Notes under the pieces: model-generated
What the model was told of the DNA's origin: nothing
Databases searched by the model: none
Seen by the model: only the letters and a program-made list of their open reading frames with translations
Shown here: one piece after another, positions 1 through 64,000 of the stretch
Position numbering within the stretch: the stretch's first letter is position 1
Layout: each line of letters begins with the position of its first letter
Made by a program: the position numbers and the translations under genes
NCBI RefSeq assembly: GCF_018143015.1
Contig: NC_054746.1
Coordinates: 39,558,687-39,622,686 of the forward strand
Direction of reading: 5' to 3'
DNA from: Lytechinus variegatus
Taxonomy: Eukaryota > Echinodermata > Echinoidea > Temnopleuroida > Toxopneustidae
Length of the DNA: 64,000 nucleotides

Positions 1-580
1 TTTAAGAAATTTGTTTTAAGTGTGAACAGCAAGTGAAATTAATATCTGTATAAAGCATTGAGATATATGTTTTTATTGGAGCCCACATTACTTTATTACA
101 TGCATTGCAGTGTTTCGTATGTTAATTTGTGCTGATGAAGGTCTTGTGAATCACTGCCCTGGTAATAGTATATAAAGTAGTTTTAAAGATGAGTAGCCTA
201 TTTTGCCAATGTTTACTTGCCAAGTATTATGATAATCCATTATAGGAAGACTCTAATATAAAAACAAATTTGAAAATTAAATACAAGGTAATCACTCTCT
301 TATTGGTAAAAAGGAATGTGTGTTTAAAAATCTTTTTAGTGCAATGACTGACCGAGTGTCATTTATTGGTAGGATCAACTGCTTCTCAGTCGATCAAACC
401 CAATGATTTCACTAAACCTGTCAGTAAAAGTTGATTTTCATGAAAATTTGCTAAGTTCTCATCACTATTACACCAAGACGAATATTGAACTTAAAAAAAT
501 GCAACAATATTATGATATATGAAGTAAATATTAAATTATCATTTAAAATTGTTGTTTTTATGATATTTGCTGATTTACAG
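1..580 (+). other. ACBD3: Intron of ACBD3 (window edge)
   Basis: AT-rich sequence before the first recognised coding exon. It ends in a splice acceptor (tgatttacag, 571-580). I see no coding exon in it. It is taken as intron because the exon that follows starts in the middle of a protein domain. Confidence 0.6.
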
Positions 581-886
581 AGGACCAATATCCAGTCATC
601 TGCAAGGCATCATGCTGGACACGTAAGAACATCAAAGAATTTAAGAAAGAGCTTGTATCAGAGAAAGAGTCTGTAATAAAGGTTGGACACGGTGAGACTG
701 TGACTGTCAGAGTACCTACACATCAAGAAGGAAAGTATATCTTCTGGGAGTTTGCAACAGATAGCTATGATATCGGATTTGGTCTCTACTTTGAATGGAC
801 GGAGGCTGAGAGTAATGCAATCAGTGTCCATGTTAGTGATTCTAGCGAGGATGAAGAAGAGTTTGAAGATGAAGAAGGAGGAGGAG
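581..886 (+). CDS. ACBD3: ACBD3 (GCP60) exon, first half of GOLD domain
   Basis: Penultimate coding exon of acyl-CoA-binding-domain protein 3, a Golgi adaptor that binds giantin through its GOLD domain and recruits PI4KB. The frame runs through [45 protein letters not shown] and ends in an acidic run ([16 protein letters not shown]), the order known for ACBD3. The start follows a cag acceptor; the donor is gag|gtaaga at 886/887, leaving phase 1. The N-terminal ACB domain and Q-rich region lie outside the window. TMED8 shares a related GOLD domain and is the main alternative; the acidic linker and the next exon favour ACBD3. Confidence 0.88.
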
Positions 887-1430
887 GTAAGATAAATCCT
901 TTCTATTTTTAAAGAGAAGGGGTATATAGAAATAGAGAAAATGGATTTTAATCATGTGTTTACTTGTGCTTTACTTCTAGACACATTCTTTTAATCAAAC
1001 CCACTTTGCTTCCTTGTAATGTACCACATGGAGCTAACAAATTTTGGTTTCATTGTTATCCAGTAAGCTGCAGAAGAAGATTGAATATTTAGGAGATTTC
1101 TTGAAGGAAATAAATGGAATAAAGGTAAAATTGTAATTATATCCAAATTTTTTTGGGATAGATTTAAGAAGTAATTGAAAATATACATCTATCCAAAATA
1201 CCAGTTGTAGATTTTTCCGGTAATTTGAAGTTATATATCTTTGCTTTGTAAATGAAATTGCATTACATTATATTTTTAGGTATATCATCTCTTATTACAC
1301 TGTATTATTATTAGTTGAATAACCAAAAGTTTTTTCACATATTCCATGCTAGTTACTACATACTTCAACAAACCTTAAATGAGGTCTAATTGACCCGTAT
1401 ATCCCTGATCATGTTTACTTCATTCTGCAG
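887..1430 (+). other. ACBD3: ACBD3 last intron
   Basis: Intron between the two recognised exons: gtaaga donor at 887 and ttctgcag acceptor ending at 1430. It joins phase 1 to phase 1. AT-rich; no other feature seen. Confidence 0.8.
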
Positions 1431-1678
1431 GTAAGAGTGATATCGAGCGTGGAACGAAGGATAGGGGGCCCCCTATGGATGAGATCATTCCAATCTACAG
1501 ACGAGACTGTCACCAAGAGGTGTATGCTGGCAGTCATAAGTACCCTGGTAGAGGTATATATCTGCTTAAGTTTGACAACTCCTACTCACTCTTCAGATCT
1601 AAAGTACTCTACTATAGAGTGTATTACACCAGAGATACCCAGCCCGGTAGGACGCCCCCTGATGCAGTTGAAACCTAG
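1431..1678 (+). CDS. ACBD3: ACBD3 (GCP60) last coding exon
   Basis: Second half of the GOLD domain. The phase-1 junction makes a GGT codon, then the frame reads [41 protein letters not shown] and [14 protein letters not shown], nearly the same as the vertebrate ACBD3 C-terminus. Vertebrate ACBD3 stops at YYTR. Here the frame runs on for 14 residues ([14 protein letters not shown]) to a TAG at 1676-1678, so the protein has a short lineage-specific tail. The gene ends here and converges on DNAAF2. Confidence 0.9.
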
Positions 1679-4600
1679 ATACACTATCAACGTGGTCTCT
1701 ATCCTCTTGGTCTAACACACCAGTTTGTAAGACTCTACATGGTCTTTCTTCATTTTTCTACAACCAGGGCACTGTAGGTTTGTCAACAATTACAAGTTGT
1801 CATTATCCAACTGTTACTATGGTAACTGTGCTTGTCAGCGCTGACAACTCCAATGAAACATCCCCAGCTCATCTATTTAACATTCTGTCTAATTTCCTCT
1901 TGGCCTCAGAAATAGTTTGTCAACTTTCCAGTTTGCCTAATTTAATGTAGTCTCAATGTGCTTAATTATTTTTCTTTTGGGCTGTTAAGACAAAATGGTA
2001 TAGACCAAGTGAGTATTAGTTCAAGTGATCTTCAGGCCTTCTGGTAATTAGACCAAGTGCAAGTTAGACAAAATGAAATATAGACCAAAATGGTGTAGCC
2101 TGAATGAAGACAACCTTTCTGGTAATTAGACCAAGTGCCAGTTAGACAAAATGAAATATAGACCAAAAGGGTGTAACCTGAATGAAGATAACCTTTCTGG
2201 TAATTAGACCAAGTGCCAGTTAGACAAAATGAAATATAACTTTGTGGTAATTAGACCAGGTGGATTTAGACCAAGTGTGTGTAAACTGATATACCCACAC
2301 CTAACAAATGTGTAATATGCTGGTTATGTGTATGAGATAATAACCCCTGCCACTCTAGTACACATTGTCCTGTTTTGAATGCATTACTTGTAGGCCTCAT
2401 CCATATTAAAACCAGGTGCATATATCTGCTATATGTTGCTGTTATCAGGAGCAGTATTCGAGATCAGGTGACAGAAATATTTGTGTTGTGGATTTTAAAG
2501 GTAGTGTCATTCACTGAAAACATCACAGCCAGTTAGCTTATTTTTAAAAGCTAATTTGTGACAAGTAATTGCTAAAGTCAATATCAATATTATATTGAAG
2601 CTTAATTGTTTCAGTGTGACTTTGAATTAAGATATCTGATTTGCAGACAATTTGATATTTTTACACTTTCATTTTTAAAAAAAACAAAAATTTCAACCCT
2701 CCCCCTCTTCTCTCTAATGATTGCAACATTTGCCACAAACACATGGATCCAGACTAAGATTATGTTATATTAAAATGAATGATGCTCTACCTTTAAAAGA
2801 GATCTCATACAATAATGACCTGCAGATGTTGAGAGAAATTCTGATCAGTGCGACCTTCCATTTGCAAATTTAAAGAGATTTACAGAGTTTGTATTCTCTT
2901 TCTATCTACTGCAGCTATGTATGAAAACAGAAGAGTGGTGTGCTTTCAAGGCAGGGCAAATACAAGGGGAGGAGAAATGATATAGTGAAAATTATATAGA
3001 TCTATATTTATATTTTGATTGTTGTTGATGTTGAAGTTATGTATGATTATGTAGTTTTAGGTAAAAGGATATAAGCAATGTAACCAATTAAAAACAACCG
3101 TTGATATGAAAAAAAATACATAGAAATTTTTAACATTGGTTTGTAATGAATTCATTTGAAATAAAAATTTTCCTTTTAGGAAAGTTTACTGAAGAGGCTT
3201 GTACACCATTGCCACTTTTCACAATGGACAAATTAATTAAATGAGACAATAAAGATTTGAGAGTAGCAGGATATTAACATAATTTTTCTTAAAATCTTTT
3301 AATACTGTCTAGTTACAAAAGTTGCCAAGAATGTTAGAAATTTAGGATAAGGAAATTTAAGTTTTCATCAAGGTGATAGTTTTCTTTAAAAATAATGATA
3401 CTGAAATAGTTATCAGTTAGTGTGAATTTTGGAGGAGGTGTCAAATTATTTTGCCAATCTGATTGGGTTTGGAAAGCATGATAAATTTTGACCAAAATTA
3501 CATGCTTAACAATCAGTTTGTATTTTTTAATTGAGTTTATCCAAGTTAATATTTTGTAAGTTGTCAATGTCAGTTATATTCCCCTTTTTTCATGTCAGAA
3601 ATGGGTGTAAAAATGTTGCTCCATAGCATATGTTCCAAATAATGCATAGCATCATTCCTGTCTGTTGGCATGGAGAGTTGAATGGATCAACTGCATTTGA
3701 CAAGTAAATAAGTATTATTCTTACTGGTTAAGGTTTATAAAGTAGACCGTTTTTATCAAATTGAACATTCTATTGGTGCTTACCCACAATGATGGTTAAA
3801 AGCTTTCACTATGATGTGTAATAGCAACTAATTTTTCATGGTATTAGACCTGTATGCTATCATGCTAAGCACATATCATATCACTTAATGATACTGTTCA
3901 CTGTACCTACAGTATTGACCCATTGCTGTGTAGTCATTAATATATTTGTGCTTGTAATACAGGCTCTACCATAACAATTTAACAATGAATAAGAACAGCA
4001 TTTTTTTTTTTTGTTAAGGATTAAATGTTGTTGGTTCATACATGAAAATATATATGTTTTAACCCATGCAGGGTAATTAAAAGGAGTTTTCTGACTAGTG
4101 TTTCAGAGCAAAGACTATTTTTGATTGCCAAAACTGAGCGGGTAAAAACTTCAAATTGTTTTCATTATTGAGTTTTTTTATCCCCTTACATTCAGTTATG
4201 AAAATAACACAGAATTGTTGATAAAACGTCATTTTAACAAGCCATTGAAAATTGACCGGCACATGCTTGATCATTCTTCCTTCTCTATATCAAATATTGG
4301 TGCAGAACATTAAAGCTCATATCATTCTGAAAATGTCTTTTTAGCTATTTCAAAATTTGCTTGCTCAACCAGGCAAGTACCTCAATCAAACAAAAAGCCT
4401 TTTGATTTTGCTTTTGAATTCCAAGAACAATAGTTTAGTGTATACAAGACCATAAAAACATAACAAATCATTTACTTTTCTTGTGCTGTTTTTATAATTT
4501 GGTTTAGTTATATTCTGCATAGTGGATATTGGTTTCTTTTGCAACTTCAGTGTGATTTTCTATGAAATAACTAGGATAGTAATAACTTGCAATAAATGAA

Positions 4601-6037
4601 GTTATTGGTATCGCAAATGATATCTTGCTTTCAAGGAATCAAGTTTTACATTTCCCTCCTCCTTTCAAAGATATGTGAAATGAAATGATGGAAGCTAATT
4701 TTGTTTCTGAAAACATGAAAATCAATTGAAACAATTCACAATGCTAATATGATTCAAATTGGAGAGAAAATGTTTAAGATGTTTCTAAAGATTAATAGTG
4801 GAATTGCGCCTTTGATTTATACTCTGTATTTTGCTCTGAATTTTGTTATGTTTTCATTAAAAGAAACTTGATGTTTTGTAATTATATCAGTTCAAGCTGG
4901 TCGAGTGTGTGAATCATTTGGAAATGATAAAAAATATCTTTAAATTTTTTTTTTAAACCTTCAAGATAGTGACTATTAGTTTCTCTGTGTACATTGGTGT
5001 ACATTTGCTCTATATGCTTGAATTCCATTCACAATGATCGTACATAAGCAGTGTCAAATCAAGAATCATTATTGTAGCTTTGTGCATGTAGCATATTGTT
5101 AATGCAATGTGTGCATATTCAATCAAAATTATATTCAACTATTAGTTTGTTTCATACCTGTCTTATTTATTACTTCAATCTCGCTATGGTTTGTGCTTTG
5201 ATGATAAGAACAGTTTTGCTTTGTAGGCCTACATTAAATTATCTTTATTGAGTCACTTCTATCCATCTGAGCTATACAAAAATATACCATCAACCCTTTT
5301 CTTCTGTTTTCTCACATCAAAAATTCACAATAAACATTCACAATAAACACTGGGAAGGAGCAAAAATCTAAAATAATCCCCAAAATGTTTTCATGATTAT
5401 TTTCCACATCAGATCGTGGTCATCTTCAATGAAGGTGATCTTCTTAGTTTTAATTTCTATGGCAATTGACCTAATGATTGATATAATTGACACTATTGAG
5501 ATAATAACGGAAAACTATATTAGTTTAATGAAAGCATGGGCATATATTGACCATGAAAACTTGTAAAGTAATTGTTGTCCTAAAGATATATCTTACTACC
5601 CTATTATTAATGTCTCTCACAACAACCATTATTTAAATCATAAATGATCCATCTGTAAAAGTAAGGGTACTTGAATATCCAGTCAATTTTCATTTCATTG
5701 CTTTCATTTTTTCCTGTTATTCATTCTGTCACAATCTTTTTTGTCACACCCAAAAGAGATTTGCATTTATAATTTATGATTTATTTGTGTCTAGTTTTCA
5801 TTTCATTATTGTCTTGATATTGGTTATTTCATTTTAGTGTGTAATATTCTGGAACATGTTACATTGATCACATAGTGATAGTAACATAAATACTAGAAAG
5901 AGAAATGCTATTGATACACCTGTAAATTGTATACATTGTATGATTAAAAGCTGGTCATTGTAAAAACATTAGCTGGTTGATGAAGTCTTATTGTGTTGGT
6001 TGATTTGCCATAGTTTGGTTCTGGGACCAGTCTACAT
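1679..6037 (+). other. ACBD3 3' UTR and intergenic sequence
   Basis: AT-rich, no convincing ORF. The proximal part is presumably 3' UTR; possible AATAAA signals occur near 3159 and 3248, but I cannot choose between them. A tandem repeat lies at 1985-2290 (listed separately). Nothing else recognised. Confidence 0.5.
1985..2290. repeat. Tandem ~78-bp repeat with TAGACCAAGTG words
   Basis: Three consecutive units begin near 2036, 2115 and 2193. Each reads tctggtaattagaccaagtg, then gttagacaaaatgaaatata, then a gtgtagcctgaatgaag-like end. The third unit is cut short and followed by further taattagaccaggtgg words. The words resemble those of the hairpin at 25770-26160. Confidence 0.85.
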
Positions 6038-6463
6038 GGCCCAAATTAACAAAGGTGGTTCTGAAAACCCACGGTTGAGTCCATGGTTAATGCAGATTTC
6101 CTGTATAAATTATTACACTTAATTTACAATGTATATTAAAAAATTCCAATGCTGTTGCACGCTTTTGTCACAGTGCGCCAAATTGACGCATGTTGCCGTG
6201 GTTATCCACAATATTTTATTCATCAGTCCCCTGTTTTGAATTAATGAGCCCACTCTTCAAACAGTAGACTCATGAATGAAATAGTATCTTTTACCATGGT
6301 AACAGGCGTTAATTTGGCACACTGACAAAAGCGCGCATCAGCATTGAACAATTTTTATACACGCGCCCGTTACATGCTAAATTAAGTGTAATTCATACAG
6401 GAAATCTACATAAACCATGGATTCAACCGTGTGTTTTCAAAACCACCTTTGTGAATTCAGGCC
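6038..6463. mobile_element. Palindromic MITE (~426 bp)
   Basis: The first ~90 bases (from ggcccaaattaacaaaggtgg) are repeated as the reverse complement in the last ~90 bases (ending ccacctttgtgaattcaggcc), with ccatggttaatgcagatttcctgtat shared in broken form. Non-autonomous DNA transposon with no coding capacity. No clear target duplication, so the superfamily is open. Confidence 0.8.
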
Positions 6464-9400
6464 AATAAGTCAAGACCAATTTAAATTAATCATACCTTTG
6501 AGATTGATATCAACACCCATATTATAAGTGGAAATCAATCCTGAAAATTGTGATCAGTTTGAATTAGTAACATCACTAATAGTTGTTTATAAACTGGGGA
6601 ATTAGACATGTGTGTATTTGTACTAATTTTGTATTTTTATTGTTTGAATATTTTTAGTATATTGGGTGGCTCAGAATGGAATACAAAAATATTCCATGAA
6701 TCGCAGATGAATGGAATATTTCTGGTATTCCATGAAATAAGGCCATCCAATATAATTATCTGTCGCCCCCCCACAAAAAAAAAGAGATGGAAAATTTTGA
6801 ACAAGTCATCACTTCACTATTATGGCATCATCACCTCATAAGATTAAATTTGGTTATCGACATGCGATTTATGAGGTCCTCTATGAGGGTTGCTGTAGTT
6901 TAAAAGTACAATTTCTACATACATTATTTGAAAATATGATTCAGTGAACTAAGATACTTTTCTCATTGAGGTTATAGAATGAATTTTATTAGTTCAAGGC
7001 CTACATTTGAATGGTATAAATTGTCACCCCCTGCTTATTCCCACATGTTTGCAAATGACAAGTCGAGTGGAAATTGTACTACCCTCAGAGCTGGTGCCAG
7101 GATATTTTGAGGGAGGGGGAGGGGCATGAATAATAAAATTAACATCAATTTTTTTCAGTTGGATAATGAGATACACGACCCAAAACCCTTTTTTTTACTT
7201 TATAGTTTTATAATATATACTGATTTATATAGCGCAGAAACTATGTGCATATATTCTACTGCGCAGCAATTAAGAGCTGGTGAAATGCTTGAGAACAAAA
7301 TTAGAAAAGGGGGTAAAGAAATGTATGGGAATTATTTTCTACTGATGGGGTGATCCTTGAAAATCTAGATTGACTACAAATCAGCCGTGCACATGCGTTC
7401 TGTACTCGCTGAAGACGCACAATTTGAGACGAGGGGAGCCCATTCAGCAAACCATTACAATAATCTACCTTACTAAATAATTATAGGTTTATCTCTCGTC
7501 TACAGTACAAAATTCTCCCTATGTAAATAATATATTGGTTTAAATATACAAACCATATTCTAACTATATGAAATACACAAGTAATTTCATCAAATTACAA
7601 TTCCTTTGAGTTTCTTCTCCATCTTGCAAATATCAAATTTTCTGCAGCTCTGCACTTCATGAATTGACTTTGTCTTTAAAATTATAATCCTGAGATTACC
7701 CGTGAATGAACAGTTCTTAAGCAAATATAGATTATTCCAGTAGCGAAGATGGAAAATAAAATAATTTCAATAACATGTAAAAAGCTTAAACCAAGTATGC
7801 TGAAATGACGATTCACAAAATCCCTCCGTAGTTACTGTGATGCATCATTTCCACCGCACTTTATTTATAGATAAGGAAATTTGACAATTTTTCCTCGTTT
7901 GTTTCATGTCTTTGCCACTGAAATTATACATCAACATTTGCTTACTATAAATGTACTCTTGGGATTATCATTTAATTTTCTCAAGCACTAGTTCAATAGA
8001 GTTTTTACACTAATTCAATGCAATTATTGAACGTTGTCAGGTAACACTGTTTGAATATTCAGCAGAAGTCAAGCAAAATGTCAGTTTCAGGCAATTTCTT
8101 TTCTGAATGCTGAATATATTGCTCTATTAAACTCGGGGGAAAAAAATAAGGCTTTTTAAAGAATTTGTACCTTTCCAAAGTGAAAATTTATTTCTCTTTT
8201 AATTTTCATTTAACATTTCAACAAGTTTCTACCCTCCAGTTCAAAATATATATGCATTTCATTTCTTTCTGCAATTAAGATGCAAAAATCAAGTCAACAT
8301 TCACTGAATCAACATCTATTATACCAAGATGCACATGCTTAACAAAGAACTTATGTATCATAATATCACTGTTGATCAACACCAACATAAATTTGACATT
8401 TCAATCTGAATTTCATATTTGCCAAGTCTTAACAACCCCCCTCCCTCCCAAAAAAAATCAGACTTGGTATTCCCTTTTTAGGACATCAAAGAATCTATTT
8501 CAATCAAACTACTATTAAGTCTGCCAAACCAACCTCCAAAAGGTTGAAATCAACCACTTTTAAGTTAAAGTTGAACATATTTCATGGTCCTAAGAGAATG
8601 AACTTACAGCTCCAGATAAATAAAGATTGATTTCCAAACTTTTTAAGTCAAAACTTGACAATTATTAACAAACTAACAAAAATTTCATAACATAGGTGTA
8701 TCCACATGATCTACTTGTTTCTCTCATCATGCTCCTGTTTTATAGATGATCACGTCTTGTCTATATTCAACATTCACTTATCAACAATTTATAATTCAAA
8801 TTATAAAGTAATACTTTGGAAACTAAAGTAACTTTGTATTTTAATGCTGAATTTTCAAGGTATAGTTTGGTACATGAGAAATGTAATTATAAGTAAACAG
8901 CCAAATTACAAGTTACATTTTTCAAATTTGGCAAAATATAAAGTCACCACGTTTCTATTTCAATATTTACAAAAAGAAATACCAATTCAGAAAAATAATC
9001 ATGATCCACGCTGTATTTTCAATATTTACACAATGTAATAATAATCATTCACTAATTCAAAAATACAAATTCATAACATTCAATATCACAATTTAATGAA
9101 AAAAAAAGAAAAGCAAAGGACTAATATATTGTTGCATGAAATTTTTACATTATGGTACACAAAATACTCTTTAGAGATATTAGTTCATCAAATGTGAGCT
9201 ATAAAAGAGTAAAGAAATAATTTATTGCAATTGTCATCATATGATTTAACTTCATATTTCTAGTACATGTTTTGATAAATGTACAAGTAAATAAACTGGT
9301 ACTATAGTTCACAAGTATGGCAGTGAGATTGTCATTTAATTTGTTAGGAAGGGGTTTGTTAACATAACATCAGTGGATGTCAGTCTCATTAAAGTATCTC

Positions 9401-11755
9401 TTTGAGTGATTTCCAAAGACAAGTTGCTCTCAGCAAATCAGATGTGAGAGTTTCAGAAGCTTATAACATCAGTCTATGAAAAATGTGGATGAATCATTAA
9501 AGAAATGCTCCCCTGGAGATTAACATTTTAAAGGCACATCATATCACTATAAGTGGTCACAACATATTACTGGATCTCATGAGCAATCAGTACATTGTAT
9601 ATATGTACAGTATATGAGGGGCCTGTTTCATAAAACTTTTGTCATGAAAAACTCTAGCAAAAAAAAAACTTAGGCAAACAAAACTATGCCATTTACCACT
9701 TGACACATTGAAAAACTTGGAAAAAATTGAATTGCAAGAGTCTTTCTTTCACACAACAAGCCCCAGTTCAAACATATTTTCATCTTTTCACAATCAATTT
9801 GGTATTTTACCTTTTGAGCTTTCACCTACTCGTTTGTGATTGATTGTGAACAGATTAAAAATCATTTGAATTGATTTCTACCAATTAGATAAATCTCTAT
9901 GGACAACAAACCCCCAAGGTCAAAAACAATCAGATGTACAGTGCTGGGACCTAAATGTTACCTTGTTCAAAGACAAAATGAAACTATTACCTTGTTGATA
10001 GCACAGTGCCTTTGCACAAAACTTAACATTAAAAAAGGGTCAGTCAATCGTAACTACCATGGCAATGCAGTACAACAGACAAATCAAATATTTTTTTCTT
10101 CCACGTAAATTAACATTGTTATGATATAGAATTACCATTGAAAGTATGTCTTAAAAAGTGGAGTCCTGAGCATTTGTATCTCTTTTAATACATAAGTAAA
10201 ATACCTACAAATACACAACAAATACATTAAATAGGTACATGTACGTAGATGAATAGAAAGAAACGTGTTTACCTATATTTTCACTTTCAATCATACAAAA
10301 TATAAAGAGTAGCCATTTTAAATTTGAATCAAAAGAAATGTAGAATGCTAACATTACTCCTCAGTCTGTAAAGGGGATAACTGCTGTGTAACATACATTT
10401 ACACATAAATTGGGTCTCGCTATCACATTCCAAACAATGGGAAATTTCTCACCAAGGATAGATATGTACATCAATTTAAGTCTTTTCAAGGCATTTGTCT
10501 TATGGCCAAAATACTATTTCTCATCAATTAACAACAAATAGAATGCTTGTCTTGTTGTTGTTCATAAACAAACACACTTTATGTACAAACTTCTACAACA
10601 TTTATTCACAAGCAAACTCTTTTTTTCACTCTTTTTTTTTCATTCCCACTCAACATATCATATTCCATCCATGAAAATATTACACATTCAGGCTTTACGA
10701 AAATGTTTACATGAAAACAAATGAAATTCTTCAGTTTCAACACATTATTGCCATTAGTTCTAGTGTGAACTCGAACTCAAATTTTATTATATTATAAAGA
10801 ACTTTTAATTGTTGAATGGTGATAATAATATCTCTTACAAATATGTAAATCTTGAATATTTGAATATTCAATGAAATTTTAAAGCAATAGATCTTTTGGG
10901 CATTTTATTAATAGTATAAAAAAGAAATGATTGTCTTGTCAAAAGTTATTCCTAGTTCTAAAACATGAAACTAGCACAAATCAAATAATAGTTATTATTT
11001 TTCAAAAAAGTTTTTCAAGATTGCTGGTGTGCAGTAAAGCCTAGACATGGGAAAATATATTCAAATATTTCACCCAAAAAAATTATTCAATCAATTCTTC
11101 AAAATTTAGTTTCAGTTCCAAAATAGTCATTTTGTTTTGCATATAGCACATAACACATGAATCGCAGTGGGATTTCAAGTATATATGGCCATATTGACTG
11201 AAACAATTTTTTATGCCATTTTCCTTATGACGCTTATATAATATCAAGTACCAGTCACAATATCCTGGCTAGATGCAATTTTATACAGTAAAACAGGAAC
11301 ATGATATTCCTATCCTGAATAAAGATCTCGTGTAATGGGAATGGCCACCTGTGCGATTGCATCCATACAATGTAAATACATGCACACAACATCACAAAAT
11401 AACTGATGCCCTTCTGAAAAGAACTTTGTGGAAGCAAAATTGTTTTGATAGTCCCTCACTTATTATCAACAATTAAGCAAAAAAACTTGGTGGATTCCTG
11501 TGGTAAACAGCACATGGCGCAAGCTTACTTTACAAAATATTTGACCTTTGGTTCATAAATTTTATGTTAGTTTATGCTCTGCCAGAGTATCAACTGAAAA
11601 TCATGGTGGTCATAAAGAGAGCATTAAAAAAACAATGCTTCAAGTGAACACAGAGACTTTCAATTGGTACTGTCAGACACAGAGAATCAACATCCTAATT
11701 TTGAGTTATCAGAAGAGATTCATTACAAGATACCAACATTTTGCTTCTTAGGGGT
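6464..11755. other. Intergenic region and probable DNAAF2 3' UTR
   Basis: AT-rich, no supported gene. The part adjoining 11756 is presumably the 3' UTR of the minus-strand DNAAF2. TTTATT (AATAAA on the minus strand) occurs near 10902 and 10603, but the poly(A) site cannot be fixed. A small palindrome around gaatggaatac / gtattccat lies at 6670-6740. Confidence 0.5.
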
Positions 11756-12691
11756 TTACTCATCAAGATCATAAATAACTTGGTTAGAAAATTCAAAAGC
11801 ACACTTTGTTTTGTGGTCTTGCATTTCTAGAGGGAGCTCATCATTTTCATTGCTTTTCTTGTTTTCATTATTATTCATCAAATCACGGTTTTCTGGTGGT
11901 TCCTGAGTATCCCCATTAAGCTCATTGCTCTCTATAATCTCTTCAGACTCTAGACCATTTGTGAGTGGTGAAACATCATCAGGGGAACTTGGTTTAATGT
12001 GGTTCTCATTGGTGTCGGAACTCTCGACGCCATTATTTGCTGCCAAACTTGCCTCACGGCGTGCTTTTTCTTTTCTCCTACGCCTAGATCCCTTGGATTT
12101 CTTCCCCTTTGAGCGGGGAGAGGACGGTATCTCCTGTCCTGACTCTGATTCACTGCTGGACTGTCTCATAAGGACTTGGTTTGGTTGCCAATTCCATTCT
12201 TGATCTTCATGTTCTTCATCTTCCTCAGTGCTAGCTTCTTTGTGGTGCAGGAGTTCAGAATCACTGAAATACTCCCAAGAATTGTCCTTCAGCTTCTCAA
12301 TCATGCGCCTTGGACCAAAGAAGGGAGTCCGCCTTCCTCCTCCTTTCTTCTTGTTTCCACCCTTTTGGGTTCGTTTGGGACCATCAAGGAAGAGTTCAAC
12401 CAAGACTTCCTCACTGAAGCTAACTGACTTGCATGCTCTTCTGCGAGGACTCCTTAAGGCACTCTTAAGACCAGCTGGTATGGAGGAATCAGTTGGTGAT
12501 GACTGAGGATCGCTGCGAGGGGAACTCACATCACTTTCTACCTTCTTCCCATCTGCTGCAGGTCCTAGGTCCAAGGCAGGGATGATAGACTCTTTAGATT
12601 TCATAGATGGCTTCTGACATCCATCAGTGTCACCTTTATGTTTTCCACTGTCTTGTGAACTCTTTGAGCTATCTGCAACCTCACAGGACAC
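11756..12691 (-). CDS. DNAAF2: DNAAF2 / Kintoun exon 3 (C-terminal)
   Basis: Last coding exon, 311 codons plus stop, phase 0 from acceptor gtccag|gtgtcc at 12692/12691. It begins VSCEVADSSK and ends CAFEFSNQVIYDLDE, matching the vertebrate DNAAF2 ending CAFSFQNSLLYDLD. It is mostly low complexity: Ser/Asp/Glu-rich runs, a basic run GSRRRRKEKARRE, and a PP1 docking-type motif KSVSF (residues ~737-741 of the whole protein) in the context RRRACKSVSFSEEV. Drosophila Kintoun is also known as a PP1-interacting protein, so the motif may work. The open frame runs 35 codons upstream of the acceptor; that part is intron. Confidence 0.9.
   Translation of the reverse strand: MSCEVADSSKSSQDSGKHKGDTDGCQKPSMKSKESIIPALDLGPAADGKKVESDVSSPRSDPQSSPTDSSIPAGLKSALRSPRRRACKSVSFSEEVLVELFLDGPKRTQKGGNKKKGGGRRTPFFGPRRMIEKLKDNSWEYFSDSELLHHKEASTEEDEEHEDQEWNWQPNQVLMRQSSSESESGQEIPSSPRSKGKKSKGSRRRRKEKARREASLAANNGVESSDTNENHIKPSSPDDVSPLTNGLESEEIIESNELNGDTQEPPENRDLMNNNENKKSNENDELPLEMQDHKTKCAFEFSNQVIYDLDE
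12416..12430 (-). other. DNAAF2: RVxF-type PP1 docking motif in DNAAF2
   Basis: Codons for K-S-V-S-F, fitting the [KR]-x-V-x-F PP1-binding pattern, in a basic/Ser-rich context. The motif is seen directly; binding is inferred from the Kintoun-PP1 link. Confidence 0.5.
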
Positions 12692-12944
12692 CTGGACAGG
12701 GCATGTAAAAAATGAAAGAGTAATAAAGATAGCTTTTGCTTCAGATGTAGGTATGTAACTCATCATATTTAGGAATTTAAGAAGAAGAATCTTCAAATAA
12801 AAGATATATCAAAAGAACAATTATCTCTGATAGAGATTTTCTCACTTACTCTATAACTTAAGATGATGTACAGTAAAGCAGTCCTTCAAATGCACTATTA
12901 AAATCTGTTAATTGATTAACAACAACAACAACAAATTACTCTCA

Positions 12945-13135
12945 CCCAGGTGCTAATTGGGTACCGGTAGGAAACAACCATCATTGTGGTTGGTATAGCA
13001 AGTGTGCGCCCTAACAGGCTGCTTGAAATGCTATGAATCTAGTGACTGGGTAATAATAATTGTGAAGCGCTTTGAACAGTCGTAGATTGATAAAGCGCTA
13101 TATAAATGCCAATTATCATTATTATTAGCTATCTA
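12945..13135 (+). repeat. SINE, head-truncated
   Basis: The sequence contains cacccaggtgctaattggg, taccggtaggaa, then tgaagcgctttgaacagtcg and aagcgctatataaatgcc, ending in an attatcattattatta tail. The centre matches the SINE at 34335-34621. The tRNA-like head is missing. The tail is of a kind shared with LINE 3' ends. Confidence 0.75.
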
Positions 13136-14489
13136 TGGTGCCTGAGCAATATGATAAGATGGTGGTGGATGGTAACAGTAGAAATTGATAACTCATCCTG
13201 CATTTCAAAACCATGACATGACCAGACTGTAGACTTTAAATTTTGTACTGGTAATTATAAGTAATTTTTTCTGTTAGCTGATATCAACCAATCATTTGAT
13301 AAAAAAATAATATAGAGAACTTCTTCATATCCTGAATTGTGTGTTTCACAATGCATTTAAGTTCACACTGTAATTGTGATGTCATTCATATGTGTTAATC
13401 TGGAGAGATCAGTATACCAACATGTATGTATACAACACCATTCATTTATCAGTGTTTCTCTTCAAAGTTGATTACAAATCTCAGTTAAACACTCCAGTTT
13501 TCCCGAGATCTCACCTTTATTTCTACTGATTAATATACCCTGTGATTGAGATTCATTGTTCAGAATAAAGATAGTTGAAAGTAGTTGCAGTAAACACTGA
13601 TTTCACGAGAAAGTGTGTGAAACCAAGCTTAATTGTCACTCTCTCATTGAGGATCTAGATCTGGTACAGTAAACTGAACTTAGTGAAATCTATACTGAAA
13701 AATGCTCACACTGAAGATCACCAACACAGATAAGCGCACGTGGGAAAGTGTATCGTTTTTGCTTTGAATGTCGGCCCGACGCTTGACCTGAATCCTTTGC
13801 TTATTTGCTAATTTCTCAGCAATTACACAATTTCTTCCAGAATCCTTTGGCACATATTTTTTATTTATACAAACAGACACTTTGTGGTCATTTCATTGGA
13901 TTCTGTACGAACTCATTTGAAATCTTTACCACAACTGGAATTTATCTTTAATATCTCTTTGGGGTTTTGGGTTTTGGTTTTTTTTTTTTTTTGGGGGGGG
14001 AGGGGGACCGTGCTTCTTACTCATAGTCCATGCTCTCTAATATAAAAAAAGTGGTTGACCCAAAAGCACTAATTACAATGACAGAGTGTCATTCACGGCA
14101 ATATACATGCATAGTTTAATTCAACTGTGGTCCAATTCTGTTATAACTATGGATTCAAATAAGAATTAAAAAAAATATATAATTATTCAAGTTATCAGAA
14201 TGTTTGGGACTAAAGCTACATGTATAAGACAATTTATCTAGAATGTACAGTAATTATAGTTTTCTTCACATGAGATTCGGCTTCAATGATTTTAGCACAG
14301 ACTTTAATAATATTATTATAATGAGGAATATTAAACTTGTTATCATAATATAGGCTACATAATTTTAAAATGAGTGGATGCAATATTTTTCTTAAAGCAA
14401 AAAAAAAAGGTTTATTTATCTCACCAACTACATGAAACAAACTTATACAAAACAGATGAACTCAATTTTACTATACAAGCACTAGCTTT

Positions 14490-14787
14490 CACAATATGCA
14501 GTGTACAAAGTATATATGTTAAATTACTTAAGGAATAAATTGTTCAATAGTCAATCAATTTGGATGGTATTTAAAAATGATTTCAAGAATTATGTTCAGT
14601 GGAAATACAAAAATAAGAAAGATGTGTTAGAAGAACTTCAAAAGTTTCTGTTTTAGGTACTCTTACCATTTCTGCATTAGTATTTTCTCATTTTTTTCTA
14701 AACCTGTTGATTAATTTTGTATACATGTGACTATATTGTTATTTGTTTTTATGAAATAAAGTACCTCAGAAGAGGAAAAGAAAAAAA
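14490..14787 (+). pseudogene. Retroposed cDNA fragment with poly(A) tail and 17-bp target duplication
   Basis: Bounded by perfect direct repeats atacaagcactagcttt (14473-14489 and 14788-14804). The insert ends in an A-rich tail after an AATAAA near 14756. Before that, one frame stays open for about 48 codons and ends LQKFLF then TAG near 14656 (IWMVFKNDFKNYVQWKYKNK), followed by UTR-like sequence. This is the form of a 5'-truncated processed pseudogene made by LINE machinery. I do not recognise the parent gene; a LINE 3' end is the alternative. Confidence 0.8.
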
Positions 14788-14828
14788 ATACAAGCACTAG
14801 CTTTAAAACAAAAAAATTCTAAATGTAT

Positions 14829-15419
14829 CGGGGGGGGGGCACTTTCATCGACGAGTGGATACCATGCGCGACCACGGGGTCTTGAAAAGCACCCTTAACA
14901 CATATTCTGAAAATGCACCCCTTAACAAGTATTGGAAACAAAAGTAATGGCAAGTATTCCCAGAACTGAGCCCCTAAACAAGTACAGCGATGTATTTACC
15001 ATATTCTGAAAATGCACCCCTTAACAAGTATTGGAAACAAAACGATACTCTTAGCAATTATTCCTTGAAATGAACCCCTAAACAAGTACAGATATATTTT
15101 ATTGTTATGTCACGCGTCCGTCGGTCGTCGGTTTTACCGTTAGACACCATTATTTTGCGCAAACCTGACTCTAAACACGTGGTGTTGGGGCAAAAAGGAC
15201 ATCCTTTATAAAACATTCTGAATTTGTTTTATAATCCCCGCATATTTGACCCTAATAAAACACGTATATTTTTCCGAGCGAAATAGATACCCTTTGGCCT
15301 TTTTCAATATTTTTGTGTTTTGACACCCTTATCACGTGCCCTATCTTGAAACAGACATCCTTTTTACGTGTTTTTATGGTATCCACACGTCAATGTAAGT
15401 GCCCCCCCCCCCCCCCGGA
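14829..15419. mobile_element. G-ended TIR element, copy 1 (hAT-like MITE)
   Basis: Inverted ends: a G run then cactttcatcgacgagtgg on the left, and a mirrored ccacacgtcaatgtaagtg plus C run on the right. Flanks are aaatgtat (14821-14828) and caatgtat (15420-15427), an 8-bp duplication with one change, as in hAT elements. The inside contains paired words such as gaaaatgcaccccttaacaa and cccctaaacaagtaca. Related copies lie at 20242, 32856 and 60825. Confidence 0.85.
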
Positions 15420-15460
15420 CAATGTATAGACTAGTATCAGTCTTTAATAAATATCTTTAC

Positions 15461-15595
15461 CTGAAACTGAGCCTTGACACAATGAGTCGAGAATTCTGAA
15501 ACAGAGCATGGGATGGTCTCTTTACTCCTGGCTTCATCTGAAGTAACCACCTTCAAAATATCTTCTAGACCTTCCTCTGTTACAAACTGTTTCTC
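15461..15595 (-). CDS. DNAAF2: DNAAF2 / Kintoun exon 2
   Basis: 45-codon exon, phase 0 at both ends. Acceptor catccag|gagaaa at 15596/15595, donor tttcag|gtaaag at 15461/15460. It encodes EKQFVTEEGLEDILKVVTSD and on to HCVKAQFQ, corresponding to the vertebrate DNAAF2 segment containing ENVNEFLEEVLSS. Confidence 0.85.
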
Positions 15596-16159
15596 CTGGA
15601 TGGGTGCAAAGATAAGTAATGATATCCTTTGAATCAAAGACTGAAAGACACTTAAGAGGAACTCATAAAACCAATGCATCATCAATATGCATGCTTCTAC
15701 TTCCTTCTAGCATCACTAACATCCCAAAAGTAAAGGGAGCTGTCTTCAACTAACACACAATAACATTCACACTGATGATAGTTTACACTCATTTTCACAG
15801 AGAGCATGCTACATGCTGTAATATTCGTCCCTAAAAACTGATCAATGTCTGACTACTATTATAATGCAGAAACTACAAATACGAGTGTTGTAAGCAAATA
15901 GAAAAGGAACCCACTATATTTTTTCCCCATTTTTTTTCTTTTATAAAGCAATAAATACTTTCAACTTTTCAAGCATCAACAAATTTGAATGGGTACAAAG
16001 TTCAGTCTTTCATGGATCCCATTATTGTATTAAAGATCAAAAGGCACATAAGATTTTTGTTTATGAACCTAAAATGTCATATGCTGCTGTTTTTTTTTAA
16101 ATCAAATCAATAATTTCACTTTTTGTGAATATTCATAATTACAAAAAAGCAAGCTGTCC

Positions 16160-16429
16160 ATGGGGGGAGGGGGGTCACAAAGGTTTTGTGATTTTTGTCT
16201 GACTAAAAATGGCTCTTAAATTCCCCATTGCATGTAGTCTATATCATACATCACTACATGCATTGAAGGTCAGATCACGCTCATGGGATGTGCACATTAG
16301 TCAATGAAAGTGCACATTTAATAATATCTTGCACGTATGCGTATATGCACCTACAAGTACATGTAGGCACTTAGCAAGACTTCTAGTGAGACGTTCAAGT
16401 CATCTTTGTGAACCCCGCCCCCCCCCCCA
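16160..16429. mobile_element. MITE with G-run inverted ends
   Basis: The left end (tggggggaggggggtcacaaag) is mirrored by the right end (ctttgtgaaccccg then a C run), giving TIRs of about 25 bp around ~220 bp of non-coding sequence. Confidence 0.65.
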
Positions 16430-16489
16430 TATATAAATAACAAAAAGAAGAGCACTGTATAGAATGAGAGTCCTACTCAAGATAAATAC

Positions 16490-16800
16490 CATACTACCTA
16501 TACTGTCCGTCTCCTGAAGACGAAAATAGGAGATGGACAGTCAACCTGTCCGAAACGTCGAGTCTCTCTACTATTCATCATCTCTACTCGCCGACTCAAG
16601 CCAGCATCTCCTCATCAGCTCTACTACTCAAGCTGTTCTCACTCATTATTCCTTCTGGTTTACAGTCCTTTTCAGGACTATTTTCAAGAAAGAATACTCT
16701 ACTCTCAAATCTCCACTTTCTCGCCTATCCACTGTTTCTATAACACTCTACACGGTGTACCGTAAACCACATCAGCAATTGTTCATGCCAAAATGCTAAC
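16490..16800 (+). other. Repeat fragment with hammerhead-like core and histone-type 3' signal
   Basis: Three signals lie in order. (a) 16503-16540 is a hairpin with a 13-bp stem (ctgtccgtctcct / aggagatggacag). (b) CTGAAGA (16514-16520) and CGAAAC followed by GTC (16551-16559), with a 6-bp stem ggacag/ctgtcc just before CGAAAC, give hammerhead-like core words of the kind found in Penelope-like elements. (c) 16664-16679 is a 6-bp stem with a TTTC loop (agtccttttcaggact), then CAAGAAAGA at 16685-16693, the pair used for 3' processing of sea urchin histone pre-mRNA. The end contains cacggtgtaccgtaaaccac. No reverse transcriptase or histone frame is present. Confidence 0.5.
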
Positions 16801-18066
16801 CTTCAAACAACATCCAAATCATTTTGAATAATAATTCATTATAAAAATAGATTGAGCAATAGAATGCAAGTGGTGAAGCCTATGAAGGTGGCTGCTCTGC
16901 TGTTAGTATTCCCACCATATCAGACCTACATCATGTATTGCCTATTTTATCAAAGATCTATAGTCTTGCAGCATCAGTTCAGCAAAGACAAAACAAGTAA
17001 AATTAAAAACAGTCTGTTCAACAGACAAATCTCATATCATAAACACTAAAAAAATATTATTGAATTCTCATATTGTTTTCATTCATAATTAAAAAAAAAT
17101 TGTTAAATCTAACATGGAGGAAAATCATATGCATAACACAGGTAATATGCAAATGAGAGCCAGTTGTGTCTTTTGATTTTGGTAGATATGGTAGTATGTC
17201 TTTAATCTTGTAATGATGGCAGTTCAACATGCCCTACATGTACATACATTATGTGGAGCCAAAAGAGCAAAAAAAAAATACCATCATCCATATACATGTA
17301 GAACAAAAATAAAATAATTAAGAAACAAGGACTGTGTGAGTCACTTGCATACCAACTATTTTGAAAATACTTTAACTTACTTAGTACAGCCAATTCATAA
17401 TAATATGAAATTTTCAGAATCATGTTTGTATTTCTGTATTTATTCATGTCAAGTTCTTGTTGAGGTGGACTTGACCACTGAAATTTTCAAAAATGCAAAA
17501 GTTTGATTTTCTTCAATATCTTGAGAATGTTCTCGCAACATTGCCATTCATGTTTGCAACATATTTTGAAAAGAAAATTTGTTTAAAAAATCACTTAAGG
17601 AATAAAGATGCTGTATTAAAAAAGTTCCTACATGTTACAAATGAAAACAATACAATCTCTTTTTTTTCTTTTACTGAAGTAACGATGGATTGAAAAATTT
17701 AATCATAATGATGGTGGTGATGATGAAACGAATTATTATTGTGATGATGATAAAGACGTAGTAATATCAATAATATAAATAATGGTAAAAATAAAAGTAG
17801 GGAGTTACAATAAAACACATGATTTAAAAAAAGGGTATAAAAGTTCATGAACAATAACAGATCAAGAGTTGTTTAATCTGAATTTGTATAATGAATAAGG
17901 AATTAGGGATAAGTTAAACTTTAATTCTTTGACCACTTTTTATTTCTTTACAAATTTTCATTAGCTGTTTTCCCCATTTCCTATAAAACTCTGGGTGAAT
18001 AATTGTTATAAAAGAGATTGGTATTTTCCAATTCTTCCTTTTTCATTGATCACAAACACAACTCAC

Positions 18067-19878
18067 CTCAAGAGTATCTTCAGACAGACCAGCCTTAAGA
18101 GCAGACCACAAGGATCCACATCCTTCTTTCTTCTTGAACACCATTACCACATTGGCCTGAGAGACATCAGGTTTCACCTTCCCATCTAAAGTTTGCCCAT
18201 CTTCACAAACTACAAGGATGGAGAACATTTCTTCAGCTGAATCTGGAGAAATTTTAGTCCTCCTGAACTTTGCTTCTACTATCTTTCCTTCACTCTCCAT
18301 GTTTAGTTTGAAAGACCCTGCATCTACATCTGCTTCCCTAATGATGATGGTGACATTTTCATCTGTTTGGTAGATATCACACTTAGGCAATGTGGTCTTC
18401 ACTTCTAGCTCACTATGAAGCAAATCATCAGCAAGGATTTCATCACTGAGAGGATGACTCTGCTCTGAATCTTCCACAACTTCAGTTACATCTCCTTCTG
18501 GGTAACCTTGAACCTCTTCCAGCGCATCAGTAAATTCTGCTCCGATAGATGGTGTGATCTTGTAATCAGATGTTAAAACATCACTCTTCCCTGGATTTGC
18601 CTCATTGGAATCTTTCACGTTTTCAGGCTTTTCATATTGATCATCATTAAAACCGGGAGAGATTCCATCAGCTTGATTAGTTCTTTGGTTGACTCTCTCA
18701 TCAATACCATTCATCACTATTTCCTGAACAAGAGGATTAGCTTCTTGGGGTACAGGTACACTGGATGGAATTTCTGCTATTACAGGGGGTAAGACTGCCA
18801 GGGTGATGATGAGACAAGACCTGCTTTTGTCAAACTTTGCACTGCCCTTGTCTTCATCTACTGGATAAGGTAGTGGGAGATCAAGTTGGTACATGGCTGG
18901 TTTCTTGCATTCCAGAAAGATGCGTTTCTCAAAGACATCTAACTGGACAGTGGCTGCAGATTTCAATAGAGGTAGCTCTACTTTCAAAATCAGCTCTTGA
19001 GGCCTGGTGCTTGGTGCCGAATCCCTGGCATAGGTGAATTGCTGCATATCAAAGTGACCACGATGAACAATCGAGTGCTTTGGTACTGTGAAGTCATCTT
19101 TCTCTACACGTTTCTCATCATTCGTCTTCCTTTCCGAATCTCTATTCCCTGATATTTTGGAGGCTGTTTTGGCAGGCTGATTGTTGGCCGTTTCCTGTTT
19201 CATTGATTTGTCATATGGGTAAGAAAGTTTGAGGGCATCTAATGAATTCTCACCCTTCGGACCAGACTGATTTGGTGTCCTCAGTACAGTTGCCTGTGGT
19301 CGGCCTTTGAATTTCATTTTGGGCTTTTTCACATTATTGCGATCAAAGGTAATTTTAAATTCCCTCTCTATCCCATCCATTGCTGTATTATCCATCAACG
19401 TCCGAAATCTGCTGTCTTTATTTATCATTTCAAAGCAGTCTGGGTGGAACAGACAATCAAACACCATACACTTTTTCCCTGCATGATCATAATCATCACG
19501 ACCTGGAGCTAAACTGTAAGGAAGCGCCCACTCAACTCCCATTTTCCTTGCATTCCCACTGCCCTGATAAGACTTGGATGCTTGAGGCTTACCAATGTTA
19601 TCATTCTTACAGATATTGATGAATGCCTTCTTTTCCCCATTAATGCTTGTCTTTAACACGTATCCAGGGTTGGGGTGCAAAAACTTAACATCCATGCCTC
19701 GCGACCTTTCCAACTCCGCTAATTCCTCTTCATATTTTTTCCTGTTTTCAGGATCAGAAATTTCTTGAGCATACTCGACGAATAATTTCCGAAACTCTTC
19801 ATTTTTCAAAGCTTTTTCGATCCGCTGCACTTCGTCTGCAGTGACATCAAGACCTTCGAATGTGTCTTTAGAGGCCAT
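18067..19878 (-). CDS. DNAAF2: DNAAF2 / Kintoun exon 1 (PIH and CS-like domains)
   Basis: First coding exon, 604 codons from ATG at 19878. DNAAF2 acts in the cytoplasm with HSP70/HSP90 to pre-assemble axonemal dynein arms. The N-terminus aligns with vertebrate DNAAF2 through YAQEISDPENRKKYEEE and ELERSRGMDVKFLHPNPGYV. PIH1 domain ~30-200 (LPYSLAPGRDDY, VFDCLFHPD). CS/p23-like domain ~292-365 (RPQELILKVELPLL, LPLPYPVDEDKGSAKF). A second beta-rich stretch lies at ~510-600. Between them is an acidic linker. Donor gag|gtgagt (18067/18066) is phase 0; reading on would add only VSCVCDQ. The whole protein is ~960 aa, longer than human (837) mainly through linkers. Confidence 0.95.
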
Positions 19879-20150
19879 TTCCTTTCTTTATTTTCCCAAA
19901 CGCTGAGAGTACATGTAATAAATCGGAGACTGCCTGCTGCATATGCGCCTAGCATGCATGCAGTACACGACAATCCGTAGTATTTGTGTATGCATATGCG
20001 CAGCGTGTGTAGTTTTGTTTACTATATTAATCATGCCACAACAAATCGTTGAGGGCAGCAAAGTTATATGGTTTCATCACCATTTTGGGGTCTTCATTGT
20101 TTTCGAGAATCTTCTTCTGAGCACTGTTTGGCATGCAATGAGGCAGGGAT
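19879..20150 (-). promoter_or_regulatory. Probable DNAAF2 promoter region
   Basis: Sequence just upstream of the DNAAF2 start. A short word gcatatgcgc occurs twice (near 19939 and 19991). No TATA box and no RFX X-box pair was seen. Placement is by position only. Confidence 0.35.
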
Positions 20151-20241
20151 GATGGGGGGGGGGGAGTCAAATATATTGCTGTACACACACGTGACCAAGT
20201 AGTTTTCAAACACCCCTAAACGAGTTTTTCTCTGTGTGCAA
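20145..20241. repeat. Interspersed repeat fragment shared with 60080
   Basis: A G run followed by agtcaaatatattgctgtac and acacgtgaccaa. A close copy lies at ~60080-60150 (gacaaatatattgctctata, catgcgtgaccaa). Family unknown. Confidence 0.55.
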
Positions 20242-20812
20242 AGGGGGGGGGGGCACTTCGATTGACGAGTGGATACCATGCGCAACCATGGGGTCTCAAA
20301 AAGCACCCTAAGGCACGTTTTCCATATTCTGAAAATGCACCCCTTAGCAAGTATTGGCGTGTGAAACCCTACCATTAACAAGTATTGGAAATAAAATATT
20401 ACTCACCTTGGCAAGAATTCCCTGAATTGAACTCCTAAACAACTATAGCGATATTTCGATTGTGAAGGTTTTAACTTTAACTACATCATTGGGTTAATAC
20501 AACCCTATACCTCCCACACCTCGCGTAAATCGTACTCTAAACACGTAGTGTTGAATTTAATTGAATTTGTTTTCATTCTTCACAAGATAACAAATAATTA
20601 CATAAATACAAGAAATATATTTGATTAACTGTTGGGGCAAAAAGTGTTGACTGTTGGGGGAAAAAGGTGCATCCTTTCATAAATATTTTAGTTCTAATTT
20701 TTTTACCCTTGCAAAAACACGTATCTCTTCTAGCGAAAATAGATACCTTTTTTCCCATTTTTTTTAGTGTTTTTGACGCCCTTATAAGTGTCAATCCACA
20801 CTTCGGATAAGA
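20242..20812. mobile_element. G-ended TIR element, copy 2
   Basis: Starts with a G run and cacttcgattgacgagtgg, then ataccatgcgcaaccatggg, gaaaatgcaccccttagcaa and a conserved interior. The right end is damaged (cccttataagtgtcaatcca). An extra ~60 bp of AT-rich sequence lies near 20560-20620 compared with copy 3. Confidence 0.75.
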
Positions 20813-21756
20813 GAGGGTGAAAAGTATTAAAGATTCTTGCCAAATTATAATGAAGAATTTTGCGCGCGAAGCGCACCGAAAAATTGACCATATTTCTTGT
20901 TTGATAGTATTTTGGTATCAAGATTAATGGTTTATAGTGCTTTCCGATGCTCTTCAAGCATATTTTGCAATGCATAATTGTCAATTCGGGTCAAATTTAT
21001 TTGATGAGGAGGCAAATCGATATTTTCCCTCCCAAATATTTTCGTAGGGGCGATCGCACCCTGCCCCTAGGGTCGACGCCTCTCTGTTTGAATGATTTGA
21101 CTCTATTATTGTGTAGACCACTGACGTGCTGCGCAGGGTATAGCGATCTCGGTTCATGTTCTTTTGTAACCTTTCTACATGTTGCGAAAAAGCCTACATC
21201 AGGAATTCAAGATGTTAAAGAAATGTAGATGTATACATTTACTTGGAAGTTCACAATAAAGTCGATAGGTTTCACTTCAAAAATTATCTCTGCGCTCACC
21301 CCATTCTCTCTCTAAAAATTAGTGTGAAAATACTGCTCTTGAAATTAGGACTTCTTGTATTGTTCGCAAGGCTCACTCACTTATGAATAAATGAAACGCC
21401 TGGAGATGGTATAACACTGGTCACTCTTTTAATGCCCTAATGGGTGGTAGACGAATTACACAAAGTATTTTCAAGCATTTGGAAGGGGTTTTTTTTCGCT
21501 CGCTCCCTCGCATAATACCGTTTTATTTTTCAGAGGGGCTGACAGCTGCTTGGTCAGTATAGTTTCCCACGTTCAGTATGCTGCCCATATTAGTATTGTA
21601 TAAACCAATGTCCAAAATTATTCAAGCCCCCAGAAGCCCCCCCCCCCCAAAAAAAAAAAAAAAAAAATCCAGCACCTGACAAAGGGAGGTGGTAGTAATC
21701 CATCCTCCTCCCCTGACGTAGTAGACGTTCCATCATCTGACCCCCCCCAGAATGAT
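20813..21756. other. Intergenic, no gene seen
   Basis: No supported exon. Contains a poly-C/poly-A tract at 21638-21668 and short purine-rich runs. Confidence 0.5.
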
Positions 21757-22207
21757 GAACATGATGATGTTTCATTATGTCACACAGTCACATTCACTCA
21801 AATTAATAACAGTTTTACGCTTGGCTGATGAACATGGAACTTACCATAATTATTCGTCATTGATACTGCATCTTTTTATTTTTTTGTATATGCTTTTCAT
21901 TCTTCTCTCTTATCTTGATCTTGGTAATTTAACATGTTCTTAATTTTGCATTTACAAAGGAATAATGTTTTCATCATTACAATTTTTTTTACTCTCTGAT
22001 ATGACACCGTGTAAGTACCAAACGGAAATGATTCTTTTTAGGGTTTCTGCATGATATCCTACAAGCTTATATACATCATTTTCCAGCATTATTATTTGTT
22101 TAGGAGTCGGGATACCATGATTAAAACTTTTATTAATCAATTCATTATAAACCAAAATTAGTCGAAGTGAAATACCTCAAGTTTTTTAGAAATGAAAATA
22201 CATAAAT
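21757..22207. repeat. 450-bp dispersed repeat, copy 1
   Basis: Long match to 26755-27200 in the same orientation, including gatatgacaccgtgtaagta, ccaaacggaaatga, gatatcctacaagcttatat and aggagtcgggatacca. The two copies differ by scattered changes and small indels, so the duplication is old. No coding capacity or terminal repeats seen. Confidence 0.8.
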
Positions 22208-22454
22208 TTCAGCCTGTAAGTTATCAAATAATCAAAATCAGTCTTTGAAATTACTCCTTTTTGGCCGCTTTTTGGTTAACTGAGACCAGCTATATCGTTT
22301 AGATACAAAAAAGAAATAAACGGTAGGTAATACTAATTGTCCTGCATGGTATATTACTAAAAAGTCCTGAATAGTACTAAATGTCCTGATATATAGTTTG
22401 TATTCTTTATATCATTATTGAAATATTAAAAGTATAGAGATGTACAAAGTGACG

Positions 22455-22885
22455 AAAATACGTTCCGCCGCCCCTGATTCAAAGAATAGATACAATCCAA
22501 TTAACTTCATTCGATCGAAATGAACTCCGAGACATGTCCCGAGAATACTCTCTCAAAATGTGAATTACCACTCCTTTTTAAAGAGAGCTAGATCGAGCAA
22601 CTATCCTCCCAAGAACAATATTTGTCCTCAGTTGAGGGTCAGTCAGGGGCTGAGAGACTGTCCTTGATGTTGCATAACGCGAGGGCAGACTCTGTTGAGA
22701 CTTGGACTTTATGCAAAACAGATCTGTCCTCAGCGTGAGGTCAGGCGACGTCGCACGCGATATGCACGCGACTGAGATCTGTCATCGCTATAGGCGAGGC
22801 CCAAGCGACTGAAAACCTGTCCTTGTCCTTACGTAATGTGAGGACTTATGCGATTTACTGGCAAGCTCGAGAAGCCTTTGTACTG
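22455..22885. other. GC-richer intergenic patch, unassigned
   Basis: Begins with a fragment acgttccgccgcccctga that recurs inverted near 30684. Then 22600-22870 is unusually rich in ctgtcct, gtgaggac and ctgagag words, some in inverted pairs. Probably transposon-derived; no boundaries or gene found. Confidence 0.35.
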
Positions 22886-22887
22886 AG

Positions 22888-23525
22888 CACTGGGGGATCC
22901 GGGGGGGAGGGGAGGGCTGCAAAGCCGGCCTGTGCCCCCTATTGAGAGGCACAATTAAAATTTGTAATGTAAAAATGCCGTTAAAAGAGAATAAGAAAAG
23001 TGTGTCCCCCTTTTGAAAGTGAAGACCTTTCAATTTTTTTTCGTGGACGAAATGTCTTTATTTTTTGTTGAAACCCTTTTTTCCTTGTCAAATTTTTCCT
23101 CTGGAAAATGTGCCCCCCTTGGAAAATCTTGGATCCGCCCCTGAGAATGTTGAAAGCATACTAAAAATACAAATTCTTGACAATATCATTATTAAGTGAT
23201 ATCATTTTGACGGGTGATTTCAATTGCGACCTGTGCCCCTAGAGGCACAATAAAGTTTGTAATGTAAAAATGCCGTTAAAAGAGAATAAGAAAAGTGTGT
23301 CCCCCTTTTGAAAGTGAAGACCTTTCAATTTTTTCGTGGACGAAATGTCCTTATTTTTTTGTTGAAACCCTTTTTTTCCTTGTCAAATTTTTCCTCTGGA
23401 AAACGTGCCCCCCTTGGAAAATCTTGGATCCGCCCCTGAGAATGTTGAAAGCATACTAAAAATACAAATTCTTGACAATATCATTATTAAGTGATATCAT
23501 TTTGACGGGTGATTTCAATTGCGAC
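22888..23525. repeat. Tandem duplication of ~300 bp (MITE end plus LINE piece)
   Basis: The segment from ctgtgcccct at ~22930 to gatttcaattgcgac at ~23228 is repeated almost base for base at 23229-23525. Each copy joins a transposon end (ttggatccgcccctgag) to the start of a LINE endonuclease motif (acgggtgatttcaattgcga). The left copy has an extra G-rich start at 22888 (actgggggatccgggg). The near-identity means a recent duplication. Confidence 0.85.
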
Positions 23526-24000
23526 ATGATTAATGACAGTAAAAAAATTAAGGATATTTGTCGTACAAGCTTTATCAGTTAATTCAGAACCTACACGAGT
23601 AACAGCAATAACATTCGTATACAATCATCAATTTAATTCGATTGAAAGTGTTAAATCGGGAGTAATCTCTATTGGTCTTAGTGACCACTGTTTGACTGTC
23701 AGTGAAAGGCAAACACACAATATTTCATTCTAAAATAAGTAAATTTAGGTCTTTTTGCAACTTTGATGAAAACAGATTTCGAGATGATTTGAAATATCAA
23801 AATTGGAATGAGTTCAATGACAAATGCATTTAGGATGCACATTTTATTTCTGTCAGAAGAAAAAGAAATGGAATAGCCTGGATTACAAATGGATACACTA
23901 AATTGGTACGTGACCGTAAATTCTTTAACAAAAGGAAAGAGTGATTATACCATTAGAAAATTTTTACTATTATATCGAAACAAAGCAAATATTTTGAACA
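23190..24000 (+). mobile_element. Degraded LINE fragment (endonuclease and linker)
   Basis: Frames encode LTGDFNCDMIND, EPTRVTAITFVYNH and SGVISIGLSDHCL, the catalytic GDFN and SDH motifs of an apurinic-type LINE endonuclease. Further on, DYTIRKFLLLYRNKANI resembles the linker before reverse transcriptase. Several stops and shifts interrupt it, and there is no reverse transcriptase. Probably a jockey/CR1-group element; ancient. Confidence 0.75.
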
Positions 24001-24059
24001 AATTCCTGTGTGACTAGGTCTCTTATATAGGCCTATAGGCTTATCGCAGTATATAGTAC

Positions 24060-24260
24060 TGAATACTAATACACTAAAATAAATTGAGACACTTCAGGTA
24101 CATTTTATTACGATTGTTATTGTCTCCTTCAAATAAAAAATGTTCTGGGATATAAAAAATAGGCCTATAATTACGAATCAGTGAAACTAGAACACGTAAA
24201 ATGCATGCACACATTGCAATACGTCACGCCATGTACAGCTACGTACATGCAAGTTAAAGG
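24060..24260. repeat. Dispersed repeat family B, copy 1
   Basis: Shares ctgggatata, aataggcct, atcagtgaaact, gaacac, cattgcaatacgtcacgcca and gtacagctac with copies at 25125-25340 and 52740-53100. Non-coding. Confidence 0.65.
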
Positions 24261-24345
24261 TATTGTTTAACTTTGTGAGCAGCCAATTAAAAAAATTCTC
24301 AAACCAAGATGAAACATGTGAACAGGTGCATGTATTAGAACTAAA

Positions 24346-24905
24346 TGCCCTATCTCACCAACGGAGACGTCGCCGCGACAGTCTCCAACTTATCAGTCGC
24401 TGCAGTCGCGGAGACGTCTCGGAGACAAAAATGGCTTGCACTCTCACCAAGGAGACGTCTCGATGGAACGTTTGAAAGATCATACACCTGACTTGGAGCA
24501 GGAGGAGGGATATCAGCACGCGTTCAGTCACGTGGTTTCTGAAGTGGGTCAAACAGTGTGAAGATGTGTCGCGGAGACGTCTCCGCAATGTATTATAATT
24601 TTTTTTTTTGGTCTCCAGCAGGTCTTCGCGATGTCTCTGAGACGTCTCTGAGACATCGCGGAGACATCGCGGCGACGTCTCAGCAGTCGCGGATATCATT
24701 AGTCTCCGAGACGTCGCAGCAACTGATGGAGACTTCTCGGAGACGTCGCGGAGACTAGAAACAGTCTCCAAAAATATTAAACATGTTTAATCTTCTTGCG
24801 ACTCCTCGGAGACTCTGTAATTTTCATGAGACGTCTCTGCAACTAGCAAAATTTGTAGTCGCCAACTAGTCGCGAACTAGTTTCAAGCCCAGTGAGATAC
24901 CCCCT
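24346..24905. mobile_element. GAGACGTC-packed palindromic element
   Basis: About 560 bp between imperfect inverted ends: gccctatctcacc on the left, and ggtatctcactgggc as read inward from the right. The inside is crowded with gagacgtc, gtctccgagac and tcgcggagac words on both strands, so nearly every part can pair with another. It is CpG-rich in a CpG-poor neighbourhood. A 138-codon minus-strand frame exists but consists of the same repeated word and is unlikely to be a gene. Confidence 0.6.
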
Positions 24906-24986
24906 TAATAAACCCTGAAAACAACAATTATTGAGAATGAAAAGCTAAAACTACAAGGCAAACCCCGATTTTGTAAATAGGCGTCT

Positions 24987-25079
24987 TAACTTTGCCATTA
25001 TGGCAACTACCATGGTAACCTTGATTATGATTGGCTGCAGGGCCCTGTTACCATGGTAGTTGACATAATGGCAAAGTTA
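24987..25079. mobile_element. Small hairpin MITE
   Basis: taactttgccattatggcaa, ctaccatggtaac and their reverse complements gttaccatggtagttg, cataatggcaaagtta make arms of ~37 bp around a ~20-bp loop. It is followed by tttatgaaacgggcccctg, a typical MITE end. Confidence 0.75.
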
Positions 25080-25124
25080 CAACAGCTGTAAATCTTTATG
25101 AAACGGGCCCCTGATATTTTGTAC

Positions 25125-25340
25125 AATCTGCATCCATTGCAATTAAATACCAGACACAAAATGATCTGGGATGTACAAAATAGGCCTACATAAATCAGAG
25201 AAACTGGAACATAAAAAACATACACTAATTACAATACTCACGTCACGCCATGCACAGCTAACATGCAGACTAATATTCAAATCTTCTACCAAATATGGTA
25301 GTTTTGCAAACGGTATTTTCTTTGTGAGACCACGTCCACT
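25125..25340. repeat. Dispersed repeat family B, copy 2
   Basis: Matches 24060-24260 and 52870-53060: gatctgggatgtacaaaata, cacgtcacgccatgcacagc, then a tgtgagaccac end shared only with the 53 kb copy. A further shared part (gtcaaagcaaggtcatcgca) resumes at ~26215-26330, so this copy is interrupted by the hairpin at 25770-26160. Confidence 0.6.
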
Positions 25341-25769
25341 TCACTGATATTCTGCATTATGCGTTGCACTCAATGTTTCCACACATCCAAAACAAATTTC
25401 CACGAAACTGAATCTCATATTTCCTGCAATTCATAAAGACACTTCCTGAAAATTTCAAATTTAACTTTTTTGAACAAAAATCGGACAATAAAGCAAGCCT
25501 AACTAAAGTGACCAAAATCAACTTTTTTGTTAAAAACACTTTTAGAAAATGTCAACAGCGCTACAAAATGAGAGAGCGGAGTGCGAGCAGAAAATTTTGA
25601 GCTACGTTTGAGGCAACTAATAGCATGGATATTGACAATTGCTACGTTTTCTTTTCATTTCCCGAAAGCTTTACCTGAAAATGATCCTGATTTTCCGGAA
25701 TTCGAGAAATTTCCTTCAGAGTGGAAACACTCGTCGCACGCTTAACGTTTGTCATTTTTTCGGTAAATT

Positions 25770-26160
25770 GCCAATTCATCTACTGCCAACTCGTCCAATC
25801 ACCACATAGTCTACCTTCAGTTGGTCTAATTCCATTTCGTCCATCGACATTTAGCCTAACAACCATTTTGTCCAATAACCATGGTCCATTTATCACTTCG
25901 TCTAATCAGTAGTTAATCTATGACCATTTCGTCTCATTATCAGTTGGTCTAATATCATTTTTATTTTCATTCATTTCGCCCAATAAACATTTAGTCCAAT
26001 TAGACCAATTCATATATATGGATGAAATGGATATTGGACCAACTGGTTATTAGACGAACTGGTGAGTGGACGAAATTGAAATTAGACCATGTGGATAGAG
26101 GATGAACTGATGGTAGACCTAATGATAGTAGATGAGTTGGTCATTGGACGAATCGGTACT
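25770..26160. repeat. Long hairpin of gacgaactgg words
   Basis: The left half is written in words such as ccaactcgtccaat, tagtctacc, cagttggtctaat; the right half in the complements ggacgaactgg, ggtattagac, gttggtcattggacgaat. The centre is near 26010. The halves pair as a ~190-bp-armed hairpin made of short near-repeats. Non-coding; related words occur at 1985-2290. Confidence 0.8.
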
Positions 26161-26332
26161 ATTATAATAATAGGAAATAAATCTTTTTTTGTGGGGAATC
26201 GACACGGAACGTCCAATGTCAAAGCAAGGTCATCGCAAGCCATGAATGGCATGTTGCTTTGAAGTCCACTTTACAAGAAAAAAAAATAAGACTGACTTCG
26301 ATCTAGTAGGAAAATCTATCCGAATTTTATTT

Positions 26333-26470
26333 GTAAGCTCAATGCAGTCTACCGCCTTTTTATGATGCGTATTTCCTATAATATTTACAAATATTGTGGT
26401 TGTTTCCGCACTACTTTTGTATGTTGACAAAATACTTATGTATATACACCAGCCTGCTTCTCATCCTTTT
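26333..26470. repeat. 140-bp near-identical direct repeat, copy 1
   Basis: From gtaagctcaatgcagtctac to cctgcttctcatcctttttt, matched at 27737-27878 with only a two-base indel. The closeness points to a recent duplication 1.4 kb apart. Confidence 0.85.
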
Positions 26471-26754
26471 TTTTTCATGGATAAAAATACTATAATGTGT
26501 CTATTAAAATAGAGTCAGTTTATAATTACTGTTTTTTTTTAAAACAAATATCATGATAGATGCAGGATTAACTTTCAAATCTCAAAAGATTTATACATGT
26601 ATGCAAGGTTTAAAACTGATCTAATATTTGGCTGGTCACTATTCACAGCCGATCTGGATTTACTTTAAATCCTTGGAATTTAGAGTGTAGTAGTAGAAGT
26701 TGTTCACTTTTTTCTTCCATCTTCATTTTGTGAAGGAACAGTGTGATGTTTTAT

Positions 26755-27200
26755 AATTATATTATGTTACACACATTCACTCAACTGAATAGGTTTTCGC
26801 ATTGCTGATAAACTTGAAACTTATCAAAATTATTCGTCATCAATACTGCACCTTTTTATCTGTGTACGCTTCTCATTTTTCTCTCTTATCTTGATCGTGG
26901 TAATTAAACATTTTCTTAATTTTTCATTTACAAAAAGATGCTGTTATCATTATTACAAATGGTATGCAATCTAATATGACACCGTGTAAGTACCAAACGG
27001 AAATGAATCTTTTTAGGATTTCTGCATGATATCCTACAAGCTTATATACATCATTTTCCTGCATTATGTCAAAACACTATTTGTAATAGGAGTCGGGATA
27101 CCATAATTAAAATTTTTATTAATCAATTCATTAAAAACCAAACTTAGTCAAAGTGAAATACCTCAAGTTTCTTAGAAATGAAAATACTTTACTTTCAGCC
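26755..27200. repeat. 450-bp dispersed repeat, copy 2
   Basis: Second copy of the unit at 21757-22207, in the same orientation, diverged by scattered substitutions and indels. Confidence 0.8.
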
Positions 27201-27736
27201 TCTATAATCAGTCTTTGAAATTACTTCTTTTTCTTTTAACTATTTTTTCAAGGTAGATTCAATACCGCACAATAAATAAAAGGTGGGTATATAAATAGTA
27301 CTGAATATCTAAAAGTCTTGGCATCTCTTTTCTCTCGTTATTAAAAAAAAAATCTAAAGTACAGAGTATGTTCAAATTGACGTCACTAAACCTAATCCGT
27401 ATATAGTGTGAATTATTTACATTATCAAAATATGAAAATACCAAACAATGATGGGACTGAATCAGAAACTCTGAATACAATGACCTCATATCAATCGAAT
27501 GATCAACAGAATTACGTGGAAAAAATATACAACATGACTGACAACTAATACAGTATAATTTAAGTGCATAATATTCGTTTACAATGTGATGTAGAAATGC
27601 AATACTACCATATTTTGGGGGGGTTGTTGCTTAATTTGTGGGAGACTGCATGTAGATAACTTAAACTAGCACGAATACCAACTTCGTGACAATTGGATGA
27701 AAGCATATATTAGGATTACTGGGTATTTAATAATTG

Positions 27737-27878
27737 TAAGCTCAATGCAGTCTACCGCCTTTTTATGATGCGTATTTCCTATAATATTTACAAATATTGT
27801 GGTTATGTTTCCGCACTACTTTTGTATGTTGACAAAATACTTATGTATATACACCAGCCTGCTTCTCATCCTTTTTTT
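27737..27878. repeat. 140-bp near-identical direct repeat, copy 2
   Basis: Partner of 26333-26470. Confidence 0.85.
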
Positions 27879-28929
27879 TACACGAGGACCATTTTGACTC
27901 TCAGATTTTTTTCTTCGAGGCCCACCGACCAAAATTTTAAGAAAACGCCAATTTTGGTGAAAATAATGTTTCGTGAAATTTGAACACAAGCTCTGAAGTA
28001 CATTCGAAACAAACAGTTTTAAAATTAATCTGCATTTGCAAATATCCGGTAAATGGGCGACATTTAACTACATACACATTCAATATGCATGAACATGAGG
28101 TTCACTTCTAAATTAGATGAAACCATGCACATAATACACTTAAACGTGCTTATTGAGGGATTTCACACGTTCGCATTTTGCGTCATTTGAATGCTTAATT
28201 GCAATGCCAAATTGCAATGACGCTAGAATCATCTTCCGTTCACACGGCTCAGGAGGATTCGGTAATTACGTTTCGCAAAGATATTGAGAGGCGTGTCTTC
28301 TTTTTGGTACCCCGTCAATGGCTAGTCTGCAAGCACAGACCCTGATTGGAACTTTGATCAACAATTGTGCCTCCATGCAAAGACTAGCATATACAAAACT
28401 TGCTGTTCCAGAGAGCCTTCAGTACACAAGGCATGAGTAGGCTGCACATTCAGACCCTTAACTCGAGTGAAGGGTTTGCCAAGCAGACTAGTCAATGGCA
28501 CTCGTGCATCGCTATAAAATTGGCCAACAGAAAATAGCGGATTTTTTTTCTGCTTCCCCCCCCTATTTTTTGTTCTCCCTACTCTGGAGCTTCTCACTGT
28601 TGTGGGCCGCGGCCCAAATGGCATTAAACGATAAAGATATCCTTTAAAACAACTGATGGGCTATAGCCACAAGAAATATATATACATGCAATTTGCATAT
28701 ACTTGTTGTAATTGTTTCCAAGCGTTTTAGAATTCTGTTACGAGAGTGAAATAGTGATTTTCATGGTCTTTCATCTTAAATTTGCTTCATATTTCCTATT
28801 AAGGAATCATGAAACATGCCTCTTCAAAATTCTTGTGACACCTTTTTTCCTGACAATTGAGTATACCGTTTATGATGATTATGGTTCTACAAGAATTCCT
28901 TGCGTCATGGTGGCATTATGCTTTTCATA
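27879..28929. other. Intergenic, no gene seen
   Basis: No supported exon on either strand. ORFs here are short and unlike known proteins. Confidence 0.5.
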
Positions 28930-29428
28930 GAGGGAAGTTCACCCTAAAGAAAAGTTTGTTATAAAAATAGAAAAAAAAATATTTAAAAGATATTTATGAC
29001 CGTTTGAGAAAAATCCATTAAAGATTAAGATAGTTATCAGTTTTAAGTTTTGGATTTGTGACGTCATGAACGAGCAGCTACCCCATTATCATATGATATA
29101 AAATGCATAAATTCACAAATTTGTAATGGTTCGAGATGACTTATTGTTGTTTTCTTTTTAGGAAAGGGTGTGAAATGATTTGTCTATTAATACATTGAAG
29201 GTACAGTAATAAACGTTTTCATTTTTTTTTTTAGAAAATGACATTTCTTTGATTTTTTTTACCATATGATATGTAAGAAAGATGCTCGCATATGACGTCA
29301 CAAATCAAATAATTGAAATTATAACTTTTTTATTCTTTGATGGATTTTCCTTTAACCCTCACCAATATATTTAAAAAAAAAAAATTTGTTACTTTTTACA
29401 ATCAACTTTTGGTCGGGTGAACTTCCCT
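28930..29428. mobile_element. MITE with gggaagttcaccc ends
   Basis: The left end gagggaagttcaccctaaag is mirrored by the right end ggtcgggtgaacttccc. Flanks are ata / tata, suggesting a TA target as used by Tc1/mariner relatives. ~500 bp, AT-rich, non-coding. The inner arms both carry catatgat and tgacgtca words in mirrored order. Confidence 0.7.
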
Positions 29429-29551
29429 ATATAATGACTTGTTTCAATATTGATTGGAACTTGGACTATATGAAATTGCCAAAACGACTGACTGTGAAAA
29501 CTGCTTAAACTATTTGCCATGACAACAACTGAATGCACTTTATATAGTGAC

Positions 29552-29779
29552 CTAGAAAGCAGCAGATTGGGCCTTGGTGGTGATATTGGGTGCAAAACGA
29601 GAGAATGCAACGATATATTCCTTGACCAAGGCCATCGGAACACCGCCGTTGAGATGAAGTTTGATCATGTAACGGTGATTCCATGGAGGCATTGTAACTC
29701 CGATGGTCAACACTCTTTCGTTTGTACTAACTCCTTGAGACTGTGAAGTTGATGACCAGCTCTTCAGACAATCGTCCAT
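29552..29779 (-). CDS. Unrecognised GRAM/PH-like protein, exon 5 (last)
   Basis: 75 codons plus TAG, phase 0 from acceptor tctatag|atggac at 29780/29779. Encodes DDCLKSWSSTSQSQG, TIGVTMPPWNHRYMIKLHL, MALVKEYIVAFSRFAPN. I do not recognise the family. It completes the five-exon model described at exon 3. Confidence 0.65.
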   Translation of the reverse strand: MDDCLKSWSSTSQSQGVSTNERVLTIGVTMPPWNHRYMIKLHLNGGVPMALVKEYIVAFSRFAPNITTKAQSAAF

Positions 29780-30093
29780 CTATAGAAATAATGAAAACAA
29801 AATAGAACCGAGTTGCGAAAGCAATATAGCGACGTGCAAGATGAAGATTGGTCGAGGATTGTAGGTATAGGCTGCAGTATTGATTGAGTATAGAGATTTG
29901 ATACCGGACTGAAATCATTGAATGTCATTTTCTGGGGAGCGGAAAAAAAAGTAAAAACTCTTGTATCGGAAGGGGTGCATATGCTTTGACTGCATTCTCC
30001 TTAATTGTCTCGGGAAGTAATCATCCAATATGCTACTGATTGTCCTCTAATCAAGGAGTTACCTCCTTGATCTATAAAATGAACAACTCTTAC

Positions 30094-30305
30094 CCCTGTA
30101 CAGCTACACAGAGCCAGACAGCAACATGGCCGTAATCCCATGACAGTCTCGACAGACTGGACACCAACTGATGCATTCAACTCCACACTGTGGATATTGA
30201 TCAATGGGATACTCTGATAATGAAGAATATCTGAAGCCTTTCCTGTGATCGTGTAACCTGAAGGTTTCTTGTCCTGACCAGGGGTCAAAGTTACCAAGCT
30301 CAGAC
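30094..30305 (-). CDS. Unrecognised GRAM/PH-like protein, exon 4
   Basis: Acceptor gattcag|gtctga (30306/30305), donor acaggg|gtaaga (30094/30093). It accepts phase 1 (GGT codon) and leaves phase 0. Encodes LSLVTLTPGQDKKPSGYTIT, HYQSIPLINIHSVELN and a Cys-rich GLRPCCCLALCSCTG. The IPLxxIxxVE pattern is typical of the strand after the GRAM core. Confidence 0.7.
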
Positions 30306-30775
30306 CTGAATCAATTAAAAGGTTATAATATTATCCAAATATATCTATTCAAATAGCAACATAAACATTTTTTATCATAATTGCAAGACTAAGTTGGTGT
30401 AAGTGTTCATGCCAAATTGGTTTCAAATCATAGGAGACCGTTCGATTATTATGACATCACTGTGATTATAGATATTTCATTCACTCTAATCTCTTAAGGA
30501 GGTTATATCAAAGTCATTAATTTGAACATAAGGTGCATTATTTTGAAAATATTGCACAGTAAACAAGATATTTCGTGTCTGGATATTCTCATTTTAATTT
30601 AACGATGTTTCATTCAAAAATATGATCGCAGACAATTGTAAGGTGAGACTAAATGTTAAGTCATCATTAAAAGGGCAGATAAGAGTAGCAGGGGCGGCAG
30701 AACGTATTTCCATTTGGGGCGGCAAAGTCAAGCCCAAAAGGGCACTTATATGTAACAAGTGGAATGCCTCTGGCC

Positions 30776-31843
30776 GTCTCACCTGCATCACGTGGTTCAA
30801 TATAGCAGCAGTGCTGACTTTGAATACTACTCTAACTCGCACAAGATGTTCAGTGATACATGGTTACTCTTATGTCCACTTTTTATGAACTGGACCAATA
30901 AACTTACAGAGATATGATGGTTATTCAACAAAAAACCCCAACATGGCCAAAGTTCATTGACCTTACATGACCTTTGACCTTGATCATGTGACCTGAAACT
31001 CGAACAGGATGTTCAGTGATACTTGTACAAGTTTCATGAATCAGATCCATAAACTTTCAAAGTTATGATGGTAATTCAACAGATACACCCAATTCGGCAA
31101 AAGTTCATTGACCTTTGACCTTGGTCATGTGACCTGAAACTCGCACAGGATGTTCAGTGATACTTGATTACTCTAATGTCCAAGTCTAATGAACTAGACC
31201 AATAAACTTTCAAATTATGATGGTAATTCAACAGATACCCCCGATTCGGCCAAAGTTCATTGACCCTAAATGACCTTTGACCTTAATCATGAGACCTGAA
31301 ACTTGCACAAAATTTTCAGTGATGCTTGATTACTATTATGTCCAAGTTTCATGAATCAGATCCATAAACTTTTAAAGTTATGATGGGAATTCAACAGATA
31401 TCCCCAATTCGGCCAAAGTTCATTGACCCTAAATGACCTTTGACCTTGGTCATGTGACGTGAAACTCATGCAGGATGTTCAGTGATACTTGATTAACCTT
31501 ATGTCCAAGTTTATAATGAACTAGGTCCATATATTTTCTAATTTATGATGACATTTCAAAAACTTAACCTCGGGTTAAGATTTTGATGTTGATTCCCCAA
31601 AGATGGTCCAAGTTCATTGACCCTAAATGACCTTTGACCTTGGTCATGTGCCATGAAACTCTAATAGGATGTTCAGTAATACTTGATTAATCTTATGGCC
31701 AAGTTTCATGAACTAGGTCCATATACTTTCTAAGTTATGATGTCATTTCAAAAACTTAACCTTAGGTTAAGATTTTATGTTGACGCCGCCGCCGCCGTCG
31801 GAAGAGCGGCGCCTATAGTCTCACTCTGCTATGCAGGTGAGAC
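30776..31843. mobile_element. TIR element with internal ~150-bp tandem repeats
   Basis: Ends gtctcacctgcat (30776) and atgcaggtgagac (31831-31843) are perfect inverted repeats. Inside are about six head-to-tail units of ~150 bp, each with tgacctttgaccttggtcat, gtgacctgaaactc, aggatgttcagtgatacttg and aaagttatgatggtaattca. The right terminus carries gacgccgccgccgccgtcgg and gcggcgcctatagtctcac. Non-autonomous DNA transposon; sits in intron 3 of the gene around it. Confidence 0.85.
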
Positions 31844-31856
31844 AATAAAAACAATC

Positions 31857-31960
31857 GAAATCGAAAATGGTGAACGGTAGCAAGCGGTGATGATTTTTTT
31901 TCTCTCCGCTCCACGACCGCTCCAACAACGCTCGGGCGGTGTGACCAGGCCTTTAAATTG
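31857..31960. repeat. Transposon remnant ending gtgtgaccaggcc
   Basis: A short segment with ccgctccacgaccgctcc and cgggcggtgtgaccaggcc, resembling one end of a MITE. No partner end found. Confidence 0.35.
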
Positions 31961-32064
31961 GACCCGAGTTTCATGTGCACTTAACGAACAGTAACGAAAC
32001 ATCATAGGCCAAGTTTGTAAGCTAATTTAAGGTCATTAAAATTATAGTAACATGCTATCCAAAC

Positions 32065-32229
32065 CTTGATAAACCTCAGCTGATAGGAGAAGAAGACGAT
32101 GATTAGTAAGGAAAGCACGACCAGATGTCATGTTAGCTCGAGGTGGTGATTGAGGCTCAGGATTAAACATCACATAGTCGAAGTACATGAACTGACTCAC
32201 TAACATTGTTTCTTCGCTGTATAAAAGAC
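32065..32229 (-). CDS. Unrecognised GRAM/PH-like protein, exon 3 (domain core)
   Basis: Acceptor caccag|gtcttt (32230/32229), donor tcaag|gtttgg (32065/32064, weak); phase 1 on both sides. Encodes LLYSEETMLVSQFMYFDYVM, FNPEPQSPPRANMTSG and RAFLTNHRLLLLSAEVYQ. The G-x-x-x-LTNxRLxxxS pattern is that of GRAM/PH-like lipid-binding domains. The five exons (34234-34175, 33752-33566, 32229-32065, 30305-30094, 29779-29552) join without a phase conflict to 283 aa. Function is unknown to me; a membrane or phosphoinositide role is inferred from the fold guess only. Confidence 0.7.
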
Positions 32230-32855
32230 CTGGTGAAACAAAAAGGTGACGTCGAATTTCTCATAAAAGTACAGTCCAGTGATGTTTCCATTTTCACTGT
32301 CATTCTAATAACAAAATATATATTTTCCATGCACGCTGACCTTGTTTTGGGCTCTTTGGCAATTTCCAATAAAGTCATCGGCCTTTATCACAGAGAACAG
32401 TAAGAAAAATTAAAACAGAATAGAACATTTACAGCAAAATTACAAAATAACAAATACATACAGTATGTTTAATAATGATGTTTTAAAACAAAATCCATAC
32501 AAAAGAATATTTAAAACACATATCACGTCAAAATCTGTTACAAAAAAATTATTTATTGAGGTTTGAAAATTGCCATTTTGGGGCTCACTAGCTTCCCTCA
32601 CACGCAGCATCTTAAAATCAGTTAGACTCATCACCACCACTGACCTCCGCCCAAACTAAAAAAAATCCCTCACAAGAGAACAAAACAGCCCCCGGAATTT
32701 AGATCGACACCAATGGCTTGCCATTATGCTAATGATGGTTTACTTTGAATTCTTTGAATTCGCGTTTTTTTTTTAACAAAACCGCAGAGCTTGATTCCGC
32801 TTTCAGTTTTTCATGGCTAAAACAGAACAACGACTTATCCATATACTTTGATTCC

Positions 32856-33404
32856 GAGGGGGGGGGGGCCTTCCATTGACGAGTGGATACCATGCGCGAT
32901 CATGGGGTCTCGAAAAGCACCCTAAACACGTATTTTCCACATTCTGAAAATGCACCCCTTAACAAGTATTGGCGTGTAAAACCCTACCCTTAACAAGTAT
33001 TGGAAACAAACCGATTCTCTGGACATAGTATGAAGTATTCCCTGAATAGAACCCCTAAACAAGTACAGCGATATTCTAATGTTCCGACCTTGGTTTTACT
33101 TGGCTACATCATTTAGCTTTTAGTACGGCCCCACCTCCCACCCCTCATACTCTGAACACGTAATGTTGGACTAGTGTTGGGGCAAAAAGTACATCTTTTA
33201 TATTTTAGTTTTTACCCTCACAAATATGAACCTTAACACGTAGCTTTCCTAGCGAAATAGATACCTTTTTTCATTATTTTAGTGTTTTTGACACCCTTAC
33301 CACGTTACGTACGTAACGTGCCCTATCTTGAAAAGACATCCTTTATACGCGTTTTTTTTTTGTCGCACAGGTATCCACTCGTCAATGTAAGTGCCTCACG
33401 GGCC
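32856..33404. mobile_element. G-ended TIR element, copy 3 (8-bp target duplication)
   Basis: Perfect 8-bp duplication ttgattcc at 32848-32855 and 33405-33412. Ends: G run, ccttccattgacgagtgg on the left; ccactcgtcaatgtaagtgc mirrored on the right. 549 bp, no coding capacity. The 8-bp duplication points to hAT. It lies in intron 2 of the GRAM-like gene. Confidence 0.9.
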
Positions 33405-33565
33405 TTGATTCCATTTCTTCACCAAGAAATACCAAAGCATGACACCTTTTATTCTCATCCTGAGCTTTTAGAACGACCTTACAATATCGTATATTCATTC
33501 CTTTATTTCAAAACTATCTTGCCTTCTTACAGTCCACATTTAATTCTGTATCATAAGTTATTTAC

Positions 33566-33752
33566 CAGCAAGGAACTGATCATAAGTCAGTCCATTCCTC
33601 ATTGAAGTACGACCTTGTTCAGTAGAAGAAGCAATCCTACCAGCTGCAGCATTAATAGCTTCTGAGGCTTGACGATGGCTCAAGTGTTTGGAAGGTAAGG
33701 AGTTGATCACCTGCTGAGAGGCAGGGTCAAAGTGATACGGTGTCGGGGTCGT
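33566..33752 (-). CDS. Unrecognised GRAM/PH-like protein, exon 2
   Basis: Acceptor gccag|acgacc (33753/33752), donor gctg|gtaaat (33566/33565). Accepts phase 0, leaves phase 1. Encodes TTPTPYHFDPASQQVINSLP, SKHLSHRQASEAINAAAGRI and RNGLTYDQFLA. No motif recognised; probably helical. Confidence 0.7.
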
Positions 33753-34174
33753 CTGGCGGAGAAAATGGAGATCATCAAAAGTTGAAATGGAACGACACAA
33801 TCAACAAACAAATAGTCGTCAGAGATATTAGCCAATGTGCTTGTGGTAAAAATTACAATATTATTGAACGACTATGATAATGAAAAAAAAAGAAATATGA
33901 ACATGATGAATAGGACATATACATCAACAGATCAAGCACGTAAAACCCCCTTGAATATGGCATTGAAATCATTAATTGGGTGAATTCGTCGTCTGCATAG
34001 CTTTCGAATAAATGAGTATCTGAATACAATTATTCCTACTACAACTATAATTGAAAACATGCACCCAATCAAATTATATATGTTGTAAAGTTTACAGATC
34101 TTTAATGTGTTCAAAACACTTTGATTTCATATTGTCTGAACGTGAAAATGATAAATAACGAAGACGTAGCCTAC

Positions 34175-34234
34175 CATAGTACCGGTCGGACTCTGCAAGA
34201 GAATGATTTCACTCGAAGATAGGGATGTGTTCAT
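34175..34234 (-). CDS. Unrecognised GRAM/PH-like protein, exon 1 (probable start)
   Basis: 20 codons from ATG (34234): MNTSLSSSEIILLQSPTGTM. Donor tatg|gtaggc at 34175/34174, phase 0. An in-frame TAG directly precedes the ATG, so either this is the start or the TAG is the AG of a poor acceptor and there are earlier exons. Confidence 0.55.
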
Positions 34235-34334
34235 CTATTATTAATGAAAATGGAAAGAAAAATTCATTAATTTAACCGTGTTGGACAACATCAAAATAAA
34301 AAACATATTATGGGCATTAAAAATCCTCACACTA

Positions 34335-34621
34335 TAATAATAATAATAACGATTTACTCAGGGTAGCCACTTCAGTTCCGAAAACTGTTCTACCAGCGGG
34401 CCCTACCATTATTATTACCCCGGCTAAGCTAGGATCCCTATTCAGGTGCACACAGCTTTTCGAGGAATTACTTCCTGCCGGTACCCATTTATCTCACCTG
34501 GATCGAGTGCAGCACACTGTGGATGAATTCATTGCTGAAGGAAACTACGCAATGGCTGGGATTTGAACCCAAGACTCTCTGTTTCAAAGTCCGGAGACTA
34601 ATCCACTGGGCCACGACGCTC
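34335..34621 (-). repeat. tRNA-derived SINE, full length
   Basis: Read on the minus strand it begins gagcgtcgtggcccagtgga (A-box-like) and gggttcaaatcccagcc (B box), then a central domain aggtgagataaatgggtacc, and ends in a (att)n tail at 34335. Only the head is tRNA-like; it is not a real tRNA gene. The central domain is shared with 12945-13135. Confidence 0.85.
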
Positions 34622-34799
34622 CAATATTAGATGGTGCGGGGCAAGGGAACATTAATGACGAGGAGATCGAGGAAAGGAAACCGCTGAATATACAGCGCGT
34701 CCCCCTCCCAAAAAAAATGTCCCTCTGATATACAGCTGAATTATTTCAAAATTCAAAAAATATTCTCAATTAAATGTGTAGTATTAGGAAGCTCATCTC

Positions 34800-35508
34800 A
34801 TGACCTAACTTCTATTTAAAAAAAAAATACATTGGTTTCGTTTGAGTGGTTTTGAATTCCAAGTTCCATTCCAATACATGCAGCATGAAATTCAGTAGAA
34901 AATAACTAATCAAATAATTTATTAATTGCAATTCATAATTTTATTCCAATGAAAATACATGTAGTATTACCGTAACACCTTAATTCAAGATTTACTATAT
35001 AGAAATAACTATTAATCAATATATATATTTAAAAAAATCATTCCAATGATTAAAAGCGTGAAGTATTAACATTAATTCCAAAAAGTTACTGTTCTGCCTC
35101 TAACGAGGTTTAAAATACATGTGTGTTATCAACATTTCACTACAGTTTAAAATTTCATTCCAATTAAATAAAAAGAAGTATTGACATATTAAATCCTAAA
35201 AGCTATACTGTTTTGTCATCAAAAAGAATTAAATTAGATGTGTGTAATCAATATTTCTTACAATCAGTTTAGCATTTCGAAATTTCATTCCAATAATAAA
35301 AGCATGAAGTATTAACAAAATGAATTCCTAAAATTATTGTATTGTCTCAAAAAAAATTACATGTGTGTAATCAATATATTTCATTTCAAACAATTCAAAC
35401 ATTTTAACTCCAATAATAAATGCATACTTATTCTAAAAAGTTACTGTATTAAATTGAATGTGTATATGAATATTTCATTACTACCAGTTTAAAATTTAAT
35501 TACAATAA
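34800..35508. repeat. Degenerate minisatellite, left part
   Basis: About five diverged units of roughly 120-140 bp. Each has ttccaataataaaagcatga, agtattaac, aattccta, aagttactgta, acatgtgtgtaatcaatatt and tcatta.aa..agtttaaaat. AT-rich. The same array resumes at 47779 after the LINE insertion. Confidence 0.75.
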
Positions 35509-38500
35509 TATATGTATATATTGTAATTCATGTTTTATTGATCCTTTTCATCAAAATATACATAATAAAACATTCATGGTATAATGGATCACATATTAAA
35601 GTTCAGATGACATTTGCATATAAAATAATATGTCTAACATGCAAAATAGTATAAAATAAGAAAACATATATGTTTGTTTACAACAACAACAAAAAATCAG
35701 GCACTTAGCCTATAAAAAAATAAACATAACAAAAATAGCCTTCTGCTTTATATCGCCTCTTTAAAGTATTCAGAATGATAGCCCACTTGCCATCATGTTT
35801 TTCTAATTTGCATTTACTTTGTGCTATGGTATGTTCAACAGTTTCAAATGATAAAAGAAAGTTACAAAAATGGGAGAGAGTAGGTTTTGTTTCATCACAT
35901 CGACATCTAAAAATATATTGTTTACCTGACAGGAGCAGAAAGTTCAATATAAATATATTTCTGGGAATTTGGCATTTGGGGCTTACAGGTACCAAAAAGA
36001 ACATAACTTTCTGAGAGGAAATCAGGAAGATCTAGTGAAGCAAAAAGTGTATCAACATTATTCCAAAATTGGTTAACGACATGGCAAGAATAAAAAAGAT
36101 GCACTAGAGTCTCTGGTGATACTTTACAAAATGTACAAAGTGTATCCGTAATACCTTTTTAATACGGAATAACGAAACCTTGGTAGGAATCAAATTATTA
36201 AGAATCTTGAATTGTAAAGCTCGAAGTCTCGTATCTATAGTAGTACGTAGAGGTAGTTTTAAGAGTTCTCTTACTTCTTCTTGTTGAAACCCATAGGTGT
36301 CTTTTAAACGTGTAAATATATTTGAAATTGATGGGTTATTTTCCTTCATACAAAATGTGTAAAAAATATACTTTGGTACACCTTTTACTTCTCTAGTGAT
36401 GCCATCAATAGTTAAAGTTGGAATCAATGAAATGTTGTCGACAATGGGATGAAAGTTTTGAGATAGAAAAAATAATTTCCATTTTGATGGCATAAACTTG
36501 TAACAGTCGAGAAGCAGAAAGTATTCAACAAATGTTAAGCCTTTATTTTTGGCATCTTTCCATCTTAATGGTCTGCCATACTCATCCAACATATGTGACA
36601 CCTTAACAAAACCTTTGTTTTTTATCTCTGGCTTATAAAAAGATTTTCCATTTTGTAATATACATCTGTTATTCCATAGTATTTGGTAACATATCTTAAT
36701 GTTTTTTTGAAATACTGTGCTCCAACTAATCATGAAATTTTTATACCATTCAGGAATTGTCAAGTTTAAAATATTAAGATCATAATTACAATGGAATATA
36801 AAGTCACCACCTACATCTTGAAGCAGTGTCAACAGAATAATCTTCCATCCCTTTGAATTGGATGTAAAAACTCTTTGTATCCACTTGACTTTTTGCACTT
36901 GTAAAAGAGATTTTAAACATATCATTTTGAGCCCCCCGTCTTCATACTGCTTGACAAGTATCTCCCTTTTGATCCTGTCAGGGCCGTTCCAAATGAACCC
37001 AAAAACTAACTTATTAACTTCTTTTATATAATAATCTGGGATTTTTGACAAACTTGCAAGGTAAAGTAATTGCGAAAAAGCAAAGGTTTTGACAATTTGT
37101 ATTTTGCCTATTAAGGATAAATGACGAGCTTTCCATAAATTCAACTGTTTGTACTCTAATTTTATCAAGTGTTCTTTGCAATTGTACAGAAAAAACATTG
37201 GGTGAATATGCTATATCTACTCCAAGAATTGTCAAAGACTTCTCAAACTGAATATTCTCTAGTGAATGTTGATTATCTTTACAGGCTCCTATCCACATTG
37301 CCTTTGTTTTGAAAATATTGATAGAGAGTGATGATTCCTTTCGGAAATTCTGAAGTGTATTCAAAATATGTCTAAATGAAATATTGTCTGAAAGGAAAAC
37401 CGTTATGTCGTCCGCGTACATTGACAATTTCAATTCTAACTTGTCAGATATTTTTAAACCATGTTATAATTTGTCTTGTTTTCACGAATATTTATAGCAA
37501 ATGTTTCTATAGCTAAAACAAATAAATAGGGACTCAATGGGTCCCCCTGCCTAACACCTCTTTCAACGGGAAAATAACCCGATGACAGACCCCGATTCAT
37601 TACCGCGCTTTCTAAATTGGTATATAAAACTTTAATAAAATTACTAAATCCTTCTCCAAAATTGAATGATCGGAGGACGTTCAACAAAAAAGAATAGTCT
37701 TGTGAATCGAACGCCTTTTGGAACTTAATAATGTTCCGGGAATATTTTTTCAAGTCGGAAAAGAAAAGAGCGTCCTGACAGCTTCTCCAATAAATCTGTC
37801 CTTTATAAATGCTACCTGATCAGGGTGAATCAGATCCGGTAGAACTTTCTTTAATCTTTCTGCAAGAGCTTTAGAACCAATTTTCAAATCAACATTCACT
37901 AGAATGATGGGTCGGTAATTTTCGATTAACATTTTGTCTTTACCTTTCTTTGGTATGAGAGTAATTAAACCTTGTCTTTGTGAACTAGAAAGCGACCTTG
38001 CTGAAAACTGTAGTTGAGATTATCTACCAAAAGCTGTCCAATTTTACCCCAGAACTTGCGATAGAACTCAACCATTAAACCGTCGTTTCCCGGTGACTTG
38101 TTTTTTTGACATAAGTAATAGGGATGATGTACATTCCTCTAACGCTAACGGCAAGTCACATTTACTCTTGGCGTCCGAGGGTAACTGGAATATTTTCTTG
38201 TCCTAAGAATAAGGAGTTTTGCCTCGAGTCGACATCAGGCTTTTTATATAATTGTGTATCGAATGATTTTATTTCGGAATTAATATTTTTCATAAACTGT
38301 AAGTATGGAATCGCCTTGCTTCAGCTTAAAACTTGATGATTTATTTTTGTGGCCTTTTCTAAATTAAGAAAAAAATTAGTATTTTTCTCCCCAAATTCCA
38401 TCCAATTTGCTTTAGACCTTAATATGATGCCCTGTGTTATATAATCTAAATAAGACTCATATTCGCTTTCAATCTTTTTATATTCCTCAACATGCTTTTC

Positions 38501-39575
38501 ACCCTCGGAATCCAACAGAAACTGCAACCTTTATAGCCTGTTTTCCAGTTCTCTTCGCCTTTCTTTCCTTTTCCGTGCCTTTTCAATACTGTATTTACGT
38601 GAAAATATGCGAATATTATACTTGAGAAATTCCCAACCTATTCTCATATCATCAAATTGTGAAATATCTTTAATCCACAGATCTAAATTTTTCGTCATTT
38701 CAGAACAAAACACTTCATCGTCGCATAGGGTGTTATTAAATTTCCAATTCATAGCATTACATCTTGTTTCTTCTTGTACTTTAAATTCTAAAATAATAGC
38801 CAAATGATCAGAACCCACTCCGGGTATCATATCTACCTTACTAATATAATCCTGCAGGGTCTCGGAGACAAACCAAATATCTAATCTACTTTGGAATAAA
38901 GGCCGCAATTGTTTCCAAGTATATTTACCCCTGATAGGGTTACGTACACGCCATATAATGACATCTAAATCACTCTGTAATTTTTGAAGTTGACCGATTA
39001 GTGCTTGCGAGGTGTTGGATGACCACCTTGTCTGTCAACATTCACGTTTAAAATCACGTTAAAATCGCCCCCAATTAAAAGAGGAGTGGTCGCAATGTCA
39101 TCAAAAGAATTTAAGGTACATAATAAATGATCAAAAATATTTTTTGTTCATGTTTCTTATCAGCTGTTGGTGCATAAACGTTACAAATTATAAATTCATT
39201 GCCGTCTATAATAATTCTTAAAATCAAATATCTACCATTACCTGAAACATGTTTGGAAATGATTTTATAATCTAGTTTTGAATTGATAAGTGATCCCACT
39301 ACTATGAGGAGATCCGTGACAAAAGAGTACATCACTGCCCCATTCTGAAGACCAACTACTTTCTACGTCTTCTGAACTATATGTTTCTTGTAGGAGAGCA
39401 ATGTCTATATCTTTTTCTCGTAACCAACTAAATACCTTCTGCCTCCGAAACCCTGATCTTAGACCTCTCACATTCAGAGACAAAAAGTTAACGCTCGTTT
39501 CACAACCCATAGCAAGTATCATATCTGTAACTTTGATATACATGTACATGTACCAATCCACAAACACATAACGGT
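35509..39575 (-). mobile_element. L1/Tx1-like LINE, 3' part (ORF2, decayed)
   Basis: Minus-strand ORF2 in several frames. Endonuclease start VNFLSLNVRGLRSGF and IALLQETYSSEDV (near 39500). Reverse transcriptase ENYRPIILVNVDLKI, FQKAFDSQDY, GVRQGDPLSPYLFVLAIE and YADDITVFLSD (37930-37400). C-terminal FIWNGPDRIKREILVKQYE, DGGLKM, and a Cys/His end LFYSCHVVNQFW (~36100). The order and the WNG / GGL motifs fit the L1/Tx1 group. At least six frame breaks, so inactive. It is flanked by attacaataa (35499-35508 and 47779-47788). The 5' part continues at 46919-47778 beyond a later insertion. Confidence 0.85.
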
Positions 39576-40789
39576 GCAACCCATAGGCGGATCCAGGGGG
39601 GGGCCGAGGGGCCCGGCCCCCCCCCCCCCCCCTATTGGCGGAGCAAAAAAAAGAAAAAAGGGGGAAAGAGAGAAAAAAAGAAAAAGAAGGGAAAAGAGAG
39701 GAAAAAAGAAGGGGAAACATAAGAGGACGAAGACGATTGAATGAAATAAGATGAGGGGGGGACTTGGAAAATAATCTTTCGTTTCCCTATAATAAAATTT
39801 TCGCTCGCGCTTCGCGCTCGCATTGCGTTTAAGGTGATTTACATTATCTTGCTCAATATGGAGCTTAAAATATCAAATTTTGAACTTGAAATTTTGTTTG
39901 ATTTACAAATTGATACAAATATATTTCAGCTCGGAAAACGAACTTTCGCAATTTTGTTTGATTTAAAAATTGATTTTTAAAAAGTGCTCTCTAAAAATTT
40001 GTATTATATGATCTGAATATAAACAATTTCTGCTCGCGCTGCGCGCTCGCAAAATTTGATTTGTCAAGTACCTATTATTTTCGTGTATTCCATCAAGTTT
40101 TCAAAATGTCCCTTTTCCTGTCTGATTGTCAAAACGTACCAGCTAGTGCTACACGCTCGCATTTTGATTGGCGAGTTATGTATGTCTTAATATTGATTAT
40201 ACAACAAACCTCTTAAAATCCCGTTTCCATGACATTTTACCAAAAATTTTGGCTTTCGATTTGCACTCGCATTAATGGTTAAAATATATTAACTGATGCA
40301 TCCTATTTATTATTACGAAAGTGCTTGGAATGTCCAATTTTCAGGCCATAATGTCATCAGATTTATGAATAAGATATTAATTTGATAATTCATTTGTCCC
40401 TTTTGTTTCATCTCCCGCTTAGCAAGAGGAATAGGGAGATAGTCATTTTCATATGCATGTCCTAAGGATGTCCATGGATCCTATGTTAGAATTCAAAGTA
40501 ATGATAATGAAAAATATCTGTTCTTTATTAAGTGCGATTCATATATCCACCTCATTTTTTTCCTACAGTGCTTGAAATACAGAGCTGATATTGACTCTTT
40601 TTTTCAGATCAGAGTATCATGATAAGAGTGTATTTAGAATGCCTAGATTCTAGGTCTAAATATGAAACACGCACGCGCATGTTTGTTCAGATACTCAACT
40701 TGTTCTTCATTAAAATCATTATCCAGTTTCTATGGAAGCTTAAAAGTGCCACCGAGATGTTGAGATAATTATCTCGGGAAGTCGACATC

Positions 40790-41710
40790 TTGATAGCAAA
40801 AGATAAGATGACGAGATCCTGGATCTCATCATGTCGACATCTTTGAGAAGAGATGATGAGATGACAAGATCCTGGATCTCATCATGTCAACATCTTTTAG
40901 AAGAGATGATGAGATGACAAGATCCCGGATCTCATCATGTCAACATCTTTTAGAAGAGATGTTGAGATGACAAGATCCCGGATCTCATCATGTTGACATC
41001 TTTTAGAAGAGATGATGAGATGACAAGATCCTGGATCTCATCATGTTGACATCTTTTGGAAGAGATGATGAGATGACAAGATCCCGGATCTCATCATGTT
41101 GACATCTTGTAGAAGAGATGATGAGATGACAAGATCCTGGATCTCATCATGTTGACATCTTTTAGAAGAGATGATGAGATGACAAGATCCTGGATCTCAT
41201 CATGTTGACATCTTTTAGAAGAGATGATGAGATGACAAGATCCTGGATCTCATCATGTCAACATCTTTAGAAGAGATGTTGAGATGACAAGATCCCGGAT
41301 CTCATCATGTTGACATCTTGTAGAAGAGATGATGAGATGACAAGGGCCTGGATCTCATCATGTTGACATCTTTTAGAAGAGATGATGAGATGACAAGATC
41401 CCAGATCTCATCATGTTGACATCTTTTAGAAGAGATGATGAGATGATAAGATCCCGGATCTCATCATGTTGACATCTTGTAGAAGAGATGATGAGATGAC
41501 AAGATCCTGGATCTCATCATGTTGACATCTTGTAGAAGAGATGATGAGATGACAAGATCCCGGATCTCATCATGTTGACATCTTGTAGAAGAGATGATGA
41601 GATGACAAGATCCCGGATCTCGTCATGACGACATCTTTTAGAAGAGATGATGAGATGACAAGATCCCGGATCTCGTCATGTCGACATCTTTTAGATGAGA
41701 TGATCTGACA
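40790..41710. repeat. 53-bp satellite array, left arm
   Basis: About 17 head-to-tail units: agaagagatgatgagatgac, aagatcctggatctcatcat, gttgacatctttt. Each unit is itself a palindrome around gatcc(t/c)ggatc. Variation among units is limited to a few sites (ctgg/ccgg, tttt/ttgt, gttg/gtcg/gtca). Confidence 0.92.
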
Positions 41711-42544
41711 AGATGCTTGCACCTGCACGCATTAACACCGACAGGAAGTTGGTTGATATTCGATTTTCGATATTCAAACTGTGAAGTTGGGTCGATATTC
41801 AAACGCGTGTGAATTTGGTTAATTTTCGATATTCAAAATTAGGGGCTTTCAAAGCTAAATAGGGGAGTTTAACAGGTGCAGCACATCTCGGGCAACCATA
41901 AATACACTGGCTTGCCCTAGTACGAGGACATTTAGGGGACAAGGTCAGTGAAGAAAAGGGCATGAGATTTTTAATTTTTTTTTTTCGAGGGACCCCTAGG
42001 GATATCCCGACGGCTTAGCCAGGGTAACCACGTATCTTGACTTGTAGAACTCGACTCGGGCAACCAGATAAACACTAGCTTGACCCGGCGCATGCACATT
42101 TAGGGGGCTCAAATTAACAAAATTAAAGGGAATAAAGGGCTATTTAGAGCATCTTTTTTAATTTAAAAAAGTATATTTTTCAAGGGGCCCCCAGAGATAT
42201 CCAACGGCCTAGCCGGGGCAAACAGGCATCCTAACTTGTTGAACGTGACCCGTGCAACCAGATAAACACTAGCTTGATCAGGTGCATGCGCATTTTGAGG
42301 GCTAAAATTAACTAAAATAAAGGAATATTGGGCTATATCAAGCATTTTTTATATTAATAAAGTGATTTTTTTAAGTGGCCCCCCAAGATATCCAAACGGC
42401 CTATAGCCGGGACAACCAGGTATCCTAACTTGTAGATCTTGACCCGGGCAACCAGATTTGCACTAGCTTCATCTGACGCATGCAAATTTTGGGGGCTCAA
42501 ATTAACAAAATTAAAGGAATATAGGGCTATTTCAAGCATGGGGA

Positions 42545-42965
42545 ACCACGGTCCTGACTTTTTCCCCATCCCTTGTACCGCCAATGGGTACAGTAAAAAA
42601 ACAAGGATAGATAGAAAAAAAGAGAAAGAAGCGAAAGGGGGAAATAGGAAAGAAAGGGGGGGAAGGGAGAGAAAGGAAAGGGAGAACGGATGGGTTGATC
42701 GTATCATTGTATGAACAGGATATTTTATAATCATGCCCCGAGCATAAGGGCGAAGCTCAATGCGTGATAAGGACAAAAAAGAGAGGACACACCATGGCGC
42801 ACGCAGCAAAAATTTGCTTCATAATAAATCTCAGGCGAGCGAAGTGAGCGAGACAAAAAAAATCACCTTTAACTTTGAGATTGATTTTGACATGGTATGC
42901 AGAAAATGACATCATATTTTTTTTTGAGGGGGGAGTGCTATGCGGATCGGGTCCGGGGCAATGAT
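42545..42965 (-). repeat. MITE remnant in foldback spacer
   Basis: Reverse-oriented match to 52398-52717 and 55580-55950: gcataagggcgaagctcaat, tttgagattgattttgacat and ggtatgcagaaaatgacatc. A purine-rich run lies at 42600-42690. Confidence 0.6.
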
Positions 42966-43479
42966 GGCACCAAGTTTTTTTAACCTAGGAGGAGGAAAAA
43001 CAAACATTTTGGGGCCGGGGGTGGTGACACACAATTTTTTAAAAATCGAGTGAGGAGCTCGAAAATGTAGTCCCTATACTGAATTGAAAAGGGACCTGTT
43101 AAGGATTAGCTGTTTGCATTGATCGGGTCATAAAGATGATATCTCACCAAATAAATAATGCAAGCGCGAAGCGCGAGCTGAAAATTTTTGATATCCGGGA
43201 TGATACCTGGACGTTCTAAGCACTTTTTGTAATACTAATCATGAACTGAATGGCTATCTAATTAGCTGAAAATATTTCATTTATGAAAATTATGAATACG
43301 CAGGATATGTATCTCGCTAAAAAGAATAATGAAAACTCTAATAACATATGATTTTTAAGCCCCATGTGAACAGATAATTTACTTATCTCAATCATTAATA
43401 ACTGCGAGCGTGTAGCGCGAGCAACATTTTGAATGGAGGAAAAAAAATTTAAAATTTAAAGAACAAAAAACATTTTTGG

Positions 43480-43790
43480 AGAATTATGACGTTTACAACA
43501 CACTTTTTTCTTCAAATTTCGGGGGGGGGGGGAACTCACTGGGGCCTCCCCATTCGGTGGCGCCACTGGTCTGGGGCGGAGCCCCCGGAACCTCGTGATA
43601 TTTTTAAATATTGCAGATGGCCAATTTTTTTTATCATATCGCGGGTACATACACCACAATTATATTAAGTTCAACGCAGTTGCGGATAATAAACGAAATA
43701 TGCTAAGGCACGACAACATAGCAAATGTGGAATAATTTGAAAAAGTCGCAAGCGAGCGAAGCGAGCTAGAAAATTTTGGCCTTTTAAAAT
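43480..43790 (+). repeat. Repeat fragment shared with 55240-55520
   Basis: Contains ggggcggagcccccggaacc, tcgtgatatttttaaatatt, aggcacgacaacat and gcgagcgaagcgagc. A minus-strand copy with the same words lies at 55240-55520. No boundaries determined. Confidence 0.6.
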
Positions 43791-44954
43791 GATTTTGAAA
43801 TTAAATTCTAATTATGTGATAGTCGCTTTGGAAATTTAGTCGATCAATCAATCAAGAGCTTTGAAATTAGTCACATGATATTGTCTAGAAGAGACATTTT
43901 CGTTCATGAAAGTTTTATTGGAGGGGTATTACTCCTTGCTGGTTAATTGAATTGAAAGATACATATGCAAAAGAAAATGTCTCATGACAATCATTCAAAG
44001 ATTAAAGGAGCTTTATACTCATATTTTATATTTTGACAATACGTTTTCTATCGATATACGTCGACATCTTTTCTCCAAGATATGACGATCTACAACAAAA
44101 GGTTAAATATATTCATTCGACCCAACCAATTCTCATTTTTTTTAATTTTGTAAACTGATTACAATGAAGAGTATGTGTAATGATTAGACTGATTCTAAAA
44201 ACAAAGAATGGGCAACCACTAAACATATTTTGTGCAAATAAAAGAAAAATACATGTGTCACTCAGCTTTCGGAATATTTTATTGGCGGAGGAATGAGGAC
44301 TGAGTATAATAGATTAAGATCTGCTCATGAGATGCTTTACCGAGTTGCCCCCTAAATGTGCATGCACCGGGTCAAGCTAGTCAAGCTAGTGTTTATCTGG
44401 TTGCCCGAGTCGAATTCTACAAGTTAGGATACGTGGCTACCATGGCTAGGCCGTCGGGATATCCCTGGGGCCGGCCTCTTGAAAAAATACTTTTTTAGTT
44501 AAAAAATGCTCTAAATAGCCCTTTATTCCCTTTAATTTTGTTAATTTGAGCCCCCTAAATGTGCATGCACCGGGTCAAGCTAGTGTTTATCTGGTTGCCC
44601 GAGTCGAGTTCTACAAGTTCAGATACGTGGTTACTCTGGCTAAGCCGTCGGGATATCTCTAGGGGTCCCTCGAAAAAAAAATCAAAAATTAAAAATTTCA
44701 TGCACTTTTATTCCCTGACCTTGTCCCCTAAATGTCCTCGTAATAGGGCAAGCCAGTGTATTTATGGTTGCCCGAGATGTGCTGCACCTGTTAAACCCCC
44801 TATTTAGCTTTGAAAGCCCCTAATTTTGAATATCGAAAATTAACCAAATTCACAAGCGTTTGAATATCGACCCAACTTCACAGTTTGAATATCGAAAATC
44901 GAATATCAACCAAATTCCTGTCGGTGTTAATGCGTGCAGGTGCAAGCATCTTGT

Positions 44955-45875
44955 CAGATTATCTCATCTAAAAGATGTCGACATGACGAGATCCGGGATC
45001 TTGTCATCTCATCATCTCTTCTAAAAGATGTCGTCATGACGAGATCCGGGATCTTGTCATCTCATCATCTCTTCTAAAAGATGTCAACATGATGAGATCC
45101 AGGATCTTGTCATCTCATCATCTCTTCTACAAGATGTCAACATGATGAGATCCGGGATCTTGTCATCTCATCATCTCTTCTAAAAGATGTCAACATGATG
45201 AGATCCAGGATCTTGTCATCTCATCATCTCTTCTACAAGATGTCAACATGATGAGATCCGGGATCTTGTCATCTCATCATCTCTTCTACAAGATGTCAAC
45301 ATGATGAGATCCAGGATCTTGTCATCTCATCATCTCTTCTACAAGATGTCAACATGATGAGATCCGGGATCTTGTCATCTCATCATCTCTTCCAAAAGAT
45401 GTCAACATGATGAGATCCAGGATCTTGTCATCTCATCATCTCTTCTAAAAGATGTCGACATGATGAGATCCGGGATCTTGTCATCTCAACATCTCTTCTA
45501 AAAGATGTTGACATGATGAGATCCGGGATCTTGTCATCTCATCATCTCTTCTACAAGATGTCAACATGATGAGATCCGGGATCTTGTCATCTCATCATCT
45601 CTTCTAAAAGATGTCAACATGATGAGATCCGGGATCTTGTCATCTCATCATCTCTTCTAAAAGATGTCAACATGATGAGATCCGGGATCTTGTCATCTCA
45701 ACATCTCTTCTAAAAGATGTTGACATGATGAGATCCGGGATCTTGTCATCTCATCATCTCTTCTACAAGATGTCAACATGATGAGATCCGGGATCTTGTC
45801 ATCTCATCATCTCTTCTAAAAGATGTCGACATGATGAGATCCAGGATCTCGTCATCTTATCTTTTGCTATCAAGA
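44955..45875. repeat. 53-bp satellite array, right arm
   Basis: Reverse-complement partner of 40790-41710, again about 17 units of catctcatcatctcttctaa, aagatgtcaacatgatgaga, tccgggatcttgt. The equal copy number on both arms suggests the arms are kept alike by conversion or replicate together. Confidence 0.92.
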
Positions 45876-45954
45876 TGTCGACTTCCCGAGATAATTATCT
45901 CAACATCTCGGTGGCACTTTTAAGCTTCCATAAGTTTCAGATCACAATGTCAAA

Positions 45955-46740
45955 ATTTTTCTGCTCGCGCTTTGTGCTCGCATTGTTAGTGCAGGAAGAT
46001 TCCCTATTACTCACTATTTTCATGATTTACAAAACAGGAGTAGAGTGAATCATTTTTTTCCGCTTGCGCTTCGCGCTTGCATCAATTGTTTCGTTATATA
46101 CCTATTCTGTTCACGATTAAAACAAATTGATTAGATTTTTACATTTTTTATGTAGAAATGTCAAAATCTTTCAGCTCGCGCCTCGCGCTCGCATTATTTG
46201 ACTGTTGAAATATGTAACGTTTTCATGGCTAAGTGCAAGCAGTCCTTAACAGGTATCTTTTCTGCTCGCGCTCTGCGCTCGCATTATTAATGTAAGGAAG
46301 ACCCCCACTCACTCATCCTTTTCATGATTTACAAACTTGAATAAAGTGTCTCATTCAGTAGGTCTAAATCTCGAAATTTTCTGCTTGCGCTGCGTTCGCA
46401 TCAATTGTTTAGTTATACCTATTCTGTTTAAGTTACAAAAAGTGCTTAAATTTCCATTCCTTTGGTAAAAATGTCAAAAATTTTCAGCTCGCGCTTCGCA
46501 ATCGCATTATTTGATTTTTCAAATTATGTAACGCATTGCATTGCTAACTGCAAGCAGTCTTTAACAGGTACCTTTTCCATCAGTTCATTTCTGCTCGCAC
46601 TTCACGTTCGTAGTATTTGCATACACATCTTTTTCGGGATAACAAACATTGCCCATAAATGCAGAATGATCAAAATTTTAGGAAAATATACATAAAATTT
46701 CCCCAAAAAAAATTAGCTCGCGCTTCGCGCTCGCATTATA
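45955..46740. repeat. Periodic ctcgcgcttcgcgctcgca palindromes
   Basis: Eight copies near 45962, 46060, 46173, 46263, 46382, 46486, 46591 and 46713, about 90-120 bp apart in AT-rich sequence. Most are preceded by aaaattttc and followed by attattt or atcaattg. The block 45960-46260 is repeated as a diverged ~315-bp tandem copy at 46262-46590. More copies lie at ~39805, 40035, 43153, 43405 and 43750. Confidence 0.85.
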
Positions 46741-46918
46741 TAAACGAGGATTATGATATTTTATATTTACATTTATTCATAAGAATAGAAGTGACTATTA
46801 GGACTATATCCATTCAAAGAAACCAAAAATCATCTTCGAGCGGCCGATCGGAAAAAATATGGCTGGAAAAAATTCCGGCCCCCCTATTGGCGAAGGCTGG
46901 ATCCGCCCCTGCAACCTA

Positions 46919-47778
46919 CATGAACTTACGACAGGTGTCAGATGTATTGCCTTGGCTTGCACCTGTAACATATAGAAGCCTACATATAACTTTCCACTGT
47001 TGCGGACACCATTCCTAAAGTATCGTTACAAATGCTAATGTAAATTTCAAAATTATACATTGAGCAACTGCCTTAACAGTACTTGTTTTCCAACACTTGG
47101 AATTTGTTTTGCTTTCAGCTGACGCAAGAGAACTATAAAAAGAACATCTTTGGCAAAGGCAAACTATGTACATAAAAACAATATACAAAGAAATTTTAAA
47201 TGTGTAACACTTGTACACAAACAAATACATTAATAAATGTGAAAAAATTAAGACACGTGTGACTGATCGAATGCTTAACATGAGGAACATGTCAAAGACA
47301 TGAAACCTTAAAGGAGCTAACACCCCCCCCCCTTTAACATGTTTACAAAATTAACGAATATTACTGGAGGGAGAAACCACAATGTGGCAGAAAAAATCTA
47401 ATCATTACAGTATATAGAGCAGGTATATATCAGTATCAAAACAACTGATAAAAAGTTGTGTGTTCATTTCCAATGTTAGTAGCACTTTGTGTTCAATAAA
47501 ATAAATGAACTTGAATTTTGTTCTCTGTAATTGTAAACAAAATGAAGACCGTGAATGCAGGACCGCTATTCTTTATGTATTTCCCATTTCTGGGTACCTT
47601 TTTCTCTGTAGAGGACCACTTTCGCTCCAACAATTAACCGTTATTTTTGTAGACAGCTTCTTTTCTTTTCTCAACTTGTATGCAACTTTGGCCAACTCAC
47701 TGCGTGTTGCCTTCAATGCTGGAGGCAAGTCTGTTCTCACTGTAAGCCTAGATGTTTCTTGTGTAACAGGTGGGTATT
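46919..47778 (-). mobile_element. L1/Tx1-like LINE, 5' part (ORF1 end)
   Basis: Continuation of the minus-strand LINE across the 7.3-kb insertion. From 47778 to a TAA at 47573-47575 a frame reads TVRTDLPPALKATRSELAKV and AYKLRKEKKLSTKI, like the C-terminal domain of LINE ORF1 proteins. The LINE is cut off inside ORF1 at 47778, next to the right attacaataa (47779-47788), so it was 5'-truncated when it inserted. Confidence 0.65.
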
Positions 47779-48010
47779 ATTACAATAAAATGCATGTAGT
47801 ATAATTGATATATCAATTCCTAAAAATTACTGTATTGCCTCCAAAGGGTTTATATCAGATGTGTGTAGTCAATATTTCATACAAACAATTCAAAAATTTC
47901 ATTTCAATATAAAAACATTTAGTACAACATTAATTCAACATTAATTACTGTGTATAAATAATTATCAATATTCCAGTATGAACAAATTCAAGTTTCATTC
48001 AATAAAAAAA
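47779..48010. repeat. Degenerate minisatellite, right part
   Basis: Continuation of 34800-35508: attacaataaaatgcatgta, aattcctaaaaattactgta, gatgtgtgtagtcaatattt and caaaaatttcatttcaatat. It stops where the plus-strand LINE begins. Confidence 0.75.
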
Positions 48011-48027
48011 ATGAATAATCGTGAATC

Positions 48028-48279
48028 GTGAAATTGTGTTCTTACAAACAGAAGGCGCAATTTATGAAAGCGAAAAAGACATTGAAAGGGAGTGGAATTT
48101 CTATTCAAGAAGATTTGACACTGACAACCCTAAAACTCCTCAAGAAGACAAGCCAACACAAAAATGTAAACGCGGCATGGACAAGTGATGGCCGTGTTAT
48201 CGCCTCAGTGAAAACAACAGATCCTAACACTTCAATGAAGAAACAAATCTTTAGAGATAGTGACCTTCTTGCCTTATAA
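48028..48279 (+). CDS. LINE ORF1 C-terminal fragment
   Basis: Frame ends KKTLKGSGISIQEDLT, TLKLLKKTSQHKNVNAAWTS, DGRVIASVKTTDP, a pattern seen in ORF1 or ORF1-like proteins of invertebrate LINEs. It acts (by family knowledge) in RNA binding. The start is lost through 5' truncation. Confidence 0.7.
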   Translation: MKLCSYKQKAQFMKAKKTLKGSGISIQEDLTLTTLKLLKKTSQHKNVNAAWTSDGRVIASVKTTDPNTSMKKQIFRDSDLLAL

Positions 48280-48915
48280 ACTCTACAAACGCTACAGTTT
48301 GTATATTCCTAGTAGATCCTTAAAAACTGTGTTATATCAAATACCCTTCTATATGTAATATTCACGAAACTGTTGTTTAAATAAAACCATATTATATTTA
48401 CAACTTAACATTAATGTACGCATACATACAAAGATTGTAATTTTATATTCTCCATCGACATGTCTGAATAACTCCTTGTATGTCACAGTACAACTTCAAC
48501 CCGATAAATTTATGTTTTCTTAATTACAGTCCAATCAAATGTCATATCAACATATCATTTCATTATGCATATTTATCATGTTTCTATATATTTGCTGAAG
48601 GCAAACTCAAAATTGACGAATTTTCCTCCAGATTATCCAAATTGTTTATACGCTATACAAGTCTATAATTGTTTTATACTCTTATATTCTATTTTATTTT
48701 TCAACAATTATATTTGTTTCTATTTTTGCCTTGTGTGTACATATTCTGTACTAGATCTTTAATGGGCTTCTGTAGATGTTTTTCCCATGTATTTACTCTT
48801 TCAAATTCACATTGTAACATTTGCCATTACCACTTTAAGAACATGTCGTTAGATATCAATGCCAGTGACTTAACTTTAGTAGTATATTGCATGAACGAGC
48901 AACGTAAATCATTAA

Positions 48916-51876
48916 ATGACTGAGTCTTTAAACATGTCTTTATCTGACGAAGAACTGAAATCCAATGAATGCCACTATTATTTACCCGACGAGCTTAACT
49001 CCTGTCATAATTGTAACGACGAGTCTTATTTCAGCTTACTACACTTAAATGCCCGGAGTTTAAGTCGCAACTTTGACAATGTATCTAATCTACTTAAATC
49101 CCTAAACAATTCATTTTCCATCATTGGAGTAAGTGAATCATGGTTAAACCCTAATTCTCCTACTTTATTTAACATGGAAGGTTATCAGATGTTACGTTAT
49201 GACAGATTACATGGACGTGGAGGAGGTGTAGTATTATATGTAAAAGAAAATATTTCCTTTCAATTAATGACCCCTCTGTCCGAATCACCAGACTTTGAGA
49301 TGCTTTTTGTGGAAATTTCCAATGTTAAATGTAAAAATGTAATTGTAGGCGTAGCATATCGCCCACCCGGTACGAATATTGATTCATTTACTCATCAATT
49401 AGAATCATGTATCAGTAATTTTTCGAAAGGCGGCAAACATATATATCTAATGGGCGACTTTAATATAAACTTACTTTCAAAAAATGACAAGTCTTATAAT
49501 ACTTTCATATCGTTATTGAATAGTTACGCCCTCTATCCATTAATAGACAAACCTACCAGAGTATCCCCGACATCCGCAACGCTTTTAGATAACATTTTCA
49601 CAAATATTGTAGAAGATTTTCAAAGTGGTATTTTATACTATGATGTATCAGATCACCTTCCTATTTTTACAATATCAAGAAAAACACAAGGGAAACGATA
49701 TGAATCTAATGAATACTTTAATAGAAATTATTCAGTCGAAAATATAAACTCCCTTAAAATCGATCTTATAAAAGAAACCTGGTCAGATGTATTTCAAGTA
49801 ACACATGGTGTGAACATAGCATATGAACTTTTTCTTCAAAAATTTAAGGAATATTATGATAAAAATATACCTTGTTTGCTCAAAAAGAAAAGAAAAAATA
49901 ATATTCATAATCCTTGGATTACCAATGCAATAATGAATTCTATTCGAAAAAAGGATCGATTATATAAGTTGTATATACGCAATCCTAGCAATGCCGTCCA
50001 ACATAATAAATTTAAGGCTTATCGTAACAAACTAACAGCCATTATTAGAGCATCACGCAAAATGTATTATACAAATAAACTTAAAAGAGTGTCGGGAAAT
50101 ATGTCTGCTACCTGGTCCATCTTAAACAATATCTTAGGCAGGGGTAAAAGAACAGAATTCACAAAAGAAATGTACTCTGAAAAAGAAAAGACTAGTGACC
50201 CACAGAAAATTGTAAACATCTTAAATAAATATTTTGTAAACATAGGTCCAACTTTATCAAAAACTTTTACAACCAATGAGCACTCTTTTAAAGATTTTTT
50301 ACCTGAACGAGCTGAAAACTCGATATTTTTCAAACCCGTAAGACCACACGAAGTTATATCCATAGTAAAATCCCTTAAAAATACCAAAACTTGTGGGCAT
50401 GACGATATCAACTCATTTATCTTAAAACAAATAATTTTCTTTATAGCAGATCCACTTTGTCATATTTTCAATTTATCATTGTCTCTTGGGTGCTATCCGA
50501 ATTCTTTCAAATTAGCACGCGTCGTACCAATATTTAAAAAGGGAAATCGGATCCAATGTGAAAATTACCGACCCATATCTATTTTACCCTCTTTATCTAA
50601 AATCTTAGAAAGAATAATCCATAACCAGGTATATAATTTTTTAGACAAAAACAATTTACTTTGCACCGCCCAATATGGTTTTAGGAGACATCATTCAACG
50701 GAATTAGCAGTTTTGGATTTATATGATAGAATAACTAACTCCCTTGCAAAAAAACAATATATAACCGGATTATTTTTGGACCTTTCAAAAGCGTTCGACA
50801 CGCTCGATCACTCAATTTTAATACATAAACTTGAATGTTATGGCATAAGGGGTACGCCTCTGGCATGGTTTAGAGATTATTTAAAAAATAGAATTCAATA
50901 CACTGAGGTCGATGTTCATAAATCACAAATTTTAGAGCTCCAGTGTGGCGTCCCACAAGGATCCATACTTGGGCCGCTTCTCTTTATAATATATATGAAC
51001 GACATTGTAAAGTCTTCTGAAAAGCTTAGTTATGTGTTATTTGCAGATGATACGACACTGCTATATTCTCATTATGATTTTAACAAAATGATAAACACCA
51101 TCAATGTAGAATTACGTAAATTAACTAACTGGCTACAATGTAATAAGTTATCTCTCAACCTCAGTAAAACAAATTATGTTATATTTCACAACACAAACAA
51201 AAACATTATGGAAGACCAGAGCCAAATCTTAATAGACAATACCATAATTGAAAGGAAAACTAATGTTAAATTTCTTGGTGTTATTCTTGATCAACATTTA
51301 AACTGGAATTTGCATTTTCAGCATCTAAGAACTCATATTTCTAGAATTATTGGTATTATGTTCAAACTAAAAGATACGTTAATGCCAAAGTCTATTATAC
51401 TATTGTACAATTCTTTCATATTATCTTATTTATCTTATGCTAATATTGCTTGGGGTTGTGGAACCAAAAGAAACGTTAATTCCTTACTGTTATTGCAGAA
51501 AAGAGCCATAAGAATTTGCACAAGTTCTCCTTACTTAGCCCATACTGATCCAATTTTCAAAAAACTGAACATATTAAAAATATCTGATATCAATATCTTA
51601 CAAACTGCAAACTTTATGTTCAATTATGCTAATCACTTGGTTCCAAGCAATTTTAATTCAATGTTTATACGTAATACCCAGGTTCATGAACACAATACCA
51701 GAAGTTCCAACAATTTTCATCTTAGTAATCCCAAAACAGTACTTGCTTATAAATCCATCAGACATAGAGGACCCGATGTTTGGCACTCACTGCCTCGTAA
51801 AATAAAAGAATGTTCTTCGCTTTCTTCTTTCAAACGTAAGCTAAAAAAACATATCATATCATCATATGACTCATGA
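48916..51876 (+). CDS. LINE ORF2: endonuclease / reverse transcriptase, 986 aa, intact
   Basis: Apurinic-type endonuclease at ~41-250 (LLHLNARSLS, GVSESWL, DRLHGRGGGVV, MGDFNINLL, SDHLPIF). Reverse transcriptase at ~520-800: ENYRPISILPSLSKILERI, LDLSKAFDTLDH, GVPQGSILGPLLF, FADDTTLLYS (catalytic ADD at ~709-711). The C-terminus HEHNTRSSNNFHL and GPDVWHSLPRKIK is typical of these proteins. No frame break over 2.96 kb, and all expected catalytic motifs are present. The start ATG at 48916 lies in a Thr/Ser/acidic N-terminal stretch; a start a few codons later is possible. Target-primed reverse transcription enzyme; jockey/CR1/L2 group, clade not decided. Confidence 0.93.
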   Translation: MTESLNMSLSDEELKSNECHYYLPDELNSCHNCNDESYFSLLHLNARSLSRNFDNVSNLLKSLNNSFSIIGVSESWLNPNSPTLFNMEGYQMLRYDRLHGRGGGVVLYVKENISFQLMTPLSESPDFEMLFVEISNVKCKNVIVGVAYRPPGTNIDSFTHQLESCISNFSKGGKHIYLMGDFNINLLSKNDKSYNTFISLLNSYALYPLIDKPTRVSPTSATLLDNIFTNIVEDFQSGILYYDVSDHLPIFTISRKTQGKRYESNEYFNRNYSVENINSLKIDLIKETWSDVFQVTHGVNIAYELFLQKFKEYYDKNIPCLLKKKRKNNIHNPWITNAIMNSIRKKDRLYKLYIRNPSNAVQHNKFKAYRNKLTAIIRASRKMYYTNKLKRVSGNMSATWSILNNILGRGKRTEFTKEMYSEKEKTSDPQKIVNILNKYFVNIGPTLSKTFTTNEHSFKDFLPERAENSIFFKPVRPHEVISIVKSLKNTKTCGHDDINSFILKQIIFFIADPLCHIFNLSLSLGCYPNSFKLARVVPIFKKGNRIQCENYRPISILPSLSKILERIIHNQVYNFLDKNNLLCTAQYGFRRHHSTELAVLDLYDRITNSLAKKQYITGLFLDLSKAFDTLDHSILIHKLECYGIRGTPLAWFRDYLKNRIQYTEVDVHKSQILELQCGVPQGSILGPLLFIIYMNDIVKSSEKLSYVLFADDTTLLYSHYDFNKMINTINVELRKLTNWLQCNKLSLNLSKTNYVIFHNTNKNIMEDQSQILIDNTIIERKTNVKFLGVILDQHLNWNLHFQHLRTHISRIIGIMFKLKDTLMPKSIILLYNSFILSYLSYANIAWGCGTKRNVNSLLLLQKRAIRICTSSPYLAHTDPIFKKLNILKISDINILQTANFMFNYANHLVPSNFNSMFIRNTQVHEHNTRSSNNFHLSNPKTVLAYKSIRHRGPDVWHSLPRKIKECSSLSSFKRKLKKHIISSYDS

Positions 51877-52397
51877 ATTTTTTTCTTAAAGTGTATTTAG
51901 ATAATTTATAATTGTTACACTGGTTTCCAGTTCCCGATTGGGGGGGGGGTAGGACATCTGTACTTTTTTCCCCTTCATGTCCTCATTTCTAATATGTCAA
52001 TATTTGTATCGCCATGATGGCACTCGGGGTCTGCCTCGTCAAGACCTTTCGGTCTTTTGCAGTCTCCCAAATTTCATTTTGTATTCATGTATGTTTAATT
52101 GCTTTCTTATCAATTATGTATTTTTCTGATATTGTATCTTGTGTTTTTTATTGAATGGAATTTGAATAAATTGAATTGAATTGAATAAATCATTATAGTA
52201 TATCAAGTATTATTCGCTTTGTTGCTTTAAAGGGAGGGGGGAGCTTGATGTCGTGTTTTCTCATACAGACTTAGGCCTAGCACGACGCAAACCCCTCCTG
52301 ATTCTTTTCTCCTATTCTGCGTCATTTTTTCCTTCTTCATCCCTCCCTCTTTGACTACTTGAAAAATAGGGGGCGGGGCGAATGATATAGCTTTATA

Positions 52398-52717
52398 CAG
52401 TGGCGTAACAGGCGGGGGGGCAAGCTGCCCCCTTGGCGGATTTCAACGGGAAAGTATAGTACTGCCCCAAAAGTTCTACAACCGAGAACAACAAAGAAAA
52501 AATGAAAGGAAGGTGTAAAACATGATGTTATTTTCTGAATACCATATCAAAATCAATCTCAAAGTTAGATTCTCATGGAAAGGTATTTTTTTCTCGCTCG
52601 TGCACGTGCCATGCTGTGCTACCTCTATTTTACTTATCACACATTGAGCTTCGCCCTAATGCTCAGGGTACAATAAAAAAATCCCCCCCCCCTGCCACCG
52701 ACCATTGTTACGCCCTG
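52398..52717. mobile_element. hAT-like MITE
   Basis: Ends cagtggcgtaacaggcgggg (left) and ttgttacgccctg (right) are imperfect inverted repeats. Flanks gctttata (52390-52397) and actttata (52718-52725) form an 8-bp duplication with one change. 320 bp, with an inner ctcgctcg patch. Family members at 55580-55950 and, reversed, 42545-42965. Confidence 0.85.
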
Positions 52718-52739
52718 ACTTTATAGGCTTAAAATCTAC

Positions 52740-53100
52740 TTCGCAATAGTATACTGATACACTAAAAAAAACCGTGACCAAAGTGCATTAGCAACATTTT
52801 ATCACGATGGTTATTCTAATTCTTCCAGAGTAAGTGCTGCTTCAAGATGATGCAGATACTAAACGCACTGGTTGTCTTCTTTCAAGCTCAAGATCTGGGA
52901 TAAATAGAAGATAGGCCTACACGAATCAGTGAAACTGGAACATAAGATACATACGCACATTGCAATACTTACGTTACGCCATGAACAGCTACACGCAATA
53001 TAGTATTCAAATCACAATACGGTATAGTACAGTATTTTGCAAAATGTAGGTCCTTTTGTGAGACCACATTAATATGCGCACAATGTCATATCGCAAGCTT
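52740..53100. repeat. Dispersed repeat family B, copy 3
   Basis: Matches 24060-24260 and 25125-25340: gatctgggataaatagaaga, taggcctacacgaatcagtg, acgttacgccatgaacagct, ccttttgtgagaccaca. The shared part resumes at ~53440-53620 (gtcaaagcaaggtcagcaca, gatctagtagg), so a later element at 53158 may have split it. Confidence 0.65.
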
Positions 53101-53157
53101 AAGTGGGGATTCTAGCATGTGGGGAATCCCAGCTGGGATTCCCGCGTCTATCATGTC

Positions 53158-53427
53158 TATGGCAAACCGTTTGTGTAAAAACTAGATAAACTCTGTTTTT
53201 CTCAGATAAACCGAGATTATCTGAAAAACCGTGCTTATCAACTGATAAACACAGCTTTTCACAGATAAACTAAGTTTATCAACTCATAAACTTAGTTTTT
53301 CAAGAAGAACTTAGTTTTTCTTGAGAAAAACTGTGTTTATCTGAGATAAACATAGTTTTTCTGAAAAAAGAACAGTTATTTGAGAAAAACAGAGTTTATC
53401 TAGTTTTTACACAAACGGCTTGCCATA
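53158..53427. mobile_element. Palindromic MITE of AAACT/TTTATC words
   Basis: The left arm tatggcaaaccgtttgtgta, aaaactagataaactctgtt is mirrored by the right arm aacagagtttatctagtttt, tacacaaacggcttgccata. The arms continue inward as runs of aaactaagtttatc / gataaacttagttttt, so almost the whole 270 bp is self-complementary. Confidence 0.85.
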
Positions 53428-53919
53428 CGCGTCATGTGGAAATACCCACTGATTTATAGAGATCAGTGGAAATACCCGATGTCAAAGCAAGGTCAGCACA
53501 TGAATTGCACATTGCTTTTTTGGTGGATCCACTGTATGAAAAAATAATATTGACTAAGATCTAGTAGGTAAGAGAAATCTATCAGAAATTTATTTCAGAA
53601 CCGGGAAGAAATTTTAATGCTGATAGATGCTATAAATATGGTTATTAAAAGAATTTAAGCTCTTTATATCATGCATAATATCTGTAGCTATCGTATTCGT
53701 ATCCAAAGGTTTTGTTTGTTTTATTTCCGAAATTATAAAAACACAATTTGACATAAACAACAACCAATAGTGTATATGATATGATTGGATGGCCCGTCAG
53801 AGCTGATATAATATACAGCTGTGTCCTTTCATGGGATGGGGTCTAACATAATGATAATAATATATATAAACAATAATATAACATAGACTATTTTATATAG
53901 CATACATAAAAAAGTAGCA

Positions 53920-54900
53920 AAAATTCATCCTATTTACAAAAAAGGAGTAAACAGTCGCTTTCAAACATTTTCAAAGATATTCGAACGTTTGATATCGCTT
54001 CATGCCCTTTTTATGTGACAATAACATTTTGTATTCGAAATAGTTTGGTTTTAGACATGGCTACTCTTCTTACATGGCATTACTTGAATTCACTTCCACA
54101 ATTACAAAGGCCTTTGAAAACAATTTACAGTCCGGGTATATTTCTAGATTTATCAAAGGCCTTTGATTGTATTAGTCATTCAATATTATTACAGAAAGTT
54201 ACAAAAATTATGGTGTAAGAGGAGTAGCACTTGACTGGTTTAAGAGTTATCTTCAGGACAGAAAATAATATGTTTCTTTTGACAATGTCTCTTCTGAGAT
54301 GAAACATGTCAACATCGGAGTGCCCCAAGGTTCTGTGTTAGGCCCTTCAATTTCTATTTTTTTTTATAAATGATTTACAACATGCTAGTAATATCCTACA
54401 CTCTATATTTTTGCAGATGATACAAACTTGTTTTTGCCTGGGGATGATATAGATGGTTTAACTTCAACAATGAATATAGAACTGAAAAAAATAAATGAAT
54501 TGTATCTTGCTCGTAAATTAAAATTGAATGTTGACAAGACATGTTGTATGATATTTCAACCTATATAAATAAGAATTTTTCATCTGATAACTCTGACATT
54601 TTTATTCAAAATAGTAAAATTCCTGTAGTTAATTCTAGGGGTAAATTCTGTATAGACAGAAAATGACTTGGAAAGATCACATGAATTATACATATATCTT
54701 GTGAAGAATCTAATTCCATTGGTGCAATAAACATTAAAAAAATCAATTCCATTAAACATACCCTAATGATATATCAATCAACTGTCTTGCCCTACTTCAA
54801 TTTGTGCAATGGTCCATTTAAGCCGAATAATTGTTTTACAGAAACATGCAAGTTATTCCTCCTCAAGAATCAGTACACAACCTTTGTTAAAAAAATCTTA
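53920..54900 (+). mobile_element. Degraded LINE reverse-transcriptase fragment
   Basis: Pieces in several frames encode FGFRHGYSSYMALLEF, LDLSKAFDCISHSILLQK, GVPQGSVLGP, ADDTNLF and KLKLNVDKTCCMIF, the palm motifs of a LINE reverse transcriptase. Many stops and shifts; no endonuclease. Old, and distinct from the intact LINE at 48-52 kb. Confidence 0.8.
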
Positions 54901-55239
54901 ATTTACTCACTCTCAGTCATATAAACGGCTATCAAATTGCAAGAAGAACATGTGAGGGAGTACAAAATATTCTGAAATACTAATACATAAGCATTGACAC
55001 TGGCATGATAAGCAAGAGAGGGATATAAAATCAAAAGATATGGCACGGGCAAGATTGGCGGGAAATGGGAGAAAGAGGCAAAAAGAGACAGAAAATGAAG
55101 GTAGATCTTAAAATCAGAATAATGAAGAAAAGGGAAAGAGAACATGCACGACCGAGCTTCCGAGAATTGAAAAATATATAGAACGGGGAAGAAAGGTGGA
55201 TGGCGTCTAAACTTACTAAAGCTACTAGAATTTAATTTC

Positions 55240-55520
55240 AAAATAATTTTGAAAGGCCAAAATTTTCTGGCTCGGTTCGCTCGCAGGCGACTTTACAAAT
55301 GTTTCCACAGGTTTTGTCGTGCTGCCTCAAACTATTTCGTTCATTATTAGCAACTGCGTTGAAGTTAACATTATGTTGTCCTCGCAATTTGATTAAAAAA
55401 AGTGGCCATCTGCGATTTTTAAAAATATCACGAGGTTCCGGGGGCTCCACCCTAGACCAGTGGCAGCACCAAGGGGGAGGCACGGGGGGCATTTCCTTCC
55501 TGTGAGTTGCCCCCCCCCCC
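55240..55520 (-). repeat. Repeat fragment, second copy of the 43.5-kb unit
   Basis: Reverse-oriented match to 43480-43790 (gcgatttttaaaaatatcac, gaggttccgggggctccacc, cgtgctgcct). It merges into the MITE-like repeat at 55580. Confidence 0.55.
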
Positions 55521-55579
55521 ATTTTTTGAAAAATAAAAAAAGGTGTATAGTAAATGTTGTCATATAAGCATCCTACTAA

Positions 55580-55950
55580 AGCTGCAAAGTGCTCCAAAAC
55601 AGATTGCCCCGGACCCGATTTGCATAGCATGCCCAAAAAGTTCTACAACCGAGAACAAAAAAATATAAGAAGAAAGGAAAAGAAGGGAAGATGTCAGATA
55701 TGATATAATTTTCTGAATGCCATATCAAAATCAATCTCAAAGTTAGATTCGCATGGAAAGGTGATTTTTTTTCTCGCTCGCTTCGCTCGCTTTAAGCAAA
55801 CTTTTGCTCCGCGCGCCATGCAGTGCCCCCTCTTTTTTGAGTTATCGCGCATTGGGCTTCGCCCTAATAATGCTCGGGGTACAATAAAAAAAATCTTGTC
55901 CATACCATGATATGACCGGGAAATTTGGCTCTTGAGTCTTGACAACCCCG
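55580..55950 (+). repeat. hAT-like MITE family member
   Basis: Interior like 52398-52717: aaaagttctacaaccgagaa, ccatatcaaaatcaatctca, aagttagattcgcatggaaa, gcattgggcttcgccctaat. The right side has ccccgccaccgacattc. The left end is unclear because of the adjoining repeat. Confidence 0.65.
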
Positions 55951-56510
55951 CCACCGACATTCATTTTGAAAAAGGAAAATATAAACAAACAGATTTTATA
56001 AACTAGAAAGAAAGGTAATGAATATCAATTACTGTATTATGATTTTGAAGTTTCCAACAAAAAAATCTTGCCGTACACAGATAAGAATCGTGAAGAGAAC
56101 CTTGAAACAGACGGGACTAATTACGAACCTGCCTGCATAAAGACGCATCCTCGTAAAATAGACTAAATCTGCATGATTTATTTCGAAAATTGATTTAGCG
56201 CGGTCATTCTGCAGGGGGTAATCAGCCTCTTTATTTTAGTATTTCCAGTGACATGAATAGGGATTTAATATGTACTCTCTATAATCAGGAAGTCTGGAGT
56301 CACATTCTGCTCTAAATACCCTTACGTTAAATACTAGAAGATTATTGTTAAATGTATGATTACTGAGGGTTTGGGAGGGATCAGGGAGTAATGAGCTGGT
56401 GGGTTTTCAACTCCATTTTCTGTATAGCATTCTCGTCGTGTAATTTACCGTATTGAAGATATTAATGACTTATATATCTGGACCTCCGAAGGGGCGGGTG
56501 CAATAACAAT

Positions 56511-57102
56511 TTAAAGGTCAAGTCCACCTCAGAAAAATGTTGATTTGAATCAATAGAGTAAAATCAGACAAGCACAATGCTAAAAAAATTCATCAAAATC
56601 GGATGTAAAATAAGAGTTATGACATTTCAAAGTTTCTCTTATTTTCAACAAAATTAATTATATGAACGAGCCAGTTACGTCCTAATGAGAGAGTCGATGA
56701 AGTCACTATTTCTTTTGTTTTTTATTGTTTGAATTAAACAATATTTCAATTTTTACGAATTTGACGATTAGGACCTCCTTGCCTGAAGCATAAAATGTTA
56801 AAATAATGGAATCCCACGTGTTCAGGGAGGAATGAAACTTCATTTCACTTGACAATGACGAGAAAATACAAATATTTCATATAATAAAATACAAAAGAAA
56901 TAGTGAGTGAGTGATGTCATCAACTCTCTCATTTGGAACTTGCTCGTTCATATAACTATTTTGTTGAAAATAAGCGAAACTTTAAAATGTCATAACTTTC
57001 TTATTATACATCCGATTTTGATGAAATTTTCAGTGTTATGCTTGTTGAATTTTTCTTTTTTTATTCAAATCAAGTTTATGTTTGGGTGGACTTTTCCTTT
57101 AA
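56511..57102. mobile_element. TTAA-flanked MITE (piggyBac-type), 1
   Basis: TTAA at 56511-56514 and 57099-57102. Ends aggtcaagtccacctcag and gggtggacttttcct are inverted. The arms continue inward (atgttgatttgaat / attcaaatcaag; gacatttcaaagttt / aaactttaaaatgtc). Non-coding. The TTAA target is the hallmark of piggyBac. Confidence 0.88.
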
Positions 57103-58209
57103 GTGCCGTCGAAAGTGGTAAATTGCACTAAATTTTTTTTACATTGATCAAGCTGATATATTTATGAAATCATACTTTGGGCTCTTATTCACTATAATTT
57201 AAGCTCCTAGAAATTTATTTTGGTAAAAACATTATTTGTATAGCATTCCTAACAATTATAAATTGAAATAATGCCTTATAAGTAATTTTTTTCAATTTCT
57301 TGTTTCTTCGGGTTTTGTTCTTTTTATCTTTGCTATCTTTCGAGGAAACTTCTCTGTATTTAATGCCGGTTGTCATTAAAAGTAAAAATAATCACTCATT
57401 TATGGATTTTGGCTGAGTGACCGCATGTTGTGTATTGACTTTCTACATCAAATCACTTTTTGAGAAATTCTTTGTTCTGACAGGTTTTGACATACCCTTA
57501 CTGTTGCGTAATTTCGTAAGTGCGTATCCGGTTGTCAATTTTTTTTAATAGTTGCACAAAACTTAAAAGTAAAAAGTCAGTGGTAAAAACAAATCGCGCG
57601 GCAGATTTATAGTAAAATGAGGAGGGGGAAAAGGCCCCCTCCCCCGATAGTTTGGGGTTAACTTTTATCTTGTGAGTTAGCTGGCACATACAAATATCTC
57701 TTAATATCGAAGGCCTTCCAGGGTTGCAATGCAGTATTTGTACTATCGGGCCTATAATAATTTCCAAACGGATCTCTCACTGTAATTTTACTCTCCCCCA
57801 AATATATATATATTCATATATATACATATGTTAGGTCAAAGAAACTAATAATTCACATTATTTTATACTGCTGTCAATCCGTTAATTTGTATCTGATTTA
57901 TATTACTTTGTAAAATGAGGAGGGACCAGAAAAGTGTGAGAAACTTTATACAAAACAGCTTTTTCCTTTTCCTGATTTCTCGGTTATCTGAGCGAGTTAA
58001 GTATTTTTGCCATAAACCATATGTAACTTGAAATGTGCTCTTCCTCAATTCTGATTAATTTTCAAAATTTATCTATGTTTTTCTGTTGTGATATACACCA
58101 ATGCAATTTGTTGCCAACGTACGGAAGATACTTTCCTTTCTGTAGCTGTGCTTACACAATCAAAGTTTGATGCGCAGATACTAGAACTATTTATGATTGA
58201 TTTGGTGAA
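57103..58209. other. Intergenic, no gene seen
   Basis: AT-rich. Contains a short C/G hairpin gggggaaaaggccccctccccc near 57627. No exon supported. Confidence 0.45.
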
Positions 58210-58445
58210 CATTATAGCACCAGTTTGTGCAATTGTCATGATTGTTGGAAATCAATAAATACATCTACCCCCTCCCCCCAAATATATATATATATGTATA
58301 AATAAAAATTAAAAAAAAATATATATATATCGTGATAAGATTCAATTTGAATATTCATCGATTTAAATGCCTGATTGTATGCACGATCTTTGGAAACTAA
58401 AGCGGCATTTTATCACGATATATATATTTAATTTTTATTTATACA

Positions 58446-58447
<2 letters not shown>

Positions 58448-58524
<77 letters not shown>
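58448..58524. repeat. (TA)n microsatellite
   Basis: Unbroken TA repeats for about 76 bases. Confidence 0.97.
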
Positions 58525-58527
<3 letters not shown>

Positions 58528-58756
58528 AGTATTGTTTCAAAATTTACTTCTCTTTCCCCAAGTTTAGAATAGTTTCATTTTGAATTTCTTTTTGGAAATT
58601 TTAGAGCACCCCTGCTATAAGTCATATATTCAATCCAAATGTCTAGATATCCTTGCTCATCTCAGAACCACACAATAAATTCAGAGTACAGTTCACTGAC
58701 TTATAAAGAAACTAGCTGTGTTAACTAAAAAGAATGTGGAGGTCTACTTGGACTGT
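58524..58756. repeat. Copy of an HSP90 intron segment
   Basis: Matches 61381-61562 in the same orientation: ttgtttcaaaatttacttct, ctttcccc, caatccaaatgtctag, tatccttgctcatct, ttcagagtacagtt, gacttataaagaaactagct and gaggtctacttggac. One copy sits upstream of the HSP90 exons, the other inside its second intron. Confidence 0.85.
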
Positions 58757-59553
58757 TTGTGCAATTGTCATGATTGTTGGAAATCGATAAAAACATCTAC
58801 CCCCTCCCCCCCAAAAAAATATATATATGTACATGTATGAATAAAAATTAAAAAAATTATCGTGATAAAATGCCGCTTGTGCATACAATCGGGCATTTAA
58901 ATCGATGAATATTCAAATTGAATCTGATTGGTGAATTTTACCGCTTTATTTGGACGAAAACATTTTTCGATCGGTAAGCAGTTTATGATACTTTTGCATT
59001 TTTTACGTTTTTATGGATACTTTATTGGTCATACTGGCAGTAAAATATATAACAGCAAGTTTGTTATTGCTTTATTATTTTTTATTTTGCAAGAATAAAA
59101 ATCAAATTACACGACAATAATTTGACTTGATTAAATATTTACCCTCAATTAAAGTATTGGAAAACCCTATATCCGCATCCGGTGTCGAATATGCTAGAAA
59201 ACCGAAGCACATCTGTTATTGAACATATAGTTCTCACAGGAAATTTTAAAAGATAAAACCATAAGTTAAAAATTTGACCGAAATTGAATAAGATTTTACC
59301 TATGATCTTGAAAAATTAGTTAAAATACAGCTTTCACTTCATAAGCCTAAAATATTGGAATTGAATGGCCGCGGATTAATATCAATTCATCCCCGCGCCA
59401 GTGCATGCAGAATGCAATTCCCATGCATCCACGGCCTAGCATGCATCGCCATGTGTGTCGGATTGGTCGCACATGTTCATTCATTCATTCATTACCGTAA
59501 CACGCGTGAGAGTTTCGGTACCGTGGACTGTCCTGTCTTGTCCTGCTCCTAAC

Positions 59554-59581
59554 GAATCTTCTAGAAGAGAATTTTCGAGAA
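59554..59581 (+). promoter_or_regulatory. HSP90: Heat-shock element, six pentamers
   Basis: Pentamer cores GAA-TTC-GAA-GAA-TTC-GAA fall at 59554, 59559, 59564, 59569, 59574 and 59579, exactly 5 bp apart. Five alternate properly; the fourth is in the same orientation as the third. This is an HSF1-type binding site. It ends ten bases before the donor gtaagt at 59591, so it lies at or inside the first, non-coding exon. Confidence 0.85.
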
Positions 59582-60237
59582 TTTGAAGAGGTAAGTTAGG
59601 TATATAAGATCTTTCTACCTGAATTGTAAGTTTATTCTACATTCCTTGTTGTTCAACTCAATTGACTAAGTCAGACAAGTGAAGTTTTTACTTTGGCCTT
59701 TGGGAGTTTGGGCAGGCTCGACTTTGAATTGAACTTGAAGTTTGAATCTGGTTTGGAATTGGATATTGTGAAACGCTTTGTGACAAAGTTTGTCCTGATT
59801 TAACTTAGATCTGAAGAGTGGTGAGATTTATTTTGTCTTTATTGTCTGGATATGATTCTAGATCATGTTTTCAACTAAGCCTAGTCTAGTCTGATCAACT
59901 TTTGACAGGTTTGATATATTAAAGCCAGACCTAGGGCCTATCTAGATCTGTTTTCAATTTCATCCAAATTTTCCTCCTTGTCTGCACAACTGGCAGACTG
60001 GGGACATTCTTTTCAAAATTAATACTCTTTAAAAGCAGTGTTTTTCTTTCTTTCTTTTAGGCCCTAGTTGATTTATGCTGGGGGTGGGGGGAGACAAATA
60101 TATTGCTCTATACATGCGTGACCAAAAAAAGTTACAGGCATGACAGGTGTTTTTTTTTTCAGTTTTGTGCAAGTAATCTTTGCCCATAGGTCATGTAGGT
60201 CTAGGTTAAAAATCTGTATTTTATTCCTTCATTGCAG
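59582..60237 (+). other. HSP90: HSP90 probable 5' UTR exon end and intron 1
   Basis: The donor gaagag|gtaagt at 59590/59591 probably ends non-coding exon 1. The intron runs to the acceptor attgcag at 60231-60237. A fragment at 60080-60150 matches the repeat at 20145. The exon 1 start is not determined; no TATA box seen. Confidence 0.6.
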
Positions 60238-60428
60238 TCAGTATACAGATCACCCCAAAAAACACCATGTCAACTGAAACCAAACGTCCAGAAGAACCAA
60301 TGGAAGCTGAGGAGGCAGAGACCTTTGCCTTCCAGGCAGAGATTGCTCAATTGATGAGCCTCATCATCAACACATTCTACTCAAACAAGGAGATCTTCCT
60401 TAGAGAACTCATTTCAAATTCATCTGAT
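60238..60428 (+). CDS. HSP90: Cytosolic HSP90, exon 2 (start codon)
   Basis: After 29 bases of 5' UTR the ATG at 60267 opens 54 codons: [20 protein letters not shown], then [20 protein letters not shown] and [17 protein letters not shown]90 is the ATP-driven cytosolic chaperone. This is the start of its GHKL ATP-binding domain, with catalytic E47 and N51 at the same numbers as human HSP90-alpha. Donor gat|gtaagt (60428/60429), phase 0. The acidic N-terminal tail is long for HSP90-beta; no ER signal peptide, so not GRP94. Confidence 0.95.
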
Positions 60429-61803
60429 GTAAGTTTGTTTCATCAATTCCAAATTGCAGCCCATGTAATAATATTGGATAGGGTAAAAAGATGAATTTTC
60501 TTAGGGTGTACACTTCGGGCTTCGGCAGAAAAATCTGACAAACAGAACACTGAAAATTTGATTAAATTTTGACAAAGATAATCAAAGTTAAGACAATTGA
60601 AAAGCTTGACATTATTTTGGTGTTAAGTTCTTTGGATGTCTTCATGAGTATTCATTTAGCAAATGGATGTCATATCCTCACATGATGATGATCTGTCTAT
60701 ACGAAATTATGTTTTATTCAAATAATATTTGGACAACTGGTATTCTTGCTACAAGTTTTTTATTACATGGGAGACATCATACACACATTTTCTCACATAG
60801 TAACATAAGAAAATAGAACTTGGAAGGGGGGCACTTCCATTGACGAGTAGATACCATGCGTGACCATGGGGTCTTGAAAAGCACCCGAAACACATATTTT
60901 CCATTTTCTGAAAATGCACCCCTTAACACAAGTATTTGCGTGTGAAACCCTTCCCTTAACAAGTATTGGAAACAAAACGATACTCTTGGCAACTATTCCC
61001 TGGATTGAACCCCAAACAAGTACAGGGATATTTCAATTGTTATGCCACGGACGACGTCGGTTTTACCTTTACCTGCATCTTTGGGTTTAGTACAGCCCCA
61101 ATTCCCCACTCTTGAAAATCGTATTCTAAACACATAGTGGTGACTCTTGAAGCAAAAAGTACATCCTTTATAAAACATTTTAGTCTAAATTTTTTATACC
61201 CTTTTTTCAGCATGGAGTACCCCGTTTACTTGTCCCCGATGTTGGAATGTGATAAACTTAAAGTTAAGGAAAGATCTAAAAGTTTTTAGATCTGATCTAT
61301 TCTAATCCCAGGATTATACAGCCATAAAATTTCTAGATTAAGAGTTTAGTTTGACCTCAGAAGACAATTCCAGGATAAAGTAGGCATTGTTTCAAAATTT
61401 ACTTCTCTTTCCCCCAATATCTTCAATCCAAATGTCTAGGTATCCTTGCTCATCTATAGGAGGATCAGAACCACAACAAATTCAGAGTACAGTTAACTGA
61501 CTTATAAAGAAACTAGCTGTATGAACTAAAAAGTATATAGGGCCTAGAGGTCTACTTGGACTTTGCATCGGCCACCTTCCATAGATCAAATAATCACTTG
61601 TGAACACCAACTGTATTGCTGAGAAGGTATCTATTTATAACTGGAAACTGATCCGAGATTTGTTGACCTAATACTGTAATAAAATAGAGATGTAATGATT
61701 GAAATTCCATGTGGATGCATTTGTCAAAAAGATATTTGTTATTTTTTTAACTGGGACTTATAACAAGGGTTTTACTATCATTTTGATATTCCATGTTTTA
61801 TAG
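60429..61803 (+). other. HSP90: HSP90 intron 2
   Basis: Holds copy 4 of the G-ended TIR element (60825-61203) and the repeated segment 61381-61562. Acceptor ttttatag ends at 61803. Confidence 0.85.
60825..61203. mobile_element. G-ended TIR element, copy 4 (right-truncated)
   Basis: Starts ggggggcacttccattgacg and agtagataccatgcgtgacc, continues with the family interior (gaaaatgcaccccttaacac, caagtattggaaacaaaacg), and stops near the T run at 61190-61203. The right inverted end is missing. Confidence 0.8.
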
Positions 61804-62010
61804 GCCTTGGACAAGATTCGCTACAAGTCTTTGACTGACCCCAGTGAGATTGAAGCCGAAAAGGATTTCTCTATCAAGATTGTTCCAAACAAAGATGAGA
61901 AGTCACTGACTATTATCGACACAGGTATTGGGATGACCAAGGCTGACATGATCAACAACCTTGGAACTATTGCCCGATCTGGCACCAGGAACTTCATGGA
62001 AGCCCTGCAG
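61804..62010 (+). CDS. HSP90: Cytosolic HSP90, exon 3
   Basis: 69 codons, phase 0 at both ends (acceptor tag|gccttg, donor cag|gtatgt). Encodes [53 protein letters not shown]93 of the DTGIGM motif contacts the ATP adenine and is present. Confidence 0.95.
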
Positions 62011-62409
62011 GTATGTGTAAAAACTCTTCGCAATTATGCAGGGTTTGAATTGGTCGGAGGTCTTAGCTGTAGATGACTTGTTTTGATGCCCTTTGTTGTG
62101 TAACATAGAAATATGACTGAGATTGAATAGTGGCCTTGCCTCCAAAACAAACATTTAAGGCCTGATTTTGGCTCTACATTGTATAATGGTTAATATGAAA
62201 AATTAAACATTTTCCATGTTTTGTGGCTGTTTGGAAGAGTAAAATACAGCTATCACTGAAGATAATGGTTTGATGAAATGGTACATATGTTAAACAAAAC
62301 TTCAATATATTTTTAGATGAACTTATGCTGAACATTTAATGCTATCAGGGATTATTAAGTTCTGAATAGTGAAATTAAAATGTGGATTTATGTGAAATTC
62401 TCAATTTAG

Positions 62410-62569
62410 GCAGGAGCTGACATCTCCATGATCGGTCAATTTGGTGTTGGATTCTACTCTGCATACCTTGTAGCTGAGACTGTAACCGTCTACTCAAAGA
62501 ACAATGATGATGAAACTTACATGTGGCAATCTAGTGCTGGTGGCTCTTTCACTGTTCATAGAATTCCAA
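62410..62569 (+). CDS. HSP90: Cytosolic HSP90, exon 4 (last in window)
   Basis: Acceptor tttag|gcagga (62409/62410), donor ccaa|gtaagt (62569/62570), leaving phase 1. Encodes [53 protein letters not shown]. It includes the GQFGVGFYS lid/G-box motif. The middle and C-terminal (MEEVD) domains lie beyond the window. Confidence 0.95.
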
Positions 62570-64000
62570 GTAAGTAATTTAGGCCTGCGTGTGGATTATA
62601 GTTAAACAGGTCTTTCAGCTTAAAAATTATGTTACTTGAATCATACAAAACCGACAACTGAAAATTCTTCAAATTGGACATGGAATAAAAGTTTCATTTT
62701 TAAGTTTTGCATTTTGATGTCACAATTCTAATGCAGTGAGCAAAGTGATGTAATGTTGCCACTTATTCTTTTTTAATCATTAAATGAAATAGTGTTTATT
62801 CAGATTTTTCCACCAAGAATGTAAAAAATAGGATGAACTAAGTTATTGTGTAAGATAAGCTGAAACCTATATTCTTTACAAGGAGATATCTATGAAAATA
62901 TGAATTATGATTATGTAACAAAATAGGAAAAGGGAGACATTACATCAGCCCACCTATTGCATATTCACGATGGCATGCTTGATGATATGACAGTATTAAA
63001 GGGGTGGTCCAGGCTGAAAATATTTATAGCTTAATAAATAGAGTAGAATTCACAGAGCAAAATGCCGAAAATTTTGTCTAAATCGGACAACAAATAGCAA
63101 AGTTATTGAATTTTAAAGTTTAGTAATATTTTGTAAAAACAGTCGTCATGAATATTCATTAGGTGGGCTGATGATGTCACGTCTCCACTTTTCTTTTGTA
63201 TCTTATTATATGAAATTAGGTTTATTCAAATTTTTTCCTCCAAGAACCAGAAAAATTGGATTGACAACTGATTTAATGCATTAGATATTTATTGCTGCAA
63301 CTTATTTCATTATAAGGGAGACATTTTATTCACACAAGTATGAAATAATGAAAAAAATGTGATTTTATGTAATAACATAAGAAAACGGAAAGTGGAGATG
63401 TGACATCATCAGCTCGCCTAATGAATATTCATGACGACTGTTTTCACAAAATATTGCTAAACTTTAAACTTCAATAACTTTATTATTTGTTATCCGATTT
63501 CGATGAAATTTTCAGCGTTTTGCTCAGTGAGTTCTACTCTGTGTATTAAGCTATAAATATTTTCAGCCTGGACCACCCCTTTAACAAAAAAAAGTTTTAT
63601 GATTCCATAACTATATATTTCATAAGACTTGATCAACTCTCATTGTTACGCTAGTTGAAATCTACTTTATATAAAAGTAAGGAACTATTTGTGGAAAGCC
63701 ATTAAAAAAATGCACATTGGAGGACTATATAATACAAATGATTGACAAGAAAGTTATTGAAAATAGCTTTCAAAAGGTATCCTTGGAATAGTTGTTTGGA
63801 CATTTAAAATATTACAAATGTTTGTAAATGTGGATCTTTATTTGATTAAAAATGTCCATTCATATATTAATTTATGTGTAAATTGATTGGTTAGCCAGGA
63901 AATATTACTTCATCTGTCTTTGGACGTCTGAGATTGGAAAAAGAGTGTAGACACTGCTTGATATGCACATTCAATTATTATTTTTTCTCTTTCGTCATAC
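62570..64000 (+). other. HSP90: HSP90 intron 4 (to window edge)
   Basis: Holds a TTAA-flanked MITE (62996-63584). No further exon recognised before the window ends, so the intron is at least 1.4 kb. Confidence 0.75.
62996..63584. mobile_element. TTAA-flanked MITE (piggyBac-type), 2
   Basis: TTAA at 62996-62999 and 63581-63584. Ends aggggtggtccaggctgaaa and tttcagcctggaccacccct are perfect inverted repeats. The arms continue to the middle (tatttatagcttaat / attaagctataaata; gtcgtcatgaatattcatta / taatgaatattcatgacgac). Non-coding; inside an HSP90 intron. Confidence 0.93.

Follow-up and report, generated by a model that had tools for sequence, protein, structure and literature searches.

A non-autonomous foldback transposon family of Lytechinus variegatus with 53-bp arrays and, most likely, an IS3EU-type mover

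TU, the foldback element of the sea urchin Strongylocentrotus, makes 8-bp target duplications and carries a short outer tandem repeat of about 15 bp, and the Drosophila element Galileo duplicates 7 bp. Polintons combine long inverted repeats and AG..CT ends with polymerase, integrase and capsid genes, and hAT ends read YARNG. The majority of foldback elements are placed in Mutator, though not all (PMC4079207; this and the other accessions stand for excerpts of the papers). The exceptions are P-type. Tetris of Drosophila virilis, placed in Mutator, is non-autonomous, with arms of up to 1,735 bp containing internal tandem repeats, a variable non-coding middle, 8–10-bp duplications and three structurally complete copies (PMC4079207). 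Galileo belongs to the P superfamily, its transposase sequences are known, and it has long, internally repetitive Foldback-like arms, whose first transposase site is some 70 bp in from the end and whose tandem repeats hold more sites (PMC3688188). IS3EU elements have TA..TA termini and target-site duplications usually of 6 bp (PMC10045372), or, more fully, TAYGG..CCRTA ends (in a passage on rust fungi), 6-bp duplications and terminal inverted repeats of more than 30 bp (PMC12730594). In Tribolium, the second half of TCAST10, a dispersed satellite-like repeat without the 53-bp arrays reported below, matches the transposon IS3EU-1_TC at 86%, and the excerpted account does not present it as a foldback with duplications of 6 bp (PMC5844308).

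Here we describe a 5,202-bp foldback element at positions 40731–45932 of a 64,000-nucleotide stretch of Lytechinus variegatus contig NC_054746.1 (the window), together with the family to which it belongs. An earlier sequence-only reading had proposed two near-perfect inverted arms of ~1.6 kb, each with about 17 units of 53 bp, and both proposals are borne out: the arms (Table 1) align at 94.5% identity over 1,591 columns of a gapped alignment, with inverted repeats at 40731–41268/45395–45932 and 41266–41865/44797–45396, both 97% complementary, and Tandem Repeats Finder assigns a period of 53, with 17.1 copies in the left array and 17.0 in the right one, from which 17 and 17 units were extracted. 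That reading had missed a further array inside the arms, made of ~194-bp repeats, of which the left arm has about three and the right arm about two. The order of the 53-bp units is unlike between the arms, and since one private variant occupies unit 5 of the left array but unit 9 of the right one, the equality of 17 and 17 does not reflect unit-by-unit copying; a unit-in-register test on the inner units (p 0.036) is too weak to lean on. A scan of the whole window for TAYGG..CCRTA tips that combine similar ends with an exact 6-bp duplication matched this element alone (6 of 200 random five-base tips gave at least one such match as control). Searches of the window for RNA families at the gathering threshold and for tRNAs gave no match, and neither the 53-bp unit nor the terminus matched any viral contig searched.

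Table 1. Parts of the long copy and its flanking duplications, in window coordinates
Feature	Positions	Strand	Evidence
Left target-site duplication AGTTTC	40725–40730		6-bp direct repeat, flush with the element
Left arm, 1,572 bp	40731–42302	+	arm alignment, 94.5% to right arm
Left outer end, 71 bp, starts TATGGAAGCTTAAAAGTGCC, contains degenerate 53-bp unit	40731–40801	+	same in both arms; unit match
Left array, 17 units of 53 bp	40802–41704	+	Tandem Repeats Finder, unit extraction
Left inner non-repeated arm segment	41705–41979	+	arm alignment
Left inner array, ~194-bp repeats, 2.9 copies	41980–42539	+	Tandem Repeats Finder
Middle domain, without recognised coding capacity; part related to repeat at 55226–55915	42540–44346		frames, comparison
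Right arm, 1,586 bp	44347–45932	-	arm alignment
Right inner ~194-bp repeats, about 2 copies, limits approximate	44347–44683	-	arm alignment
Right inner non-repeated arm segment, limits approximate	44684–44960	-	arm alignment
Right array, 17 units of 53 bp	44961–45861	-	Tandem Repeats Finder, unit extraction
Right outer end, 71 bp, CCATA at end	45862–45932	-	arm alignment
Right target-site duplication AGTTTC	45933–45938		matches left duplication

Copies of the arms occur throughout the host genome (at least 126 matches, with 40 of 1,502 candidates scored), and the genome search for the terminus, which had been suggested as a check, returned 844 + 838 occurrences of a 28-bp terminus, i.e., 1,682 in total, against 0 + 0 for the control. 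Among 100 places listed, 30 of 35 pairs of ends lie 0.4–1.3 kb apart, and judged among these places a short form of about 0.4–1.3 kb is the common one. The six short elements fetched consist of the terminus and inverted 53-bp arrays; the long form, of 5 kb, adds to this plan a core made of the inner arm repeats and the non-coding middle. An exact duplication of 6 bp, and no longer, flanks 20 of the 21 complete long copies (the remaining copy matches at five of six bases) and all six short ones, so that the 6 bp noted in the window is real and a constant of the family, not an oddity of one copy, and the duplicated sequence is different in each of the 21 long copies. TATGG..CCATA is present at both ends of 20 of the 21 long and six of the six short copies, one long copy (L019) having a single changed base (right tip GCATA); the tips are TATGGAAGCTTAAAAG. 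The outer 71 bp are the same as those of the window copy in 26 of 40 long-copy ends, and the longest matches of the middle (window 42700–44300) to other long copies average 98.0% identity (19 rows, one copy counted twice and L025 excluded). At the target, A is found at -4 in 16 of 20 sites, C at -2 in 13 of 20, and duplication position 6 holds G or C in 18 of 20; the mean motif score is 2.35 versus at most 1.45 at shifted positions, the motif having been chosen from the same sites. One long copy (L020) is a nested self-insertion, the inner copy lying within the tip of another with the duplication TAAAAG and the uninterrupted form being known, and two more nest-like arrangements were found among the places listed.

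The family thus unites 6-bp duplications, TAYGG..CCRTA tips and inverted repeats longer than 30 bp (the arms), as described for the IS3EU/GingerRoot superfamily (PMC10045372, PMC12730594). It differs from that superfamily in that no recognisable transposase was found in the copies scanned, and in its ~1.6-kb arms with 53-bp arrays, an architecture that the excerpted IS3EU descriptions do not mention. The sequence-only reading had not considered IS3EU; its view of the locus as a foldback transposable element stands, while the stress that it laid on equal arrays is not supported and hairpins of the unit are weak, as set out below. We interpret the window element as a long member of a family of non-autonomous foldback DNA transposons in Lytechinus variegatus, most likely moved by an IS3EU/GingerRoot-type transposase, an integrase-like DDD/E enzyme. 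Movement would be by cut and paste: the enzyme would recognise the TAYGG..CCRTA tips and the adjoining iterated 53-bp units, bring the two arms together, cut the element out and reinsert it via a 6-bp staggered cut. The long form would have descended from the short one by gain of the core. In the literature searched, the IS3EU superfamily is not described as a former of such foldback elements. If the IS3EU-type ends hold, this large family would show that long arms with internal repeats have evolved more than once, in transposase lineages that are not related, and would point to selection for iterated binding sites.

A recognisable transposase was found neither in the 20 long copies scanned nor in the frames of the middle domain, as judged by eye; the longest open frame in these copies, of 220 aa (L011), looks by eye like the reverse transcriptase of an inserted retroelement. 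The search for an autonomous relative with the same ends, also proposed earlier, found none among the sites and loci read. Profile PF24764 matched 35 places in the genome; in the eight loci read there is no TAYGG pair, and the nearest approach to the 20-bp terminus has six mismatches (five matches, three loci). For the IS481 profile NF033577, none of the best 65 of 1,386 candidates scored above the cut-off, 44 of these 65 matches lie in frames of more than 1,000 aa read as retroelement polyproteins, and the terminus was not found in the ten loci read. Host integrase-like genes (PF24764, IS481 profile, P0121) show no tie to the element ends in the loci read. One Lytechinus variegatus locus (L055) carries an integrase and OTU gene with an OTU domain like that of Ginger1, for which such a domain is known and whose duplications are of 4 bp, as opposed to 6 bp in the foldback family. 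At another integrase-like locus (C15) the terminus does not occur as a pair, and within 0.9 kb on either side the inverted matches do not exceed 14 bp. At 25 sites the same 16-bp tip is followed by other neighbouring sequence; the two that were read are both decayed relatives. Because no autonomous partner was found, IS3EU membership rests on the ends and the duplication length, from which superfamily and partner enzyme alike are proposed; an assignment by a five-base tip and duplication length is weaker than one by enzyme.

Other identities were weighed against the IS3EU assignment. A subfamily of TU, moved by the mover of TU, would fit the sea-urchin host and a plan of long inverted arms, repeated outer domain and variable middle, a likeness already noted in the sequence-only reading. 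However, 6 bp stand here against the 8 bp of TU, and a 53-bp unit against its short outer repeat, and by these two measures the earlier suspicion of a distinct family is supported and a TU identity is improbable. TATGG fits neither AG..CT nor YARNG ends, and no polymerase, integrase or capsid genes were seen by eye in the 20 long copies, whose longest frame is given above, which makes a stripped Polinton/Maverick, or a hAT lineage, very unlikely. Such origins would account for the duplications, which are of 6 bp both in Polintons (PMC10045372) and in reported hAT families (hAT6; PMC12730594), as they are here. A Mutator-type foldback, the class of most foldback elements (PMC4079207), is contradicted by the length of exactly 6 bp, given the 8–10 bp of Tetris, and we regard it as most unlikely. 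Dada was set aside, being without terminal inverted repeats and inserting in small RNA genes (PMC3706591), as opposed to the long arms and the 20 different duplication sequences at 20 sites seen here. Inverted arms that are long and nearly identical pose difficulties for assembly, and an artefact had been named as what would overturn the earlier reading; the 21 complete long copies, whose flanks differ and of which 20 have flush 6-bp duplications, the 1,682 termini and the nested arrangements leave that explanation, and likewise a local inverted duplication that is not mobile, practically no probability.

The inner arms (window 41705–42140) bear on how the two sides of the element are kept alike. 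Left arms diverge from one another by 2.1% and right arms by 1.8%, as compared with 4.0% between left and right inside one copy; the nearest arm is of the same side for 38 of 39 arms; and the tree places left arms in one group and right arms in one group (93/96), with one side change versus 13.3 in shuffles. Left and right arms are separate lineages, and their symmetry is thus inherited, not renewed in each copy, a pattern that settles this alternative for the long form of the family. The equality of the arrays emphasised previously holds in the window copy but is no rule, being found in 6 of 20 long copies (permutation p 0.13), and by array order the nearest neighbour is of the same side in 34 of 40 cases, of the other side in four and in the same copy in two. 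Arm-onto-arm copying within each element, by hairpin-primed repair or gene conversion, would explain the equal counts, and it could draw on the shared outer 71 bp, on the inner arms of one copy (L009), which differ by only 1.8%, and on the one arm of 39 that is nearest to the other side. The two lineages, the single side change, the unequal counts and the grouping of arrays by side make it a very doubtful account; it is contradicted for the inner arms, and exchange may occur in the outer 71 bp and the arrays.

The 53-bp unit had also been described as palindromic and prone to hairpins. Folded as DNA, the consensus unit gives z -1.44 and four native array stretches give +0.15, -0.28, -0.78 and -1.86 against dinucleotide shuffles, so that hairpins at the level of the unit exceed chance by little, if at all. 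A constructed string of a unit with its neighbours reached z -2.61, but its first base is unlike the array, and the hairpin claim was dropped in view of the native values. Of units with CA at position 39–40, 74 of 118 are followed by a unit with T at position 7, versus 7 of 475 otherwise; as units are copies of each other, one amplified block explains this equally well, and it was not retained as covariation. The tip itself contains a degenerate 53-bp unit, with a score reached by 19 of 1,000 shuffles; when gaps are penalised more strictly the match weakens (score 21, against a mean of 13.6 and a maximum of 24 in 500 shuffles). The first full tandem unit starts about 70 bp from the tip, like the first transposase site of Galileo (PMC3688188), and by analogy with that element, from which the family differs in superfamily and in that transposase sequences are known for Galileo, the 53-bp arrays are probably repeated transposase-binding sites. 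More tentatively, and as a possibility that we do not favour, the transposon may have been reduced to hardly anything beyond a platform to which its own transposase binds. In this reading the short form, in which the terminus is joined to inverted arrays of a tip-derived unit, would outnumber the enzyme source, the array and not the tip would give recognition, and the foldback plan would have arisen independently in the integrase-type (IS3EU) superfamily, in convergence with Galileo and Foldback.

Satellite-like arrays may also originate from the family. At one locus, seven copies of a related tip lie on one strand within 1.2 kb.

The foldback element in the window belongs to a mobile family, present in the L. 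variegatus genome in a long form of about 5 kb and a short form of about 0.4-1.3 kb, both with the tips TATGG..CCATA. The window copy, a long one, is flanked on both sides by AGTTTC, and its arms (1,572 and 1,586 bp) align with 94.5% identity. Each arm starts on the outside with a 71-bp end, which is followed inwards by 17 units of 53 bp, a non-repeated stretch of about 275 bp and then repeats of about 194 bp, the arm alignment giving about three copies of the latter on the left and about two on the right. No recognisable gene was found within the middle domain, part of which is related, in reverse orientation, to another repeat in the window. A left-arm search of the genome gave at least 126 matches (40 of 1,502 candidates scored); twenty fetched stretches (L-numbers) together with the window provided 21 long elements that are complete, spread over 20 loci of which one contains a nested pair, L018 being excluded because its left end was not reached. 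An exact, flush 6-bp duplication accompanies 20 of the 21 copies, five of six bases agreeing in the remaining one (L021), and the left duplication differs in sequence in every copy. When the other long copies are compared with window positions 42700-44300, the longest match of each shows 94-99% identity across 780 to 1,611 bp. In L020, one copy lies within the tip of another, with the duplication TAAAAG, so that the original target site is known. Arm pieces clustered on contig C17 in both orientations are apparently several mutually nested copies.

Features in the window and in other parts of the L. variegatus genome (G000; contigs C1 to C17)
Feature	Location	Description
350-aa frame	window 11756-12808 (-)	no Pfam match
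Kintoun (dynein assembly factor) gene	window 18043-19887	exon; gene 96% identical to its Lytechinus pictus counterpart
Foldback element	window 40731-45932	5,202 bp
Non-LTR retrotransposon frame	window 48916-51876	open, 986 aa; contains endonuclease and reverse transcriptase domains
Palindromic element	window 53158-53427 (within 53143-53433)	270 bp, units of about 20 bp
Repeat related to middle domain	window 55226-55915	
Integrase plus OTU gene	C14:2193300-2194900 (L055)	open
Integrase plus OTU gene	C14:3574344-3576269	open
Relative of these two genes	C1:4287468-4289110	broken
Tip-variant array	C7:29743469-29744685	seven copies, one strand, within 1.2 kb
Clustered arm pieces	C17:17824224-17838088	

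The short form is common. Allowing up to three mismatches, the 28-bp terminus is present genome-wide at 844 forward and 838 reverse sites, as against 0 and 0 for a reversed-pattern control. Among 100 listed places, all exact and all on C1, mismatched partners lying outside this listing, 35 pairs can be formed, with spacings of 449 to 3,435 bp and a median of 981 bp; in 30 of the 35 the spacing is under 1.3 kb, and 30 sites have no partner. Six of these pairs, fetched as short elements 449-1,193 bp in length, are composed of the terminus and inverted 53-bp arrays. Every one of the six has an exact 6-bp duplication, arm-to-arm similarity is 88-93%, and one folds essentially into a single hairpin (z = -31.5). 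By eye, the most interior unit in long copies looks like the unit at the axis of short ones. In the outer 124 bp, the 40 long-copy ends differ from one another by 2.8% on average, the 12 short-copy ends by 4.8%, and the two kinds from each other by 4.5%, values that fit an origin of the long form from within the short one by gain of a core, six short copies being few; the short form could still derive from the long.

The inverted duplication of the long form is, judging from arm distances, older than the spread of that form and has been carried along ever since. Over the inner segment, which 39 arms possess and L025 lacks on its left side, distances are 2.1% between left arms and 1.8% between right arms, and left and right differ equally within one copy (4.0%) and across different copies (4.1%); for 38 of the 39, the closest arm is one from the same side. 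A tree of the arms divides left from right by one branch (93/96, a bootstrap not yet settled), with one change of side as against 13.3 in shuffles. Arrays hold 11 to 28 contiguous units across copies, and 6 of 20 copies have as many units on the left as on the right (permutation p 0.13). A decayed relative, L053, retains an intact 18-bp tip followed by strongly diverged units, a hint at an ancient array plan; no right tip turned up within 4.5 kb.

By its ends and duplication, rather than by proof from a transposase, we file the family as IS3EU-like. Published accounts describe IS3EU families as having TA..TA ends and usually 6-bp duplications (PMC10045372), and those of rust fungi as ending in TAYGG..CCRTA, duplicating 6 bp and bearing inverted repeats of more than 30 bp (PMC12730594); the sea urchin family agrees in ends, duplication and inverted-repeat length. 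GingerRoot shares the 6-bp duplication (PMC10045372). Ginger1 duplicates 4 bp instead of 6, Tetris duplicates 8-10 bp, and Dada is without inverted repeats. A transposase was not recognised in any long copy scanned, nor was an enzyme-bearing element with the same ends found in the part of the genome read. The open integrase plus OTU genes on C14 are those of a Ginger1- or KRBA2-like transposon. Within the window, the small palindromic element has ends TATGGCAAAC../..CCATA, 19 of 20 bases matching, and CGCGTC occurs directly after its right end and also 9 bp outside the left; it may be another element having TAYGG ends along with a 6-bp duplication. Top-ranked titles and abstract starts, from a search mostly outside subscription journals, yielded no description of the foldback family or of any IS3EU foldback; a consensus may exist in Repbase or Dfam. 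The dispersed repeat TCAST10 of Tribolium is tied to an IS3EU transposon, and the available portion of that paper describes no foldback of the present kind (PMC5844308).

At 20 sites with exact duplications, position -4 is A in 16 and -2 is C in 13, and the sixth base of the duplication is G or C in 18; at the mirrored positions the preference is weaker (+4 = T in 10, +2 = G in 8). The four-base motif scores a mean of 2.35 at the sites versus 0.94 at shifted positions (maximum 1.45), a control that is optimistic since the motif was picked from the very sites scored.

The element tip itself includes a degenerate 53-bp unit, whose consensus score was equalled by 19 of 1,000 shuffles; with variant states picked afterwards it was equalled by none of 1,000, and under stricter gap costs it reached 21 versus a shuffle maximum of 24. 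The first full unit starts about 70 bp inside the tip. In Galileo, the transposase has its first site about 70 bp in from the end, with more sites in the tandem repeats of the long arms (PMC3688188). By analogy, the 53-bp units are probably iterated transposase-binding sites. The sequence-only reading had proposed hairpins at two scales; this held for whole arms but failed for single units, native stretches of which fold near chance. On C7, the tip-variant copies (TATGGAAGCTTAAAAGTGCCCCCAGAAGAC) form an array that seems to stem from the end of an element.
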